A stretch of 64,000 bases of DNA from an uncultured Bacteriovoracaceae bacterium (GTDB lineage Bacteria > Bdellovibrionota > Bacteriovoracia > Bacteriovoracales > Bacteriovoracaceae), in contig CAKZUQ010000010.1 in assembly GCA_937923325.1 (NCBI GenBank), positions 1 to 64,000 of the forward strand, written 5' to 3'. The notes beneath the pieces are model-generated. The model ran no database searches, was not told where the DNA came from, and saw nothing but the letters and a program-made list of their open reading frames with translations. Positions within the stretch are counted from its first letter, which is position 1. Every line of letters starts with the position of its first letter. The position numbers and the translations under genes are program-made. Of this stretch, positions 1 through 64,000 are shown one piece after another.

Positions 1-90
1 TGTTAGCTTTTTAGATTATGATTTAGGATATTTTGACGATAAGAGTAGAAAAGTGGAGCCAATAACGGATCCATTTGGCATGAAAAAAGT

Positions 91-134
91 GTAAAGCATG
101 TCTTCGGTATAAAATGTAAAGTATGTCTCCGGTA
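91..134. repeat. Pair of 19-bp direct repeats, possible IS21-family end remnant
   Basis: Two near-identical 19-mers lie at 91-109 and 116-134 (17 of 19 positions match), with pattern GTAAAGYATGTCTYCGGTA and a 25-bp period. Tandem terminal repeats containing ATGTCTCCGGT-like cores are typical of IS21-family ends, so this may be the remnant of one. No istA or istB coding sequence is visible in the window. The rest of 1-296 holds no convincing gene. An 8-bp inverted repeat (202-209 with 222-229) flanks a 12-base loop. The IS21 assignment rests on motif resemblance only. Confidence 0.35.
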
Positions 135-296
135 CGGACCCAATAGTCCAAGGAATGACAGAAAATACAGGTATAGCCAAAGTGTAGCCACAAATAGCCA
201 CTTCTAGACGGCCACAGACAAGTCTAGAAAGGTTGAACTAACCTGAATAAGTCTAACTAGCCGTAATCAAGTACCTGAAATTTAAGATGTTTAGAG

Positions 297-330
297 AAAA
301 AGTGCTTCCACCATCCTCGTCGGATGGTGG
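297..330 (-). terminator. Intrinsic terminator of tmRNA, overlapping its CCA end
   Basis: On the minus strand a 9-bp perfect stem (322-330 with 308-316) with a 5-base loop is followed within 6 bases by a T run (complement of 297-301). The 5' arm of the stem is the CCACCA 3' end of the tmRNA plus three more bases. The terminator hairpin therefore buries the mature acceptor end until it is trimmed. Confidence 0.8.
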
Positions 331-697
331 AGCTGGTCGGAATCGAACCGACGTCCAAAGACTCATCCAGTAGAGAGCACTACGTGTGTAGTCGCATTAG
401 AGGAAGCGACGCCTGTGAGGGATTTATCAAACCCACAAAATCCGGTGATTTTATTTAAAAGGTTCTCCCGACTTTTCCTTTGCTAACTTTGATTTAGTAG
501 CTCTCAGCTTGAGCTGGTCACTTGCTTTTTGTTATTGGTGCAAGCCCCTCAGCGGACGCGGTAATCTAAAGAGATTAGGCAGCCATTGCGAATTCGTTGT
601 TTCCAACTAAGTTTGGGCGGCTTTTTACAAGGCCTGCCGACCAACCTTGACACGCACTCAATCCTTCCGTAGCCCCTGTCGAAACCAGTGCAGCCCC
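325..697 (-). ncRNA. ssrA: tmRNA (transfer-messenger RNA)
   Basis: This RNA rescues stalled ribosomes and tags the unfinished peptide for proteolysis, working with SmpB. The 5' end (697 downward) starts GGGGCUG, which pairs over seven positions (one G-U) with CAGCUCC before ACCA at the 3' end (325-327 is CCA). The T-arm, with GGTTCGATTCC, lies just inside the 3' end, and the conserved 5' segment GGTTTCGACAGGGG follows the acceptor stem. The tag frame is at 604-575: resume codon GGA preceded by TTAGTT, encoding GNNEFAMAA then TAA. A Gly-first tag resembles that of Bdellovibrio (from memory), and the hydrophobic MAA end suits ClpXP recognition. Length is 373 nt, normal for a one-piece tmRNA. 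An apparent ORF across 647-862 is only a reading through this RNA. Confidence 0.97.
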
Positions 698-758
698 ATA
701 AAGATCAAATATCATAAAAATATAACACAAAAAGAATTAAATAGATATAATACTAAAT

Positions 759-869
759 ATGAAAAAGTTAATCAAAGCCATATCAAGCCCGTGGATAAAG
801 ATTCCATTTGGGATCATTGCTCTGTCACTATTTATATACAAATTAATCGTAGAAAACTTTAGATTATAA
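759..869 (+). CDS. Possible 36-residue single-pass membrane microprotein
   Basis: ATG at 759 opens a 36-codon frame ending TAA at 867-869. The product has a basic N terminus (MKKLIKAI), a hydrophobic stretch from about residue 12 to 31 and a short polar tail, the usual look of a small inner-membrane protein. A TATAAT box (746-751) lies only 7 bases before the ATG, and there is no clear Shine-Dalgarno site. Either the start is leaderless or the frame is fortuitous. It is oriented divergently from the tmRNA. No family is recognised. The main support is composition and the hairpin immediately after the stop. Confidence 0.35.
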   Translation: MKKLIKAISSPWIKIPFGIIALSLFIYKLIVENFRL

Positions 870-870
870 A

Positions 871-900
871 TGCCTCGAACCCACAATTAGATTCGAGGCA
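871..900. terminator. Perfect 9-bp hairpin after the microprotein
   Basis: TGCCTCGAA (871-879) pairs perfectly with TTCGAGGCA (892-900) around a 12-base loop, starting one base after the stop of the small frame. No T run follows on the plus strand, but on the minus strand the stem is followed by TTTATAATCT. It may be a weak terminator or a processing hairpin. The remaining 901-1150 holds no gene I can support. Confidence 0.4.
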
Positions 901-1158
901 ATAAGGGGGAATGACATTAAAGTCACATGACCATTAATTATGGCCAAATCTCTATAATATATTAATAAATCTCTATCCATGGTATTTTGTCCTGTCCACT
1001 GAATAATCCTTACAAGAATCGTAACTTCTTACAAAAGACTGGTATCAATATGCCAAATTCCTATGGCTTGACATGTATTTTACATAAATCCAATAAATGA
1101 TATTTATCAATAAAATCAATAACCTAGATTAAAACTATGCGACGGATCAATACTGCGG

Positions 1159-1185
1159 TATAATAACATTTGTTAACAGATAAGG
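1159..1185 (+). promoter_or_regulatory. -10 box and ribosome binding site for the GTG-started HD-GYP-like gene
   Basis: A consensus TATAAT is at 1159-1164 with no strong -35. AAGG at 1182-1185 is 7 bases before the GTG at 1193. This supports GTG as the start of the following gene with a very short leader. Confidence 0.5.
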
Positions 1186-1192
1186 CTCTTAA

Positions 1193-2566
1193 GTGAAAGT
1201 ACTAATCGTCTCTGAAAATCAGGGAGACTCTCAAATTTTAAGAAAAGTAGTTAAAAGCATTATTAAATCATCAATAATAGTGACTGCTGTTAATAAGGCC
1301 CAAGCAACTGAAATAATTTGTAACGATGGCCCCTTTGCTTTTTACATAATTGATAGCGATATTAAAAATTTTAAACTAAACGCAGTCATAGAAAGCTTTA
1401 TCGAACTCTCCGGCTCAAGACCAATTTTATACACAGGACACCAAGTAAACTTTAACTCCTCTATTACTCAAGAGCTATTTGATGAGAACGAAAGTAATCA
1501 ATATATTGCAAAGCCGTTTGGAGAAGATAGCTTTAGGTTAGATCTTGAAGAAAAATTAAATGTAATTCTTAAGGCCGTTGCCTCAGAAAATAGAGAACAC
1601 TCAATTGAACAAATTGATCCCAACGACTTTATAAAAATGAAGTTAAGAGGTTTTTATCTATTTGATGAGTTTCCTTATGATATTTATTTAGAAATAACAC
1701 CAACAAGATACTTAAAACTACTTCCGGCCAATACAAAGTACGGTCATTCATTTTTGGCCAGTTATGCTAAAAAAAATATAAAATTCTTATACATAAAAAA
1801 AGATGATCAACTAGAATTTTTAGAAGGCGAAGTCGATCACTTTCTAGAGTTTTTTAAAAACAAAAGAGATAAGAGTGACGATATATTCACAACTCTACTT
1901 AGAAGTGTGACAGTTCTTCATCAGTATTTAATTGCGATTGGTATATCTAAAAAAGCAGTAACTTTAATGGATCACTTAGTTACAACGATCATTAATATAC
2001 AAATGAAAAACCAAGACCTTAAAACAGTTCTCAATAATTATCCTTACTACTACGAAGGTATTTCAAGTAAAAGTATACTCACTGCAATTATTTCTATTTA
2101 TATAGCAAGAGACCTAGACTGGGACTCAAAAACAACTAAGGGAAAATTAATTGCTGCATCGATATTACAAGACTATGCACTACCAGATGAAATGCTAAGT
2201 AAAGTTACATCTTTAAAAGACCCTTACCTAAAAGGGTTAACTAAAGAATTGGTTAAAGAATTTAAAGAACATCCAGAAAAATCATCAAAGATGGCCGCTC
2301 AATTTAATAAATATGCTGATATCGATTCAATAATAATGGCCCACCATGAATTTCCCAGTAGAAAAGGATTTCCTAACAGACCTATAAATAACTTACTAAG
2401 CCAACTCAACCACGTGTTTAATATATCTCAATTTGTTGCATCTAAGATTGATGGAGAAAACTTTATGAATGTTCCCTTAAATAAAATTCTTCTTACATTA
2501 AAAAAAGAATTTAACATTGGTAGTGCTAAGGATATCTACGAAGTATTTAGAAAGTCTTTACTATAA
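1193..2566 (+). CDS. Receiver-like plus degenerate HD-GYP domain protein
   Basis: 457 residues, GTG start. Residues 1 to about 130 look like a response-regulator receiver fold (MKVLIVSEN start, IIDSD, then AKPF near the end), but the acidic pocket is poor. The C-terminal half (about 240-440) resembles an HD-GYP cyclic-di-GMP phosphodiesterase domain: it keeps HHEFPSRKGFPNRP, the counterpart of the HHE...GYP segment, while the catalytic HD pair appears as QDY. It is therefore probably a catalytically dead, possibly ligand-sensing relative. HD-GYP proteins control c-di-GMP-linked motility and predation in Bdellovibrio-type bacteria. The neighbour on the other strand (2561-3904) is a related protein with an intact HD, and the two genes overlap tail to tail by 6 bases. 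Confidence 0.7.
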   Translation: MKVLIVSENQGDSQILRKVVKSIIKSSIIVTAVNKAQATEIICNDGPFAFYIIDSDIKNFKLNAVIESFIELSGSRPILYTGHQVNFNSSITQELFDENESNQYIAKPFGEDSFRLDLEEKLNVILKAVASENREHSIEQIDPNDFIKMKLRGFYLFDEFPYDIYLEITPTRYLKLLPANTKYGHSFLASYAKKNIKFLYIKKDDQLEFLEGEVDHFLEFFKNKRDKSDDIFTTLLRSVTVLHQYLIAIGISKKAVTLMDHLVTTIINIQMKNQDLKTVLNNYPYYYEGISSKSILTAIISIYIARDLDWDSKTTKGKLIAASILQDYALPDEMLSKVTSLKDPYLKGLTKELVKEFKEHPEKSSKMAAQFNKYADIDSIIMAHHEFPSRKGFPNRPINNLLSQLNHVFNISQFVASKIDGENFMNVPLNKILLTLKKEFNIGSAKDIYEVFRKSLL

Positions 2567-3904
2567 ATCTACATCCATAAAAGCTTCGATAATTTTCTTA
2601 TATGTATGTCTTTGATATCTTTCTTTTAATTTACTAACAATTAACTTCTTATCAAAAGCTTGAGATTTTTGCCCATCTGAAACATTTTCAAAGACATGTT
2701 TTGCAATATCATGAGAAATTAAAATCACTTTGGCCAAAGGTGATATATCATCTCCAAAAATCCCAGGAAAACCTTTACCACTTGTACTACCGTGATGTTG
2801 AGCAAGTAAGGTATCTGCGCCCATTGGAGCTTTTGGATAACCTCTTATGAAGTTTGATGCAAGATATGCGTGATCGAAAATAACTTCCTTATCTACTTCT
2901 GTTACATCATCTCTAAAAAGCAATTCCTCCTCATCGACAGCATCATACTTGGCGTAAATTGGAACTAAAAATAGATCGTGAAAAAATAGAACAAAGGCCA
3001 CTTTCTCCTGTTGCTCTTTAGACCCCCAAGGCATCTTAGAAATTAGTTCTCTAGAAATATAAGTAGCAAAAATACTATGTGAATAAATAAACCCATCTTT
3101 ATTTTCAAGTAAAATTTGAATTAGATTTTTAGCTTTTGGAACACCACTTGATATATTTTTAAAAGCTTTTACACACAGATTAGATATTTCTGTAAGCTCA
3201 GTTGTAAGTTCCTCACTTTCAGATATTTGCTCTGCAACGAATTGAGCTCCTTGCGATACGAGCTCAACTTTTTCAAAAGTAGTAAGTTCTTCATTTCTAA
3301 GCTCTTCAATAATTAGAACTGAGCTATGATTAATAAATTTTAACCTTTCATTAGCATTTATATACAAAAATTCATCTTCTTCAGTAATTAAATCAACATC
3401 TACAGCAGCACTTGCTTTAAACAATAGTGCATATTCTCCTTCATTAATATTAAAAACATCAACAGAAGAAGACTTTAGAAACTTAAAAATTTTACTAGAA
3501 ACAGGGTAATAATCAGGAATATTTAATTCGATCATATCTTTTGCCGTTACATTTAACTTTTTAGCAAAAGCTCTAATCATTTCCCTTAAATCATACTTAT
3601 TTTTAAATATCTTATTAACTTCAAAACCCAAGGCATCTAGATCAGAATTTGTTATTTCTCCAATAAGATAAATTTTATTTTGAGAATCAGATTTTAAAGA
3701 CTCAAAGGTTTCTTTAAAATCGATAACCTTACTTGAAGATACTAGGAATATACGTTCACCTAGATACTTTTTGCTAATCTCCTTTTGAAGCGACGATCTA
3801 TTTGAATGGACTACTAAATCAATACCAACATAGGCCCTAAGATTTAGCTCATAAAGGGAGTCTAAGAAATTGTTATTGCTAATTAAATGAACGTGAGTTT
3901 TCAT
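2561..3904 (-). CDS. HD-GYP domain protein (putative c-di-GMP phosphodiesterase)
   Basis: 447 residues. The first 130 or so form a degenerate receiver-like domain. Residues about 250-447 are HD-GYP-like, with an HD pair (FFHDLFL), a later FDHAYLA, HHGSTSGKGFP in place of the HHE...GYP block, and SHDIAKHV. This one keeps the metal-binding HD that the convergent neighbour has lost, but the third GYP residue differs (GFP). The expected reaction is hydrolysis of cyclic di-GMP in the cytoplasm, but the changed motif makes substrate and activity uncertain. The ATG is preceded by AAAGG at good spacing. The stop TAG is interleaved with the TAA of the plus-strand gene. Confidence 0.7.
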   Translation of the reverse strand: MKTHVHLISNNNFLDSLYELNLRAYVGIDLVVHSNRSSLQKEISKKYLGERIFLVSSSKVIDFKETFESLKSDSQNKIYLIGEITNSDLDALGFEVNKIFKNKYDLREMIRAFAKKLNVTAKDMIELNIPDYYPVSSKIFKFLKSSSVDVFNINEGEYALLFKASAAVDVDLITEEDEFLYINANERLKFINHSSVLIIEELRNEELTTFEKVELVSQGAQFVAEQISESEELTTELTEISNLCVKAFKNISSGVPKAKNLIQILLENKDGFIYSHSIFATYISRELISKMPWGSKEQQEKVAFVLFFHDLFLVPIYAKYDAVDEEELLFRDDVTEVDKEVIFDHAYLASNFIRGYPKAPMGADTLLAQHHGSTSGKGFPGIFGDDISPLAKVILISHDIAKHVFENVSDGQKSQAFDKKLIVSKLKERYQRHTYKKIIEAFMDVDL

Positions 3905-3937
3905 AAATACCTTTTAAAAACTTACGCTGATTATAGC

Positions 3938-4189
3938 TTACTTATGAAGAAAAATCTTTAGTTTTCTATAAGACATATCAAATGCGTCCTTTGAAGAAGA
4001 CTCAGAAAATACCTGACCAACGTGCTTATAGATCTTGCCACTTTCAGAAAGAATAATATCAATCTCACTATCGAATTTACTTTGATTCTTATAAATTATT
4101 ACTCTCCCCACCAAATATGGAGATAATTCGCCTAATTCTATTAAATATTCTGCTGGAAACTCTATTTTATTCACCAGGTCAATGTACAA
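3938..4189 (-). CDS. Hypothetical 83-residue protein
   Basis: A small acidic/aromatic protein without signal peptide or membrane segment. The middle (LVGRVIIYKNQ, then IDIILSESGKIYKHVGQVF) alternates polar and hydrophobic residues as in a small beta-rich domain. The start codon appears to be TTG (4187-4189) preceded by AAAGGT at 9 bases. It lies head to head with sdhC, about 100 bp away, and 33 bp after the start of the HD-GYP gene, so it may be cotranscribed with that gene. No family recognised. Confidence 0.55.
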   Translation of the reverse strand: MYIDLVNKIEFPAEYLIELGELSPYLVGRVIIYKNQSKFDSEIDIILSESGKIYKHVGQVFSESSSKDAFDMSYRKLKIFLHK

Positions 4190-4234
4190 ATTCTTATGAC
4201 CTTTATCAATGACAAATTAATAATAAATGCTAAC

Positions 4235-4267
4235 ATAATATTAGATATTTAGAGATGTTAATATTAT
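4235..4267. promoter_or_regulatory. 9-bp inverted repeat in the sdh leader
   Basis: ATAATATTA (4235-4243) and TAATATTAT (4259-4267) are perfect inverted copies separated by 15 bases, between the divergent 83-residue gene and sdhC. The repeat lies just upstream of the sdhC ribosome site GGGAG (4278-4282). It could be an operator for a dimeric regulator or a leader hairpin. Its all-AT composition in an AT-rich genome limits confidence. Confidence 0.35.
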
Positions 4268-4291
4268 TTAAACAAAAGGGAGTTTTGTATT

Positions 4292-4957
4292 ATGAGCTTA
4301 TCCCAAGACTATTTGAAGTCATCAATTGGAAAGAAGCAAATCATGGCCGTAACAGGTGCTGGTTTAATTGGTTTTGCACTAACGCATTTATTAGGAAATT
4401 TACTAATCTTTTTAGGACCAGACAAGTTTAATTTGTATGCCTACACACTTACTAGTAATCCACTAATCTATCTTGCTGAAGCAGTTTTATTGTCTATGTT
4501 TTTAGGACATATTATTATTGCATTGGTAATTAACATTCAAAATAGAAATGCGCGATCTCAAAGCTACTATAAGAAAAAGCGAACAGGTAGAGGTGAAACA
4601 TTCGCATCAAAAACAATGCCTTATACAGGAATTATTTTATTAATATTTCTTGTACTCCACCTTATTAACTTCAAGTATGGATCTAACTATCCAACTACTG
4701 TTGATGGAGTTGAAATGAGAGATTTATACAGGACAGTTATCGAGTATTTTATGAGCCCTATTTATACTGCATGGTATGTATTTGCGATGATTTCTTTCGG
4801 TATTCATACGTCCCATGGATTTTGGTCAATGACACAATCATGGGGATTTGATCATCCAAAGTACACTCCTCTACTTAAGTGTACTAGTTGCGCTTATGGA
4901 GTAATTGTCGCTCTTGGTTTTTCATCATTAGCAATATTCTGTCACTTACAAAACTAA
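4292..4957 (+). CDS. sdhC: Succinate dehydrogenase/fumarate reductase cytochrome b subunit (b558 family)
   Basis: 221 residues and five hydrophobic segments (about 18-42, 58-82, 108-127, 155-178, 195-218), the single-subunit di-haem membrane anchor of the b558 type found in Bacillus, delta-type proteobacteria and Bacteroidetes. Candidate haem ligands are His32, His73, His123 and His172/His175, each in or near a helix. It anchors SdhAB to the inner membrane and passes electrons between the iron-sulfur subunit and the quinone pool, probably menaquinone for this class. It is first in sdhC-sdhA-sdhB, with 12 bases to sdhA. The ribosome site is GGGAG at 4278-4282, with an inverted repeat upstream in the leader. 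Confidence 0.93.
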   Translation: MSLSQDYLKSSIGKKQIMAVTGAGLIGFALTHLLGNLLIFLGPDKFNLYAYTLTSNPLIYLAEAVLLSMFLGHIIIALVINIQNRNARSQSYYKKKRTGRGETFASKTMPYTGIILLIFLVLHLINFKYGSNYPTTVDGVEMRDLYRTVIEYFMSPIYTAWYVFAMISFGIHTSHGFWSMTQSWGFDHPKYTPLLKCTSCAYGVIVALGFSSLAIFCHLQN

Positions 4958-4969
4958 AAGGATTTTAAT

Positions 4970-6889
4970 ATGAGTTTTAAATTAGATGCCAAAATCCCTG
5001 ATGGCCCAATTGAAAATAAATGGGAAGAACATAAATTTAAATGTAAACTAGTAAACCCAGCAAATAAAAGAAAATATTCAGTAATTGTTGTTGGTACTGG
5101 TTTAGCTGGTGGATCCGCATCAGCATCTCTAGCAGAACTTGGGTACGAAGTTAAAGCTTTCTGTGTACAAGACAGTCCAAGAAGAGCTCACTCTATTGCT
5201 GCCCAAGGTGGTATCAATGCTGCAAAAAATTATCAAAATGATGGTGATTCAGTTTGGAGACTTTTCTACGATACAGTTAAAGGTGGAGACTACAGGGCAA
5301 GAGAAGCAAACGTTTATAGACTAGCTCAAGTTTCTAATAACATTATTGATCAATGTGCTGCTCAAGGTGTGCCATTTGCAAGAGAGTACGGTGGATACTT
5401 AGCAAATAGATCATTCGGTGGAGCACAGGTTTCTAGAACATTCTACGCTAGAGGGCAAACTGGACAACAGTTACTTTTAGGTGCTTACCAATCAATGATG
5501 AAAGAGGTTGGAAAAGGAAACGTTAAGCTTTACACAAGAAGAGAAGTTCACGATGTTGTCTTAGTTGACGGAAAAGCTAGAGGGATTGTTGTTAGAAACT
5601 TAACAACAGGAGAACTAGAAAAATACGTAGCTGATGCTGTTATCTTAGCAAGTGGTGGATATGGAAATACTTATTATCTTTCTACTAATGCAATGGCATC
5701 TAACTGCGGGGCAGCTTGGAAAGCATATAAAAAAGGTGCTGGATTTGCGAACCCATGTTTCACTCAAATTCACCCTACTTGTATTCCTGTTCACGGAGAA
5801 TCACAGTCTAAACTTACTCTCATGAGTGAGTCGCTAAGAAATGATGGACGTGTTTGGGTACCTAAAAAAGAAGGTGATAACAGACATCCCAATGAAATTC
5901 CTGAAGGTGAAAGAGATTACTACTTAGAAAGAATCTATCCATCTTTTGGTAACCTAGTTCCAAGAGACGTTGCATCAAGAAATGCTAAACTTCAAGTTGA
6001 TGCAGGAAAAGGTGTTGGAGAAACTGGAGTTGCAGTTTACCTAGACTTTAAAGACGCAATAGAAAGAGAAGGACAGGATGTAATTGCTGCTAGATACGGT
6101 AACCTATTTGAAATGTATCAAAGAATCACTGATGAATCCCCATATAAGCAACCAATGAGAATTTATCCTGCTGTTCATTATACGATGGGTGGATTATGGG
6201 TTGATTACAACTTGATGAGTACAATTCCAGGACTTCATGTTCTTGGAGAAGCAAACTTCTCTGATCATGGAGCAAACAGATTAGGAGCATCTGCTCTTAT
6301 GCAAGGTCTTGCTGATGGTTACTTTGTTATCCCATATACAATTGGAGACTATCTAGGAAATACTACACTAGATAAAGTTGATACTGATCATATTGAATTT
6401 ACAAAAGCTGAAAAAGCTATCAACGATAGACTAAATAAGCTCTTAAACATTAATGGTAAGAAAACTGCTGATGACTTTCACAAAGCACTTGGGAAAATCA
6501 TGTGGGGACATGTTGGAATGAGTAGAAATGAAGAGGGGCTTAAAAAAGCAATCTCTGAAATCCAAGAATTGAAAAAGGAATTCTGGACAAATGTTTCTGT
6601 TCCAGGTGATGCAGATGGAGTTAACACAGAACTTGATAAGGCTTCAAGAGTAGCTGATTTTTTAGAAATGGGTGAACTTATGGCCAGAGACGCCTTAATG
6701 AGACCAGAGTCATGTGGTGGTCACTTTAGAGAGGAATCACAAACTCCAGAAAACGAAGCACTAAGAAAAGATGATGAATATGCTCATAGTGCTGTTTGGG
6801 AATTTAAGGGTGATGATCAAGAACCTGTTAGACACAAAGAAGAACTTACATTTGAGAATGTTCCTCTAACACAAAGATCTTATAAATAA
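4970..6889 (+). CDS. sdhA: Succinate dehydrogenase/fumarate reductase flavoprotein subunit
   Basis: 639 residues, normal for the b558-associated class. It oxidises succinate to fumarate (or the reverse) with covalent FAD. The N-terminal dinucleotide fold carries GTGLAGG (42-48). His74 in [11 protein letters not shown] is the likely flavin-linking residue. The capping-domain active site has [16 protein letters not shown] and [10 protein letters not shown], and [10 protein letters not shown] and [15 protein letters not shown] complete the FAD and substrate pocket. It lies between sdhC (12-base gap) and sdhB (11-base gap) in one operon ending at the 7694 terminator. All catalytic motifs are present and nothing suggests loss of function. 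Confidence 0.97.
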
Positions 6890-6900
6890 AGGATATACCT

Positions 6901-7671
6901 ATGAGTAGTGAAAAAAATATTTCGGTTAATTTAAAAATCTGGAGACAGAAAAACAATAAAGCAAATGGACACTTTGAAGATTATTCTTTAAATGGTGTTT
7001 CAACAGGTATGTCATTCCTAGAAATGATAGATATGCTAAATGAAAAACTTGTAAGAGAGGGAAAAGACTCTGTAGCTTTTGACCATGACTGTAGAGAAGG
7101 TATCTGTGGTATGTGTTCAATGATGATAAATGGAGAAGCGCACGGACCTCAAAAAGAAACAACGACATGTCAGTTACATATGAGATCATTTGAAGATGGT
7201 GCAAATATTGTAATTGAGCCATTTAGAGCAACAGCATTTCCAGTTGTAAAAGATTTAATGGTAGATAGGTCATCTTTTGATAGAGTAATTGCTGCAGGTG
7301 GATTTATCTCTGTAGCGACGGGAAATGCACAAGATGCAAATGCAACTCCAATCAATAAAGAAAATGCAGATCTAGCAATGGATGCAGCTGCATGTATTGG
7401 GTGTGGAGCATGTGTTGCAAGTTGTCCAAATGCTAGTGCCATGTTATTTACGTCGGCAAAAATTTCTCAACTTAAACTTTTACCTCAGGGTGAATTAGAA
7501 GCTCCAAAAAGAGCAGCTGGTATGGTTGCTCAAATGGATAAGGAAGGTTTTGGGAACTGCTCAAATCATGCCGAATGTGAGGCCAGTTGTCCTAAGGGAA
7601 TCAATCTTTCAAATATTGCAAGAATGAATAGAGAGTACTTTAAGTCAAAAACATTTTCTAAAAAATTCTAA
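6901..7671 (+). CDS. sdhB: Succinate dehydrogenase/fumarate reductase iron-sulfur subunit
   Basis: 256 residues. The plant-ferredoxin domain has Cys64, 69, 72 and 90 (CREGICGMC plus a later Cys) for the [2Fe-2S] cluster. The C-terminal domain has [12 protein letters not shown] (Cys165, 168, 171, 175) and Cys220, 226 and 230 for the [4Fe-4S] and [3Fe-4S] clusters. It carries electrons from SdhA flavin to the SdhC haems and quinone. It is the last gene of the operon and is followed after 22 bases by a strong intrinsic terminator. Confidence 0.96.
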
Positions 7672-7693
7672 TTTTTAATTAGTATAAAAATAG

Positions 7694-7728
7694 AAAGGCC
7701 TGCTAAATTGATCTGCAGGCCTTTTTTT
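7694..7728 (+). terminator. Rho-independent terminator of sdhCAB
   Basis: AAAGGCCTGC (7694-7703) pairs with GCAGGCCTTT (7715-7724) around an 11-base loop, and the stem runs into a T run to 7728. The T run contains part of the stop codon of the convergent protease gene, so the two transcription units abut exactly. Confidence 0.92.
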
Positions 7729-8788
7729 ATTTTCTTAATTTAGAAATTAGCTCTTTAGCATAATCAGTTTTGAGAACACTTATATCTTCAACATGATTTA
7801 AGTATACGCGTAAGGAATGCCTTTTGATAAAGTCTTCTGATGTTAACTTCCCTCTCCTACCAATTCTTCCCATATAGTGAAGTGCCGATGTTCTTAAAAA
7901 ATAAATTTCTAAATCTTTATAACTTCTTCCAATATGTTTTTTTCTTCTTAAAAAGTAGTCATATGTCGATTTAAAATAACGAGGTCGTGAAATAAATTTA
8001 TCTACCAGGATGTCCTCATACTTGTGAAAATCGACTATGTCCGATGCATCTTTATTACAATCTGTTTCATCTATAAATTCCTGTCCTAGAAAAATGTGTT
8101 TTTTTATAAAGTTATATTTCTCCATAGAAGTGGCCATAAGTGCTTTAGGCTTAATTCTGTAAGATGAAACACTTTCAGCAAAATCTTCAGCAGGATTAGT
8201 CATAGCATAGTCTGAAACATAGGCACTTCTTTTTCTAGGTCGTCCTCTGTAGATTCCTCCGTTTGGTTTAGAAGACTCTCTTCTCCAGCCTCCATCAATA
8301 TTTTCCCAAAGCTGAGAATCATCTATTTCTCCCAACATTCCACCTAAAGAATGTGCTAATTCATGGAAAATTATCCCAATTCTCATAGAACTATGAAACT
8401 TATTCCATCTATCAGGGTTAATTTGAATAAGCTTTCCTTTATTTCTTGCGACTGCTCTATGTTGATTTAAAACAGAATACTGCATTTTATATTCAGAGTT
8501 TCTTTTACCTATTTTTATCCAAGAAGGATAAAACTTTGTTGCCAAATAAATATCTCTAAAATGCCTTCTACCAATCCTTCTGTCATTTAAAAGACCCGTT
8601 AGATCGTGCCCCTCCTTCAAAAGTAATTGATAATACCCATTCATACTAAGGTCTAAATTAATTTTAGGTTTACAAGAGGACATTGTGATATCCATTGGTA
8701 AAACGGCATGAGAGTCTTTATCTCGAACTTGACCAATAGCTACACCTAATAAAAGATGGGATAAGAGAAAATAATTAAATAATTTCAT
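7727..8788 (-). CDS. Secreted ATLF-like zinc metalloprotease (second of a tandem pair)
   Basis: 353 residues with an N-terminal signal peptide ending near residue 19-20. HELAH at 142-146 gives the HExxH zinc motif. NPAEDFAESVSSY (198-210), with Glu205, matches the third-ligand region of anthrax-lethal-factor-like (ATLF) metallopeptidases, where the helix EDFAE supplies the glutamate. The exported protein presumably cuts protein or peptidoglycan peptide substrates in the periplasm or in prey. The start ATG shares one base with the TAA of the upstream paralogue, so the pair is translationally coupled. Roughly similar architecture along the whole length indicates a tandem duplication. Confidence 0.75.
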   Translation of the reverse strand: MKLFNYFLLSHLLLGVAIGQVRDKDSHAVLPMDITMSSCKPKINLDLSMNGYYQLLLKEGHDLTGLLNDRRIGRRHFRDIYLATKFYPSWIKIGKRNSEYKMQYSVLNQHRAVARNKGKLIQINPDRWNKFHSSMRIGIIFHELAHSLGGMLGEIDDSQLWENIDGGWRRESSKPNGGIYRGRPRKRSAYVSDYAMTNPAEDFAESVSSYRIKPKALMATSMEKYNFIKKHIFLGQEFIDETDCNKDASDIVDFHKYEDILVDKFISRPRYFKSTYDYFLRRKKHIGRSYKDLEIYFLRTSALHYMGRIGRRGKLTSEDFIKRHSLRVYLNHVEDISVLKTDYAKELISKLRK

Positions 8789-9834
8789 TAAATTTTCCTT
8801 GTAATATTTGGATTACGTTTTAATTTTTCAATATAAACTTTACTTTTAGAGGACATAATATTCTTAAAGCTCTTTGTATTTAAATAGAATGCTCTATATG
8901 TATTCTTTAAGATATATTCTTCCTTAGTTGAATTGAACTTATCTCCAACTCTTAGAATATAAAGTTTGATCGCACGTCGATAGAAAAGCCTTTCAATTGC
9001 TTTTGGATGTAACTTAAACCTTCTTCGCTTTAATAAACCTTCATAAGTAATTTTATAAAGTTTATCTTTATTCAATTCAGACTTAAGAGTTTTTTCAATC
9101 TCAGAAAAATCAATAGAGTCATTTATATTAAAATCACAATCACTCTCAGTAAGAAATTCTTGCCCTAAAAAAACTGTATCCTTTATAAAGGTATATTTTT
9201 TTAATGATATTTTCTTTAAATAAGTTGGATCTATTCTATAAGCAGCAACACTTTCAGCAAAGTCTTCAAAGTAATGGCTTGAAGAGTATTCTGATGTATG
9301 AGTTTTAAAGTCTACAGGCTCAAGTCTATTTCTTTCATTTTTGTACCATCCACCATCTACATTTCTCCAAATAAGAGAAGTATCTAACTTAGCAATAGCA
9401 TCAGATAAAGCATGTGCTAGTTCATGAAATATTATCGCAACTCGCCTATCTGAAGAATACTTAAACCATTCCTTAGGATTTATTGTTATGATAGAGTTAC
9501 CGAACATAGCAACTCCATCTAGTTTAGGGTTAGATTTGTAAATAATCTGGCTTTTAAGTCTAATGTTTGAAACTCTTAACCACTTGGGCATAAGCATTAC
9601 AGCATCATAGATTTCTCTAATATGGTAAGATTTAAAGTTAGGGTCTCTTAACAATTTAGTTACGTTATGACCTTTGGCCCTTAAAAAGGACTTAATGTTA
9701 GCAAACTCTACTTTATCAGAAGAAACTCTACACACAGCTTTATAGAGGTCATTTTCTTCAATGGAGTTGGCCCTCTGAGCGAATGAACTCAGAGATAATG
9801 ATAAAATAAAAAAGTATAGAATTAATTTAGTCAT
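8788..9834 (-). CDS. Secreted ATLF-like zinc metalloprotease (first of a tandem pair)
   Basis: 348 residues with a signal peptide (LSLSLSSFAQ, cleavage near 19-20). HELAH is at 137-141 and EDFAESVAAYR at 190-200, in the same order and spacing as the following paralogue. Other shared blocks are the WRNVDGGW segment and FLGQEFLTESDC (FLGQEFIDETDC in the partner). The zinc-gluzincin fold is clear from motifs; the substrate is unknown. The Cys-containing C-terminal part, shared by both, has no recognised domain. Secreted proteases are abundant in Bdellovibrio-type predators, which makes a role in prey digestion plausible but unproven. Confidence 0.75.
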   Translation of the reverse strand: MTKLILYFFILSLSLSSFAQRANSIEENDLYKAVCRVSSDKVEFANIKSFLRAKGHNVTKLLRDPNFKSYHIREIYDAVMLMPKWLRVSNIRLKSQIIYKSNPKLDGVAMFGNSIITINPKEWFKYSSDRRVAIIFHELAHALSDAIAKLDTSLIWRNVDGGWYKNERNRLEPVDFKTHTSEYSSSHYFEDFAESVAAYRIDPTYLKKISLKKYTFIKDTVFLGQEFLTESDCDFNINDSIDFSEIEKTLKSELNKDKLYKITYEGLLKRRRFKLHPKAIERLFYRRAIKLYILRVGDKFNSTKEEYILKNTYRAFYLNTKSFKNIMSSKSKVYIEKLKRNPNITRKI

Positions 9835-9997
9835 TTTTATCCTTTACACTGGTATACTATTGAAATTACGTATTGATTCATAACACTTACACTAATTTAC
9901 TTATATTATGCATACAATAACGCATCACATGATATTTACTAGTATATTTGTAAAAATGACATTGTTTAAGTCCTAAATATATTGATATACCTATGCT

Positions 9998-11089
9998 ATG
10001 GAAGTTTACAACAAAACAATTTTTAGCTTTATTTCAAAGCTCACTCACTTTGCTAAGGAAATACTTAGTACTGAGTGTAATTTGATTGTTAAGAGAAATA
10101 GGTTCCAGTTAAATAACTACCTCTACCCACTTAAGATAATAATTTTTACTGGGCAAAATAAAATTGGATACTTTGAGCAATCAACTTATCAAATAGGTCT
10201 CAATGAAAATCTTCTCTATGAAACAAGAGATCACATTCTAAAAGATATATTAAGGCATGAGCTGGCCCACTTTCTTACCTTTATTCACTACCCGACGGCC
10301 AAAGCTCACGGTGTAGAATTTCAAGAAACATGTATCAAGTACAGATGGGATAAATCTATCAGTAAATCTTCAATGGATATAAAAACATACAAACAGGACG
10401 TCGTTGCAAATCTTGAAAATGAAAGAGTTTTATCTAAAGTGAAAAAACTTTTAAACCTAGCTTCGAGTACAAATGAACACGAAGCAGAACTTGCAACTGT
10501 AAAGGCCAACAAACTTCTTTTAAAGCACAACCTTCAATTTGGTGAACTAGAATTAGATGAAGAGAATTTATATGTAAAAAGAGTTATGAAGACTAAAAAA
10601 AGAAACTCTAAGATATCTGCAATTTACGATATCCTCAAAACCTTTTATGTTAATCCCGTTTTAAGATATGCCAAAGATGGTGTCTATTTAGAAGTATGCG
10701 GGACAATGTTAAATATAGAACTAAGTGATTATGTTACAGACTTTTTAGATCAAAAACTAGATGAACTCTGGTTAAAGACAAAGACAGAAAAGAAACTGAA
10801 AGGTCTAAGAGCGAAAAACTCTTTCTTTACAGGTTTAGCAAAAGGATATGAATCTAAAATCTACAACTCTCAAAGTGAATTTACTGAGAAAGAGAAAAAA
10901 TCACTTACAATTTACAGAAACAAAATGGACACTAAAGTAAGAAAGATTTATAAGAGTCTATCATCATCTAGTTGCAACTCTTCAATTGATCAAAATGCAT
11001 TTAACTCTGGTAAAAAAGTTGGTATATCTTTATCAATAAATAAAGGACTTAAGTCTAAGACTTCTAAGCTATTGGGATATTTTTCATGA
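9998..11089 (+). CDS. SprT-like metallopeptidase fused to a DUF2786 domain
   Basis: 363 residues, cytoplasmic. The N-terminal part has HELAH (87-91) and a following HGVEFQ (104-109), the SprT-like arrangement of HExxH with a downstream His. Residues about 143-182 (VLSKVKKLLNLASSTNEHEA onward) are a clear DUF2786 motif of unknown function. The rest is Lys-rich with no recognised domain. The combination is also seen in some plasmid and phage proteins, so the gene may have been acquired. The stop overlaps the next start as ATGA. The start region has no good ribosome site. Confidence 0.7.
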   Translation: MEVYNKTIFSFISKLTHFAKEILSTECNLIVKRNRFQLNNYLYPLKIIIFTGQNKIGYFEQSTYQIGLNENLLYETRDHILKDILRHELAHFLTFIHYPTAKAHGVEFQETCIKYRWDKSISKSSMDIKTYKQDVVANLENERVLSKVKKLLNLASSTNEHEAELATVKANKLLLKHNLQFGELELDEENLYVKRVMKTKKRNSKISAIYDILKTFYVNPVLRYAKDGVYLEVCGTMLNIELSDYVTDFLDQKLDELWLKTKTEKKLKGLRAKNSFFTGLAKGYESKIYNSQSEFTEKEKKSLTIYRNKMDTKVRKIYKSLSSSSCNSSIDQNAFNSGKKVGISLSINKGLKSKTSKLLGYFS

Positions 11090-11463
11090 CTATAAAGAGA
11101 CAATATATTATATCATTTACTTTATTATTTTTAGCTGTTGCTATTGGGGCCTTCGGAGCTCATGCATTAAAGCACTTACTTACCGAGAAGTATCTTACAA
11201 CTTTTAAAACAGGTTCTCAGTATCACTTTTATCATGCGATTTCTTTATTTCTAATAGCAATGCTTAATGATAAATATTCGAATAGTTTTAAAAGAAGCTA
11301 CAATTTTATACTTGTTGGACTCTTGATATTTAGTTTTAATTGCTACCTCTACGCTACTTTACATATAAAGTTTTTTGCTATGATCGTTCCTTTAGGTGGA
11401 ATCTCTTTATTAATTGGGTGGGCTACATTAATTTATCAATTTTCTAAAAAGGAATTAAAATGA
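11086..11463 (+). CDS. DUF423 family membrane protein
   Basis: 125 residues with four hydrophobic segments. The family signature is evident: GAFGAHALK near 21-29, then FKTGSQYHFYHAISL. DUF423 proteins (YgdD in E. coli) are small inner-membrane proteins of unknown role. The gene overlaps both neighbours by 4 bases (ATGA at 11086 and at 11460), so the three genes form a coupled unit. Confidence 0.88.
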   Translation: MTIKRQYIISFTLLFLAVAIGAFGAHALKHLLTEKYLTTFKTGSQYHFYHAISLFLIAMLNDKYSNSFKRSYNFILVGLLIFSFNCYLYATLHIKFFAMIVPLGGISLLIGWATLIYQFSKKELK

Positions 11464-11801
11464 AAATTTTATTAGTTCTACTCTTAACGGCATGTGCATC
11501 TAAATATGAAATTCATCCATCGATTGACAAAAGAAGCTTTGCTCTCGACAAGGAAAACACTTCAATGGCACCCAGAGCTGTAAAGGGTCAAAGAGAAACA
11601 AGTTCATTTTGTGCGGGACAATTTCTATTTATGAGTAATGCTAAAAAAGAGACTGATAAGTCGATACCAAAGCTACTATCTAGAACCTGTCCAAAAAAAG
11701 TATTTCTTTTAGATGCAAAAGTAACAGAGACATGGTGGACAACAATAATTTATTCTAGAAGTTGTGTAAAAATAGAAGCTTATTGTCCAAGAGAATATTA
11801 G
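11460..11801 (+). CDS. Small lipoprotein, unknown function
   Basis: 113 residues. The short signal MKILLVLLLTAC gives a lipobox LTAC with lipidated Cys12. The mature protein has four further Cys (SSFCAGQF, SRTCPKK, SRSCVK, AYCPRE) that could form two disulfides. It is coupled to the DUF423 gene by ATGA. Its stop TAG is interleaved with the queE stop (TTAG at 11798-11801). No family recognised. Confidence 0.7.
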   Translation: MKILLVLLLTACASKYEIHPSIDKRSFALDKENTSMAPRAVKGQRETSSFCAGQFLFMSNAKKETDKSIPKLLSRTCPKKVFLLDAKVTETWWTTIIYSRSCVKIEAYCPREY

Positions 11802-12484
11802 ATATTTTTTTTATCAGGTCCATGTAGCCATTTATGCTGTTGACCTATAACCCTAAAGAGAGATCCATTAAGTTCATTTATATCTATAATTTCTTTAAAT
11901 CTAGCTAATGGAAATTCTTCATTCGGTTCATAGCATGGTGTTATAACCCAGGAATCATTATTTTTATATCTTTTAGCAAGTTCATAATAAGCGTTAAAAT
12001 CTCTTTGATCAGCAATAACAGCTTTTATTTGAGACTTATGAGCGTATTTATTAATGAACTTTTCAAAAACTTTTTCGTTAAAGCGAACTTCAGTGGATGG
12101 AGTTTTAAAATCAAAGCTAATGAAGTCAACAATATCAAATACGCTATCTACGCATCTTGTTCCAGCAGCTTCTATATTTATAAAATAACCCTTTTCTTTA
12201 AGAGCTAAAGCTAACTCTAAAACCTTTGGCTCATTTTTTGGATGTAATGGGTCTCCGCCAGTGATTGAAACTCTTTTGATTGTTGAGTTCGCCTCAATCT
12301 CGATGCGTTGTAATACAGACTCTAAATCTTCATTAGGAGCATCAAAACTCCAAGTTTCCAAAGAATCACAATTAACACACCCTACCGCACAACCTTGAAA
12401 GCGAACAAACACCTGCGGTGTTCCAATAAAAACACCTTCACCTTCAGTTGCTCTATAAATGGAATTGATTGAATAACTTAACAT
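11798..12484 (-). CDS. queE: 7-carboxy-7-deazaguanine synthase (radical SAM)
   Basis: 228 residues. QueE rearranges 6-carboxytetrahydropterin into 7-carboxy-7-deazaguanine, an early step to preQ0 and queuosine. Cys32, Cys36 and Cys39 (CAVGCVNC) bind the [4Fe-4S] cluster. GGDPL (about 76-80) contacts S-adenosylmethionine. EGEGVFIGTPQVFVRFQGC and the C-terminal QQHKWLHG fit the family. The last enzyme of queuosine insertion, tgt, is 7 kb downstream in the window. The gene is transcribed toward the lipoprotein gene and shares its last four bases. Confidence 0.92.
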   Translation of the reverse strand: MLSYSINSIYRATEGEGVFIGTPQVFVRFQGCAVGCVNCDSLETWSFDAPNEDLESVLQRIEIEANSTIKRVSITGGDPLHPKNEPKVLELALALKEKGYFINIEAAGTRCVDSVFDIVDFISFDFKTPSTEVRFNEKVFEKFINKYAHKSQIKAVIADQRDFNAYYELAKRYKNNDSWVITPCYEPNEEFPLARFKEIIDINELNGSLFRVIGQQHKWLHGPDKKNI

Positions 12485-12560
12485 AAGTCTGAAAACTTAC
12501 TCAAAACTGAACATACCGTCTAGTCTTTATGAGCTTTTTTAGTAGATATTACATAAACAT

Positions 12561-12588
12561 TTGAAATTCCTTTTAAAAAAGCTACAAT
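12561..12588 (+). promoter_or_regulatory. Strong sigma-70 promoter for a probable leaderless mRNA
   Basis: TTGAAA (12561-12566), a 16-base spacer and TACAAT (12583-12588). Transcription would begin near 12595, at or just before the second in-frame ATG at 12596. There is no Shine-Dalgarno sequence before either ATG. Confidence 0.65.
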
Positions 12589-12589
12589 T

Positions 12590-13438
12590 ATGTCTATGAA
12601 AGAACTTTTATCTATTACTGCTTTAATACTACTTATATCTTGTAACGCGAATCAAAACCCAAATGTAGTGAATCGTGAAAATGCTGACAAAGAAGAGACA
12701 AAAGTAACTGAAGATGAAGCAATAAGATCTCAAATGAATAGAAATCGCGGATCTGACACTGTTATTCAAGCAACAATAATGGATGAAGTTAAATCAACTA
12801 AAAAAGCCTACTACCCAGAAGGTTACTCAGAAGTTCCAAGTAGTACGACCACAGAAAGCTATGCTGAAAAAATAGATATTTCAAAATATACTACAGAGTG
12901 CGGAGTGTTAAAAGAAACGACTTCTACTGTCGGAGAGAGAATTGCCGATTGCAGAAAAAAATACACCAACACAATGGGAATTCCTTCAAGCTGGGTAGCA
13001 AAAAACTTTGGAGTATCAGGAGAAGGAAATTGGTCTTTGGTATCTGTTGCAATAGATGCGACTCAAACTCCAGAAGTCACAACACTTGTCTGGTATGACT
13101 TTACGACTAGGTTACTATGGAGTGATCACATAAAAGAAGCTACTTTTGAAGAAGCGGTATCTGACTTTAATGGAGTATGTAAAACTTTTAACAAGGATAA
13201 TGTTCACTTTTTAAATACAAGCTATATCGATTGGAGACTTCCAACTCGTAGTGAATTTCTACAAGCGGACATCAATGGTTCAAGATATATATTAAATAAC
13301 CTTGATAAGACATATTGGACATCTACACTTCTAACAAGAGAAGCTGTATATTCTATTAAACAAAGTACAGGAAACTCATCTTCAACGGCCCTAACAGAAA
13401 CACACTCTGTAAGATGCGTAGGTGTTGCGTTTCAATAA
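12590..13438 (+). CDS. Lipoprotein with C-terminal DUF1566 (Lcl) domain
   Basis: 282 residues from the first ATG. The signal MKELLSITALILLISC ends in lipobox LISC with Cys18. After an Asp/Glu/Asn-rich linker, residues about 165-282 form a DUF1566 domain (WYDFTTRLLW, YIDWRLPTRSEF, YWTSTL, VRCVGV), a C-type-lectin-like fold common in surface proteins of Bdellovibrionota and other deltaproteobacteria-like groups. The promoter lies so close that the second ATG at 12596 is the more likely start (280 residues, leaderless). A role in surface binding is inferred only from the fold. Confidence 0.8.
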   Translation: MSMKELLSITALILLISCNANQNPNVVNRENADKEETKVTEDEAIRSQMNRNRGSDTVIQATIMDEVKSTKKAYYPEGYSEVPSSTTTESYAEKIDISKYTTECGVLKETTSTVGERIADCRKKYTNTMGIPSSWVAKNFGVSGEGNWSLVSVAIDATQTPEVTTLVWYDFTTRLLWSDHIKEATFEEAVSDFNGVCKTFNKDNVHFLNTSYIDWRLPTRSEFLQADINGSRYILNNLDKTYWTSTLLTREAVYSIKQSTGNSSSTALTETHSVRCVGVAFQ

Positions 13439-13459
13439 ACTTAAAACTTAGGTATTATA

Positions 13460-13804
13460 GTGAAGAATTATCTCAGGGATAGAGAAATACAAGAAAATCT
13501 AAAAAGAATAGAGAATTATAAAAACTCTGTTGAAAAACCTCTGTATGACCTTAATAATTTAGAGACCTATGAAGTTCAAATTAAAATAGATAATTCTCTT
13601 AAACATGGACAATTTAAAAATGATTCTGAGAATCAATACATCTGGTATGCTACATCTCAAACATTTAAAGCGATGAAAAAAGATATTTTTTCTTTAGATG
13701 AATCTGATTTAGATCTACAAAAGCTAATAGACTGTAAAAGCTGTAATACTGAATTAGATAGACAGTTTTGGAATTTTTGCCCTCATTGTGGGAGTAGCTT
13801 CTAA
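13460..13804 (+). CDS. Hypothetical protein with C-terminal zinc ribbon
   Basis: 114 residues, GTG start with AGG 7 bases upstream. The N-terminal two thirds are charged and probably helical. The C terminus has CKSCNTELDRQFWNFCPHC, a four-cysteine zinc ribbon. The stop shares one base with the next ATG (TAATG), so translation is coupled to the 306-residue protein and, through it, to the globin. Function unknown. Confidence 0.65.
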   Translation: MKNYLRDREIQENLKRIENYKNSVEKPLYDLNNLETYEVQIKIDNSLKHGQFKNDSENQYIWYATSQTFKAMKKDIFSLDESDLDLQKLIDCKSCNTELDRQFWNFCPHCGSSF

Positions 13805-14724
13805 TGTTTTATCACACTTATGACAATATAGAAGATATAGAACCAGAGTTCGTTGCCTCTTTAGAGGCCCTATTAAAAGATAGGACTCCATCATTTGACT
13901 TCATTAAATCAAATGAAAAAGAAGAGACCAACTCAACTTATTATCTTTTCTTTGGGAACAAAGACAACTCTCCTAAGGCCTTTATAAAGTCAAAAATTGA
14001 AAGGCCAAAACAAACAATACTCAATAAAATCATTCCATTTAAAGATTCTAAGTTTTTAAAATGGAGTGGACCTAAGACCTACTCTGATTCTTTCTTTATA
14101 GATCTTAAATATAAAACTGAATTCAGTATTTTCTTTCAAAATATGGCCAAAGAAAAAGCTAAGGAATTACAACTGAAAGAACATAGGTTAATAAGTCCCA
14201 TACCGATTTCGAAAGAGTCAACACCACCTAAGAAGTTTTTAAATTCTCTATTTAAAACAAAAAACAGTTACGAAGAGTATATAAAATCACTAAACATAGT
14301 TACTCAAAAAGAAATTACAAGTATATTTAAAGATCATCACACTTTAGAATTAAAACAATACAATTCTCTACTAGACTGTTTTAGTTACAAAGAAAAAAGT
14401 AAAGATGAGTACAAGAGTTTAAAGAAAAACTGGCCTTATAATCTATTGACTAATATAGAGCATTCTATAATGTCTTTAGAAACAAATGATCAAATTCTCG
14501 CATTTACGGTTCTTATTAAGAACGACTTAAAACATAGTTTTTTCTATACGAATAATTTACTTAACCTTGTTGATGAAAGAATATTAACTCAACTAGCACT
14601 GATGTTATTCTACGAAGAAAACAGTTCGATCTATCTACACTCTTTAAATAAAGTTGAATTTACATCTGAATACGAGAAATTAAATTTTGATTCATATATT
14701 GAAAAAGAGTATGTCTTATCATGA
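13804..14724 (+). CDS. Hypothetical 306-residue protein in the globin cassette
   Basis: No signal peptide or membrane segment. Lys/Phe/Tyr-rich with no family recognised. The second half (YNLLTNIEHSIMSL, ILAFTVLIKN, LTQLALMLFYEE) has a faint resemblance to the acetyltransferase-like arrangement of alternating sheets and helices, too weak to name. It sits between a zinc-ribbon protein (1-base overlap) and a truncated globin (4-base ATGA overlap), so the three products are probably needed together. Confidence 0.6.
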   Translation: MFYHTYDNIEDIEPEFVASLEALLKDRTPSFDFIKSNEKEETNSTYYLFFGNKDNSPKAFIKSKIERPKQTILNKIIPFKDSKFLKWSGPKTYSDSFFIDLKYKTEFSIFFQNMAKEKAKELQLKEHRLISPIPISKESTPPKKFLNSLFKTKNSYEEYIKSLNIVTQKEITSIFKDHHTLELKQYNSLLDCFSYKEKSKDEYKSLKKNWPYNLLTNIEHSIMSLETNDQILAFTVLIKNDLKHSFFYTNNLLNLVDERILTQLALMLFYEENSSIYLHSLNKVEFTSEYEKLNFDSYIEKEYVLS

Positions 14725-15077
14725 TGGACTTAGTATTAATAAGTAAAGTTGTACACTCCTTTTATGACAAAGCAAAAAGAGATATCCTGATTGGTTATCA
14801 TTTTAGAGTGATCGAAAACTTTGATGAACATATTCCTAAGATTGTTAGTTTTTGGGAGCTTCAGATAAACAAAGAAATCACAAATAAAGACCACTTACCC
14901 TTCAATATCTTAAAAAAACATGCACCACTCTTAATAAATAAAGGTGAAATTTTTAGGTGGGAGCTTTTGTTTAAGCAAACTCTTGAGGAGTTTGAAGAAT
15001 TAACAGATAAAGATATTGAGGTATGGATGTCATTAGTAGACTTTTTTAAGCAGAGACTACTTACTTCACTTTCTTAG
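14721..15077 (+). CDS. Group III truncated haemoglobin
   Basis: 118 residues, the short 2-on-2 globin length. The pattern ISKVVHSFYDKAKRD, then HIPKIVSFWE, NILKKHAPL and FRWELLFKQTL matches group III truncated globins. His67 in KKHAPL is the probable proximal haem ligand, Phe44-Trp45 lie on the distal side, and Trp80 matches the family FxxW. Such globins bind O2 or NO and are often linked to nitrosative or microaerobic stress. The start overlaps the previous gene by ATGA, and the 3' end overlaps a convergent lipoprotein gene by 17 bases. Confidence 0.8.
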   Translation: MMDLVLISKVVHSFYDKAKRDILIGYHFRVIENFDEHIPKIVSFWELQINKEITNKDHLPFNILKKHAPLLINKGEIFRWELLFKQTLEEFEELTDKDIEVWMSLVDFFKQRLLTSLS

Positions 15078-15438
15078 CATTAAAAGCTTTTTGAACAAAT
15101 CTTTCAAGAATAGGTTCACCCGAGACATAGTCAAATGACCAATTCGAAGAGTGATAGCCATCAAAAGTCAGAGCACTTTCAAAGGCGTCTTTTGAGTTTC
15201 CGTAATAAAGAGCATTAAATTCAATAAGTTTTGCTTTGGCCTTATAGCCAACTAAACATTTAGGTCGATATTCATGGCAATTAACAAGTACGGTACCAAT
15301 ACGTGCAGGGACGATAAACTTGAAATCTTTATCTATTTTTGTCCCCATAGAAAGGATATCATCCTTAGTAAAGCTCGTTTCACTCTCGGTACAAGAAACG
15401 AAAAAAATTAATAGAAAAGTAAAAATAATTTCTTTCAT
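15061..15438 (-). CDS. Small lipoprotein, unknown function
   Basis: 125 residues. Signal MKEIIFTFLLIFFVSC with lipobox FVSC and lipidated Cys16. Two further Cys (VNCHEYRPKCLVG) could form a disulfide. The mature protein is mixed alpha/beta in composition without a recognised domain. The last 17 bases are antisense to the end of the globin gene. It lies 8 bases after the SDR stop on the same strand, in the direction SDR start, SDR stop, this gene, so it may be the last gene of a helicase-SDR-lipoprotein unit. Confidence 0.7.
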   Translation of the reverse strand: MKEIIFTFLLIFFVSCTESETSFTKDDILSMGTKIDKDFKFIVPARIGTVLVNCHEYRPKCLVGYKAKAKLIEFNALYYGNSKDAFESALTFDGYHSSNWSFDYVSGEPILERFVQKAFNAKKVK

Positions 15439-15446
15439 ACTAATAA

Positions 15447-16328
15447 TTATAAATTGGATGTGATGTTTTTCAAAGCTAATTCCATCGTAGGAAAGTTATA
15501 TTTAAACTTTGTTTCATTAAGTTTAACAGCTTTAACATCTTGATCATCAAAAATCATCTGAGCAACTTCTCCTTTTAACAAGGTCAAGGCAAACTTTGGA
15601 ACAGTCAATTTTGCAGGTTTATTAAGGAGCTTACTAAATATTGTAGTAAATTCTTTATTAGATACATTAAATCGACTTACAGCATTCAAAGTTGTTGCTA
15701 GCTCAGCATTAAAAATACACTCAATGTAAACATTTGCTAAGTCATCTACATGAATCCAACTTATCATCTGCTTTCCACTTCCAAGTGTTCCACCTAATCC
15801 TAGTTTAAATACAGGATAAAGTTCTTTGATCATTCCCCCACTAGCACCTAAGACGACAGATACTCTTACAATAGAAACTGTGTCAGCTATAGACTCAGCT
15901 GTAAGAGCAGCTTTTTCCCATTTTTCACATACATTTTTTAGAAAACCTGAAGAATAGATACCAATAGCAGAAGTTGATATAAAATTGGATAAATGAATAT
16001 TAGATTTTTTTAATTCTTTAATTATTGTTTCTGTAGCAACAATTCTAGAGTTATATATTTCTTTTTTTTGATTATCGGTCCATCTCTTTGCAGTTAAGCT
16101 CTCCCCAACAAGATTTATCACAACATCTAAGTCATTTAATTCTTTGGTATCAAAGGAGTCGTTGTACGATTTCCATTCAATGGCCACAACTTTACTATCA
16201 AAAGTTTTTAGGCATCTCTTTACATCTCTAGTTAAAATAAAGACCTGATGACCTTGGGAAATCAACTTTCGAACAATTACTCTACCAACAAAACCTGTCC
16301 CACCGCTTAATAAAATCTTCTTGCTCAT
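15447..16328 (-). CDS. TIGR01777 family SDR epimerase (YfcH-like)
   Basis: 293 residues from the chosen ATG at 16326-16328, where MSKKILLSGGTGFVGR opens the Rossmann fold (GGTGFVG). A longer reading to 16367 would add 13 residues inside the helicase gene and displace the glycine motif from the N terminus. DVVINLVGESL, TSAIGIYSS and SWIHVDDLANVY are typical of the family, and a DUF1731-like end follows. NAD(P)-dependent, substrate unknown. It starts one base after the helicase stop (TAA T ATG), so the two are cotranscribed. Confidence 0.88.
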   Translation of the reverse strand: MSKKILLSGGTGFVGRVIVRKLISQGHQVFILTRDVKRCLKTFDSKVVAIEWKSYNDSFDTKELNDLDVVINLVGESLTAKRWTDNQKKEIYNSRIVATETIIKELKKSNIHLSNFISTSAIGIYSSGFLKNVCEKWEKAALTAESIADTVSIVRVSVVLGASGGMIKELYPVFKLGLGGTLGSGKQMISWIHVDDLANVYIECIFNAELATTLNAVSRFNVSNKEFTTIFSKLLNKPAKLTVPKFALTLLKGEVAQMIFDDQDVKAVKLNETKFKYNFPTMELALKNITSNL

Positions 16329-16329
16329 A

Positions 16330-17616
16330 TTACTTTCTTTTAATACCTTTTCTAGAGTTTTTTGCAAGTTGAGACCTCTTAGTGATCTTAACTCTTTTTA
16401 CTTTAGCCTTTTTTGCTGCTGGTTTTGGTTTTTTCTTAACCTCTTTAATGTCCTTAGCAATCAAATCTAAGTCAAAGTTAGATTGATCTTTAATTGCATT
16501 ATTAATAAATCCAATCATCTTGGAGTCATAGCCAGTAACAATATTATAAACAACACCGCTCTTTCCAGCTCTAGCGACACGTCCACAACGATGTAAATAG
16601 AACTCTGCATTTCTTGGAAGATTCCAATTAAACACCCATCTAAGGTCTTTTATATCGATTCCTCTAGCAGCAACATCAGTAGCAATAAGGACTTGAGATT
16701 TACCATCAACAAATGATTTATGGTTTGCAATTCTTTCTTTTTGTTCAAGATCACCATGAAGTTTCTTATACTTTAAACCTTTAAAATGTTGATCAATATA
16801 AGCAGCGATTTCATCAACCTGATTTTTTTGATTAGCAAAAACAATTCCTCTCCCCTTAGCTGTTTTTTCTAAAAACGCATGGGTAATTGACATTTTTTCT
16901 TTAACAGAAGCAAAGATATTATAAGTTTCAATTTTCTTTTGAACGGTATGGCTATCTTTAAATCCAACTTGAGTTAAGTTCTTTTTAGCAAACTTTTCGA
17001 GTAAGTATTCTTTTACACTATCTGGTAATGTGGCACTAAAGAAATGAATATCTGTTTGGTCATACTCAACGTATTTAACAATACCTTCAATATCTTTTTT
17101 AAAACCCATATCAAATAAAGTATCGGCCTCATCAAAAACTAAATATTTTAAATTAACAAAGCTAATTTCTTTTTTCTTCATTGATTGAAGAAGTTTATTA
17201 GGAGTTGTAATTAAAACTTCATAAGCCTGATCAGCTAAGTTTTTAGTAGCTCTATTTCTTTGACCACCAACTAAGTTTCGAACTCTTAGTTTTACGTGAT
17301 GAGATATATTTTTAAAAACAGTATGAATTTGAACTGATAATTCTTTTGTTGGTGCAATGATTACAGCAATTGGAGTCGACTTAGATTGTTGTGGGCCATG
17401 CTCATCTTCTATTCTTTTGATTAACTCACTAACAGGTAAAGCAAACGCAAGTGTCTTACCTGTTCCAGTTTGAGCTAAACAAATTGTGCTTTTACTATTT
17501 ATAATTTGTGGGATAACTTTTTTTTGTACCGGATTAGCCGACTTTATACCCTGTTCTTTTATGAACTCGTTAAAGTCCTCATCGATTCCCAATTCTTCAA
17601 AATTCATATATTTCAC
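16330..17616 (-). CDS. DEAD-box RNA helicase (RhlE-like)
   Basis: 428 residues with all core motifs in order: Q-motif region (KSANPVQKKVIPQI), AQTGTGKT (motif I), PTKELSVQI (Ia), GG, TTPNKL (Ib), DEAD (II), SAT (III), FANQ (IV), ATDVAARGID (V) and HRCGRVARAG (VI). The last 50 residues are Lys/Arg-rich (KKKPKPAAKKAKVKRVK), typical of RhlE/CsdA tails that hold RNA. It unwinds RNA in ribosome assembly or mRNA turnover. The stop is one base before the SDR start. Confidence 0.93.
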   Translation of the reverse strand: MKYMNFEELGIDEDFNEFIKEQGIKSANPVQKKVIPQIINSKSTICLAQTGTGKTLAFALPVSELIKRIEDEHGPQQSKSTPIAVIIAPTKELSVQIHTVFKNISHHVKLRVRNLVGGQRNRATKNLADQAYEVLITTPNKLLQSMKKKEISFVNLKYLVFDEADTLFDMGFKKDIEGIVKYVEYDQTDIHFFSATLPDSVKEYLLEKFAKKNLTQVGFKDSHTVQKKIETYNIFASVKEKMSITHAFLEKTAKGRGIVFANQKNQVDEIAAYIDQHFKGLKYKKLHGDLEQKERIANHKSFVDGKSQVLIATDVAARGIDIKDLRWVFNWNLPRNAEFYLHRCGRVARAGKSGVVYNIVTGYDSKMIGFINNAIKDQSNFDLDLIAKDIKEVKKKPKPAAKKAKVKRVKITKRSQLAKNSRKGIKRK

Positions 17617-17783
17617 CTTAATTTTTAGGTACTTATAGCTTATTTTAAAGCTATCTCACAAGGTAAATGAAAAAATTATAACTATTAGGCATAATTTTTC
17701 ACAAATAACGGACTCTTTTAGTTTAAAATAACAATCTGCCGATAGATTTCATACTAAATAATGCTTTTTGAACAAGGAAGACT

Positions 17784-18875
17784 ATGAAAACGACAAGCTT
17801 ACTACTACTTCTAACCATGTCTATATCGACATATGCAATTGAAATTAATCTTGGGCCAATTATACCAGGGATCACATGTACTGGAACATTTGACTTTGGT
17901 ACAAACTGTGCTGACTTTACAGCTCAAATCTCTGCAGAACTTAATAAGGATCTGCCTGATGTAGATATTCAAAAGTATGCTAATGGAGTTGCGAACTCAA
18001 TGGTAATTGCAAACTCGGGAAAAGGAACTGACTACAGTCAAAATTTTGATCTTTTTACAATCAAAATTTCTGGTGGTCTTGGTCTTGATGCATCAACCAA
18101 TGGTATAAAAGAGGCATTTGATGACTTTTCAAGCGCAGACGGTGTTGGCGTTGGAGGAGCCTTTACAGGTGGTATAAATCTAGACAGTTTACCGATAAAA
18201 AAATTTAGTATCATTGATTTTAGTAAACTGGATATATTCTTTAATATATTTTCTTTAAATATAGATAAAGATTTAGATAGTGAAAAAGCGAGTGGATCTT
18301 TTGGAGGCTTTGGCTTTATGACTAGATATCAAATTCTAGAAGGACAAGATCTTCCATCAAAATATTTATTTCAATGGGGAGGTCTTCACCTTCATACAGG
18401 ATTTCAAAGATCTAAGATGAATCTTAATTATACACTAAACTTTGATGATGAGACAGTAACTTATGATTCAGGAGGAGGGATATCACTAAATGGAACTTTC
18501 TCCAACTCTTCTGGAACGCTCGATATAGATAGCATAACAAATAATATACCTATCGAAGTATCAACTTATGCTAGATTTTTATATATCCTGACACTTCACG
18601 GAGGAGTTGGAATGGATATCACCTCAGGGGAGTCGAATATTAACTTTAATGGTTCAGGTTCCGTATCTGGCTCAGCAAGTGGCGGAGGCGGTGGTTCTTA
18701 CACAAACTCAATATCTGCAAATCAAAAATCTTCAGGATCTCCAGAAATAGTAAACCTAAGAGGTTTCATGGGGCTTCAGATCAATGCACCAATTTTGAGT
18801 GTATCAGTTAATTTAAATAAAAATTTTTCAAATGATGTTTTTGGCTTAAACGTGGCAACTAATTTTTCTTGGTAA
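17784..18875 (+). CDS. Exported protein, probable outer-membrane beta-barrel
   Basis: 363 residues with a signal peptide ending at TYA (residue 18). The mature part is rich in Gly, Ser, Asn and alternating hydrophobic residues (GGLGLDAST, GGFGFMTRY, LYILTLHGGVGMDI), with a Gly/Ser-rich loop (SGSASGGGGGSYTNS) and a final VATNFSW ending in an aromatic residue, as outer-membrane barrels do. No named family. The ribosome site is AAGGAAGA. The last 17 bases overlap the end of the thermonuclease gene on the other strand. Confidence 0.65.
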   Translation: MKTTSLLLLLTMSISTYAIEINLGPIIPGITCTGTFDFGTNCADFTAQISAELNKDLPDVDIQKYANGVANSMVIANSGKGTDYSQNFDLFTIKISGGLGLDASTNGIKEAFDDFSSADGVGVGGAFTGGINLDSLPIKKFSIIDFSKLDIFFNIFSLNIDKDLDSEKASGSFGGFGFMTRYQILEGQDLPSKYLFQWGGLHLHTGFQRSKMNLNYTLNFDDETVTYDSGGGISLNGTFSNSSGTLDIDSITNNIPIEVSTYARFLYILTLHGGVGMDITSGESNINFNGSGSVSGSASGGGGGSYTNSISANQKSSGSPEIVNLRGFMGLQINAPILSVSVNLNKNFSNDVFGLNVATNFSW

Positions 18876-19353
18876 GTCTTTTTTTAAGTTTTCGATAGAC
18901 CTTTGGATAATAAAAACCAGAGGTCTTCCACATACCTAACTTCTTTTTTCTAGAAATATACTCTAAATACAAATACTTCTTTTTATAACTAACAGCATGA
19001 CCACTTCTAATCATTAACTCATTAACATTCATATCATTTACGAGTATAATAACTAAATTACGCCCAAAATAACCTTTACCTAAAACTTTGACCTTAACCC
19101 TTTGATCTTTTAAAACTCTAATTAAGAAATCTCTAGAATTTATACCGATTTGAACCTTATCTAAAGAAAACTGATCAATCTCAGGGGCATCGATATGAGC
19201 AAGTCTTATATGAGTACCATAAGAATCTACGATAGAGTCCCCATCAATAACTTTATCGACTTGTATTAAAAACTGCCTTTGGGGAGTAATCATGAATAAA
19301 AATGAGAAAGAGAATAGGGCAACATATAAAAGATTTACTAGATGACCTTGCAT
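18859..19353 (-). CDS. Exported thermonuclease (staphylococcal nuclease-like)
   Basis: 164 residues. The N-terminal hydrophobic stretch (LLYVALFSFSFLFMI) is a signal peptide or anchor. The SNase domain shows VDKVIDGDSI, RLAHIDAPEID (Arg and Asp of the calcium/phosphate site), GRNLVIILV and ELMIRSGHA. It cleaves DNA and RNA with Ca2+ outside the cytoplasm; in a predator it could digest prey nucleic acid. AGGGGAG precedes the ATG. The 3' end overlaps the convergent barrel gene. Confidence 0.85.
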   Translation of the reverse strand: MQGHLVNLLYVALFSFSFLFMITPQRQFLIQVDKVIDGDSIVDSYGTHIRLAHIDAPEIDQFSLDKVQIGINSRDFLIRVLKDQRVKVKVLGKGYFGRNLVIILVNDMNVNELMIRSGHAVSYKKKYLYLEYISRKKKLGMWKTSGFYYPKVYRKLKKRLTKKN

Positions 19354-19417
19354 AATTCACTCCCCTAAGGCATAACCATTTAATTCAAAACGTTAAAATA
19401 GTAAGGAATTCTAAGTA

Positions 19418-20590
19418 ATGGATATTAGAGAAGAAAATAAGAAGCACTTTAGATTTGAGTTAGTTCATGAAGACAAAAATTGCGGTGCCAGAGCCGGAAT
19501 TATTCACACTCCTCACGGCCAAATACCAACTCCAGTATTTATGCCTGTTGGAACTCATGGAGCGATTAAAGCTCTTCAGCCTCAAATGTTAAAAGATATG
19601 GATGTTCCTGTAATTCTTTCTAATACATACCACTTACACCTTACTCCAGGATCAGAGTTAGTAAAAAAAGCAGGTGGACTCCATAAGTTCATGGCCTGGG
19701 ACAGACCAATTCTGACAGACTCTGGTGGTTTTCAAGTATTCTCACTTCAAGGTAATTCAATTACTGAAGAAGGAAGTAAGTTTAAAGATCAAAGTGGAAA
19801 TGAAGTTCTTTTAACTCCAGAAACAAGTATAAACATACAACAAAACTTAGGTTCTGATATCATGATGGCCTTTGATGAATGTATTCCATATCCTGCAGAT
19901 AAAGCATATGTAAAAAATAGTATAGACAGAACTCACAGATGGCTTGATAGATGTATAAAATCTTGGACAAACCCTGAGCAATCTTTATTTGGAATTATTC
20001 AAGGTTCTACTTTTGATAAATATAGAGATGAATGTCTAAGAGAATTAGTAAAAAGAGATCTTCCTGGATATGCAATTGGTGGAGTTTCTGTTGGAGAAGG
20101 TCCAGAACTAATGGAAAAAGCTGTTAAGTATACAGCTCCTAAAATGCCAAAAGATAAGCCTAGATATGTAATGGGTGTTGGAATGCCAGAAGATTTATTT
20201 ATGATTTGGGAAAACGGTATTGATATGAGTGATTGTATCATCCCAACTAAATTTGCAAGAGGTGGAACTTTATTTACAAATAGAGGTAAAATTAGAATTA
20301 CTCATAAGAACTATAGAAGAGACTTCTATCCTATTGAGCCAAATCTAGATGACTACGTTAATAAGAACTTTTCAAGGGCCTATATAAAGCACCTTTTCGA
20401 CTCAAATGAAATTCTCGGACAAATATTAGCAACTCAACACAATATTGCTTTTTATAAGTCTTTAGCTGATAGAGCTAGAGAAGCAATACTAGAAGATAGA
20501 TTTTTAGAGTTTAAAGCAGAGTTTTTGGCCGGTTATAACAAACAAGATGGAACTAAAGATAATAAAAAATCTAAAAAGAAAAAGAAATAA
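19418..20590 (+). CDS. tgt: Queuine/preQ1 tRNA-ribosyltransferase, zinc cysteines absent
   Basis: 390 residues. Tgt swaps guanine 34 of GUN anticodons for preQ1. Asp101 in TDSGGFQ, Asp153-Glu154-Cys155 in FDECIPYP, GGVSVGEG (221-228), MGVGMPEDL and the nucleophile Asp272 in SDCIIPT are present. The usual zinc site CxCxxC...H is changed: aligned through NKNFSRAYIKHL, the three cysteines are Leu310, Asp312 and Asn315, while His341 (TQHN) remains. The specificity loop PTRNARNG reads PTKFARGG. It may be a divergent but active enzyme or one with altered substrate. A Lys-rich tail ends the protein. AAGGA precedes the start. A hairpin terminator follows at 20601. Confidence 0.88.
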   Translation: MDIREENKKHFRFELVHEDKNCGARAGIIHTPHGQIPTPVFMPVGTHGAIKALQPQMLKDMDVPVILSNTYHLHLTPGSELVKKAGGLHKFMAWDRPILTDSGGFQVFSLQGNSITEEGSKFKDQSGNEVLLTPETSINIQQNLGSDIMMAFDECIPYPADKAYVKNSIDRTHRWLDRCIKSWTNPEQSLFGIIQGSTFDKYRDECLRELVKRDLPGYAIGGVSVGEGPELMEKAVKYTAPKMPKDKPRYVMGVGMPEDLFMIWENGIDMSDCIIPTKFARGGTLFTNRGKIRITHKNYRRDFYPIEPNLDDYVNKNFSRAYIKHLFDSNEILGQILATQHNIAFYKSLADRAREAILEDRFLEFKAEFLAGYNKQDGTKDNKKSKKKKK

Positions 20591-20600
20591 AATAAAGATA

Positions 20601-20622
20601 GCGGATGATTTATTTCATCCGC
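20601..20622. terminator. Bidirectional terminator between tgt and serC
   Basis: GCGGATGA (20601-20608) pairs with TCATCCGC (20615-20622) around TTTATT. The minus-strand side is followed by a T-rich stretch (TATCTTTATTTTATTTC), fitting the convergent serC transcript best. The plus side is followed by only A residues. Confidence 0.6.
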
Positions 20623-20634
20623 AAAACGCACAAA

Positions 20635-21756
20635 CTACATCAAACTTCTCTCGATCATATGAGAAATAACTTTACAAAGTTTCTCTAAATCTTCAATTTT
20701 CACATTGTGAAATAAAGAGATACGCAACTGATTCTCTCCAAGTTTTCTATATGATTCAATATCATAAGCGATATTAAGCTTTCTTAATCTAGCACCTAGA
20801 TCAGTTACAGAATATTCAGATGAAACATTTATTGTGGCAACACAATTAGATCTAAACTTTTCATCTGTAACATAAAATGAAAGATAGTCTTTTTTATTAA
20901 CCCAATTTGTAATTAACTCTAACTTAGCTTGAGATTGCTTGATGACTTCGGACTCACCTAATTCATTCATTAATTTTAACTGCTCATTGAGAAAAAATAG
21001 AGAGGTAACACTTGGAGTGTTATAGGTTTGAAACTTAACTCCATTATTAATTGCATTTTTAAAACTCATTATCTCTGGAATATATCGGTTCTCTATTTTT
21101 TGAATTTCTTTTGCTCTTTTTAAAGCTTTAGGAGAAAGAATCGCAATATAAGTACCTCCTTCACTAGCAAAGATCTTTTGAGGCGATAAAAAATAAATAT
21201 CAACTTTAGACATATCAAGAGGAACTTGTCCTCCACCGCTAGTAGCATCTACAGCAAGTAAAGTATCCTCTTTAAGGTCTGGAATAGAATTAATTATAAC
21301 TCCAGTTGATGTTTCATTTAGTGTTGTACAAATCAGATCAAATCCATCCTTATCGATAGGATCTAAACCACAGCCTAAGCATACCTCTTTTTTTTCAGCT
21401 TTTATCCAAGGTACTTTATTGTGTGCAAGATACCATTTATTTGAAAACTCACCAGTCACAAAATGAAATGAAGATTCCTTAACCATTCCAAGTGCGAGCA
21501 TATCAAAAAAGAAAGTTGCTCCCCCATTACCAATAATTATTTGATAATTTTTTGGTATTTTAAAATAAGCCCTGAGACCAGTATGAATTTCTTGAATTAT
21601 TGAGGTTACTGCAGGCTTTCGATGAGAGGTCCCCAAAAGATGGCTTCCAGTTTCTTTTAACTTTTCTAGAAAAGAAATTGGTATCAACGACGGGCCAACA
21701 CCAAACCTAGGGTCAGAAGGAATAAGTTCAGATGGAATTTTAATATTTTCAAACAT
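20635..21756 (-). CDS. serC: Phosphoserine aminotransferase, mycobacterial-type
   Basis: 373 residues from the ATG at 21754-21756, preceded by GAGAAAA. An upstream frame to 21804 adds 16 unlikely residues. Features of the short actinobacterial-type SerC are RFGVGPS near the N terminus, LLGTSHRKP, GGATFFFD, ATSGGGQVPLD and SPQKIFASEGG, whose Lys holds pyridoxal phosphate. It converts 3-phosphohydroxypyruvate and glutamate to phosphoserine. It could alternatively be another class V aminotransferase, but RFGVGPS and GTSHRKP favour SerC. Convergent with tgt, divergent from kynA. Confidence 0.82.
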   Translation of the reverse strand: MFENIKIPSELIPSDPRFGVGPSLIPISFLEKLKETGSHLLGTSHRKPAVTSIIQEIHTGLRAYFKIPKNYQIIIGNGGATFFFDMLALGMVKESSFHFVTGEFSNKWYLAHNKVPWIKAEKKEVCLGCGLDPIDKDGFDLICTTLNETSTGVIINSIPDLKEDTLLAVDATSGGGQVPLDMSKVDIYFLSPQKIFASEGGTYIAILSPKALKRAKEIQKIENRYIPEIMSFKNAINNGVKFQTYNTPSVTSLFFLNEQLKLMNELGESEVIKQSQAKLELITNWVNKKDYLSFYVTDEKFRSNCVATINVSSEYSVTDLGARLRKLNIAYDIESYRKLGENQLRISLFHNVKIEDLEKLCKVISHMIERSLM

Positions 21757-21907
21757 AATTTTCTCACAAGATTGAATTCTTAATAATTTTAACACTTTGA
21801 GCACAAAATCAAAAATTCATACAACATTATTCAAGCACTTCGCAGTGAGTTAAATTTACAATAGTTTAAAAGCTTTGTATAAATATATAAACTAAACAAG
21901 GATAAAA

Positions 21908-22990
21908 ATGAAACACGATCCAATCTACTATGGTGAATATTTAAAACTAGATAAACTTCTAGACTCACAAGATCTAAAGAGCGTTGAGCATAAAAGGCCA
22001 GCTCACGATGAAATGCTTTTTATTATAACCCATCAGGCATATGAGCTTTGGTTTAAGCAGATCTTACATGAAATAGACTCAATTCATGACACTTTTTCAC
22101 AAGATAAAATCTCCCCTGAAAAGATTAGTGTTGTCAACCATAGACTAAATCGTGTTAATGAAATTCAAAAACTTTTAAACCAACAAATTAAAATAATTGA
22201 AACTATGACACCAATGGATTTTATGGACTTTAGAGACTACTTGGTACCAGCATCTGGATTTCAAAGTATTCAGTTTAGAGAAATAGAACTAAAGCTTGGA
22301 CTTAGAGAAAAGAACAGAACTAAGATGGCCCAAAAGTTTTTTAACTCAAGACTATCTGAAGAAGATAAAAAAACACTTATTGAGCTTGAGAACACTCCAA
22401 CAATGCTAGAACTTGTAGATAAGTGGTTAGCAAGAATGCCTTTCACACAATCTGAAAACTTTGATTTTTGGAAAGATTACAAAGCTTCAGTTGAAAAGAT
22501 GTTGGAATCTGATGAAAAAGTAATTATGTCTAACCCTACTCTTTCAGAAGAACAAAAATTTATAGAAACTATGAACCTTAAAGGAACAAGAACATCATTT
22601 GACGTATTATTTGACTCGGATAAATACGAAGAACTAATGAAAGAAGGTGAAATTAGTCTTTCTCAAAAAGCAAAGTTCTCTGCAATATTCATTAGCCTAT
22701 ATAGACATGAACCTATTCTTCAACTCCCTTATAGACTGATCAACCATCTCATTGAAATTGATGAGTTATTTACAACTTGGCGATATCAACATGCTCTTAT
22801 GGTACACAGAATGCTAGGATCTAAAATTGGCACTGGAGGATCTTCAGGGCATGATTATTTAAAAAAAGCTGCTGATAATAATAAGATTTTTAAGGACTTC
22901 TTTGATATGGCCACTTATTTAATTCCAAATGCTTATTTACCAAAGCTTCCTACCAACTTAAAGCAAGAATTAGGTTTTACACATGAGTAA
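21908..22990 (+). CDS. kynA: Tryptophan 2,3-dioxygenase
   Basis: 360 residues. YLKLDKLLDSQ and DEMLFIITHQAYELWFKQ are the family N-terminal signature, with the distal His in ITHQ. SGFQSIQFREIE and TWRYQHALMVHRMLG (proximal haem His in VHR) and GTGGSSGHDYL complete the active site. It opens the indole ring of Trp to N-formylkynurenine with haem iron and O2. AAGGA precedes the start. Its end ATGAGTAA overlaps the start of the kynureninase gene by 8 bases, tying the two steps together. Confidence 0.96.
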   Translation: MKHDPIYYGEYLKLDKLLDSQDLKSVEHKRPAHDEMLFIITHQAYELWFKQILHEIDSIHDTFSQDKISPEKISVVNHRLNRVNEIQKLLNQQIKIIETMTPMDFMDFRDYLVPASGFQSIQFREIELKLGLREKNRTKMAQKFFNSRLSEEDKKTLIELENTPTMLELVDKWLARMPFTQSENFDFWKDYKASVEKMLESDEKVIMSNPTLSEEQKFIETMNLKGTRTSFDVLFDSDKYEELMKEGEISLSQKAKFSAIFISLYRHEPILQLPYRLINHLIEIDELFTTWRYQHALMVHRMLGSKIGTGGSSGHDYLKKAADNNKIFKDFFDMATYLIPNAYLPKLPTNLKQELGFTHE

Positions 22991-24143
22991 GGAATTTTAT
23001 TCGAATTTTTTAAAAGAACATTCAAATCAAATACACCTTTCATCTCATAGCCATTATTTTTGGCCAGACATTGCTAAAAGTGGCTATGAAGATTACTGGC
23101 AATTATCGGCCAAAACAAGTGATCAAAAATGGGATACTATTTTTTCAAAAGAAATCCCTAAAGCACAAAAACATATTGCAAAGATTTTAAACTTTGACAC
23201 TCCAAACAGAATATCTTTTGCTCCTAATACTCAAGAGTTGACAGCTAGACTTATAAGTTCATTTTACTTTCAAAAGAAAGTAAATGTTCTCACAACAAAA
23301 AGTGAATTTCATTCTTTTTCAAGGCAGATCAAAAGAATGGATGAGTTAAACGATGTTAATGTCAATTATATTGAAAACGAGACTCTGAATTTTGAAGATA
23401 ACTTTTTAAAAAGTATTACAAATGAAGTTAATGTCATCTTTTTATCTCACGTATTTTATAATTCGGGCAATAAGGTATCTTTAGAGTTTATAAAAAAAAT
23501 AATTTCTAAAAAGCACGACGATTGTCTATTAATAATAGATGGTTACCATGCTTTTTGTGCAATTGAAGTTGATCTATCAAATGTTATTGAAGATATCTAC
23601 TATCTGGGTGGATGTTATAAATATGCTCAAGCTGGTGAAGGTCTTTGCTTTATGACGACACCAAAAAGTTGCGATCTAAGACCTTTAAATACAGGTTGGT
23701 TTGCAAGTTTTTCTGACCTTGAGGATCCAAAAGAGCTAGTTGAATACTCAGACTCAGGTTTTCGTTTTGCATCTTCAACATTAGACTTTTCAACACTTTT
23801 TAAATTTAACAGAATATGGGATCATTTTGAGAGTAAAGACATCAGTTATAAAGATATTATAAATCATTCTAGAGGCTTACAAAGAGAATTTTTAAAAAAC
23901 ATAGATCTAACTTATTTGGTGAACTCAAACCTAGATGATATTGGCCTATTTTTGTGTTTTGATTTTAAAGACTTAAACTTGGCACAAAAGATTCAAGAAA
24001 AATTAACTATAAATAATATTTTAATCGACAGAAGAGGATCTAGAATTAGATTAAGCTTTGCCTACTATATTGACTTAAACGATACTCAAAAAGCAAAAGA
24101 GATATTCAATCAATCTATTAAAGACTCAATCAAAGAGTTATAG
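22983..24143 (+). CDS. kynU: Kynureninase-like class V PLP enzyme
   Basis: 386 residues. The order of motifs is that of kynureninase: HLSSHSHYFWP near the start, VIFLSHVFYNSG, IIDGYHAF (PLP Asp), GGCYKYAQAGEG with the PLP Lys, and TGWFAS, FRFASSTLDF. It would hydrolyse kynurenine to anthranilate and alanine. It differs from textbook kynureninases at the N terminus and in length, but coupling to tryptophan dioxygenase by an 8-base overlap supports the role. The intermediate formamidase is not in the window. The 3' end overlaps murD by 34 bases on the other strand, the largest convergent overlap here. Confidence 0.8.
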   Translation: MSKEFYSNFLKEHSNQIHLSSHSHYFWPDIAKSGYEDYWQLSAKTSDQKWDTIFSKEIPKAQKHIAKILNFDTPNRISFAPNTQELTARLISSFYFQKKVNVLTTKSEFHSFSRQIKRMDELNDVNVNYIENETLNFEDNFLKSITNEVNVIFLSHVFYNSGNKVSLEFIKKIISKKHDDCLLIIDGYHAFCAIEVDLSNVIEDIYYLGGCYKYAQAGEGLCFMTTPKSCDLRPLNTGWFASFSDLEDPKELVEYSDSGFRFASSTLDFSTLFKFNRIWDHFESKDISYKDIINHSRGLQREFLKNIDLTYLVNSNLDDIGLFLCFDFKDLNLAQKIQEKLTINNILIDRRGSRIRLSFAYYIDLNDTQKAKEIFNQSIKDSIKEL

Positions 24144-25333
24144 TGCAAGCCCCTATCTTCGAAGTTTTTATATTGATCAAATGAAGGAAAACCAGGAGAA
24201 AATAAAACTGTACCCTTTTTAATATTTTGAATTTCTATAAAGGCATCTTCAAGATTCTTACAAACCGTGCAATTAAGTAACTCTCCAAGTTTTGATGCCG
24301 ATTCACCATAAGCGATAAGCTTTGTGATCTTTTGATCTCTTAATGCAATGAATTCACTAATATCGTTGGAGCGTAATTTTCCTCCTATAACAAGACAAAG
24401 ATCTGAATCAAAAGACTTTATTGCTTTTAAAGTAGACTCTAGATTTGTACTCTTTGAATCATTATAGAAACGTTTTTGATTTTTTTCACATATAAATTCA
24501 AGCCTAAATGCCGGAGCTTTAAAAGAATTGATAAACTTTTGAAATATATCTTTTGAATAATTAAGAAGGAGTTCCTTACATATTTCATTCGCACAAAATA
24601 AGTTTAAAAGATTGTGATCTCCAACGATTTTTGATTTCTCTAATGAAAAATCTTTTAATCGTTTTATTTTTTTTGAATTTAAATAATCAGGTACAAACGA
24701 TTGATCTGATGTAAAAACACTTCCTCTCGTTTGATTTTTAAAAATATTCAACTTAGCAGCTTTGTAGTCATCAAAAGATGAATACCTCTCCATATGATTA
24801 GGAGTAATGTTTGTAATAACACTTATAAGAGGTTTAAATGAAATAATACTCTCAAGTTGGAAGCTTGAAACTTCAATTACAGCAAAATCATAATCTTTAT
24901 TAATTATATCAGCGTAAGGAATTCCAATGTTTCCACCTAAAAAAACTTTTTTTCCAAATGATTCAAGAGACTCTTGAATCATTGTCGCAGTAGTCGTTTT
25001 TCCATTAGAGCCAGTGACTGCAATTACAGGAACAGATGAGTAGCTAAAGGCATATTCAATTTCTCCTATAATCTTTGAAGGCTGAACATCCTTAAGATAA
25101 GAAATCGCTCTAGGAATACCTGGAGACAAAATAACTCTATCAGCAGCGTCAAAAGTTTTTTTTGATTCTATTTCTTCAATGCACTCAAAGTTTTTATTTA
25201 TAGATTTAACTTTTTCCTTCCAAATTCTTTTGTCACCTTTATTTACAACACATACATTTTTTGCATCGACAGAGGATAAATGCTTTAATACAGAAATTGA
25301 ACTTTTACCAAGCCCATATACAACAGTTTTCAT
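24110..25333 (-). CDS. murD: UDP-N-acetylmuramoylalanine--D-glutamate ligase
   Basis: 407 residues from the ATG at 25331-25333 (MKTVVYGLGKSS). It overlaps the preceding stop as ATGA, which decides the start against a 12-residue extension. It adds D-Glu to UDP-MurNAc-Ala in peptidoglycan synthesis. The P-loop GSNGKTTT, ITNITPNHMERY and RLEFICEKNQKRFYNDSKSTN are standard Mur-ligase motifs, and the C-terminal VIGGKLRSND follows. It is last in the mdh-speD-GCS2-M14-murD run, an unusual place since mur genes normally lie in the dcw cluster. Confidence 0.92.
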   Translation of the reverse strand: MKTVVYGLGKSSISVLKHLSSVDAKNVCVVNKGDKRIWKEKVKSINKNFECIEEIESKKTFDAADRVILSPGIPRAISYLKDVQPSKIIGEIEYAFSYSSVPVIAVTGSNGKTTTATMIQESLESFGKKVFLGGNIGIPYADIINKDYDFAVIEVSSFQLESIISFKPLISVITNITPNHMERYSSFDDYKAAKLNIFKNQTRGSVFTSDQSFVPDYLNSKKIKRLKDFSLEKSKIVGDHNLLNLFCANEICKELLLNYSKDIFQKFINSFKAPAFRLEFICEKNQKRFYNDSKSTNLESTLKAIKSFDSDLCLVIGGKLRSNDISEFIALRDQKITKLIAYGESASKLGELLNCTVCKNLEDAFIEIQNIKKGTVLFSPGFPSFDQYKNFEDRGLHYNSLIESLID

Positions 25334-26322
25334 ATTGAGAGAATCTTCTCCATTATATAGCCTAAGCAATCAGACTTAATAATATCAATATCTTTAGTTA
25401 ACATAGAAGGAATAAAACCTTGAGCAGTAATTAATTGCTTGTCTTGAGTTCTAAAGAAGATATCAGTTATATCGTTTTGATTATTATCAACAATCTTAAA
25501 AACTTTATTAGACTCTAAGGCAAACTTTGTACCGGGTGATATTAATTTAAAGTTTAAACTTTCAATATCTGAAATAAAAGAAATATCACTGCTTCCATTC
25601 TCAAAATGAAAGTCAACTTTGGCAAATTTATCAATTTTTATTCTTGCAACTGTGTGAAAAACAGTTAATCCCTTAGAGCTTGAATCTAAGCATAAAGAGT
25701 TTTGTTTAAGAACATTCTGGATGAATGTATAAACCTCTTCAACAGAATTATCTTGACCTGATTGACCAGCTTCTATAGTAACTGAAGGACAAATATTACT
25801 AAATGCCATGGATTGAACCTCAGAAGGTTCAGTGAAGTATACAACCCTTTTACTGAACAAACTTGCAAGCTGTAAAAATGAATTTTCAATTTTATTGATA
25901 CATGCGTAAAAAGGGTTTGCTCCTGTATTATTATGAATATCTATATTTGCAAAAGGCTTTAGCTCTTTGACATAATCAATAACATCCATCGCCATTTTAT
26001 TTTCAGCAGACTCACCTTTTTTCCATATTCTATTATAATCAACTTTTCCTTTAACTTGCCTAAGACCTAGCGAAGCGGCCTCAATATTTCCTATAAATAG
26101 GATGACATCTCTTTGAGGAATATTTTCTTTAAAATCTTCTAATAACTTTTGTAAAACATAAAAACTTGTTGTTTCATTACCATGGAGTAAAGTTGATATA
26201 ATTAAAGGTGATTTTATCTTACCTTTAATATGAAGAAGCGTTGGGCCACTCAACACATTATTTATATCTTTTAACTCACAAGTGATAAGTTCTTCTGGAA
26301 TATCATGAATAATATTTAACAT
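25330..26322 (-). CDS. M14-family succinylglutamate desuccinylase/aspartoacylase-like hydrolase
   Basis: 330 residues. LLHGNETTS gives the zinc-binding HxxE of the AstE/AspA family, IDIHNNTG has the later His, and VTIEAGQSG carries the catalytic Glu. Enzymes of this family remove acyl groups from N-acyl amino acids or cut gamma-glutamyl-like amides. It is coupled on both sides: it starts inside the TAATG of the GCS2 gene and ends in the ATGA of murD. With a glutamate ligase and SpeD directly upstream, it may process a glutamylated amine, but the substrate is not shown by the sequence. Confidence 0.8.
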   Translation of the reverse strand: MLNIIHDIPEELITCELKDINNVLSGPTLLHIKGKIKSPLIISTLLHGNETTSFYVLQKLLEDFKENIPQRDVILFIGNIEAASLGLRQVKGKVDYNRIWKKGESAENKMAMDVIDYVKELKPFANIDIHNNTGANPFYACINKIENSFLQLASLFSKRVVYFTEPSEVQSMAFSNICPSVTIEAGQSGQDNSVEEVYTFIQNVLKQNSLCLDSSSKGLTVFHTVARIKIDKFAKVDFHFENGSSDISFISDIESLNFKLISPGTKFALESNKVFKIVDNNQNDITDIFFRTQDKQLITAQGFIPSMLTKDIDIIKSDCLGYIMEKILSI

Positions 26323-27761
26323 TATTTATCTATCCCCCAAAGGTGTACAGGTATATTTTTTTTCTGGTTTATAGAGTATTCCTCAACCATTTCTTGAAAT
26401 CTTTTTCCATGCATATGAATATATGCTTTTTGCCAAATTGCTCCATTGACAGCTTTTTTACAACGATTATAAATAATATCTCCAATATAGTATTCTATTG
26501 ATTTTTTATCAATTCCTCTTTTTAACAGAGCCTCTTTAACATTTGGAATGATTTTCTCAAGAAGAAGTTTTTGCATATCGTAGTCCTTCCCATCAATCCA
26601 AGTTACCTGACAGTAAAAACTTTGTTTCGCTGCTTTATAAAAATTGTTTTTGGCATCTGAAAAACTAATATAATCTTCAAGTTTATTAGAGCATAATGCT
26701 AAATAGTCAGTAAGACCTAAGAAGAAAGCTGTATTTGCAATTGAATCAACTAGAGTTGGCCCAGATGACGGAACTCTTTGTTCTATTCTAAGCGCAGGTT
26801 TTTCACCATCAAGGCCAAGAACTGGCCTTGTCCATCTCCAGATTGTTCCGTTATGAAACTTAATATTATCAAAATTTTTCAGATCTCCTTTAAAAACTTC
26901 AGGAACTAAAATTGGATAATCTCTGACACTCTCTTCAAAAAGATCAATAATACTTGTATTTAAGAAACCAGAACCAAAAGTTACTCGAGAAAGAGTCTCA
27001 TGGCTTATGGTCGATTCACAATCTAACTCTACTGATTGTTCAAAGCTTAAAATTCGAGACTCGTCCCATAATTCTTTTCCAAAGAGATAAGGTGAATTAG
27101 CAGACGTGGCCAATAGAAATGCACTAGCAATCAAAGAAGCATTATAGTACTTTGCTGAATTTTGAAGATTGACACCTAAGTGAATTTGAAGACTTGTAGC
27201 CGCACATTCAGAGATTACAGAGTTCATAGATAAATCTAATTCTTCTTTTCCTTCAATATGAATTTTTAAAGGCTTATTATTTCTAAGCTTCATCACTTGG
27301 TCGTTCATTACTCTATAACGATTTAATGGAGACATGATATCAAGAGTAAGCATGTGAGATCTAAGAGTGGGAAGTGTTCCAATTAAAATAGGCTTACATT
27401 CATGTATGCTAGAGCTAGCTTCTATTTTTTTCCAGATTAAATCTAGCTCATCCTTTAAAGTTTCAAAACAATTGCCTCTATAATCATATGGATTCGAATT
27501 AATTTCAAAATTAAATTTAGATATTTCAGGGACAACTTGTTTATGACCTAATGTTTCTAGAAATTCAGGAGCACACTCAAAGGGTAGCATATTGCTATTA
27601 ACTAACCAGCCTTCAATTTCTAAACCAATCATTGAGGCTTTCTTTGAAAACTCATCTCGACTTTCAATTTCTTTTAATAGCTTTAGCTCATTGAGCATCA
27701 TTTGTTTGAATTCAACAAACTGCTCTTTAGTAAAAGTACTTCCTTGAACTTCCTGTCCCAT
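26322..27761 (-). CDS. GCS2-family glutamate--amine/cysteine ligase
   Basis: 479 residues. The N-terminal GLEIEGWLV, FEINSNPYDYRG, SECAATSLQIHLGVNL and the later RIEQRVPSSGPTLVDS match the GCS2 glutamate-cysteine ligase fold. It would use ATP to join the gamma-carboxyl of Glu to an amine. In this operon (speD upstream, acylase downstream) the acceptor could be cysteine, as in glutathione synthesis, or a polyamine; no glutathione synthetase is adjacent. The stop shares one base with the next ATG. Confidence 0.78.
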   Translation of the reverse strand: MGQEVQGSTFTKEQFVEFKQMMLNELKLLKEIESRDEFSKKASMIGLEIEGWLVNSNMLPFECAPEFLETLGHKQVVPEISKFNFEINSNPYDYRGNCFETLKDELDLIWKKIEASSSIHECKPILIGTLPTLRSHMLTLDIMSPLNRYRVMNDQVMKLRNNKPLKIHIEGKEELDLSMNSVISECAATSLQIHLGVNLQNSAKYYNASLIASAFLLATSANSPYLFGKELWDESRILSFEQSVELDCESTISHETLSRVTFGSGFLNTSIIDLFEESVRDYPILVPEVFKGDLKNFDNIKFHNGTIWRWTRPVLGLDGEKPALRIEQRVPSSGPTLVDSIANTAFFLGLTDYLALCSNKLEDYISFSDAKNNFYKAAKQSFYCQVTWIDGKDYDMQKLLLEKIIPNVKEALLKRGIDKKSIEYYIGDIIYNRCKKAVNGAIWQKAYIHMHGKRFQEMVEEYSINQKKNIPVHLWGIDK

Positions 27762-27778
27762 TACTTTAAATCCTAAAA

Positions 27779-28552
27779 TTAGTACATATGAAAAACTTCT
27801 CGCATTTCCTGGCAGAGGTTTTCCATTTTTGTTTCGATATCTGGTTGATTGATATCCTCTTTATTAAAAAGAAATCTCTCTGGTCCTTTATTTTCAAGCA
27901 TTAGCTTGGTTTGCCATATATTGTCTCTAGGCATATTTAAGTCCGAATGAAATTCATATTCTTCCATTACTTTAGGATCAATGTAATCTTGTATGGAATT
28001 TAAGTACTGATCATTATAAATCTTTTTACCGTTATCAAGGCGAGTATAGCCTCTAACAACATAATCAATAAAAACTACATCACATTCAAATGCTTCAAAT
28101 AAATAGTTAATTGCCTTAAGTGGGATAATATCCCCACAAGTGGCAATATCAAAGTCTACTCTAAAGGTACATATACCATTTGGATCAGAAGCGTCTGGGT
28201 ATGTGTGACTAGTTAAATGAGATTTTTCAAGATGGGCCTTGTAAGAGCTTCCTTGCGCAACCTCTTCCCATTTTCCACCTTGAACATCACTCATAAGAGT
28301 CATCGTGCTAGCGCCTACTGGTTCGTAATCCATTTTAGATTCGCTAATGATATCTGATTGAATAATCTCACAAATTTTTCTAGAGATTTCTAAAATCCTT
28401 TGTGAGGAATATTTTTCATTTATCCAGTTTATATACTCTTCTTTTTGTTTATCACCATAAGTGATACAAAAATCATATAAATTAAAACTTAAAATCTTAG
28501 TAAGATTATTAAAACCAGATAGTTTTATCTTCTGCTTCGCACTTAAACTCAT
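27779..28552 (-). CDS. speD: S-adenosylmethionine decarboxylase proenzyme, E. coli type
   Basis: 257 residues. It makes decarboxylated AdoMet for aminopropyl transfer to polyamines. The self-cleavage site is Lys110-Ser111 in LEKSHLTSHTYPD, where Ser111 becomes the pyruvoyl group. FDIATCGDI (Cys139) is the other conserved block and the long C-terminal part is of the E. coli class. The ATG lies one base after the mdh stop (TAA G ATG), so translation is coupled. No spermidine synthase gene is in view. Confidence 0.93.
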   Translation of the reverse strand: MSLSAKQKIKLSGFNNLTKILSFNLYDFCITYGDKQKEEYINWINEKYSSQRILEISRKICEIIQSDIISESKMDYEPVGASTMTLMSDVQGGKWEEVAQGSSYKAHLEKSHLTSHTYPDASDPNGICTFRVDFDIATCGDIIPLKAINYLFEAFECDVVFIDYVVRGYTRLDNGKKIYNDQYLNSIQDYIDPKVMEEYEFHSDLNMPRDNIWQTKLMLENKGPERFLFNKEDINQPDIETKMENLCQEMREVFHMY

Positions 28553-28553
28553 C

Positions 28554-29540
28554 TTAGATTAAACCTAATTCTTTAACAGTTGATTTTTCAGTTCTTAATT
28601 CTTCTAAAGTTGTTTTAAATTTTTCAGAACCAAATTCGTTATGCTCAACATTTTCAACTACAACTAGTTTTCCACCTTCAACTCTACATGGGTAAGAAAA
28701 GATAAGTCCCTCATCTACTCCATATTGACCCTTAGATGCTAAACACATAGAAAAAGTTTCTCCAGCAGGAGTGTCGTGAGTTAAGTTATAAACACCTTGA
28801 ACACATGCATTAGCAGCACTTGCAGCACTTGAAGCACCTCTGGCCTTTATAATTGCAGCTCCTCTTTTTTGAACAGTAGTAATGAAGTCACCTTTAAGCC
28901 ATTCATGATCTGTAATCACTTCAGAAGCTTTCTTTCCACCGATTTCAGCATTAAAAAAGTCTGGGTATTGTGTAGCAGAGTGATTTCCCCAAATTGTCAT
29001 TTTCTTAACAGTATCTACATCAACATTTGCTTTTTGAGCTAATTGAGATTTTGCTCTATTCTCATCAAGAGTAGTCATTGCAAAAAATCTATCTTTTGGA
29101 AGTCCACTTGATTCCATAGCAATTAAGCAGTTTGTGTTACATGGGTTACCAACAACAAATAATTTACAATCATCTGCACCGTGAGCGGCCATCGACTTTC
29201 CTAGAGGTCCGAATATTCCACCATTAACTTTTAATAAGTCTGCTCTTTCCATTCCATCTTTTCTAGGAACAGCACCAATTGCTAAGATCCAATTTGCATC
29301 TTTAAATGCAACATCCATACTATCAGTACAAACAATATTTTTTAATAATGGAAATGCACAATCATCTAATTCCATTTTTACACCCTCTAAAGCACCAAGT
29401 GCTTGAGGAAGCTCAAGTAATTGAAGTTCTACTTCTGTATCTGGTCCAAACATTTGTCCTGAAGCAACTCTAAAAAGTATTGCATACCCAATTTGACCTG
29501 CTGCACCAGTAATTGCAACTTTAACTCTTTTCTTAGCCAT
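28554..29540 (-). CDS. mdh: Malate dehydrogenase
   Basis: 328 residues, the cytosolic-type NAD-malate dehydrogenase found in many bacteria. GAAGQIGY opens the Rossmann fold. Arg residues in [11 protein letters not shown] and the catalytic pair (NPCNTNC region, [11 protein letters not shown] and [12 protein letters not shown] with His) are all in place. It interconverts malate and oxaloacetate in the TCA cycle. AAGGAG is 7 bases before ATG. It is the first gene of a five-gene run and is divergent from the basic protein at 29677. Confidence 0.96.
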
Positions 29541-29628
29541 AATATTTCTCCTTATAATTTAAAAACTGACAAAATTATAATCTATATAGCGACTCACGTA
29601 AATGAGAGATATCTATTCCCTCAATAAA

Positions 29629-29658
29629 TTGGACAAAATAGATAAAGACCTCGATAAT
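29629..29658 (+). promoter_or_regulatory. Promoter setting the start of the basic protein gene
   Basis: TTGGAC (29629-29634), an 18-base spacer and GATAAT (29653-29658). Transcription would begin near 29665, just before AGGAG (29667-29671). This excludes the longer frame that begins at 29602. Confidence 0.55.
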
Positions 29659-29676
29659 GTCTATTCAGGAGAAGCC

Positions 29677-30243
29677 ATGAGCGAAGTAAATAACTCAAAT
29701 ACTAAAAAACCAAATAATAAAAGAAGAAGATATAATAAGAATAAAAAGAAAAAACCTTCTACTGGAATTAATAATGATGCACCAGTTAAAGCAAAAGAAA
29801 CTTCTGGTAACAAGAATAGAAACAGAAGACCAAAAGCTTTATCACCTAGTAAGATTGCTCAAAAATACGACAATCTGCTAGAGCAAAACTTAATTGCTAG
29901 AAAAAAATACTTTGAGATGTACGCTAGGGCCAAAGGCCAGGCTTATCAAAAGATCAGTAATAACTATATGAGAACTCTTAGGGCGGTATTCAACTTCAAA
30001 AGTACTTTGAATGAGTGGCAACAAGAGACTCTTGATAAAAAGCTTGAACTGTACCCAGAAGATAATCAATATACTACGACACATAATCTACCCTTAACTG
30101 GAGAAGTTGAAGTATCAAATGATCAAATTGAAGATATTCACCTTACTGAAAACCAGAAGCTAGCTTCTTACAAAGATGACACAGAAGAAAGCTCAGGAAC
30201 GATTGAGGATTATAAGAAATACAAAGACTCTATGTCTGTATAA
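29677..30243 (+). CDS. Highly basic hypothetical protein, possible RNA/DNA binding
   Basis: 188 residues from ATG 29677, chosen because AGGAG lies 5 bases upstream and a promoter overlaps the longer alternative. Residues 1-55 are a disordered Asn/Lys/Arg tract (KRRRYNKNKKKK). Residues about 60-130 are helical and conserved-looking (KIAQKYDNLLEQNLIARKKY, then YARAKGQAY), faintly like the DUF4167 arrangement of a basic tail followed by a helical KY...L segment. The end is acidic. Nucleic-acid binding is inferred from charge only. A terminator hairpin follows at 30251. Confidence 0.6.
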   Translation: MSEVNNSNTKKPNNKRRRYNKNKKKKPSTGINNDAPVKAKETSGNKNRNRRPKALSPSKIAQKYDNLLEQNLIARKKYFEMYARAKGQAYQKISNNYMRTLRAVFNFKSTLNEWQQETLDKKLELYPEDNQYTTTHNLPLTGEVEVSNDQIEDIHLTENQKLASYKDDTEESSGTIEDYKKYKDSMSV

Positions 30244-30271
30244 ATAAAAAAAGGACCTTTTAAAGGTCCTT
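30244..30271. terminator. Convergent terminator between the basic protein and XRE genes
   Basis: AAGGACC (30251-30257) pairs with GGTCCTT (30265-30271), extendable by AT pairs. On the minus strand the stem runs into seven T (complement of the A run before 30251), a strong terminator for the XRE regulator. On the plus strand CTTCT follows, weaker. Confidence 0.8.
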
Positions 30272-30299
30272 CTTCTAAAAAGAGTAATTTTATTCTGTT

Positions 30300-30671
30300 C
30301 TAAGAGTTTGAAGACATTTTAAATTCATTGTTTGAACTTGCAACATACTCAGAAGGTGTAGACGCTACATCCTTAGTAGTAGTTGTGGAGTGCAATGGTT
30401 TAACATTCTCTTCAGATCTTAAATAATTATTTAAAGTAACATCGTGATCTCTTAGAATCGCTTCTTTTAATTCGTTTGAATCGATATCTAAAACCTCAGA
30501 AACTCTAGTTAACATTTTTAAAGGTATATTACATAGAGCTCTTTCTACGTTGGAAATAAACTGACCATTTTTATAACCTAATAAATGTGACAATTCAGAT
30601 TGTGAGTATGCCTTAGGATGTTGAAGTCTTTTTGATTTTATTAAGTTGGCTATGTTTTTAAAACAACGCAT
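30300..30671 (-). CDS. XRE-family helix-turn-helix regulator
   Basis: 123 residues from the ATG at 30669-30671, which has AGGAG 6 bases upstream. The longer frame to 30734 contains the promoter and is rejected. Residues about 5-70 form the HTH_3 fold: KAYSQSELSHLLGYKNGQFIS is the helix-turn-helix and NVERALCNIPLKMLTRVSEVL the following helices. The C-terminal 45 residues are Ser/Thr/Asn-rich and probably disordered. It lacks any metabolic domain. It may regulate itself through the inverted repeat at 30827. Confidence 0.8.
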   Translation of the reverse strand: MRCFKNIANLIKSKRLQHPKAYSQSELSHLLGYKNGQFISNVERALCNIPLKMLTRVSEVLDIDSNELKEAILRDHDVTLNNYLRSEENVKPLHSTTTTKDVASTPSEYVASSNNEFKMSSNS

Positions 30672-30699
30672 GTATTCTCCTGCTAAATTAAGTGTTTCT

Positions 30700-30727
30700 A
30701 TATTAATCAGATTTTTTAAATTGTCAC
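30700..30727 (-). promoter_or_regulatory. Promoter of the XRE regulator
   Basis: On the minus strand GTGACA (30727-30722), a 16-base spacer and TAATAT (30705-30700) precede the AGGAG ribosome site by about 20 bases. This places the transcript start inside the longer frame, supporting the ATG at 30671. Confidence 0.45.
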
Positions 30728-30826
30728 CATACAATTCTTGAAAAATGATAAAAATATATTGCCATAAGTTTTCATAAAAAAAGTTTTGAATTTTTTAAAT
30801 AAACGCTTGTGTTGCATTAAATCATG

Positions 30827-30848
30827 AGTAAAGCGGTATAGCTTTACT
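30827..30848. promoter_or_regulatory. 8-bp inverted repeat upstream of the XRE gene
   Basis: AGTAAAGC (30827-30834) and GCTTTACT (30841-30848) flank GGTATA. With a perfect dyad and 6-base centre it suits a dimeric XRE repressor operator, or a small hairpin at the end of the guaD transcript. A second AT-rich dyad (ATTTTTC with GAAAAAT near 30893-30911) lies closer to guaD. Confidence 0.35.
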
Positions 30849-30941
30849 TTAAAGACTTAGTGTTTTTCGATGTTTCCTAAAATCAAGTAAGATTATTTTT
30901 CACTCGAAAAATAAAAATTAAATAAACAAAGGCTCAACTCT

Positions 30942-32258
30942 CTATTTATTAGATGAATATATTTTTTGGCCTAGGTAAAAAACATCTCTTGCAGCGCTAT
31001 CATAGAGCTCTCTATTCTTGCTATGTTTCTTTATTATTTTTTCTAGAATTAATTCTGAAGTAACTTTCGTTTTTGTTGAGAATCTTGGCATGTCAAAAGA
31101 AACAAAATTGGTCTCTTTTCCAGATTCAAAATTACCTTTCTTTTTAGCTAATTTTAAGATTTCAGCGCCAGCTAAAGTTGATCTATAAAGAGCTTTTATA
31201 TATGTGGCCCCTTTTACTTTCGCCTTTTGATTTTGATCAACAAAAGATCTCATTACATCTAACATAGATAAGAATGGTCCTCCTCCGATATCACTACCTA
31301 AGGCCCATGAAATTTTATTTTTCTCAATAGTTTTAAAATCAAATAATCCAGAGCCTAAACCTTTTTCTTTATGTGGAGCATTTGATGTTGGACAGTGAGC
31401 AATCGCTGTTTTTGTTTTAGCAAGAGTTTTTAGTTCTTCTTTATCTAAATGAATTCCATGGCCCATTATTGTCTTAGAACCTAAGACACCGCATTTTTTA
31501 TAAATATCAGTATAAGATGTTATATTCTCAAAACCTTTCATATCTTTATAAATACTTGTTACAAAATCAATTTCATTTTTGGTTTCACTTAAATGGGTTT
31601 GGATAAAAGACTTATTCTTTTTAGCATGCTTTGCTGTATCTTTCATCGTAACAGGGTCTGTTGCAATCGCAAACCTTGGAGTTAAAGCATACTTTTCTTT
31701 ATACTTAGTTGATAGATCATTTGCTAGCTTTATAGCTGCTTGTGGTTTTTGAGTTAAAAATTTAGGTGAATTTATTGTCATAAGAACATTACCTATAACA
31801 TAATCCCCTTTAGCATAATCAAAAGCATAATTTAAAGCATGCTCATGGATAGATGAGTAACATGCTCCTCCCATCGTTCCAGTTTTAACAATTCTATCAA
31901 AAAATTCTTTTGCTCTTCTCTTTGCATATGTTTTATTTTTAAATTGGTTCTCTGTTGGAAAAGTGTACTTATCAAGCCACTCTAAAAGATTGGCCTTTGG
32001 CATTTCTCTAACGTCATCTTGAACCCAATGAAAGTGCATATCGAAAAATGTTGGCATTATAACTTTCTTAGATAAATCAATAACTTCTAAATTATCAAAT
32101 TCTTTGTAAAGCTTTGAAGCTTTACCAATTTTTTCAACAACAAACCCTTCAAAGCTTTTTGTTTTTTTAGATTTAATAATCATTGCACCATCTAAAACGA
32201 GTTCACATTTCTTATCAGAAATTGGATTTAATATATTTGCTAAGATAATCTTTTTCAT
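30942..32258 (-). CDS. guaD: Guanine deaminase-like amidohydrolase
   Basis: 438 residues from the ATG at 32256-32258 (GGAG 5 bases before it; the GTG six bases upstream lies over that site). Motifs of guanine deaminase run in order: FDMHFHWVQ (zinc HxH), LLEWLDKYTFPTE, GTMGGACYSS, PRFAIATD, QTHLSETKNEI (His and Glu), MGHGIHL (zinc His), AHCPTSN and GSDIGGG (zinc Asp). It hydrolyses guanine to xanthine and ammonia. Its purine-salvage/catabolic role fits an organism that degrades prey nucleic acid. No operon partner. Confidence 0.85.
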   Translation of the reverse strand: MKKIILANILNPISDKKCELVLDGAMIIKSKKTKSFEGFVVEKIGKASKLYKEFDNLEVIDLSKKVIMPTFFDMHFHWVQDDVREMPKANLLEWLDKYTFPTENQFKNKTYAKRRAKEFFDRIVKTGTMGGACYSSIHEHALNYAFDYAKGDYVIGNVLMTINSPKFLTQKPQAAIKLANDLSTKYKEKYALTPRFAIATDPVTMKDTAKHAKKNKSFIQTHLSETKNEIDFVTSIYKDMKGFENITSYTDIYKKCGVLGSKTIMGHGIHLDKEELKTLAKTKTAIAHCPTSNAPHKEKGLGSGLFDFKTIEKNKISWALGSDIGGGPFLSMLDVMRSFVDQNQKAKVKGATYIKALYRSTLAGAEILKLAKKKGNFESGKETNFVSFDMPRFSTKTKVTSELILEKIIKKHSKNRELYDSAARDVFYLGQKIYSSNK

Positions 32259-32477
32259 AAACACTCCATTTATATAACTTCAAACTATCTATATATAAAA
32301 AAAATAGAACTATTACCAATAAAACCTATAATTAGTCCAAATATTACTTTCACAAGTAAAGGACAATAGAAAAAGAAGAGACAAACTTTTAATAATTTAT
32401 CTATATAAAAAACGATAAAGTCATCAGCCAAGCGTACCGATAAATATATTAATAATATAAATATAAAGGGACAGAAA

Positions 32478-32837
32478 ATGATTAAAACAATGATTTTATT
32501 TATAATTTTTTCAATGCATTTATTGGCATCAAACCAAGAAACTCTAAAATTCCATGAAGAACATCAAAACAAAATTTATCAAATGGTTGAAAAAGAGTTG
32601 ACAATTTCTCAACGTAAACTACTAAAAAAACAAATGAAAGAGACCACTCAAAAACTAAAAGAGAGCCTTAGTCTAACTCCAGAAGAGAGAAGTAAAAAAG
32701 TTGAAAAAGCAATGAAAAAGATGAAAGACCCAGCTTACAAACAAAAAATGAAAAATTTTGAAAAAAATTTAAGTAATGATGAAAAAGTAATTATGAAAAA
32801 AATTATGGAAGCTACAAGTAAAATGATGCAAGAATAA
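32478..32837 (+). CDS. Small exported helical protein
   Basis: 119 residues. A signal peptide (MIKTMILFIIFSMHLLA) is followed by a Lys/Glu/Met-rich, wholly helical mature part with the phrase LSLTPEERSKKVEKAMKKM, reminiscent of periplasmic Spy/CpxP-like proteins in style, though their LTxxQ motifs are not clear. GGGACAG precedes the ATG. A weak hairpin with a T run (ATTGT/ACAAT at 32918-32931, then TTCTTTTT) may end the transcript. Confidence 0.65.
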   Translation: MIKTMILFIIFSMHLLASNQETLKFHEEHQNKIYQMVEKELTISQRKLLKKQMKETTQKLKESLSLTPEERSKKVEKAMKKMKDPAYKQKMKNFEKNLSNDEKVIMKKIMEATSKMMQE

Positions 32838-32976
32838 AGAAGTAAAAAAATAATTAAAAGGACTTAAGAAGCCTTACAACAGAGTCGCTTAGTTAGAACA
32901 AGACACAAAAAAAACCTATTGTAGAAACAATTCTTTTTAAACTATATAAGGAACTTTTAATATTTACACTTCAATT

Positions 32977-33003
32977 AAAACCCACATCTTTTATGTGGGT
33001 TTT
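32977..33003 (-). terminator. Terminator of typA
   Basis: AAAACCCACA (32977-32986) pairs with TGTGGGTTTT (32994-33003). On the minus strand, reading out of typA, the stem ends in TTTTAATT. It is symmetric and can also stop transcripts from the left. Confidence 0.8.
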
Positions 33004-33023
33004 AATAAGTTCATAGCAAGTAT

Positions 33024-34841
33024 TTATCTTTTTACAGACCTAGCATTTGAAGCAAGAATCTTTTTTCTAATTCTTACATTTTCAGGCGTTACTTCAACCC
33101 ATTCAGAATCATCTATCCAGTCTAATGCCCACTCAAGAGTTCTTGCAGGGATTGGTGGAAGAACAATATTCTCATCCTTACCTGCAGTTCTTACTGCTGT
33201 AAGTTGCTTTGTTCTTGTAACATTAATATTTAAATCATTTGGTCTTGTCGATTCACCAACAACCATACCTTCATAAACTTTTTCTTGTGGCTCAACAAAC
33301 TGAGGTCCACTTGATAGAACTTTAAATAAACCATACGCGCTTGTTACACCAGCTTTATCAGCTACTAGAGCTCCATTTTGTCTAGATAGCATCTTACCAA
33401 CATAAGGCTCGTATCCAGCAAAGTATGAACTCATAAGCCCTTCACCTCTAGTGTCAGTTAAGAACTTAGATCTATAACCAATTAAACCTCTCGCTGGAAC
33501 TTTAAACTCAATTCTAGTTCTTGTTTCTCCGATTGGGCTCATTCCACTCATGATACCTTTTCTCGTTCCCATAGCTTCAGTTACAGCACCTGTTGATTCA
33601 GTTGGAACATCAAAAACGACATTTTCAAATGGCTCTAATTTGTTTCCGGCTTCATCTTCTTTCATAAGAACTTGTGGTCTTGAAATCATTAATTCATAAC
33701 CTGCTCTTCTGATCTCTTCAAATACGATAGCAACTTGAAGTTCACCTCTGGCCTTAAGAACAAATACTTTTGGATCATCAGTTGGTGCATATTGAAGAGA
33801 TACATTTTTTCTAATTGCATCTTGTAAAAATTCTTCTAACTTTCTTGAAGTTAAGTATTCTCCTTCTTGACCTGATAAAGGAGAGGTTGATACAGAAACT
33901 TGAACGGAAACAGTTGGTGGATCAATTTTAATTCTTTCAAGTGGCTCAGGCTTAGAGTAATCAGCAATTGTATCACCGATAAATGCATCCTCAACACCAG
34001 ATAAGATTACAATTTCTCCAGCTTCAGCTCTTGGAACTTCTTTATATCCTAATCCATCAAAAATTTGAATTTTTCCAATTTTAACTTGTTTAGGCTTTTC
34101 AGACTCACGCCCGTACCACATAAATGGTTTATTCTCTTCCATATAACCTCTATTAATTCTACCAATCATTAGAGTCCCTAAATATTTAGAGTAAGAAAGG
34201 TTAGTAACTAATAGTTGTAAAGGCTGGTCTTTATCTAATTGAGCTAGAGGGTAAAAATCACCAACAAAAAAGTCTAAAAGACCTGTAAGGCTCCCTTCTC
34301 TTGCTGCTGGATCTTTTGAAGCATATCCGTCACGACCAGATCCATAGAAGAATGGAATATCTAAATCAAAGTCTTCAACTCCAACTAAGTCAACAATCTC
34401 AAGAATAAGATCTTCAACTTCAGTCATAACTTCTTCATGTCTTTCATCATGTCTGTCGATTTTATTGATCATTACACCAATTTTAATTCCACGCTCAATA
34501 GCTTTTTGAAGAACAAATCTTGTTTGAGGTAAAGGTCCCTCTGCTGCATCAACTAAAAGTAATACACCATCAACCATCATTAATGATCTTTCCACTTCTC
34601 CACCAAAGTCAGCATGGCCTGGAGTATCTAATAAGTTTACCTTATAGTCTTGCCATTGGAAGGCACAGTTCTTTGCAGTAATTGTGATCCCACGTTCTTT
34701 TTCTAACTCTCCAGAGTCCATTACTCTATCAGCAACTTGTTCGTGAGCAGCAAAAAGTCCAGATTGTTTTAATAGTTCATCAACCAGAGTCGTTTTACCA
34801 TGATCAACGTGCGCAACAATTGCGATGTTTTTAAGTTTCAT
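33024..34841 (-). CDS. typA: Ribosome-associated GTPase TypA/BipA
   Basis: 605 residues, the normal length. The G domain has AHVDHGKTTL (G1), GITI (G2), DTPGHADFGGE (G3) and NKIDR (G4). The EF-G-like domains follow, with the C-terminal TypA-specific block ARTLEWALDWIDDSEWVEVT. It binds ribosomes and aids 50S assembly, stress and cold adaptation. GGAGAA is at good spacing from the ATG. It stands alone with its own terminator. Confidence 0.97.
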   Translation of the reverse strand: MKLKNIAIVAHVDHGKTTLVDELLKQSGLFAAHEQVADRVMDSGELEKERGITITAKNCAFQWQDYKVNLLDTPGHADFGGEVERSLMMVDGVLLLVDAAEGPLPQTRFVLQKAIERGIKIGVMINKIDRHDERHEEVMTEVEDLILEIVDLVGVEDFDLDIPFFYGSGRDGYASKDPAAREGSLTGLLDFFVGDFYPLAQLDKDQPLQLLVTNLSYSKYLGTLMIGRINRGYMEENKPFMWYGRESEKPKQVKIGKIQIFDGLGYKEVPRAEAGEIVILSGVEDAFIGDTIADYSKPEPLERIKIDPPTVSVQVSVSTSPLSGQEGEYLTSRKLEEFLQDAIRKNVSLQYAPTDDPKVFVLKARGELQVAIVFEEIRRAGYELMISRPQVLMKEDEAGNKLEPFENVVFDVPTESTGAVTEAMGTRKGIMSGMSPIGETRTRIEFKVPARGLIGYRSKFLTDTRGEGLMSSYFAGYEPYVGKMLSRQNGALVADKAGVTSAYGLFKVLSSGPQFVEPQEKVYEGMVVGESTRPNDLNINVTRTKQLTAVRTAGKDENIVLPPIPARTLEWALDWIDDSEWVEVTPENVRIRKKILASNARSVKR

Positions 34842-34974
34842 TTGTTCTCCAAAGAATTATATAGTTGTATGACGGCATTATGCGAAAAATAGGACTGTAT
34901 GACAAGAAGATATCGGCCTAAAACGACTAAAACTAATACTAGATAATGACTCAACACAACATTCAAGAAATGAA

Positions 34975-36516
34975 TTAAAATTTAGCAACTATACTTTCAG
35001 CTATTTTAATCCCATCAACCGCAGCAGAAGTAATACCTCCAGCGTAACCGGCACCTTCTCCTGCAGGATAAAGGCCTGTATGACTTAGCGACTCAAGAGT
35101 ATTTTTATCTCTTAAAATTGTTATGGGCGCAGATGTTCTAGTTTCTGGTGCAATTAATAAAGCATCATTGCTAGAAAAATCGTTAAGCTTTCTATTAAAT
35201 TCTTTCAGCCCATCTCTTAAATGATTATTAATAAAGCTGGGAAAAATTTTAGTTAAGTCTGTTTTAAATAACTTACTTGGGCAAGAAGATTTAGGAAGTT
35301 CTTCGTTTGTAAGCTCACCACTTAAAAACTCACCTACAGTCATAGCAGGAAGCTCTCTTCCTGAAGCCTGCTTTGTTGAAAGTTCAAACGCCTTTCTTTC
35401 AATATTTTCTTGAAAACGTAATCCGGCCATAACGTCGTCCTCATCAAAATCTTCACCAGCAGTAACAGAAACAACTAAGGCCGAATTAGACCATGGAGAA
35501 TTTCTTGCAAAGTTACTCATTCCATTAGAAACAAGTCCATTTTCCGATGTTCCACTTGATAAAACATATCCTCCAGGACACATACAAAAGCTATATGTTC
35601 CCTTCTTAGATTCTTTATTATGATGAGAGAGTTTATATCTTGCAGATCCTAAATGATCACTTTCATAAAATCTTCCATGTTGGATTTTATCTATAAAACT
35701 TCTTGGGTGTTCGATGCGTACACCAACTGCGAAAGACTTAGCTTTCATTGATACATTTGATTTATATAAATCTTCGTAGACATCTTTAGCTGAATGTCCA
35801 GTAGCAACAATTACATTATTTGATTTTAAAACTTTTCCACTCTTTAACTTTACACCAACCACTTTGTTTTCTTCAAATAAAACCTGGTTAACTCCATCGT
35901 TATAAATAATTTTAGAACCTTTATCTAAAAGATACTCACTGATTTTTGTGATAATTTTTCTAATTTTATTTGAACCAAGATGAGGGTTTGAAACATAAGC
36001 CGTTTCAGGAGGAGCTCCAAAATCAACAAATCTTTGCATAACATATTTTACAAATTCTGATTTTATTCTAGTTATGAGTTTACCGTCACTAAAGAGACCT
36101 GCACCGCCTTCTCCAAAGCACACATTTGATTCTGTATCGAGGATACCTTTTCTCCAATACTTAGATATAGCTAGCATTCTACTAGTTGCTGGGTCTCCCC
36201 TTTCAATAACAATTGATTTAATACCGTATTCAATTAATCTTAAGGCACAAAAAAGTCCTGCAGGCCCAGCTCCTATAATAATAGGAACCTCTTCAGTATC
36301 AACAGAATTTAGCTCTTCCTGATACTCATTAAAAGATTCATTTTTAGAGATCCATTCGATCTTATAAATAAAGATTGGTTTTTTTCCATTCTGAGCACCT
36401 CTAGCATCTAGACTCTTCACTAGAATTCTATAATCAACAAGATTTTTACACTTAGATCTAAGATATTGATCTAGGTCCTCATCAAAAGATAATTTAAAGT
36501 CTATAATTTGTGACAT
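34975..36516 (-). CDS. COG2509-type FAD-dependent dehydrogenase
   Basis: 513 residues. About 90 residues of N-terminal domain precede IIIGAGPAGLFCAL, the FAD-binding fold. NVCFGEGGAGLFSDGKL, ATGHSAKDVY, CMCPGGYV and GEGAGYAGGITSAAVDG are typical of uncharacterised FAD-dependent dehydrogenases of COG2509. The physiological substrate is unknown. It is divergent from cinA with under 90 bp between. The start lacks a strong ribosome site. Confidence 0.85.
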   Translation of the reverse strand: MSQIIDFKLSFDEDLDQYLRSKCKNLVDYRILVKSLDARGAQNGKKPIFIYKIEWISKNESFNEYQEELNSVDTEEVPIIIGAGPAGLFCALRLIEYGIKSIVIERGDPATSRMLAISKYWRKGILDTESNVCFGEGGAGLFSDGKLITRIKSEFVKYVMQRFVDFGAPPETAYVSNPHLGSNKIRKIITKISEYLLDKGSKIIYNDGVNQVLFEENKVVGVKLKSGKVLKSNNVIVATGHSAKDVYEDLYKSNVSMKAKSFAVGVRIEHPRSFIDKIQHGRFYESDHLGSARYKLSHHNKESKKGTYSFCMCPGGYVLSSGTSENGLVSNGMSNFARNSPWSNSALVVSVTAGEDFDEDDVMAGLRFQENIERKAFELSTKQASGRELPAMTVGEFLSGELTNEELPKSSCPSKLFKTDLTKIFPSFINNHLRDGLKEFNRKLNDFSSNDALLIAPETRTSAPITILRDKNTLESLSHTGLYPAGEGAGYAGGITSAAVDGIKIAESIVAKF

Positions 36517-36603
36517 AGTGGGTTTATATAGTTCAAAAATGAAGTATAAGTCTATAAAATAATTAGAGTTTTATAAATTCTACAGCATATTTAAAGGTTA
36601 ATT

Positions 36604-37713
36604 ATGAATATATCTCTTATTACGATTGGAACAGAGCTTCTAAATGGAAAAGTTAAAGACTTAAATACTTTTACACTATCTAGTCTTTCAAGAGATTACG
36701 ATTTTGATTTAATTAATGCTGTAGCAATTAATGACTCTAAAGAAAGTATTTTAAGTACAATAGACTTTCTATCTGTAAACAGTGAAGTCATTATAATAAG
36801 CGGAGGACTTGGACCGACTAAAGATGATATTACTAAAGATGTTTTAATAGAAAAATTTGGTGATTCTTTTGAAGAAATAAAAAATCACAATGGAGCAGCT
36901 AAAGGTATTCTCTTCAATTTACAAACAAAAATAGTAGCAACTCCGGGTGTCCCTTCTGAATTTAAAATGATGTTAACAAAAGAAATTTTTCAAAAGCTTA
37001 ATATTCATTCTAAAGAATCTAATCAAGTTATATTCAAAACTCATAAGATTGGTGAATCTAAAATATTCTCAGAGCTTTGCCCTACTTTATGGAATGACTT
37101 AGAGGAATATGGAGAAGTATCAAGTCTTCCACAAATCGGTGGAGTGAATATTGGAGTTAACTTAAAAGATAATTCAAAAAAAGATAAACTAATTAATTTT
37201 GTAAAATCAACAAAGCTAAATGAAATTGTTTGGCATATTGGAAATAAAAGTCTTGAAGAGGTTATTATTGAGAAGGCCAAAGAAAAAAATATTAAGATTG
37301 GTTTTGCAGAGTCTTGTACGGGTGGTCTTTTAGCTTCAAAAATAACCGATGTGTCTGGAAGTTCTTTTGTTTTTTGGGGTTCAATTGTTAGCTACTCTAA
37401 CGAAGTAAAAATGAGAACACTTAATGTAAAAGAAAAAACTTTACATGAACACGGAGCTGTAAGTATAGAAACTGCAAAAGAGATGGCCCTAGGAGCAAAA
37501 GAAAGTATGAACCTTGATATTGCTATTACGACTACTGGTATTGCAGGGCCAAATGGAGGCTCAAAAGAAAAACCTGTAGGTACAGTATGTATAGGAATAG
37601 CTACAAGTGAAAAAGTTGAAGCATTTAGATTTGAGTTGAAGGGCGATAGAGAAACTCTAAAAGAGAAATTTGCAAAAAAAGCATTGTTTCTACTCCTAGA
37701 AAATTTAGATTAA
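36604..37713 (+). CDS. cinA: CinA-like protein (MoaB-like + nicotinamide-nucleotide amidohydrolase)
   Basis: 369 residues, somewhat shorter than the usual 410 or so. The N-terminal COG1058 domain begins ISLITIGTELLNG and has SGGLGPTKDD. The C-terminal PncC-like domain has FAESCTGGLLASKITDVSG and TTTGIAGPNGG. The C domain deamidates NMN to nicotinate mononucleotide in pyridine recycling; the N domain is linked to ADP-ribose pyrophosphatase activity in some species. AAAGG precedes the ATG. The stop is interleaved with that of the convergent lipoprotein (TTAA). Confidence 0.92.
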   Translation: MNISLITIGTELLNGKVKDLNTFTLSSLSRDYDFDLINAVAINDSKESILSTIDFLSVNSEVIIISGGLGPTKDDITKDVLIEKFGDSFEEIKNHNGAAKGILFNLQTKIVATPGVPSEFKMMLTKEIFQKLNIHSKESNQVIFKTHKIGESKIFSELCPTLWNDLEEYGEVSSLPQIGGVNIGVNLKDNSKKDKLINFVKSTKLNEIVWHIGNKSLEEVIIEKAKEKNIKIGFAESCTGGLLASKITDVSGSSFVFWGSIVSYSNEVKMRTLNVKEKTLHEHGAVSIETAKEMALGAKESMNLDIAITTTGIAGPNGGSKEKPVGTVCIGIATSEKVEAFRFELKGDRETLKEKFAKKALFLLLENLD

Positions 37714-38447
37714 ATTTTTAAGTATATTGTTAATTCTCCACTAATAGGATCTTCAACAGTCTCCATTTGTGAGCTACCAATACTAATAGTTTTTTGGAAA
37801 TTTAAAGGATCACACCCTCCTTCTCTAAAGATACGAAAAGCTCCGATCGAATTGTGCTTAATATTTTTTTGGCTTATAACATTTACTTCAGAGCCAACAG
37901 TGTTATCTACACAAGGGCCAACAGCTCTAAACTCCATCAAATTATCATTATTTGATTCTCTTACAATATACTGAGCACTAAATTGAGTAAGCAGACAATT
38001 ATTTAGAATAGAACAGTTAGAATTCATTGAAGTATCTAAAACTTTTAAAACAGGGTTTTTAAATTGATCTCCATTTCTTTTACCATATAAAGAGCAGTTA
38101 TCTGAACTCATAGAAACATCCACATCCACTTCTCCACCACTTAAGTCAACTTTTAAAGCTTTCGCACAATAACTACTTCCGCTAAAGTTGCCATTTTCAC
38201 CACTCCAAATAATTGCATGAAAATCCCATATATCAGAGGGTATTTCAGATGAAAAATAGCCACTCTCTAAAATTCTAGTAAAAGTATTTCCACTAGCAGA
38301 AACACCATATAAAATAATGGTAGGTCTACTTGATAAATTTGAAGCTGAAGCAAATTGATTAAAATCTATTTGCACTTCTGATAGTTGTTCTTTTTTAGCA
38401 CAAGATACCAATACAAGAATAAGAGTTATAAATATATTTTTTTTCAT
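37710..38447 (-). CDS. Lipoprotein, unknown function
   Basis: 245 residues. Signal MKKNIFITLILVLVSC with lipobox LVSC and Cys16. The mature chain has several Cys (YCAKAL, DNCSLYG, NCSILNNCLL, GPCVDN, GGCDPLNF) suggesting disulfides outside the cytoplasm and is rich in Ser/Asn beta-type sequence. No family recognised. It overlaps the end of cinA by 4 bases and is divergent from the giant lipoprotein gene. Confidence 0.7.
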   Translation of the reverse strand: MKKNIFITLILVLVSCAKKEQLSEVQIDFNQFASASNLSSRPTIILYGVSASGNTFTRILESGYFSSEIPSDIWDFHAIIWSGENGNFSGSSYCAKALKVDLSGGEVDVDVSMSSDNCSLYGKRNGDQFKNPVLKVLDTSMNSNCSILNNCLLTQFSAQYIVRESNNDNLMEFRAVGPCVDNTVGSEVNVISQKNIKHNSIGAFRIFREGGCDPLNFQKTISIGSSQMETVEDPISGELTIYLKI

Positions 38448-38660
38448 TCTATAATTATCGGCTATTTCTTTTCAGAATCTTAATCTGACGTTTTTTCTTA
38501 GGTTTACTTCTCTTAGCTTAATTCTATAGCCACAAAAAAGAGCCACAACTCTAATTCGATTCATGTAAAATCAATAGGTTCACTTATTTTCAACTGTATT
38601 TTTTGCCTAGCTTTATAATGAAATCAGTATAAAAGACAATTATGTCGACAAGAGTAATAG

Positions 38661-41600
38661 ATGAATAAAAAACTTAACTTTTTATACATTCTCTTATGCT
38701 TAGTATTTGTGTCATCATGTATACAAGAGCCCACTACTTCATCATTTAATGACTTAAATTCTAGTAGTGATAATACATCCGAAAACACTTCTCCAGAAAC
38801 AGTAGGGTCAGTTGCAAATTATTTTCAAATAAATACTACAACCAGCTTTACGACATTATCTGTTGATTTCGATTACAATGATAGCTTTTTAATCAGAGGG
38901 GATGAAATTCACCAATACATTAGAGAGCAGTTGCTCTCAGATGATATAAGTCCTACAATTAATCGATGTTTAATAACCAGATTTCAAAGTTCGACTTCCA
39001 ATAAAATACTTGCAGCCTCACTTAAAGTTAGATCTTTCTACAATCCAACCGTAGGTATAGTAGAATACTACTTTCAAATCGAGCCAAATAATGAAGGTAC
39101 AAATACTTCTGATTGCTCGCATCTACAAGTAACAAATGCACTCACAAACTTATTTCCTTCAGAGTCTATCAGTTACACTATTGAAGATATTTGTCCAAAC
39201 TGCGGAGGAGAGCTTTTAAGTGATCAAATTCAGTTAATGCTTGAAGATGGAAGCTTAATTACTGATATAGATACCTCAAATATGAGGTTAAATCTAGAAA
39301 TCAACTCAACAAACACAACGCCAATAACACCTAATACAACTTTTTCTTGTAGTGAAGATACAGTATGTACGGCAAGTGATTTTGACTGTTGTTTAGAAGG
39401 TCAGTGCGTGAATCACAAAGCAATAAAACCGGGAACAGATACTAATAGCTCAGATTACCTTTCTGCAATTCTACAAATTTCTCAAAACCCTGGACAGATA
39501 ACAAATTATTCAAATTACTTTTTTATCTGCCCAAGTTTGACAGGTACAACTAATACAGACGATACAAGTTCAAATCCAGCAGAAGATCTAGAATCTGAAC
39601 TTACTTTATTAAAAGAGTTACATGAGTGTTTAAATCCAATTGATAACGAGTTTTCAATATGTACAATAACTCAAAAAAATGTTTCAACTTTACTTGAGGA
39701 TACAGGAGAACATACCTTCAATCTACCAAGTTCAGATATCACATTTCATTCTTTAAACCCTTCTCTCAGTGAGAATAGTATAAAAGAAGTAACATTAAGC
39801 GGAGTTAAAATATTTGAAGATCGAGTTAAGGATATTGATCCAAATCTTGGAGAATTAGGCACAGCTTCTGATGATCTCGTAAATTCTCAATCTTTCACTT
39901 TAAAGTCACCTTTACCGCGAAATAACGCCAACGATGAATTAAAAATTAGATACAGAGTCGATGGTACTTGTAAACAGCTATCTACAAACCTTGCCCAATG
40001 CACTAAAACCTATGTTCAAGGACAGGTTTCTTCTCCAGCAAGTTCAGATGATCATGCAACAAGTAACCTTTTTAAATTGCCTAGCTATACCGATACGAAC
40101 TTTAACGTAATAGTAAGAGTTGGAGGTTCTAATATTTCTCAGAGTTCATCGACTTGGACTCTTTCTGGAACAAATATAATTTTTAACTCTAGTGAATATA
40201 ATGTTTTTCCAAATCAAACTGTTACAGCAACTTATTTTGTGACTCAAAATGTTAGTAATTTAACACTAGCACAAAGCCAAGCTCAAACGAGAATAAATGA
40301 AATATGTGCTTGTACAGGGACAGTAAATTGTAACCTAACTCCGGTATATAAAGATCCTAACGACACAACCTCAGACATCACAACATATACGTGTACAACT
40401 CCAAATAACAACACTTCAAGCTCTCCGCTTCAAGAAACATTATTTATTTCTTCAAAGTCTGCAGCTCACAAGTTTTATAATTCAGATGGAGTTTATTATA
40501 GATATGAAGACTTAGGTACAAATAAACAAGAGTGTGCCGTTAACTCTGGAGATGAATCAAATTGTACTTCATTTGAATATACAAACAACAATAATTTAAG
40601 GCCAAATAACCAAGATCAATACATTGGCTTTAACGAAATATATGGGACTATTTCTTCTAATAATAGATCTGCTGTTTCTGCAACCGAAATAGATGTTCAA
40701 AAAGGTAGAACTTACGATATATTTGCAGATGAGGGTGTTTATTCCAGCTGTAGCTCATGTGGAACAGATTACTATAGTGTTATAACAAGCATATTTCCAA
40801 GTAGTTTTTCAAGTGCTGGAGGTGGCTATGTACCTAATATGGTAGAATCTAGAAGAATTGAAAACTCTAGTCGATTCAACGCTGATGATATGAAGTTTGC
40901 TAGAGCATGTTTTGTTCCAGCAACAATGATCCCTTGGACTCATGTAACAAATGATGATGTTACGACTCAAAGAAGAAACAGACTTAAGGCCCAACATTTT
41001 ATGTTTGCAAATGGATACAACAAGGACTGGTATGGATTCGATTACGGTTCTTTGATTGGATCTTTTGATGGTGTCAGATGGTTTTCGATTGGTAATCAAA
41101 GAAATATTACAGCACAAACGAATAAACTTTATTTGGCCGTAAATTCTTATTACTCAGATCAAACGTCTAATAATTCTTTTAGAGTAACTATAAGTGAATC
41201 TGTCTCTGTAATTAACTCTGGCTCAGATGTTACAAGTGATATTCAAAGTGATGGTGCTCAATGCCAACTAGCTCATATTTGTGAAACCGATAATGACTGT
41301 TTGGCACAACTTGGTTACGATTATAGCTGTGAAAATGTAGGGCTCATGAGAACACCTTGGCCTAGATTTGATGACGATGGTAACGAGGTCAGTGGAAGTA
41401 ATAATCTTACTATTGCATCTTTAATTGGAGGTGTTAATGGAGAACCTAGAAGGTGTGTATATAGAGGTCGTGGTTCTTTATGTTCTCAATCTGCCAGTAC
41501 AATAACAGATAATGAATCTTATACACAAACTGCTTCGCAGGCCCTAAATACCTGCTCTAGCAATAGCTTTTGCTCCACTTTAAACAGTGCAAATTTTAAT

Positions 41601-43673
41601 AATAGAATTTCAAGGTATGCAGCACCACCTGCCTTGCAAAACCAACAAGACTTCATTCCAACTCTATCAGATATTTTTGGGATGGACGCAAGAATACTGG
41701 GAAGGCCATTATCTTACTTTGGCTCTGAATTGCCATTTGATGGTGTAAAATCTCAGCTAGAAACAAATAATGTATCTGGAATGTGTGTGCCTGGAAAAAA
41801 TATTACTTTTGCAATCACACAAGATGACTTAAATAATTTAGACCCATTTATTAATAAAGCTGATGAAAACTTTGAGATCGGACAAACTCTATCGACGATA
41901 TCTCCTAGTGAAAATTATTTGGCCGCTTGCCCAGCTGTTGATTCGAGTGGTTTCTTCACATTTAAATCGACTCCTGCTAATGAAATTTTAAACTCTGGAT
42001 CACATAACTATTTTGCAATTTCTCAAAACATGAGTACAAATCTATATCAGCTTGATGCTTTAAATAACTCTGAGTTATTCAATGATGAAAGCGATATAAA
42101 AACTCAAGCAGGCTATAATAAGAACTCATGCATTAGAGCTCCTGGAGCTAGTTGTTTTACAGACTTAGATTGTTCTGTAAACTCTTGGGTGGCAACAAAA
42201 TTTAATGCAGCTACAAATCTTGAACAAGAACTTAATGAAGCAGAAAGAGCATTTTGGACAGAACCTCTAGTATGCTCAACAAGTGAAAGAAGATATCCTA
42301 TTGGATCTATCTTCCCTAATATAGATTATAATGCTGCTGATAAAAAATGTTGTATGGAATCTAATAATATTTTTACATTTTATACTCAAAAATTCTCTGG
42401 GAGCTCATTCAATTCAGTTTTAGACACTGAAGCCGATGAATTAGAGCCAGCAATTGCGGGAGTAAATCAAGATCTTGATGATCCGGCAAGGTACTCTAGA
42501 ATTCATACAATTTATGACTTATTAAAAAGTGATCAAACTAACTACCCTTCTCTTGTAACACCAAATGATAATAGCTCATCAACTTATTATTTGGGAGGGG
42601 AAGATACAAATAATGACTCTATTATTGATACAGCTACAATTGATGCCAATGATAGTAGGTTTATTAATCAATATAAAACTTTACATGCTCACAACACTAG
42701 AATGTGTTGTTCTAATAGCTGGGTTAGAGAGTTTAATTCTGGAGGACATCAGTTCACAGGTGAAAGAGGTCAAGAATATGCATCCTCAATGGTAGAAACT
42801 TTTAGAGCTTTAAGCTGGCTGCCTAAAGAAAACTCTTCCGATATAAATTTTTTCTGTACAGTTGATAATGCAGATGGACCAGGTTGTACTATGAGACATA
42901 TAGTAGAAGGGTCTGACTATGAAAACAAATGGTTAGAGTACTTTGGAAAGCTTGAATTAACTGGGATCCCTCAAATCTTCATACCATCTCATGAAAGTGA
43001 TTATTACACTCCTGTTGATGCTGAACAAAATGATGGAAGGTTACAACGTTTGCCTGTTGGAAATACATTATTTAATACAAATGGTATTTTAGTAAATAAA
43101 GATCAAGACTCTGATTTTATCGATGCAAATGGTACTCAGTACTTTAGTGCATCATCCTTTGGCCCTAATAATCCAAAATTTAACTCTAGTAATAGAATTG
43201 AAGTCTTTTCAGAAAACAAATTTGCTTGTTGCCTACCTACGGGACAAACCGTTGATAGTGATGTCACAAACTCTCAATGCTGTACCGGACAAGTTACAGG
43301 TTCAGGACAAACAAGAAGATGTTGCTTAAATGATTATACAGACCTAAGTGTTTATACAAATAGATATGTTTCAAGTGAAGGAGCAGTATTTAGTGGAGTT
43401 GAGATTACGGATGTAGACGCTGATGGATATCTTCCAAGAGAAACTGTACTCCAGATGGGCGAATCAATGTGTTGCTCAGGAGAAGCTGCTTATGGTGTTG
43501 CTATTAGTGATCTTCTTGTACCTGTTATTGGCTCAAATTCAGCTGAAACAAGAAGAAGATTTATATATGATGAAAATTTAGATGATCAAAATGGAGCTTT
43601 ATCTCGATTTACAAATGGTCAAAAGTGGAACAATCACGTTTATTGTGTCCCTTCATCAAATAATAGAAATTAA
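38661..43673 (+). CDS. Giant Cys-rich surface lipoprotein, 1670 residues
   Basis: The signal ends in lipobox VSSC with Cys20, so the 1650-residue mature protein is membrane-anchored and probably exposed. Cysteines are dense: an EGF/disulfide-like knot near 235-250 (FDCCLEGQCV), another near 870-890 (CQLAHICETDNDC), and many CC pairs in the last 400 residues (KCCMES, MCCSNS, ACCLPTG, QCCTG, RCCLND, MCCSGE). Asp-rich loops such as DTNNDSIID, DQDSDFID and DVDADGYL resemble calcium-binding thrombospondin type 3/EF loops. No enzyme motif was found. A role as an adhesin or prey-contact protein is a guess. The ribosome site is weak (AAGAG). It shares its last 4 bases with uppP. Confidence 0.8.
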   Translation: MNKKLNFLYILLCLVFVSSCIQEPTTSSFNDLNSSSDNTSENTSPETVGSVANYFQINTTTSFTTLSVDFDYNDSFLIRGDEIHQYIREQLLSDDISPTINRCLITRFQSSTSNKILAASLKVRSFYNPTVGIVEYYFQIEPNNEGTNTSDCSHLQVTNALTNLFPSESISYTIEDICPNCGGELLSDQIQLMLEDGSLITDIDTSNMRLNLEINSTNTTPITPNTTFSCSEDTVCTASDFDCCLEGQCVNHKAIKPGTDTNSSDYLSAILQISQNPGQITNYSNYFFICPSLTGTTNTDDTSSNPAEDLESELTLLKELHECLNPIDNEFSICTITQKNVSTLLEDTGEHTFNLPSSDITFHSLNPSLSENSIKEVTLSGVKIFEDRVKDIDPNLGELGTASDDLVNSQSFTLKSPLPRNNANDELKIRYRVDGTCKQLSTNLAQCTKTYVQGQVSSPASSDDHATSNLFKLPSYTDTNFNVIVRVGGSNISQSSSTWTLSGTNIIFNSSEYNVFPNQTVTATYFVTQNVSNLTLAQSQAQTRINEICACTGTVNCNLTPVYKDPNDTTSDITTYTCTTPNNNTSSSPLQETLFISSKSAAHKFYNSDGVYYRYEDLGTNKQECAVNSGDESNCTSFEYTNNNNLRPNNQDQYIGFNEIYGTISSNNRSAVSATEIDVQKGRTYDIFADEGVYSSCSSCGTDYYSVITSIFPSSFSSAGGGYVPNMVESRRIENSSRFNADDMKFARACFVPATMIPWTHVTNDDVTTQRRNRLKAQHFMFANGYNKDWYGFDYGSLIGSFDGVRWFSIGNQRNITAQTNKLYLAVNSYYSDQTSNNSFRVTISESVSVINSGSDVTSDIQSDGAQCQLAHICETDNDCLAQLGYDYSCENVGLMRTPWPRFDDDGNEVSGSNNLTIASLIGGVNGEPRRCVYRGRGSLCSQSASTITDNESYTQTASQALNTCSSNSFCSTLNSANFNNRISRYAAPPALQNQQDFIPTLSDIFGMDARILGRPLSYFGSELPFDGVKSQLETNNVSGMCVPGKNITFAITQDDLNNLDPFINKADENFEIGQTLSTISPSENYLAACPAVDSSGFFTFKSTPANEILNSGSHNYFAISQNMSTNLYQLDALNNSELFNDESDIKTQAGYNKNSCIRAPGASCFTDLDCSVNSWVATKFNAATNLEQELNEAERAFWTEPLVCSTSERRYPIGSIFPNIDYNAADKKCCMESNNIFTFYTQKFSGSSFNSVLDTEADELEPAIAGVNQDLDDPARYSRIHTIYDLLKSDQTNYPSLVTPNDNSSSTYYLGGEDTNNDSIIDTATIDANDSRFINQYKTLHAHNTRMCCSNSWVREFNSGGHQFTGERGQEYASSMVETFRALSWLPKENSSDINFFCTVDNADGPGCTMRHIVEGSDYENKWLEYFGKLELTGIPQIFIPSHESDYYTPVDAEQNDGRLQRLPVGNTLFNTNGILVNKDQDSDFIDANGTQYFSASSFGPNNPKFNSSNRIEVFSENKFACCLPTGQTVDSDVTNSQCCTGQVTGSGQTRRCCLNDYTDLSVYTNRYVSSEGAVFSGVEITDVDADGYLPRETVLQMGESMCCSGEAAYGVAISDLLVPVIGSNSAETRRRFIYDENLDDQNGALSRFTNGQKWNNHVYCVPSSNNRN

Positions 43674-44470
43674 AACCAAAATAGTAAAATACATCCAAGT
43701 ATCACTCTATAAAGAGTAAAGGGTAATAGCCCTATTCTTTTAATAAATTTTAAGAAGAAGTGAATTGTTAATATACCCACAATAAAAGAAATACCGATCC
43801 CCAAAAATAAATCAGACATCTCAACATAAGTTGCTTCCCCTTTAGAAATCTCTGGAAGTTTATAGATAATACTTGCAAAAATAATCGGTAAAGATAAAAG
43901 AAAAGAAAAGCGACTGGCCTCTTGTCTTGAAATTTTTAAAGCTCTTGCCGCAGTAAGAGTTATACCTGAACGACTAACACCAGGAAAAATCGCTAGAGAT
44001 TGAAATATGCCTATGATAATTGCAGCTGAAAAGCTTTCTTTTTTTGACATTTTTTTTAATGCATTTACTTTTCTTAAGTCACTGAACCACATTAATAAAC
44101 CAAAAACGATTAAGTTAATACCAATTAAATGTGTTGTTCGGCCTATACTTTCACTAAGGTCTTTTAAAAGTAAAATACCTACAACACTTACTAATGTTGA
44201 CCAAATAAAATTTACAACAAACCAAGATTGCTTAAGAGAACGAGTTTTAATAATACAAAATAGATCTTTGAATAAATCTAAAATATCTCTATAAAAATAA
44301 ATGATTATAGCAATCGCTGTTCCAAGATGAAGTAAAAGATCAAAAACAACTCCGGGATCTCTAAAATTAACTAGAGACGGCAATAATGCTAAATGCCCAC
44401 TTGAACTCACTGGAAGAAATTCTGCAAGTCCTTGAATTATACCATAAAGTAATATTATAAAACTACTCAT
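43670..44470 (-). CDS. uppP: Undecaprenyl-diphosphatase (BacA/UppP)
   Basis: 266 residues from ATG 44468-44470, preceded by AAAGGTGA; a GTG nine bases upstream falls on that site. Integral membrane, about eight helices. GLAEFLPVSSSGHLAL and PGVSRSGITLTAAR are the two catalytic signatures. It recycles undecaprenyl pyrophosphate to the phosphate carrier for cell-wall and surface polymers. The start overlaps the stop of the RDD-domain gene (ATGAGTAG), so the two are cotranscribed. Confidence 0.95.
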   Translation of the reverse strand: MSSFIILLYGIIQGLAEFLPVSSSGHLALLPSLVNFRDPGVVFDLLLHLGTAIAIIIYFYRDILDLFKDLFCIIKTRSLKQSWFVVNFIWSTLVSVVGILLLKDLSESIGRTTHLIGINLIVFGLLMWFSDLRKVNALKKMSKKESFSAAIIIGIFQSLAIFPGVSRSGITLTAARALKISRQEASRFSFLLSLPIIFASIIYKLPEISKGEATYVEMSDLFLGIGISFIVGILTIHFFLKFIKRIGLLPFTLYRVILGCILLFWF

Positions 44471-46640
44471 TAATATCACCTTTCACTTCAGAGGAATTAT
44501 CTATTACATCTATCTTTTCATCAGAATTATTCTCTTTTAATTCAGATTCAGACTTGATTGAACTATCCTCACTATTGTCTTGGTTAAAATACACCTTATC
44601 TTCATCTTTATAGGCCCTTAAAAGATCTGATAGATTCTGAACATACTTATCTATAAATATTTTTGTATTTTCAATTTTGATTGTTTTCTTTATAAGGTTC
44701 AAATAATTCAATTGAGATTCAAAACTAGCAATAATTTTATCTTTACTTATTTGAATTTCTTGATTTAATGAAGCGTTTAAAAACTCAAAAGAAATTTCAA
44801 ATGCTTTACTTAACTTAAGATTTGAAAACTGTTTTTGATATAAAATATCGATAATATCTAATAAGCTATCCTCTTTAATACCAACTATCTTTTGAGGAAG
44901 AAGAGATTTATTAAATTTTTTATTTTTTGAATCGATATCAAAAATATTAGCTTCAAAAAGAGACAATCCTAATACTCTTTTTGAGTTTTTCGTTTTGTTA
45001 AAGACCATATATGGGTGATTTGCAATATTCTCGTAATGAATGCTTGTAAAATTACTACTTATTGCAGATTCAATGGCAAGTCTAAAATTTAAGTATGGTC
45101 TAATAAATGGTCCTCTTGTTAAAACATGGTCTACGAGACTATCTAAGGTTAAATTAAAAGAGTCATTTGTAACACTCATAATTTCTTTAATTGAAGGCCT
45201 ATTTAAACTTTGAATCTTTTTATCAAATAATATCATCGATAGTTCTGGATAAAAGTTCTTTATATTTAAGTTGTTCTCTTTAACCTTTTTAAGAATCTGT
45301 CGTAAATCAACTTTCTTTATAAATTTAATCGAACTACGTTGCTTGTTATCATAAAACTGTAACTCTGGCTGACCAATAATAGACTTTCCCACCCTTTTAT
45401 AATAAAAAAATGGGAGGATTTCTTGCTTTGAATCAATTGATACATTAAAGAAGTCACTTCGTTTAAAGTAATCCACAGTTACTTTTTTAGGAGGATTCAG
45501 TATTGCCTCAGATACAGAAATTGTTTTCAATGCAACGGGTGAGTTCAATATAGGTATAGTAATCCATAATACAAATACTAATATAAAACTGCACAAGAAT
45601 AATATAAATGTTTTAATAAAACCTGATGAAACGACCTTACTTGAAGTTAAGACTTCTTTGAGTGTTCTTTTTCCTATTAAAGATGGAAGATCAAAGATAA
45701 GAAAAGGTCCTGTAAAAATACCAATGATTTCTCTCAAAGGAGACTTGATCCTTTTTGCTAATAAATTTCCATCCGAAGACATTCCAAGTAACATCTGTCC
45801 TAAAGAAACACCAAAGATTAGACTTCCAATAATTCTGAGACCCCAAAATACTACACTTACAGATATTGCCTGTTGAACAAAACTCTTAACAAAATCAAAC
45901 TCATCTAAATTTGCATAACTCTCAAATTTAAAAAAAGACAGAACTTCTCGGTCTATAACAATAAACTCAAGCAAAATAAAGGCAATTGCAATATCTAGTA
46001 AATTGGCAAAAACACGCACTAAAGTATTCGCACTTTTGAGATGACTTAAAAGACTTGATCCTTCTTTATCTAAGTTAGATATTGCCGCATTCCTACCAAT
46101 ACTCTCTTTATTACTTTTTTTAACATTTTCTATTTTTTGTTTTTTATTGAAGTTAAATTTTTGCTTTAAAAAGTCTAAACTAAATTGCTTTCTCTTTAAC
46201 TCTTCTACTTCTTCTAACTCATCATCTTTAAAACTACTATTATGTGAAAATGATGAAATTTTTATTTCTTGAGTAATATCAGAAGCTATTTCATTCGAAG
46301 CTGAAGAGACAGTATTCATTTGAACTTTAGACTCTCTTAAATAAAATTCTCTTCCTTGGCATTCTATTTTATCTTTAATATCTAAGATATACATATTTCC
46401 AGGAGTCACGGACTTTTTATTAATCTGTAAATCCTCTCTAGGGATAATAGATAAAATATCGGCATTCAAAATAAGGTGGAATAATAGCCCCTCAGTTTTT
46501 GAAAATTGAATATCTCCTTCAACATCAGAAATATAGGTAACATTATCGACTTTAATACAAGTATCATTAAAACAAATAGATATTATTGAACTATTGCCAT
46601 CATTTTTCGGCACACCATTTATACTCTTATCACTAGACAT
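44463..46640 (-). CDS. RDD-domain membrane protein with large soluble parts, function unknown
   Basis: 725 residues. The N-terminal 110 look like a beta-sandwich, FHA-like in outline (IPREDLQINKKSVTPG, MYILDIKDKIECQG), but FHA residues are not clear. After a charged linker, residues about 205-370 are an RDD-type domain with hydrophobic helices (LLDIAIAFILLEF, GVSLGQMLLGM, then a helix at 335-360). The C-terminal 360 residues are soluble and Ser/Asn/Lys-rich, ending in an acidic tail. No family covers the whole. It is coupled to uppP by an 8-base overlap, hinting at envelope biogenesis. Confidence 0.65.
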   Translation of the reverse strand: MSSDKSINGVPKNDGNSSIISICFNDTCIKVDNVTYISDVEGDIQFSKTEGLLFHLILNADILSIIPREDLQINKKSVTPGNMYILDIKDKIECQGREFYLRESKVQMNTVSSASNEIASDITQEIKISSFSHNSSFKDDELEEVEELKRKQFSLDFLKQKFNFNKKQKIENVKKSNKESIGRNAAISNLDKEGSSLLSHLKSANTLVRVFANLLDIAIAFILLEFIVIDREVLSFFKFESYANLDEFDFVKSFVQQAISVSVVFWGLRIIGSLIFGVSLGQMLLGMSSDGNLLAKRIKSPLREIIGIFTGPFLIFDLPSLIGKRTLKEVLTSSKVVSSGFIKTFILFLCSFILVFVLWITIPILNSPVALKTISVSEAILNPPKKVTVDYFKRSDFFNVSIDSKQEILPFFYYKRVGKSIIGQPELQFYDNKQRSSIKFIKKVDLRQILKKVKENNLNIKNFYPELSMILFDKKIQSLNRPSIKEIMSVTNDSFNLTLDSLVDHVLTRGPFIRPYLNFRLAIESAISSNFTSIHYENIANHPYMVFNKTKNSKRVLGLSLFEANIFDIDSKNKKFNKSLLPQKIVGIKEDSLLDIIDILYQKQFSNLKLSKAFEISFEFLNASLNQEIQISKDKIIASFESQLNYLNLIKKTIKIENTKIFIDKYVQNLSDLLRAYKDEDKVYFNQDNSEDSSIKSESELKENNSDEKIDVIDNSSEVKGDINE

Positions 46641-46841
46641 ATTCTGTTCCTGATTAGAAAAAACCCTTTAATTACATATATTTAGTTTACCAATAACTAC
46701 TGATTTGCCAAGTGAAGAGATCATTACCCGACAAAAATGTTCCAACGACAGTATAATTACTAAAAGCTGTTTATTTTTAATTAATTATTTAAATGAAATA
46801 GACGATAAGTATTTGAATTACTTTAAGATGAGGTCAAAAAA

Positions 46842-49838
46842 ATGGCAAAGTTATTAAAAACATTACTATTGAAAACAGCAAGTATTGCAATAAATACACA
46901 ACTTGTTCTTTCTCCAATGGCACTGTCAATTAACTCAGCCGTAGCACAGGATACAGCCTGGGACAAAGCATCTAAAGCGGTTGACGCCTTAACCAAAGGT
47001 GTACAAATTGGAACTCAAGTTCTCAATCAAACAAACTCAGCAGGTCCAAACAATCAATACTTAATAAAGCCTGTAGCAGCAGACGGTTTACACCAAAAGC
47101 TTGCCAACAACGGATGTATGGTTCTAGAAGCAAAAGGGAATTCTTTAGCAGTAGATTCAATATGTGATGAGAGTAATCCAGATGTAAAAGATCAAGCAAT
47201 GGTACTTCAATATCTGGAAACGGCACAAATAAACAAAGAAACTGTCGATGAATTTATCATTAAAGGAAATGATAGATTTAGCCAAGGACCAGCATGTTTT
47301 GATAGAGTCGCTTTGACTTATCAACAAGAACTAAAAGCAAAACTAAAAAGTTTAGATGACCTCAAGAGTCTGATGGAAAATAAAATCAAAGCCTTTAAAG
47401 TTCAAAGTGATAAGTTAGTAACAGCAATTAAAGGTGATGATGCTATCTTAAATGGTGCAGGAGAAGTCGCTTTAGCAAATCATAACTTTATGGCCAATTT
47501 CACAGCAGCTGAAAGAAATAGCTGTGCAACCTTCATTACAGAAAATACGATTCAAGAGAATGGTAAAAGCTCTGGGTTAAGAGGACTTAAATCTATAATG
47601 GATAGAAGATTTGAAGGAGAAGACTCCAATGGCGATAGCTATAGCCCAAAGCAAGTCTTAACAAACCAAAGACAAATAACAAAAGATGTTGAATCTTTAC
47701 TTGAAAATTTTAATAACAATATCACAGGAACTGACTCAATAGCCTTAGATTCGGACACTTTATACGACGGAGCTCAGGCTACTCTTTTCGATGTTCAAAA
47801 TAGAGGTGTTTCTAATATTTTAGGAAATGAACTTAAAGACTTTGAAAGGACATTAAGAGATAAGAAAAAACAATTTAGAGGTTTAGATGAAGCAACAGCA
47901 TCAAGAATTGAAAGTATAGAAAATGGAACAGAAAACTCTGCTGACATAGCAGAGATCTATAAAAGAAATCAATACAATGCCTGTATAGCTGAATATGTAG
48001 GAAACAGTTCAACATTCTCTCGTTCAATAACAAATTATAGTTTAAGTGATTCTGCAAACAATAATAGAGACTCAATTCTTAGAACTACTGTTTATGAAAA
48101 TTTAGAAGACAATGACATAGATATCGATCAAAAAATTAAAAATATTTCTGCATATGATAGCTCAAGTCAAGAAAAAATAAGGTTAAGTAGAACTCAAACT
48201 CTTTGTGGAAAGACAATTTATAAAGATGCTACAAACATAAGCGTATCCTCTTTACTCTCACTTTATAGATGTGAATGTGAAAAGATTTATAATAGTAAAG
48301 ACGGTGGGACAATTAGTCAAAAAGATACAGAAACTAAGCTAGCAGGATACACTAAATATATTGCAGATGAAAAAAATAAGCTTATGTCTAATATTGCAAC
48401 TAAGGTAAAGGAAAAAGTCTTATACTGTAACGAAGATCAAACAACAGGAATAGGAGCACTAAGTTGTGAGAATGCGTTTGATAGAAATTCTAATAACTTT
48501 TGCTTAAAGACAGCAACAACTTGTGCTAGCAATGTTGCAAGTTGTGGAACATCAATTGCCAATGCACTTGATGCAACAGTCGCTTCTCAAATAAATAAAG
48601 CAAAAATTTATGAAACAGAGATGGAAGTAATGAAACAAGAATTATTTGCAACTCTACAAAATGCATTAACAATTTCTCAAATTGATTCCTTAAATGAAGA
48701 TGCGATAAATCAAACAGGTTCTCTTTCTAAATCAACAACTGATTTAAAACTAGATCTTGTTCAAAATAAATTTCTTGAAGGTTTAGATCAGGAACTAAAA
48801 ATTGAAGATCCTGATGCGTATTTAGAATTGTTTCAAAATGATATTGCAAAAATTCGAGAAGATTTAAAAAAGTCTTTAGATGAACAATTTGGCGAAGATG
48901 TTGAAAACTTTTCGGGCTATGCAAGTAAATCGTCTTCAACTCAAGGTCTACTAGGAGTTATCTCGACTGCAATGAGTAATGCAAATTTAGAAAAGGCGAG
49001 ATGGTCAACAATTTATGAAAAATGTAAAAGAGCAAATGCTGCAATCATAAGACAAATAAACGATGCAAACCAACAGCAACAAGAATATGATCAAAAAATT
49101 GCTGAACAAAATGCTTATAACTTAAAGAAGTGTCAAATCCTTATCAAAGGATGTGATGATTCAGCTCATTATTCACTATTATCAAATACTGCACAAATAA
49201 CAGAGGCAATAAACGGATCTTCATTGGGTAATCCTGCTGATGAACTGTGCTCAAATGATGATATCGATCCAAGTGAGTTCGCAGCTAAAATGATGGATAA
49301 GAAAAATTTAACATTACAAATTATTAAAATCAAAGAATATTGCGCATCTAATGATACAGGAAAGAATGATTATTCGAACGAGTGCAAAAACACAGGCTCT
49401 TTTTGCAAAAGTTATAAAGATGAAGACCGGTATAACGATGTTGAGTTCTGTGTAGAATATGGAACGAGCAAAGACAAGAAAAACAAGATTATAGAAGTTA
49501 TAAGCAATAACATCTCATGTTCAAAAACAGTTGATTATGCAACTCTAAAGCGACAAGTCGATAATGATAGAATATTAAGAATTGCACTAGATGACTACAA
49601 AGATAAACGAAAATGTATTACTCCAGAAGATGACGACTATAAAGACCTCGCATTCGATGCATATAAATATTCAGCAAACTCTTCGACTTTTACAGGTTTA
49701 GGAGAACAAGGGGCTCCACAAGAATGTAAAAATATCATTGCTGCATCAAAAGGAAGTGGAGATAAAGATGAAGGCTTAAATAACTTTACTTCAGGCTTCT
49801 TCGATATACTGAATGGAGCCAACGTAAAAGGCCAGTAA
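46842..49838 (+). CDS. Large exported coiled-coil-rich protein, 998 residues
   Basis: The N terminus (basic MAKLLKTLLLK, hydrophobic TASIAINTQLVLSPMALS, then AVAQ) is a signal peptide cleaved near residue 35. The mature protein is mostly helical and charged, with long heptad-like runs around residues 150-200, 330-360 and 590-680. About thirty Cys, some paired (RCECEK, CSNDD, CNEDQ, CASNVASC), suggest an oxidised periplasmic or surface location. No enzyme motif or family. GAGGT lies 8 bases before the ATG. It is followed after 23 bases by a protease-like lipoprotein, so the two form an operon. Confidence 0.75.
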   Translation: MAKLLKTLLLKTASIAINTQLVLSPMALSINSAVAQDTAWDKASKAVDALTKGVQIGTQVLNQTNSAGPNNQYLIKPVAADGLHQKLANNGCMVLEAKGNSLAVDSICDESNPDVKDQAMVLQYLETAQINKETVDEFIIKGNDRFSQGPACFDRVALTYQQELKAKLKSLDDLKSLMENKIKAFKVQSDKLVTAIKGDDAILNGAGEVALANHNFMANFTAAERNSCATFITENTIQENGKSSGLRGLKSIMDRRFEGEDSNGDSYSPKQVLTNQRQITKDVESLLENFNNNITGTDSIALDSDTLYDGAQATLFDVQNRGVSNILGNELKDFERTLRDKKKQFRGLDEATASRIESIENGTENSADIAEIYKRNQYNACIAEYVGNSSTFSRSITNYSLSDSANNNRDSILRTTVYENLEDNDIDIDQKIKNISAYDSSSQEKIRLSRTQTLCGKTIYKDATNISVSSLLSLYRCECEKIYNSKDGGTISQKDTETKLAGYTKYIADEKNKLMSNIATKVKEKVLYCNEDQTTGIGALSCENAFDRNSNNFCLKTATTCASNVASCGTSIANALDATVASQINKAKIYETEMEVMKQELFATLQNALTISQIDSLNEDAINQTGSLSKSTTDLKLDLVQNKFLEGLDQELKIEDPDAYLELFQNDIAKIREDLKKSLDEQFGEDVENFSGYASKSSSTQGLLGVISTAMSNANLEKARWSTIYEKCKRANAAIIRQINDANQQQQEYDQKIAEQNAYNLKKCQILIKGCDDSAHYSLLSNTAQITEAINGSSLGNPADELCSNDDIDPSEFAAKMMDKKNLTLQIIKIKEYCASNDTGKNDYSNECKNTGSFCKSYKDEDRYNDVEFCVEYGTSKDKKNKIIEVISNNISCSKTVDYATLKRQVDNDRILRIALDDYKDKRKCITPEDDDYKDLAFDAYKYSANSSTFTGLGEQGAPQECKNIIAASKGSGDKDEGLNNFTSGFFDILNGANVKGQ

Positions 49839-49861
49839 TAAATAAGAACAAGGAAGAATAT

Positions 49862-52462
49862 ATGCATAAGGAACTTGCAAAATTCACAAATAAAATTTTA
49901 ATGTTTATTGCATTAGTAGTTCTTGTTGGCTGTAATGCACAGTCAGGAGGAGCTATCGATGATCCAGATGCATTTCAAGGAACAGGAGCTGGTCTTGTAT
50001 ACCTCGTAAATCCAATTGTTAATGGAGAAGCATCTCCAAATTACGAAGAAAATAGTGTCTCTAGAAAAATTACTAACAACACAAGTTTAAGTGAAGACTG
50101 CTCATTTGAACTACTAACTACAAATACATTCTCGACAACCGCCCTTCCCTGCTTCAGTGTTTTTAATGAAGATGACTCAACATCTATACCTCTAGAAACT
50201 AGCAATGGAGGATGGACCTACCCTCTTGGATCAGATGCTTTTTATCAAGTTAGTACTTTCTTTCATGTAAAAAAAATGATGGACAATGTCTTAGATTCAC
50301 TTTCTTTTGCTCATTACTCTGCATTTTACAATAGATTAACTTGGAGTATTCCCTCAGCAACTAACTTCTACTTACCAACAACTCAATCTTTTTGGCTAAC
50401 AGAAAATACTATAACTAAAACACTAAGAGTTATTTCAAAATGCTATCTTGATGAAGATAACTTTAATGCATTTTATTCTGCAGCTGAATCTGAATTATGT
50501 TTTGGCTATAATGAAAACATAACGTCTCTTCGCTTTGCTCAAGATCCAAGTGTAATTTATCATGAATTAGGGCATGTCTTTGTCGACATACTTTTAAATC
50601 AAAGAAATACATTTATGAATCCAAATGGCATAACTGTTGAGACAATCCCTTATAGAGTAAATCTTGGAAAGTTTTCCTACGATGAAGGTGGAGCTTTAAA
50701 TGAAGGGATTGCCGATTTTTTCGCATATTATATGAATAGAAGAACAAGATTTGGAGAATGGGCACTTGGAAGGTTTTTTGATGCATCAAGACCTTTAACA
50801 GAGAGTGACCCTCTACATACAGCAACATTTACAGATACTGAAAAATTATCTTATCCAAGACACGTTCATTACGATGCCAATTTTGAAATTGGAGAAAGAA
50901 ATCCGGCCAAAGAATCTAGGCATAATGCTGGTCAAATCACATCTCATTACTTAGTTGCCCTTCATAAACAACTGCAGTCAACATGTAGCTTTCCGACTAA
51001 CACAACAGGACTATCAACGACAGACTACAAACATAAAAAAGCAAATGATTACTTAATATATCTATTAAGTGAAACATTAGGTGAACTTGGTGACCAAACA
51101 ACTAAAGGATCAGATTTTTATGAAAATTTAAATGTATCATTTGTAAATTTAAATCCTGAAAATGCGTATGAATGGAATGACTCTAAAGACTCTATTACAT
51201 ATAGAAAATTTTATAAAACATTTGCTAAAAACATCTATCACAATATATCACAATATCTCTGTCCTAGCTTCACAAAGGAACAATCTGAGAGTTTATTAGA
51301 TAAGTATGGATTACTTTTATTTAAAAACTATACAGATGAAGGAAGTGGTAGAAATATCGCTAGCTCACAAAGCATTATATATGATGATATAAATGCTAGC
51401 GCAACACATCCTGCAACAGGAAGTGCTGTAGCATTAATATCCCCCACTACAAGTACGAAAGTTGACGAGATATATAGAAACAACTCAATTCTTATTTCAA
51501 AAGAGCTGATTGGGCTTCCCTCTAGTACAAGTGGTATTAACAGAGCTTATTTAATTGATGACAAAGTACAAATTGATAGATTACTAACAAATTTAACCTA
51601 CCAAGGAGTACCTGTTTCAACATCAACTGGCGTTGCGGGAACAGAGTTTAATAATAGTAATATTCAAATTGGTCCAGGTGAAATAGTTGGACTATCCTTA
51701 AACATAGTAAACAATTCGAACTCTATCATGGCCGGACTAGAAGTATTAGGTAATGACTGGGATCATATGAAGCTTCTAAATAATTCAAATAGATATGTTA
51801 ATAGATTTAGTAATGAGAACACATTTAGAAGTAGTCAATTAGCAGAGCATAGACCTTGTCAAATTAATGGCTTTCCACTTTTAACAGAAGGAGCATTAAC
51901 GGATACAACAGAAAACCAAGGAGACTGTAGCTTTAATAGTAAAGACAATAATCGTTTTGATTTTGAAGTAACAGATACTAATGGAAAATTTCCAATGCAC
52001 TCATTAGATTCTCCTCAACCAATTTGTCTAGTTCGACACCAAGCAGATGATGAGGAAAGATGGGTTTCTCAAAATTTTAAAAGAAAAGATTTAGGTATTG
52101 GAGATACTGATTGTTTAGATTATGCAAATAGCGGCAGTTCATTCAACCCTAATTCTTGCCTTGTAAGAGTTCTGCCTGGTGCTTCAAATGCTATTTACAG
52201 TAAGATTGATCCAGGACAAACTTTAGCTGATACTCTATCAAGTGATGGTTCTGTTTACGAAGTAACATCATCAAATGTAGTATTATTAGAAATTAACAAA
52301 AGAATTCCACCTGGACTAGAGTTTACATGTCGATTTAGAGCTAGAATGAGTAATTGTAGTGACTGTTTTACTGATGAAAATGGAAATGAATATACACAAA
52401 GTGACTATACATCACATCAACCTTTTAAAGTGATTGACTTCACATTTGCCGTAACGGAGTAA
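49862..52462 (+). CDS. Lipoprotein with gluzincin-type metalloprotease domain
   Basis: 866 residues. Signal MHKELAKF...VVLVGC with lipobox LVGC and Cys24. HELGH at 234-238 and NEGIADFF at 280-287 give two zinc His and the third ligand Glu281, the thermolysin/fungalysin-like arrangement HExxH...NExxxD. YDEGGALNEG and a later SRHNAGQITSHYLVALHK (outer subsite) also fit that group. The 560-residue C-terminal part is Ser/Asn/Cys-rich and of unknown fold. A surface-anchored protease next to two large exported proteins. AAGGAAGA precedes the ATG. The next gene follows in the same frame immediately after its stop. Confidence 0.8.
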   Translation: MHKELAKFTNKILMFIALVVLVGCNAQSGGAIDDPDAFQGTGAGLVYLVNPIVNGEASPNYEENSVSRKITNNTSLSEDCSFELLTTNTFSTTALPCFSVFNEDDSTSIPLETSNGGWTYPLGSDAFYQVSTFFHVKKMMDNVLDSLSFAHYSAFYNRLTWSIPSATNFYLPTTQSFWLTENTITKTLRVISKCYLDEDNFNAFYSAAESELCFGYNENITSLRFAQDPSVIYHELGHVFVDILLNQRNTFMNPNGITVETIPYRVNLGKFSYDEGGALNEGIADFFAYYMNRRTRFGEWALGRFFDASRPLTESDPLHTATFTDTEKLSYPRHVHYDANFEIGERNPAKESRHNAGQITSHYLVALHKQLQSTCSFPTNTTGLSTTDYKHKKANDYLIYLLSETLGELGDQTTKGSDFYENLNVSFVNLNPENAYEWNDSKDSITYRKFYKTFAKNIYHNISQYLCPSFTKEQSESLLDKYGLLLFKNYTDEGSGRNIASSQSIIYDDINASATHPATGSAVALISPTTSTKVDEIYRNNSILISKELIGLPSSTSGINRAYLIDDKVQIDRLLTNLTYQGVPVSTSTGVAGTEFNNSNIQIGPGEIVGLSLNIVNNSNSIMAGLEVLGNDWDHMKLLNNSNRYVNRFSNENTFRSSQLAEHRPCQINGFPLLTEGALTDTTENQGDCSFNSKDNNRFDFEVTDTNGKFPMHSLDSPQPICLVRHQADDEERWVSQNFKRKDLGIGDTDCLDYANSGSSFNPNSCLVRVLPGASNAIYSKIDPGQTLADTLSSDGSVYEVTSSNVVLLEINKRIPPGLEFTCRFRARMSNCSDCFTDENGNEYTQSDYTSHQPFKVIDFTFAVTE

Positions 52463-52468
52463 AATATT
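52456..52468 (+). promoter_or_regulatory. Ribosome site and apparent ATT start codon
   Basis: GGAG (52456-52459) lies 6 bases before ATT at 52466, right after the TAA (52460-52462) of the protease gene. From ATT the frame reads IKKLLVFTFILTGVYFYLKE, a complete membrane anchor. There is no ATG, GTG or TTG in frame until GTG at 52598, which would remove the anchor. Confidence 0.55.
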
Positions 52469-52993
52469 AAAAAGTTATTAGTCTTCACATTCATTCTTAC
52501 AGGTGTCTACTTTTATCTAAAAGAAAGTAAAAGCCTTAATTTAAAAGTTCAAACTTATACAAAAAAAGATACTCAACCTAATAAAAAAATACCAAAAGTG
52601 ACTAAACAAAAAAAATCACAATTAGTAAGAAAAACTAAATATAAAAAGAATTCTAAAGAAAAAGGTCCATTATTAAGCTCAAAAAAAACACAACTAGTAC
52701 CACAAGTTCAAATAGATAAAGACATTAAAAATATATACTTTGCAAACACATCAAAAGAGCTTGATATTAAAATATCTAAAGTTAAGGAAACTTCTATTAA
52801 AGTAAATGGAAGAAGTAAAACCGTTAATCATGTAATAGTAAAAACAAAAAAGAAAACAGGACCGACTTCAAGTTTTGAAGCTTTAGTTGATCCAAAATCT
52901 AATGTTGTATATAAGACATGGAACCAGACAAGGTTTGAAACAAATAAAACGTTTAAAATAAAAGCTGCTGGCCTAGAGTTTTATTCTAAGTAA
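52466..52993 (+). CDS. Small membrane-anchored or exported basic protein, apparent ATT start
   Basis: 175 residues if started at ATT 52466. The first 20 residues (KKLLVFTFILTGVYFYL) are a signal peptide or anchor. The rest is Lys-rich (KKTQLVPQVQ, KKKTGPTSSFEALVDP) and ends AAGLEFYSK. The conventional start at GTG 52598 gives 131 residues with no export signal, which seems wrong beside two exported neighbours. It is translationally coupled to the protease gene (same frame, one codon after its stop). No family recognised. No hairpin follows. Confidence 0.6.
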   Translation: MKKLLVFTFILTGVYFYLKESKSLNLKVQTYTKKDTQPNKKIPKVTKQKKSQLVRKTKYKKNSKEKGPLLSSKKTQLVPQVQIDKDIKNIYFANTSKELDIKISKVKETSIKVNGRSKTVNHVIVKTKKKTGPTSSFEALVDPKSNVVYKTWNQTRFETNKTFKIKAAGLEFYSK

Positions 52994-53128
52994 TTCTATT
53001 TACAACTAATAAATTACTATAACACCCTACTCTAAGTTACTTGAGAAAAGATTTTAATTCTTTAAATAGGACTCTTCCAATATTTCTTGGTTTAACTTCC
53101 TACTTCGATAAAAAGGAGTTATAAAAAA

Positions 53129-53143
53129 CAGCTTTAAAAGCTG
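53129..53143 (-). terminator. Orphan terminator-like hairpin in the 52,994-53,367 gap
   Basis: CAGCTTT/AAAAGCTG at 53129-53143 reads on the minus strand as a stem followed by six T. No minus-strand gene ends nearby, so it may be a leftover of the insertion element to its right or stop antisense transcription. The rest of 52,994-53,367 holds no gene I can support. Confidence 0.35.
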
Positions 53144-53367
53144 GCTTAATATTCGTAATGATTCATTTCATATAGTCTAAGACAATACATACTAAACTTT
53201 TTCAGTATATCAATAATATCTTTTTAAATTATAGATAGACTTTATTTTTGATAGTTTTTATTTGATACAAAACTTCAGTAAAGCTTTTAACGATCAAAGA
53301 AAGGATTTGCATAAAAAGATAAAAAGATTAGTCCAGAGTTTTTAAATTTATGTAGTGGAAGATACAA

Positions 53368-53810
53368 AAGTATATATTAAAAAAAAGAGGTTCAAAGAGA
53401 ACGATTGAAGAGCGAGAGCATATAAATAAATTATTAGATTTGAATGAAGATTTTATTTTTTTGGAAATAGTTAAGGAGATGGTAAAGTTATTTTTTGATA
53501 GTGAAACGAAGATGATGCTTTTTGATGAACTTGCACAGATTCGAAATTGGTGCCATAAGCTAGGATTTAATAATCTTTTAAAGTGGCATATGTATTTGAT
53601 TAATCTTTGGAGAACGTTACAAATTATTATAAGCATAAAGTAACGTCATCGCTTTCAAAAGGTATGATTAATGTGATTAAGGTAAGAATTAGAAGAGGCT
53701 ATGGTTATCAAAATATGGATTATTTAAAACTTAAAACCATGCAGCAATGTGGCATTCTAAACTCAGATTATTTCACTGTAGATGATAAATTTATTTTAGG
53801 GTTTCAGTAA
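53368..53810 (+). pseudogene. ISL3-family transposase remnant (C-terminal part, frameshifted)
   Basis: Two frames together match the end of ISL3-type DDE transposases. The first (53368-53610) reads YILKKRGSKRTIEEREHINK and on to WCHKLGFNNLLKWHMYLINLW. The second (from 53607) reads ENVTNYYKHKVTSSLSKGMI, then NVIKVRIRRGYGYQNMDYLK, then MQQCGILNS, matching the family pattern TNYYKhkvTs..EG.N..IK..kR.aYGYrnm.Y. The frame changes near 53607. The DDE core upstream is missing or too decayed to read, and no terminal inverted repeats are seen. The remnant is inert. Confidence 0.75.
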
Positions 53811-54024
53811 GATGCAATTTTTTGAGTTAGAATCATAATAAAAATAAAAATCTATATTATTAATACAACTGTCAGAGAAATTATGACTCGAAAGAAGATA
53901 CCTATTTAATATTACATCAAAGGAGTGACTAAAGTATTGGCATCTCACTTGCTAAAACAAGATTAATATTATGAACAGATTTCATGAAATATATCAATAA
54001 TAAGTGTAACTCAAAGGATAACTT

Positions 54025-54480
54025 ACGAAGAAATTATTAATTGGACTATTGGCTCTCACAAGCCTTTCAGTTATGGCAAATTGTAAAATAAAAGTTAAAC
54101 TCGTTGGTGAATACAAAACAGGTTTTTATGATGATTGCTCAAATTGTGGTCCTGGATTTTTTAAACGAATAAGAAAGAAAAAAGAAAGAACGACTAAAAA
54201 GATGATGAATTTTATTGAAGCAAATTTAGAAGCGAAAGGTTATCAACCATTAAACAGTTACAGTGAAGCAGATCATACATTAGATGTTCACTTTAGTCAT
54301 GATTCTTATTCAATTGAAGGTCATCATTTTGTAGATATGAGATTTACAGATAAACGATATGGATCTAAGGATCTATACCAAGGATCAAAAAGTTATTACT
54401 CGATTCATTCTACATACAATGGCTTTATTAAAGCGGTAAAAAATACTTTTAAAATTAATGACATAAATTCTTGTCACTAA
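54025..54480 (+). CDS. Exported hypothetical protein, apparent ACG start
   Basis: 151 residues if started at ACG 54025, giving KKLLIGLLALTSLSVMA, a full signal peptide cleaved before NCKIKVKL. AAGGA (54014-54018) is 6 bases upstream of ACG. The only conventional in-frame start, TTG at 54049, cuts away the basic N terminus and half of the hydrophobic core. The mature protein has DDCSNCGPGFF and a periplasmic-like alpha/beta part (HTLDVHFSHDSY, HHFVDMRF). Either ACG is used weakly, or an ATG has mutated and the gene is dying. No family recognised. Confidence 0.55.
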   Translation, partial: TKKLLIGLLALTSLSVMANCKIKVKLVGEYKTGFYDDCSNCGPGFFKRIRKKKERTTKKMMNFIEANLEAKGYQPLNSYSEADHTLDVHFSHDSYSIEGHHFVDMRFTDKRYGSKDLYQGSKSYYSIHSTYNGFIKAVKNTFKINDINSCH

Positions 54481-54558
54481 GTTTTTTATATTTGAGTTTA
54501 ATAGACAAATAATACAAATTCTTCAATTTTAATTATTTTTGATAAATTCATAAAGTAA

Positions 54559-56250
54559 TTATTTAAGTGAATCTTTAAGTTCTTTAATTCTGTCTTTATC
54601 AACTTTATTTACTAAACCTTTTGGCTTAGTTAGGAGTTTAAACTCATCAGTGAAGTACGATTCTAATTTATCAATATCTCCTGTATAAATAGACCTTTTA
54701 AGATCTAAAGAAATTTCAGGGAAATAAGCTAAAATATTTTTAGATAATGTTGGAAGGTATGGCTCAAATAATATACCAAGACATAGGGCATATATACTTG
54801 AATGAGCAATCGTGATTTTAGCAACATCTTTATCTTCTTTTATACTTGCCCATGGAGCTCCATCAGAAAAGAACACATTTGCAATTTGACCTATACTCAT
54901 AAGTTCTTCAAGACCTTTTTTAATAGATACATTTTCAAGATGAGCATTAAAATTCTTAATTTTATCTTTTAATTCATTTGCCTGATCTAATCTTAAAAAT
55001 GAAGTGAAGCTTTCTTTATCAATTCCATCAGTCCAATTCTTATAGAAGAAAGTTAAACATCTATTTACAAAGTTTCCTATATTGTTTGCCAGCTCATTAT
55101 TAATCTTTGCTTCAAAGCCTTCCCAAGTAAAACTTGAATCACTAGATTCTGGGATTAAAGTCGTAAGATAGTATCTAATATTGTCCTGTCCAAATTCTTC
55201 AATTGTTTTAAAAGCATCGACATAATGTCCTTTTGACTTAGAAAATTGCTTACCTTCTAAGTTAACATATTGATTTGCAGGAAGATTAGTAACAGGTTGA
55301 ACAACACCACTGGCCATACTCATAACTGGAAAGATGATGGAGTGGAAGATGATATTATCTTTTCCAATAAAATTAGTGATTTTAGTATTTGGGTTTTGCC
55401 ACCAGTCTTTTAGATAGTCTTCATCACTGTCTTTTAAAAGCTCTTTAGTATTACTAACATAACCTATTGGTGCATCAAACCAAACATATAGCTTTTTACC
55501 TTTGGCCTCATCTAAAGGAACATCTATTCCCCAATCTAAGTCTCTAGTTATTGCCCTATCTACCATCTTTTCTTTTGATAAAGAGTCTACAAAAGAAAAT
55601 ACCGATTTTTTCCAGTCTTTTGATTTAGACTCAATCCATTCTCTATATTCTTTATGGTACTTAGAAAGCATCAAGTACCACTGATCAACAGATTTAACTT
55701 CAATATTTGTAGACTCACAAAACTTACATACAGGCTTAATTAGCTTTACAGCATCTATCCATTCACCGCACTTTGGACACTCATCGCCTCTTGCTTCTTC
55801 GTAACCACATATATAACATTCACCTTCAACAAACCTATCTGGTAAATAGTTATTACAGTCTTGGCATTGAAGTTGATCTTCAGCTCTTTTCTCAATAAAG
55901 CCTTTATCATGTAACTCTTTAAACCACTTAACAGTTTCCACTGCATGATAATCTTTAGAAGTTTGTCCAAAATAATCAAAAGTTATACCATACTGATCAA
56001 AAACCTCTTTATGCTCTTTATGCCATTGATCTACATAGGTTTGATAATCAATACCTGCTTTATTAGCATTTTGCATAATTGCAACACCATGCTCATCAGA
56101 GCCACTTATATGTATTGTGCTTTCTCCAAGAAGCTTTTTGTGCTTCGTGTAAATATCTGCAGGAAGATAAACTCCAGCTATATGACCAAAGTGAATAGGT
56201 CCATTTGCATATGGTAAGGCCGAAGTGATTAAATTTTTTGAATTATTCAT
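54559..56250 (-). CDS. metG: Methionyl-tRNA synthetase
   Basis: 563 residues. The HIGH motif appears as PIHFGH. The zinc-knuckle insertion has four CxxC pairs (CQDC, CYIC, CPKC, CKFC). KFSKSKGH is the KMSKS loop. It lacks the C-terminal EMAP/tRNA-binding domain of the E. coli enzyme, which is a known shorter form. It charges initiator and elongator tRNA-Met in the cytoplasm. AGGTAA precedes the ATG. It is divergent from the helicase gene. Confidence 0.97.
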   Translation of the reverse strand: MNNSKNLITSALPYANGPIHFGHIAGVYLPADIYTKHKKLLGESTIHISGSDEHGVAIMQNANKAGIDYQTYVDQWHKEHKEVFDQYGITFDYFGQTSKDYHAVETVKWFKELHDKGFIEKRAEDQLQCQDCNNYLPDRFVEGECYICGYEEARGDECPKCGEWIDAVKLIKPVCKFCESTNIEVKSVDQWYLMLSKYHKEYREWIESKSKDWKKSVFSFVDSLSKEKMVDRAITRDLDWGIDVPLDEAKGKKLYVWFDAPIGYVSNTKELLKDSDEDYLKDWWQNPNTKITNFIGKDNIIFHSIIFPVMSMASGVVQPVTNLPANQYVNLEGKQFSKSKGHYVDAFKTIEEFGQDNIRYYLTTLIPESSDSSFTWEGFEAKINNELANNIGNFVNRCLTFFYKNWTDGIDKESFTSFLRLDQANELKDKIKNFNAHLENVSIKKGLEELMSIGQIANVFFSDGAPWASIKEDKDVAKITIAHSSIYALCLGILFEPYLPTLSKNILAYFPEISLDLKRSIYTGDIDKLESYFTDEFKLLTKPKGLVNKVDKDRIKELKDSLK

Positions 56251-56343
56251 AATATATTACCTAAATTTAGTATTCAATAAGACTGATAGTATATAATTAA
56301 TGTATACTCATCGCCAAATACTCAAAGAGAAATTTAATTAAAT

Positions 56344-58377
56344 ATGTTTGATTTAGATACATTAAACCCAGAACAAAAAAGAGCTGCAACAAGTGTTGAG
56401 GGCCCTCTTTTAATTCTAGCAGGAGCAGGCTCTGGAAAAACAAGAACAGTTACCTTTAGAATTGCCCATATGGTTAAGGATTTAAGAATAAATCCTAAAG
56501 AAATACTAGCAGTTAGCTTTACAAACAAAGCAGCAACAGAAATGCACGAAAGAGTTGGTAAGCTTTTAGGGCCCAAGCTCAAACGTGGCATTACGCTATG
56601 TACTTTTCATTCTTTGGCCATAAGAATTTTAAGAGAAGATATCTCAAAACTTGGTTATTCAAAAGATTTTACAATTTATGATTCTGCAGATCAGTTATCA
56701 ATTGTCAGAGAAGCATTAAAAAATTTCAAAATGGAAAAAGCATCATTTGATAAAAAGCAGATACTCTCAAGAATTGGATATTTAAAAAATAATGCCATCA
56801 CGGCTGAAGCTTTTAAAGACACTGAATTTTTTGATGATGAAAGTGACTATGATTTGGCCGTTGAATATGTTTATCACTACTACCAAGATAAATTGCAGTT
56901 CTACAATGCTGTTGACTTTGATGATATTTTATTTTTAGCGGTAAGACTTTTTAATGACTACCCTGAGGTTGCTGAAAAATACTCTAAAAGATACAAGTAT
57001 ATTATGGTTGATGAATATCAAGATACAAATGGTCTACAGTTCGATTTCGTACAAGGGCTAACTTCGACTCATCAAAACATATGTGTCGTTGGAGATGATG
57101 ATCAATCCATTTATGCATTTAGGGGCGCAGATTTATCCAACATTTTAAACTTTGAAAAACAGTATGAAGATACAAAAGTTATAAAACTAGAGCAAAACTA
57201 TAGATCAACGGCAAAAATCCTAGAACTCGCAAATGTTGTTATAAAAAAGAATAAAAAGAGAAAAGATAAGACAATGAGATCTACAAACTTTGGAGGTAAT
57301 CTTCCTGAGTTATGGGGATGTGCAAACACAGATCACGAAGCACAAATTGTAATAGATGAAATTATCAAAATTCAAAAAGAAGGTTTATTTCTTGGAGAAG
57401 TAGCTCTTTTATATAGAAGTAATACTCAAGTCCCCCCTTTTGAAGATCAACTAAGACTTGCTCAGATACCCTATACTATAATTGGTGGACAAAAGTTCTA
57501 TGAAAAAAAAGAAATTAAAGACTTAATTGCATACCTCAGCGTAATAAATAATACAAAAGATGAACTATCTTTAAGAAGAATTTTAAATGTTCCTAATAGA
57601 GGGATCGGAACTAAAACACTAAACAAGCTCTTAGACTTGGCTCAAGAAGAAAATACCTCACTTTTCAATATTATCAAAAAAAATCCTCTGGGTGATTCTA
57701 AACAAGGAATAGCACTAAGAGCATTTGTTATTATAATTGAGAGGTATCAAGATTTATTTAAAACGATGACCATAGTTCAAGGCTTAGCTTCATTGATTCA
57801 AGAGATTAACTATTTAGAATTCGTTGATAAAAGCTATGACAGTCCAAAGATTGCAAAAAGAAAAAGAGATGATGTTTCTAACTTTTTAATGTCTACAGAA
57901 AGATTCTATGATCGCTTTAAAGAAGATGCCACTCTACAGAACTACCTTGAAAGACTCCTATTAGCGGATGCAAGTGATAACAAAGATGATGATGGAATCT
58001 TAAAGAATGAAGTTCAACTAATGACTCTACATGCATCTAAAGGTCTTGAATTTGATATTGTATTTATGATTGGATGCGAAGAAGAACTTCTTCCACACAA
58101 GAATACGATTCAAGAAGGATCTGAAGTAGATGAAGAAAGAAGATTATTCTATGTAGGTGTAACAAGAGCTAAAAAGAGACTCTATATTACTCATGCTCAT
58201 GAAAGAAGAATTTATGGAAAAGATTTAAAACGATTTCCTTCAAGGTTTGTTATAGACGTTGAGGAGAATTACTTGGTTCCAAAAGACCGAACAGGCTTTG
58301 CACATATGACAGAAGAAGAAGAGAAAGAACATAAATCTGATTTCTTCAATGATTTATTAAGCTCACTCGATGATTAA
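56344..58377 (+). CDS. UvrD/PcrA/Rep-family DNA helicase
   Basis: 677 residues, near Rep and PcrA size. All SF1A motifs are present: LNPEQKRAAT (Q), AGAGSGKT (I), SFTNKAA (Ia), DEYQDTN (II), GDDDQSIYAFRGA (III), EQNYRST (IV), LMTLHASKGLEF (V) and YVGVTRAKKRL (VI). It is a 3'-5' helicase for replication restart and excision repair. UvrD, PcrA and Rep cannot be told apart from motifs alone; the short C terminus resembles Rep. The ribosome site is weak (GAGAAA). Confidence 0.93.
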   Translation: MFDLDTLNPEQKRAATSVEGPLLILAGAGSGKTRTVTFRIAHMVKDLRINPKEILAVSFTNKAATEMHERVGKLLGPKLKRGITLCTFHSLAIRILREDISKLGYSKDFTIYDSADQLSIVREALKNFKMEKASFDKKQILSRIGYLKNNAITAEAFKDTEFFDDESDYDLAVEYVYHYYQDKLQFYNAVDFDDILFLAVRLFNDYPEVAEKYSKRYKYIMVDEYQDTNGLQFDFVQGLTSTHQNICVVGDDDQSIYAFRGADLSNILNFEKQYEDTKVIKLEQNYRSTAKILELANVVIKKNKKRKDKTMRSTNFGGNLPELWGCANTDHEAQIVIDEIIKIQKEGLFLGEVALLYRSNTQVPPFEDQLRLAQIPYTIIGGQKFYEKKEIKDLIAYLSVINNTKDELSLRRILNVPNRGIGTKTLNKLLDLAQEENTSLFNIIKKNPLGDSKQGIALRAFVIIIERYQDLFKTMTIVQGLASLIQEINYLEFVDKSYDSPKIAKRKRDDVSNFLMSTERFYDRFKEDATLQNYLERLLLADASDNKDDDGILKNEVQLMTLHASKGLEFDIVFMIGCEEELLPHKNTIQEGSEVDEERRLFYVGVTRAKKRLYITHAHERRIYGKDLKRFPSRFVIDVEENYLVPKDRTGFAHMTEEEEKEHKSDFFNDLLSSLDD

Positions 58378-58459
58378 AACAAAATACAATTATAAGTTTA
58401 ATTCACGTTAATCCCAAGAAATTAGAAAGAATACCCCGTATACCTATGATTTTTTATCT

Positions 58460-58915
58460 TCACCACTTATATTTTTTATTAATAGGTATTTTTATTGCTT
58501 TGTGAAATTGATCCTTAGGTAGTGCAATATCTATCGTCCCTCTGCATTCGAAATCACTTTCAACATATTCTATGTTCAAAGTAAGCTTCATACCTTCGTC
58601 GAAAAGCCATTGTTCATGTAATAAATCGCTCTTCAAATAGTTATTTATTTGATCTTTAATTTACTCTACAGTTGGAACCTTCTCGTTTTCTATACAGTAT
58701 TTTTGAATTTGATCATCTAATCCTTTAAAACCTGAATGCTTCAACTCCTTAACATCTCCAACCCAAGACTCAGGAGAGCTAGATGGATCATACAACTCAA
58801 CAGCTTTCTCTACCTTCTTAACACGTTCAGCTGTATCAGCATATTTGCTACTAGAAGTTTTGACTTCCGTATGTAAACAAGAAGATAAGATGATTAATGT
58901 AATAAGAATTGTCAT
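58460..58915 (-). pseudogene. Lipoprotein gene interrupted by an in-frame stop
   Basis: The first part (58915-58661) encodes 84 residues: signal MTILITLIILSSC with lipobox LSSC and Cys13, then a charged helical chain ending KVPTVE. After TAA (58663-58661) the same frame continues without a break for 66 protein-like residues (IKDQINNYLKSDLLHEQWLF through FECRGTIDIALPKDQFHK) to TGA at 58460. The downstream part has no start codon near its beginning and no ribosome site, so one codon appears to have become a stop. Either the gene is truncated at 84 residues, or the stop is read through. No family recognised. Confidence 0.6.
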
Positions 58916-59060
58916 ATCTCAATTTATCCTAATATTCGCTCTAAATCCAAAAAGCTGAACACGAAATTAATATTTTTCATATATACCATACAAACTACTT
59001 CTTTACTTTATAGTTGAAGAGACACTACCTCAAGAAATGAATAGACCATCATTCGTTACT

Positions 59061-59080
59061 CTATAGTAGATCTACTATAG
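59061..59080. promoter_or_regulatory. Perfect 20-bp palindrome
   Basis: CTATAGTAGATCTACTATAG is its own reverse complement, with no mismatch over 20 bp. It sits alone in the 58,916-59,240 gap, which otherwise holds no gene. Such a gapless dyad suits a dimeric regulator site. It lies about 145 bp upstream of the lipoprotein start on that strand. Confidence 0.5.
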
Positions 59081-59247
59081 TATATTTTCAATTCAAAACT
59101 CAAATAACGCACAAAGACCGACTACAAGTCCTACATGTAAAGAGTCCAAATATTTCACTAATTGATTTTGTACAATATCAACTATTTATAAAGGGAGTAA
59201 TCGTTTACAACTGATATAAATGCTTTAAGTTACCATTACAAAGAAAT

Positions 59248-59271
59248 AAAAAAAGGGCCATCCTTGGCCCT
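59248..59271 (-). terminator. Strong terminator with an AGGA tetraloop
   Basis: On the minus strand AGGGCCA (59271-59265) and TGGCCCT (59260-59254) form a 7-bp stem closing AGGA, followed by seven T. It ends whatever is transcribed leftward from 59,600, either the candidate small RNA or the 3' UTR of the leucine operon. Confidence 0.88.
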
Positions 59272-59520
59272 ATACACTTTTAAAGTGAATCCATCCTTGG
59301 ATATAACTTTTCTCAACCTTAATACTTAATTTTTTAGTTTATACTTTTGTGTGTATATACCTAGTTCTCAAGATTGATCAAATTTACATCCTCCAAACTT
59401 ACCTCTCTCAAATAGGTTTGAAAAAATTTGAAAAAACCATCCTTTTGAAAAGTTATTAATTTGAAAATAAAATCCATCTTATATTCATAACTTTCCATTA
59501 ACTTATTCTTAATGTATCGA
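59248..59520 (-). ncRNA. Candidate CsrA/RsmA-sequestering small RNA
   Basis: The roughly 270-nt minus-strand stretch has no coding frame of note but carries four [A/G]GGATG motifs (CAAGGATGG near 59259-59267 and 59292-59300, GGAGGATG at 59394-59387, AAAGGATG at 59446-59438) plus two further GGA. Two are presented as AGGA loops on perfect stems: ATCCA/TGGAT (59302-59289) and the terminator stem. A third, GGAGGA, lies in a loop closed by AAGUUU/AAAUUU. CARGGAUG in hairpin loops is the known CsrA recognition sequence, and repeats of it ended by an intrinsic terminator define CsrB/RsmY-type RNAs. A TTGACA promoter lies at the right place. The alternative is that this is the long 3' UTR of the leucine operon. 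CsrA itself is not in the window. Confidence 0.45.
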
Positions 59521-59527
59521 TATATTT

Positions 59528-59556
59528 ATTGTGAAATATTCAACTTCCTATGTCAA
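59528..59556 (-). promoter_or_regulatory. Promoter for the candidate small RNA
   Basis: Minus-strand TTGACA (59556-59551), a 17-base spacer and CACAAT (59533-59528), a perfect -35 with a 4/6 -10. Predicted start near 59521. It lies 45 bp beyond the end of the last leucine-operon gene. Confidence 0.45.
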
Positions 59557-59601
59557 AAAATAAATACGAATTAAACAAAATAATTGTTAACTAAACTAAT
59601 A

Positions 59602-60402
59602 CTAACTATTATCTTTACTTGTAGAAATAATCTTTTTAAGTAAATTAAAATGCTCAGGAGTTCTTTGAGTTATACCTTGATAACTTGCAAGCAAGTCAAG
59701 AGTACTGTACAAATCATTGTTTCGAGCATGAACTATAGATCTTTTGGCCATAGAGTTTGCAACTGCTGAATTAGAACAAATTTGATCAGCTATATTTCTG
59801 ACTTTTTCTAACAGTTCGTCTGATTCAAAAAGACTACTGACAAGATTCATACTCAAAGCTTCTTCACTATTATATATCTTTGCTGTTAGGGTCATCTCCA
59901 TGGCCTTAGAGTAACCCACAACTCTTTGAAGAAAATATGTTCCACCATCACCAGGAATTAAGCCTAATTTTGTAAATGTCTCTCCAAATTTAGCTTTTGT
60001 ACTAGCAATTCTAATATCACACATACAGGCTAAATCTAAACCAGCTCCGATAGCAGCTCCATTTACCATAGCAATCGTTGGCGTGGACAAGCTATTGAAA
60101 CATACTGGTATCTTTTGAATACCTCTTTTATATCTAAGCCTTAATTCATTAGATTCACCAGCAAACATACCTTCTTTATTAAGCATTTGCTTAATATCTC
60201 CGCCAGCGCAAAAGTGCTTTCCTTCACCCGTAATGATAATACAATGTATCGAATCATCTTCATCGGCAAAATAAAGTAAATCGACTAAATCTTGAATCAT
60301 TTCTACAGTGAAAGCATTACTCGCCTGAGGTCTATTTAAAGTGATCCATAACTGATTTTCTAAAGTTGAGATTTTAAGATCATTTAATTTTCTTGAATAC
60401 AT
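59602..60402 (-). CDS. Enoyl-CoA hydratase/isomerase family protein
   Basis: 266 residues of crotonase fold. GEGKHFCAGGDIKQM forms the oxyanion-hole region, NGAAIGAGLDLACMCDIR the second, and FGETFTKLGLIPGDGGTYF carries the position of one catalytic Glu (FGET) with GDGG in place of the second. Last gene of the leucine-degradation run, one base after the HMG-CoA lyase stop. The exact step is not evident: it may serve isovalerate, another branched acyl-CoA or general beta-oxidation. Confidence 0.85.
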   Translation of the reverse strand: MYSRKLNDLKISTLENQLWITLNRPQASNAFTVEMIQDLVDLLYFADEDDSIHCIIITGEGKHFCAGGDIKQMLNKEGMFAGESNELRLRYKRGIQKIPVCFNSLSTPTIAMVNGAAIGAGLDLACMCDIRIASTKAKFGETFTKLGLIPGDGGTYFLQRVVGYSKAMEMTLTAKIYNSEEALSMNLVSSLFESDELLEKVRNIADQICSNSAVANSMAKRSIVHARNNDLYSTLDLLASYQGITQRTPEHFNLLKKIISTSKDNS

Positions 60403-60403
60403 G

Positions 60404-61318
60404 CTATGCCTTATTTTTAAAGTAAGATGATAAAAACTTAGAGGGAGTCTCTTTATTAATAACCCCCAAAATAAACCGCGAGGCTTCTGAAATTTTATTA
60501 AGCTTTACCCCAGTTTTAATCCCCAAAGATTCAAATAAATAAATTAAATCTTCAGTTGCGACATTTCCTGTCGCACCCTTTGCATAAGGACATCCCCCCA
60601 ACCCTCCTGAGGAAGAATCAAAAGTAGTAATTCCATGCTTAAGACTTACTAATATATTTGCTATGGCCATACCTCTGGTGTCATGAAAGTGCATCGCAAT
60701 TTTAGATTTATCTAAATGCTGTAGGACAAAACTTAAATATTCATCTACTTGCTTAGGAGTACCAACTCCGATTGTATCTCCAATTGAAATTTGATAAACA
60801 CCTAAGTCCTGGAACCTTAAACATATGGCCAAAAGTTCTTCTTTAGACATATGACCTTGATATGGACAACCAAATGCTGTTGAGACATATGCTCGAACTT
60901 TAATGTTGTCCTGATGTGCAAGAGTTGCAATCTCAGACATAACTTTAAAGCTCTCATCGACAGTCATATTAATATTTTTTTTTGTAAATTCATTACTTGT
61001 TGCTGAGAAAAGTGCAATTTCCTCTACTCCAGCTTCTTTTGCTAGGTTATATCCTTTTAAATTAGGAACAAGGCAAGGAAGATTAATATCTATTAATTCA
61101 TCATTGGCGAGCTTAAAAAGATCAGATGCATTTGCCATTTGTGGAACAGCTTTCGGACTAACAAAGCTTGTGACTTCGATAGTTTTTAAACCTGCTTTAG
61201 AAAGTAAACGAATATATTTAACTTTATCCTCTAAAGAAACATTAACCTTTTCATTCTGAAGTCCATCTCGTGGCCCAACTTCAACAATATTAACTTCTTT
61301 TGGAAGATCATTAAACAT
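60404..61318 (-). CDS. liuE: Hydroxymethylglutaryl-CoA lyase
   Basis: 304 residues, TIM-barrel. It splits HMG-CoA to acetyl-CoA and acetoacetate, the last step of leucine breakdown. VEVGPRDGLQNEK near the N terminus (Arg for catalysis), MHFHDTRGMA (metal His pair) and the signature GGLGGCPYAKGATGNVATED with the catalytic Cys are intact. It starts 2 bases after the biotin-carrier stop and ends 1 base before the next ATG, a tightly packed operon. Confidence 0.95.
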   Translation of the reverse strand: MFNDLPKEVNIVEVGPRDGLQNEKVNVSLEDKVKYIRLLSKAGLKTIEVTSFVSPKAVPQMANASDLFKLANDELIDINLPCLVPNLKGYNLAKEAGVEEIALFSATSNEFTKKNINMTVDESFKVMSEIATLAHQDNIKVRAYVSTAFGCPYQGHMSKEELLAICLRFQDLGVYQISIGDTIGVGTPKQVDEYLSFVLQHLDKSKIAMHFHDTRGMAIANILVSLKHGITTFDSSSGGLGGCPYAKGATGNVATEDLIYLFESLGIKTGVKLNKISEASRFILGVINKETPSKFLSSYFKNKA

Positions 61319-61320
61319 AG

Positions 61321-61761
61321 TTAATCTAACTCACACAAAAGACTATTCCCAGTAACTTGCTCGCCTTCTTTGTATAGAATTTTTGTTAGAACTCCATCTT
61401 TATTTGCTTTAATATTGTGTTCCATTTTCATGGCTTCCAATATTAAAATAGTATCTCCAGCCTTCACAGAGTCCCCCTCCTTGAGAAGTATCTTAAATAT
61501 TTTTCCAGGCATAGGGCTTAAAAGAGACCCCTCTTTCATCGATTGAGAAGATGAACTCTTCGCTTTAGGTAAGATTTTAGCATAGGCTTCAATATCACCA
61601 TCAAATACTTGGTACAGATCATCAGTAAAATCATTTATATTTAAAGATAAATCCTCTTTAGAAAAAGTAAATTTTCGATCATTAATCTTTAGAGTGACAG
61701 AATTACTGTCCTTATGAGTGATAATAAATTCAACTTTTTCGTTATTAACTATTGCTTTCAT
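61321..61761 (-). CDS. Biotin carboxyl carrier protein of acyl-CoA carboxylase
   Basis: 146 residues. The C-terminal 75 are a biotinyl domain with EAMKMEHNI, in which Lys112 takes biotin; the MKMEHN form is that of methylcrotonyl/propionyl-CoA carboxylases. LLSPMPGKIFKILLKEGD precedes it. Usually this domain is fused to the biotin carboxylase as one alpha subunit; here it is a separate gene whose ATG shares one base with the carboxylase stop. Confidence 0.9.
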   Translation of the reverse strand: MKAIVNNEKVEFIITHKDSNSVTLKINDRKFTFSKEDLSLNINDFTDDLYQVFDGDIEAYAKILPKAKSSSSQSMKEGSLLSPMPGKIFKILLKEGDSVKAGDTILILEAMKMEHNIKANKDGVLTKILYKEGEQVTGNSLLCELD

Positions 61762-63215
61762 TAAACATTCCTAAAGTTTGCTAAGTTGTTCCAACTATTA
61801 TTTTTTTCATCTTTATTTAAAATTAAATTCGAAAGGACTTTTGCTTTCTCATAGTCAGATAGAGACTTTGGAGCGAGTTCTTCTTTATTTAAAGCTAAGA
61901 AATGTGTGTGATAGTTTCCTTTTTCAAAACTAAAGTTTAGTAATACTCTTTTCATATAATCTCTATTAGTCTTAACACCACTAAAGGTGATCTCATTAAG
62001 AGCTATAATCATTTTGTCTCTAGCACTAATCCTATCATGAGAGTGGACAATAATCTTTGCAAGCATCGGATCATAGTTTGTACTAATGGAATCTCCATCT
62101 TTAAAGCCACAATCAAATCTTGCAACAGAGGATTTTCCAATCTTTAAAATTTTTCCGTTAGTCGGTAAAAAGTCATTATCAGGATCTTCTGCGTAAACAC
62201 GACATTCAAAAGAGTGTCCACTTTGCTTAATATCTGACTGCTTAAAAGGAAAAGCTTCTCCTTGAGCTGCAATTATTTGTAACTCAACCAAATCAACACC
62301 AGTGACCATTTCAGTAATTGGATGCTCTACTTGTAAACGAGTGTTCATTTCTAGGAAGTAAAATTTATTATCAGGGGCCAAAATAAATTCGATCGTTCCA
62401 GCTCCTAGATAATTTATACCTTTTGATATCTGAAGTGCAGCATTACAAATTTCTTGCCTTAAACTGTCGTCAAGAGCGGGACTTGGAGACTCTTCAATGA
62501 CTTTTTGATATCTTCTTTGGATAGAACATTCCCTATCATAAAAATGAAAATGATTACCTTTCCCATCACTAACGAGTTGTACTTCAATGTGCCTAGGATT
62601 TATAATATATTTTTCAAGTAAGACTTTATCGTTACCAAAGGCATTCATTGCCTCTCTTTTAGCAGAAGCTAAAGAACTTAAGAAATCCTCTTTCTTTTCA
62701 ACAATTTTCATTCCCTTACCACCGCCACCTGCAGTAGCTTTTACAAGAACGGGAAAATCTATTTTTTCAGCTTCAGATAAGAGTGTTTGTTCATCTTGAG
62801 AATCACCATGGTATCCAGGGATAAGTGGAACATTAATTTCTTCCATTTTTACTTTAGAAGTTTTTTTATCTCCCATCAATTCGATTGCTTCATTAGATGG
62901 ACCAATAAAAGTAATTCCATTATCACTTAAAGCATTCGCAAAAGTCGTATTTTCAGACAAAAAGCCATATCCAGGATGAATTGCATCAGCATTAGTATCT
63001 TTTGCAATTTTTATGATTTTTTCTATATTTAAATATGTATCGCTTAGAGGTCCACCGCCAAGAGATACAGATTCATCAGACATAAAACTATGAGGTAAAG
63101 TTTTATCCTCATCAGAAAAAATAGTAACTGTTTCAATTCCCATTTTTTTACAAGTGTTGATAACTCTTAATGCAATCTCTCCGCGGTTTGCAATTAGTAT
63201 TTTTTTTATTTTCAT
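61761..63215 (-). CDS. Biotin carboxylase subunit, probable methylcrotonyl-CoA carboxylase
   Basis: 484 residues, ATP-grasp. IANRGEIALRVI begins the N domain. GGGGKGMKIV is the glycine loop, PRHIEVQLVSDGKGN and ECSIQRRYQKVIEESP carry the biotin/bicarbonate site, and EMNTRLQVEHPITE completes the fold. It carboxylates biotin on the small carrier encoded next. Given HMG-CoA lyase and methylglutaconyl-CoA hydratase in the same operon, the likely substrate complex is 3-methylcrotonyl-CoA; the beta (carboxyltransferase) subunit must lie beyond the window edge. It overlaps the upstream gene by ATGA. Confidence 0.9.
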   Translation of the reverse strand: MKIKKILIANRGEIALRVINTCKKMGIETVTIFSDEDKTLPHSFMSDESVSLGGGPLSDTYLNIEKIIKIAKDTNADAIHPGYGFLSENTTFANALSDNGITFIGPSNEAIELMGDKKTSKVKMEEINVPLIPGYHGDSQDEQTLLSEAEKIDFPVLVKATAGGGGKGMKIVEKKEDFLSSLASAKREAMNAFGNDKVLLEKYIINPRHIEVQLVSDGKGNHFHFYDRECSIQRRYQKVIEESPSPALDDSLRQEICNAALQISKGINYLGAGTIEFILAPDNKFYFLEMNTRLQVEHPITEMVTGVDLVELQIIAAQGEAFPFKQSDIKQSGHSFECRVYAEDPDNDFLPTNGKILKIGKSSVARFDCGFKDGDSISTNYDPMLAKIIVHSHDRISARDKMIIALNEITFSGVKTNRDYMKRVLLNFSFEKGNYHTHFLALNKEELAPKSLSDYEKAKVLSNLILNKDEKNNSWNNLANFRNV

Positions 63216-63988
63216 GATTCAATCCAATTTGGTTTTCTTTTATTAAGTAAAGCTTTCATCCCTTCTTGTCCCTCATCTGAAATTCGAAGTAAAGAAATCG
63301 CTCTAGTTGTATATTCACTATAATCTTTATTTTCTGTAATTGTTTTTATTAATTTTTTTGCTTCGATTGTTGCTTTCGGTCCGGCAATTAAAAAAGATTT
63401 CAGAACCTTATTAAAATCTTCTTCAAAATCATCAAGACTAGAGACTTGATGTATAAGATTCATTTCCTTGGCCTTAATTGCAGAAAATCTTTCACCAGAT
63501 AAAAACCAAGCTCTTGCATTAGATTCCCCTATCTTGCTAATACAATATGGCGATATAACTGCTGGTATAAGACCAAGTCTTGTCTCTGTAAATCCAAACT
63601 TAGCTTTTTCATGGGTTATAGCATAGTCACAGACTGAAACGAGACCAACTCCACCACCTAATGCTGCTCCATTAATTTTACCAACAACAGGTTTTGAAAC
63701 ATTATTAATAGTTTCAAACAAGTTAGATAGTTTTTTGGAGTCTTCTATATTCTCTTCTAGAGAATAATTTATCATACTACTCATCCAATGAAGATCAGCT
63801 CCTGCACAAAAAGATCTTCCTTCTCCAGTTAAAACAATAACTTGAACTTCTTCATTAGAATCTAAATCTTTAAATGACTTAGTCATATTTGCAATTAATT
63901 CATCATTAAAAGCATTGTGTATTTCAGGACGATTAATTCGAATTGTTCCAACTTTTTTTTCAATACTTATATCTAAATACTTCATCAT
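63212..63988 (-). CDS. liuC: Methylglutaconyl-CoA hydratase (enoyl-CoA hydratase family)
   Basis: 258 residues from the first ATG, 257 from the second at 63985, which has the better distance (7 bases) from AGGA. FCAGADLHWM and NGAALGGGVGLVSVCDY form the oxyanion hole, and FGFTETRLGLIPAVISPY with FLSGERFSA closely fit methylglutaconyl-CoA hydratase (LiuC/AUH). It hydrates 3-methylglutaconyl-CoA to HMG-CoA in leucine degradation. The operon probably begins upstream, off the right edge. Confidence 0.88.
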   Translation of the reverse strand: MMKYLDISIEKKVGTIRINRPEIHNAFNDELIANMTKSFKDLDSNEEVQVIVLTGEGRSFCAGADLHWMSSMINYSLEENIEDSKKLSNLFETINNVSKPVVGKINGAALGGGVGLVSVCDYAITHEKAKFGFTETRLGLIPAVISPYCISKIGESNARAWFLSGERFSAIKAKEMNLIHQVSSLDDFEEDFNKVLKSFLIAGPKATIEAKKLIKTITENKDYSEYTTRAISLLRISDEGQEGMKALLNKRKPNWIES

Positions 63989-64000
63989 TACATCCTAAAT

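What the first reader, a model, noticed from the sequence alone, without database searches (positions are those of the whole stretch)
59248..59520. Candidate CsrB/RsmY-like RNA with AGGA loops, minus strand
Seen: on the minus strand, four [A/G]GGATG motifs lie within about 190 nt; two form AGGA tetraloops on perfect stems (59289-59302 and the terminator stem 59254-59271), and one lies in a longer loop. The element starts at a TTGACA...CACAAT promoter and ends in a strong terminator. Established: CsrA binds ARGGAUG in hairpin loops, and CsrB/RsmY RNAs are arrays of such loops. Inference: this is a CsrA sponge in a Bdellovibrionota genome. The terminator hairpin itself presenting the motif is a striking economy.
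Basis: partly seen in the sequence, partly recalled or inferred. Interest (0 to 1): 0.75.

Follow-up and report, generated by a model that had tools for sequence, protein, structure and literature searches.

The report
CsrA-site terminator outliving its gene
A pair of RNA hairpins built like binding sites for the bacterial regulator CsrA, one of them the transcription terminator itself, is kept at the same place across many relatives of predatory bacteria although the gene in front of it looks broken here, which points to an RNA that soaks up or senses CsrA outside the group where such RNAs are best known.

Summary
In detail: four AGGATG in 185 nt on the minus strand, two in hairpin loops, one of these the terminator. 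CsrA binding is well supported by comparison; "CsrB/RsmY-like sponge" only partly. In relatives (order of a Bacteriovoracaceae MAG) the two hairpins are the 3' end of a Bor-like lipoprotein gene between an enoyl-CoA hydratase and convergent uvrD. Anchored on the hydratase, tandem A-N-GGA hairpins occur sense in 71 of 107 regions (0 antisense; 0.45 expected from shuffles). With loop content left free the loops are ANGGAN: A,G,G,A change 0,1,0,1 times on a 64-leaf tree, the two N 18 and 8 times, the specificity described for CsrA/RsmE. csrA and fliW are present in 14 of 14 relatives tested. In the window the lipoprotein frame is broken while promoter and hairpins remain, so here the element rides on an apparently noncoding RNA of about 275 nt. 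Best reading: a conserved terminator-borne double CsrA site, possibly titrating CsrA (inferred). New variant of a known kind; closest is RsmU, a 3'UTR-derived RsmA-binding RNA. There are no expression or binding data.

The parts
59528..59556 (-). promoter-like TTGACA-17-CACAAT, start of the transcription unit (start site about 59521, inferred)
   Evidence: 10 of 12 matches; not above chance by itself; a strict promoter pattern lies at the like place in 5 of the 9 relatives looked at (G001, G003, G004, G007, G032; not G002, G006, G008, G037)
59325..59450 (-). probable remnant of the Bor-like lipoprotein reading frame (2 in-frame stops)
   Evidence: tblastn with the G001 lipoprotein, E 0.062, 38% over 45 columns; profile match to the frame with stops as X, 5.1 bits, E 0.0012; weak but collinear
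59438..59443 (-). extra AGGATG motif, not found in the nearest relative
59387..59392 (-). extra AGGATG motif, not found in the nearest relative
59289..59302 (-). first conserved CsrA-type hairpin, CC-AAGGAU-GG core (hexaloop, or AGGA loop if the A-U pair closes)
   Evidence: relatives:
59275..59287 (-). small A-T rich hairpin between the two sites
   Evidence: also folded in the nearest relative, L102
59254..59271 (-). second conserved CsrA-type hairpin GGCC-AAGGAU-GGCC, which is the intrinsic terminator
59246..59253 (-). U-rich tail of the terminator
59246..59308 (-). double-hairpin module as matched by covariance model R1 (61.5 bits; the window is one of its 25 training rows)
59602..60402 (-). 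upstream neighbour: enoyl-CoA hydratase (PF00378), last gene of the liu-like operon
56344..58377 (+). convergent downstream neighbour: UvrD helicase (PF00580, PF13361)

Best explanation
A conserved, terminator-borne pair of CsrA-binding hairpins at the 3' end of a short transcript. Each hairpin shows an ANGGAN hexaloop; the two lie at a spacing one CsrA dimer can bridge, so one dimer probably clamps the 3' end of the RNA. In most relatives with the locus this is the 3' end of a Bor-like lipoprotein gene; in the window organism the reading frame is broken and the same promoter and 3' end would make a roughly 275-nt apparently noncoding RNA. Shown: sequence, position, orientation and evolutionary pattern of the sites; presence of CsrA in relatives. 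Inferred: that CsrA binds (about 0.85), that the RNA is made (about 0.85), that its main effect is in trans, titrating CsrA alongside the protein antagonist FliW (about 0.45), rather than on its own mRNA (about 0.35).
For: Anchored on the hydratase, not on the element: 106 genomes plus the window, tandem A-N-GGA hairpins within 70 nt in 71 of 107 sense, 0 of 107 antisense, 0.45 expected from shuffles; 70 of 91 where a lipoprotein is detected; 0 of 13 where neither lipoprotein nor uvrD is. Best hairpin with a 6-nt loop of any content, GC-rich stem and T-rich tail: found in 73 of 107, ANGGAN in 67 of 73. GGCC-N6-GGCC plus T-rich tail in 68 of 107: loop letters A 68/68, N free, G 67/68, G 68/68, A 67/68, N free; least changes on a lipoprotein tree 0,18,1,0,1,8 (64 leaves); upstream CC-N6-GG 0,12,0,0,0,4 (53 leaves). 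ANGGAN with conserved A and GGA and variable N is the RsmE/CsrA site (PMC7652899, passages). GGA-GGA distance 17-49 nt, 71 of 71 inside the 10-63 nt bridging range (range from PMC7652899). Model R1: 58 of 129 genomes with a match at E<1e-8, one such match each, 34 of the 58 not in its training set, all 58 beside the same genes. Reversed-pattern control 0 in 129 genomes. Other 6-nt-loop terminators: 6 of 53 ANGGAN, but 4 of the 6 are this locus with another stem and 2 were fetched by the model, leaving 0 of 47. csrA 14 of 14, fliW 14 of 14. Element without a detected lipoprotein: the window (tandem), and G081 (terminator hairpin kept; match starts 85 nt after the hydratase).
Against: No expression, binding or mutant data. 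The first hairpin is weak alone (24 of 200 shuffles fold as well) and in two other clades the minimum-energy fold pairs it otherwise (L125, L130). Covariation is thin: 3 pairs with changes on both sides, reached by 355 of 500 shuffles and by structures slid by +1 to +3 columns; cells with double changes and covariation score did beat all 500. 36 of 107 regions lack the tandem. The genomes are related, so counts are not independent. Two conserved sites are few for a sponge. The window's own csrA cannot be checked.
Confidence: 0.62

Rival explanations
1. Cis element: CsrA bound to the terminal hairpins protects the 3' end or tunes decay of its own (lipoprotein) mRNA, with no effect on other messages. 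It shares the binding step with the best explanation.
For: In relatives the element follows the Bor-like lipoprotein gene (70 of 91 with tandem); most such 3' ends hold only 3 to 5 GGA in the last 110 nt.
Against: The element persists where the lipoprotein is broken (window) or not detected (G081); lipoproteins drift (mostly 20-48% identity to the query ones) while loops stay.
Confidence: 0.33
2. Plain terminator whose loop is conserved for another reason (another RNA-binding protein, or pairing with ribosomal or small RNA).
For: The second hairpin is the terminator; AAGGAU resembles a ribosome-binding site; expression is not known.
Against: Loop positions 2 and 6 change 18 and 8 times while A and GGA hold, which pairing to a fixed partner would hardly allow; the upstream, non-terminator hairpin shows the same pattern; 0 of 47 other 6-nt-loop terminators have such loops (after the exclusions told there).
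Confidence: 0.1
3. A true CsrB/RsmY-type stand-alone sRNA gene.
For: In the window: promoter-like site, no intact ORF, four AGGATG, terminator.
Against: In relatives it is the 3' end of a protein gene; two of the four motifs are absent from the nearest relative; no Rfam CsrB/RsmY match.
Confidence: 0.12

Closest known systems
RsmU (sRX061), Xanthomonas campestris, PMC7694677 (passages seen)
   Same: [quoted passage not shown] the long form ends in an intrinsic terminator
   Different: Gammaproteobacterium; reported as conserved in Xanthomonas only; its short form lacks the terminator (where its GGA sites lie was not compared here); no loss of the host reading frame described in the passages seen
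flaA mRNA of Campylobacter jejuni, PMC4894983 (passages seen)
   Same: Two adjacent ANGGA loops in an mRNA that titrates CsrA together with FliW, in a bacterium without CsrB-type sRNAs
   Different: Sites are in the 5' UTR, one over the ribosome-binding site, and repress flagellin; here they are at the 3' end and on the terminator
CsrB/CsrC and RsmX/Y/Z sRNAs (PMC7652899, passages seen)
   Same: GGA-loop hairpins, possible CsrA sequestration
   Different: Many more sites (22 GGA in E. coli CsrB), separate sRNA genes, Gammaproteobacteria; no covariance-model match here
merRNA of Bdellovibrio bacteriovorus, PMC3627812 (passages seen)
   Same: Proposed sponge RNA in the same phylum
   Different: Proposed to store c-di-GMP through a riboswitch, not to bind CsrA

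Membership tests
CsrA/RsmE binding site (ANGGAN hexaloop hairpin) | conserved A and GGA, two variable N, in a six-nt loop closed by a stem | tested here: met
   68 terminator and 54 upstream hairpins with loop content left free (stem type chosen after seeing the element); 67 of 73 with any GC-rich stem
CsrA/RsmE binding site (ANGGAN hexaloop hairpin) | two sites 10-63 nt apart, bridgeable by one dimer | tested here: met
CsrA/RsmE binding site (ANGGAN hexaloop hairpin) | bound by CsrA | not testable with these tools
   gel shift or CLIP needed
CsrB/RsmY sRNA family | matches a curated covariance model | tested here: not met
   only tmRNA at gathering score in the window; none of 8 matches up to E 10 in 59200-59620 is of this kind
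CsrB/RsmY sRNA family | stand-alone noncoding gene with own promoter | tested here: inconclusive
   window: no intact ORF, promoter-like site; relatives: lipoprotein gene
CsrB/RsmY sRNA family | synthesis depends on BarA-UvrY or its kin | not tested
   feature from PMC7652899
3'-UTR-derived CsrA-binding RNA (RsmU kind) | lies in the 3' UTR of a protein gene and bears CsrA-type sites | tested here: met
   by position and sequence in relatives; transcription and processing not shown
3'-UTR-derived CsrA-binding RNA (RsmU kind) | sequesters CsrA in vivo | not testable with these tools
   co-immunoprecipitation and mutants needed

The most novel reading that the evidence does not exclude
An mRNA-to-sRNA conversion caught in the act: an order-wide bifunctional lipoprotein mRNA carries a terminator-borne CsrA clamp that titrates CsrA together with FliW; in the window lineage the coding half has died, the promoter and the 3' clamp were kept, two further AGGATG sites arose in the dead frame, and the locus is becoming a CsrB-like RNA by convergent evolution outside Gammaproteobacteria.
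Probability: 0.35. Interest if true: 0.8.

Novelty: new variant of a known kind. Interest (0 to 1): 0.62.

Why it matters
CsrA-antagonising sRNAs are described for Gammaproteobacteria, where FliW is absent, and a 2020 review says it remains to be determined whether FliW and sRNAs act together on CsrA in any species (PMC7652899, passages). csrA and fliW were found in 14 of 14 relatives, and 9 of these 14 carry the tandem at this locus (G001-G004, G006-G008, G010, G012), so that question becomes directly testable here. The locus also offers a case of a terminator doing double duty as a regulator's binding site, and of a 3' UTR outliving its gene. In the held library (subscription journals mostly missing) the titles and abstract starts listed by searches for CsrA+Bdellovibrio (10 of 10 papers), Bacteriovorax+small RNA (2 of 2), CsrA+terminator hairpin (5 of 5) and CsrA+lipoprotein+sequester (10 of 29) describe nothing like it.

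Tried and rejected
Rejected: Rfam membership. Rejected: the four-motif cluster as one conserved array; the nearest relative G001 lacks the two upstream AGGATG. Rejected: that the 84-aa ORF at 58661-58915 is the moved lipoprotein: no Pfam match and 12 bits in the lipoprotein profile, about what an ORF at 15064-15495 also scores. Considered: a phylum-wide single element; GGCCANGGAHGGCC occurs in 183 of 368 genomes of the phylum, but in the Bdellovibrio-like genomes fetched it sits in another locus. Considered: a phage origin; one scan of viral contigs gave 3 stretches, none with a match to the neighbour genes. The promoter scan alone is no evidence. The first alignment A1 (29 rows) misplaced four rows with a longer linker (L124, L004, L099, L113); they were left out of A2 and the model (25 rows). 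Three of their genomes (G003, G004, G029) are in the count; G065 (L113) has no hydratase match and appears only. Training rows were chosen by a pattern that fixes CC..GG and most of the loop, so their invariance there proves nothing; some searches were made to get round that, but the hairpin rule has a clause for CC..GG stems, and the stems were chosen, after seeing the element. The tree rests on a short lipoprotein and holds 64 of the 68, and 53 of the 54, regions.

Full report
Check of the observation. The minus strand of 59248-59520 holds four AGGATG within 185 nt; 0 of 2000 simulated strands of like dinucleotide make-up have such a cluster. Two sit in hairpin loops, 59289-59302 and 59254-59271, the latter being the only terminator-like site in 58500-60500. 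The 279-nt stretch folds better than 200 of 200 shuffles. The promoter-like site is present, though such sites are no commoner than in shuffles.

Relatives. The window's own genome is not held. The flanking enoyl-CoA hydratase (59602-60402) brought in 80 loci, the nearest from Bacteriovoracaceae/Halobacteriovoraceae MAGs (best 68% identity). In L001, L002, L003, L004, L007 and L027 the hydratase is followed by a TTGACA, a short lipoprotein ORF, and then two hairpins CCA[A/C]GGA[A/T]GG, the second with a GGCC stem and a T-rich tail; convergent uvrD follows in all six. The lipoprotein resembles the Bor family (PF06291; of three tested one is above the gathering score and two just below).

How widespread. 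The pattern CCAMGGAWGG-N5..35-CCAMGGAWGG gave 34 sites in 32 of 129 genomes of the order of G001 (the genome of L001) and none for the reversed pattern. Of the 30 sites returned as loci, 24 lie beside the same genes; the other six are L103, L107, L108, L109, L122 and L123. The four sites without new loci lie in L004, L007, L027 and L012, also after the hydratase. A covariance model of 25 rows gave a match at E<=0.01 in 108 of 129 genomes (the weak ones may well be chance) and at E<1e-8 in 58, one such match each; 24 of the 58 supplied training rows and match by construction, 34 did not. All 58 lie downstream of a detected lipoprotein with the hydratase or HMG-CoA lyase upstream.

An anchor that does not use the element. 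The hydratase has a match at E<=1e-60 in 106 of 129 genomes. For these 106 plus the window I took the stretch from the hydratase to uvrD (or a fixed length) and looked for A-N-GGA loops on stems. Tandem hairpins within 70 nt: 71 of 107 sense, 0 of 107 antisense, 0.45 expected from dinucleotide shuffles; with a lipoprotein detected 70 of 91; with lipoprotein and uvrD 63 of 80 tandem and 71 of 80 with at least one (antisense 6, shuffles 17.65 for at least one); with neither 0 of 13. The genomes are kin, so these are not independent counts.

What is selected. The best hairpin per region with a 6-nt loop of any content, a GC-rich stem and a T-rich tail was found in 73 of 107 regions and has an ANGGAN loop in 67 of the 73. 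GGCC-N6-GGCC followed by a T-rich tail occurs in 68 of 107: loop position 1 is A in 68, position 3 G in 67, position 4 G in 68, position 5 A in 67, while position 2 is A41/G14/T10/C3 and position 6 T59/A8/C1; the one departure is a hairpin in G064 that seems unrelated. On a tree of the lipoproteins the least numbers of changes are 0,18,1,0,1,8 (64 leaves), and 0,12,0,0,0,4 (53 leaves) for the upstream hairpin. This is the ANGGAN hexaloop of the RsmE complexes, with contacts to the A and the GGA and variable N (PMC7652899, passages). Sites are 17-49 nt apart (71 of 71), inside the 10-63 nt that a CsrA dimer can bridge (PMC7652899). In 634,512 bases of these loci and the window, 53 other terminator-like hairpins with 6-nt loops were counted; 6 have ANGGAN loops, of which L160, L183, L195 and L231 are this same locus with other stems and L190 and L193 had been fetched by the model, leaving 0 of 47. 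Stem covariation is modest. Some other sites of the kind in the order look like ordinary CsrA targets: in L103, L107 and L123 they follow sigma-54-like promoters in leaders after groEL, and in L122 they end a few nt before a start codon (the promoter type and groEL are named from recall of their sequences).

CsrA and FliW. One CsrA and one FliW match were found in each of 14 relative genomes, in all 14 on one contig within a few hundred bases of each other; the CsrA core is nearly identical in all 14. Nine of these 14 have the tandem; G005 and G009 have none, G011 and G013 a single hairpin, and G014 is outside the set. No csrA core motif was seen in the window itself.

The window's own version. 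Between promoter and hairpins no lipoprotein ORF remains: the best collinear match has two stops and E 0.062; with stops as X the frame scores 5.1 bits, so the kinship is probable, not proven. From promoter to the first loop motif is 258 nt against 397 nt in G001. Of 107 regions the window is the only one with a tandem and no detected lipoprotein; G081 keeps the terminator hairpin, its model match starting 85 nt after the hydratase, again with no detected lipoprotein. So the RNA element can outlive the protein. The two extra AGGATG lie in the dead frame and are absent from G001.

Mechanism. A CsrA dimer on two loops at the very 3' end is the best-supported step (inferred from sequence and evolution). 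Trans titration fits the survival without the ORF and the precedents of flaA mRNA plus FliW in Campylobacter (PMC4894983, passages) and of RsmU from a 3' UTR in Xanthomonas (PMC7694677, passages). A cis role in the lipoprotein mRNA fits most relatives equally well and is the main rival. I put binding at about 0.85, titration at about 0.45.

Names. That G134 is B. bacteriovorus HD100 is recalled from its contig length (3,782,950 bases).

Noticed in passing
L235-L250 and L253 (Bdellovibrio-like genomes): In 17 of the 20 loci fetched for GGCCANGGAHGGCC, that hairpin is preceded by a second ANGGAN hexaloop hairpin (loops ACGGAC, ATGGAT, ACGGAT, ATGGAC, AAGGAC, ACGGAA); in 16 of the 17 a 37-42 aa hydrophobic ORF follows (none found in L241). 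Looks like a CsrA-controlled leader of a membrane miniprotein.
   Followed up: partly
L103:1501-1529, L107:1501-1530, L123:1501-1529: Double CsrA-type hairpins right after sigma-54-like promoters downstream of groEL, in leaders of other genes (promoter type and groEL named from recall).
   Followed up: partly
L255:4722-4771: A viral contig carries CCCAAGGATGGG...GGGCCACGGATGGCCC with a T-rich tail just before a tRNA-like stretch: possible phage-borne CsrA decoy.
   Followed up: no
L256:2945-2974: A second viral contig has a double ANGGA hairpin between two ORFs, upstream of a start codon.
   Followed up: no
G162 (phylum search): 49 matches to GGCCANGGAHGGCC in one 2.6-Mb genome, the four listed all GGCCATGGATGGCC: probably a dispersed repeat.
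   Followed up: no
window 325-697: tmRNA with tag GNNEFAMAA.
   Followed up: no
window 58661-58915: 84-aa ORF with a lipobox-like start between the element and uvrD, no Pfam match; in L002, L004 and L007 uvrD lies too close to the terminator to leave room for it.
   Followed up: partly
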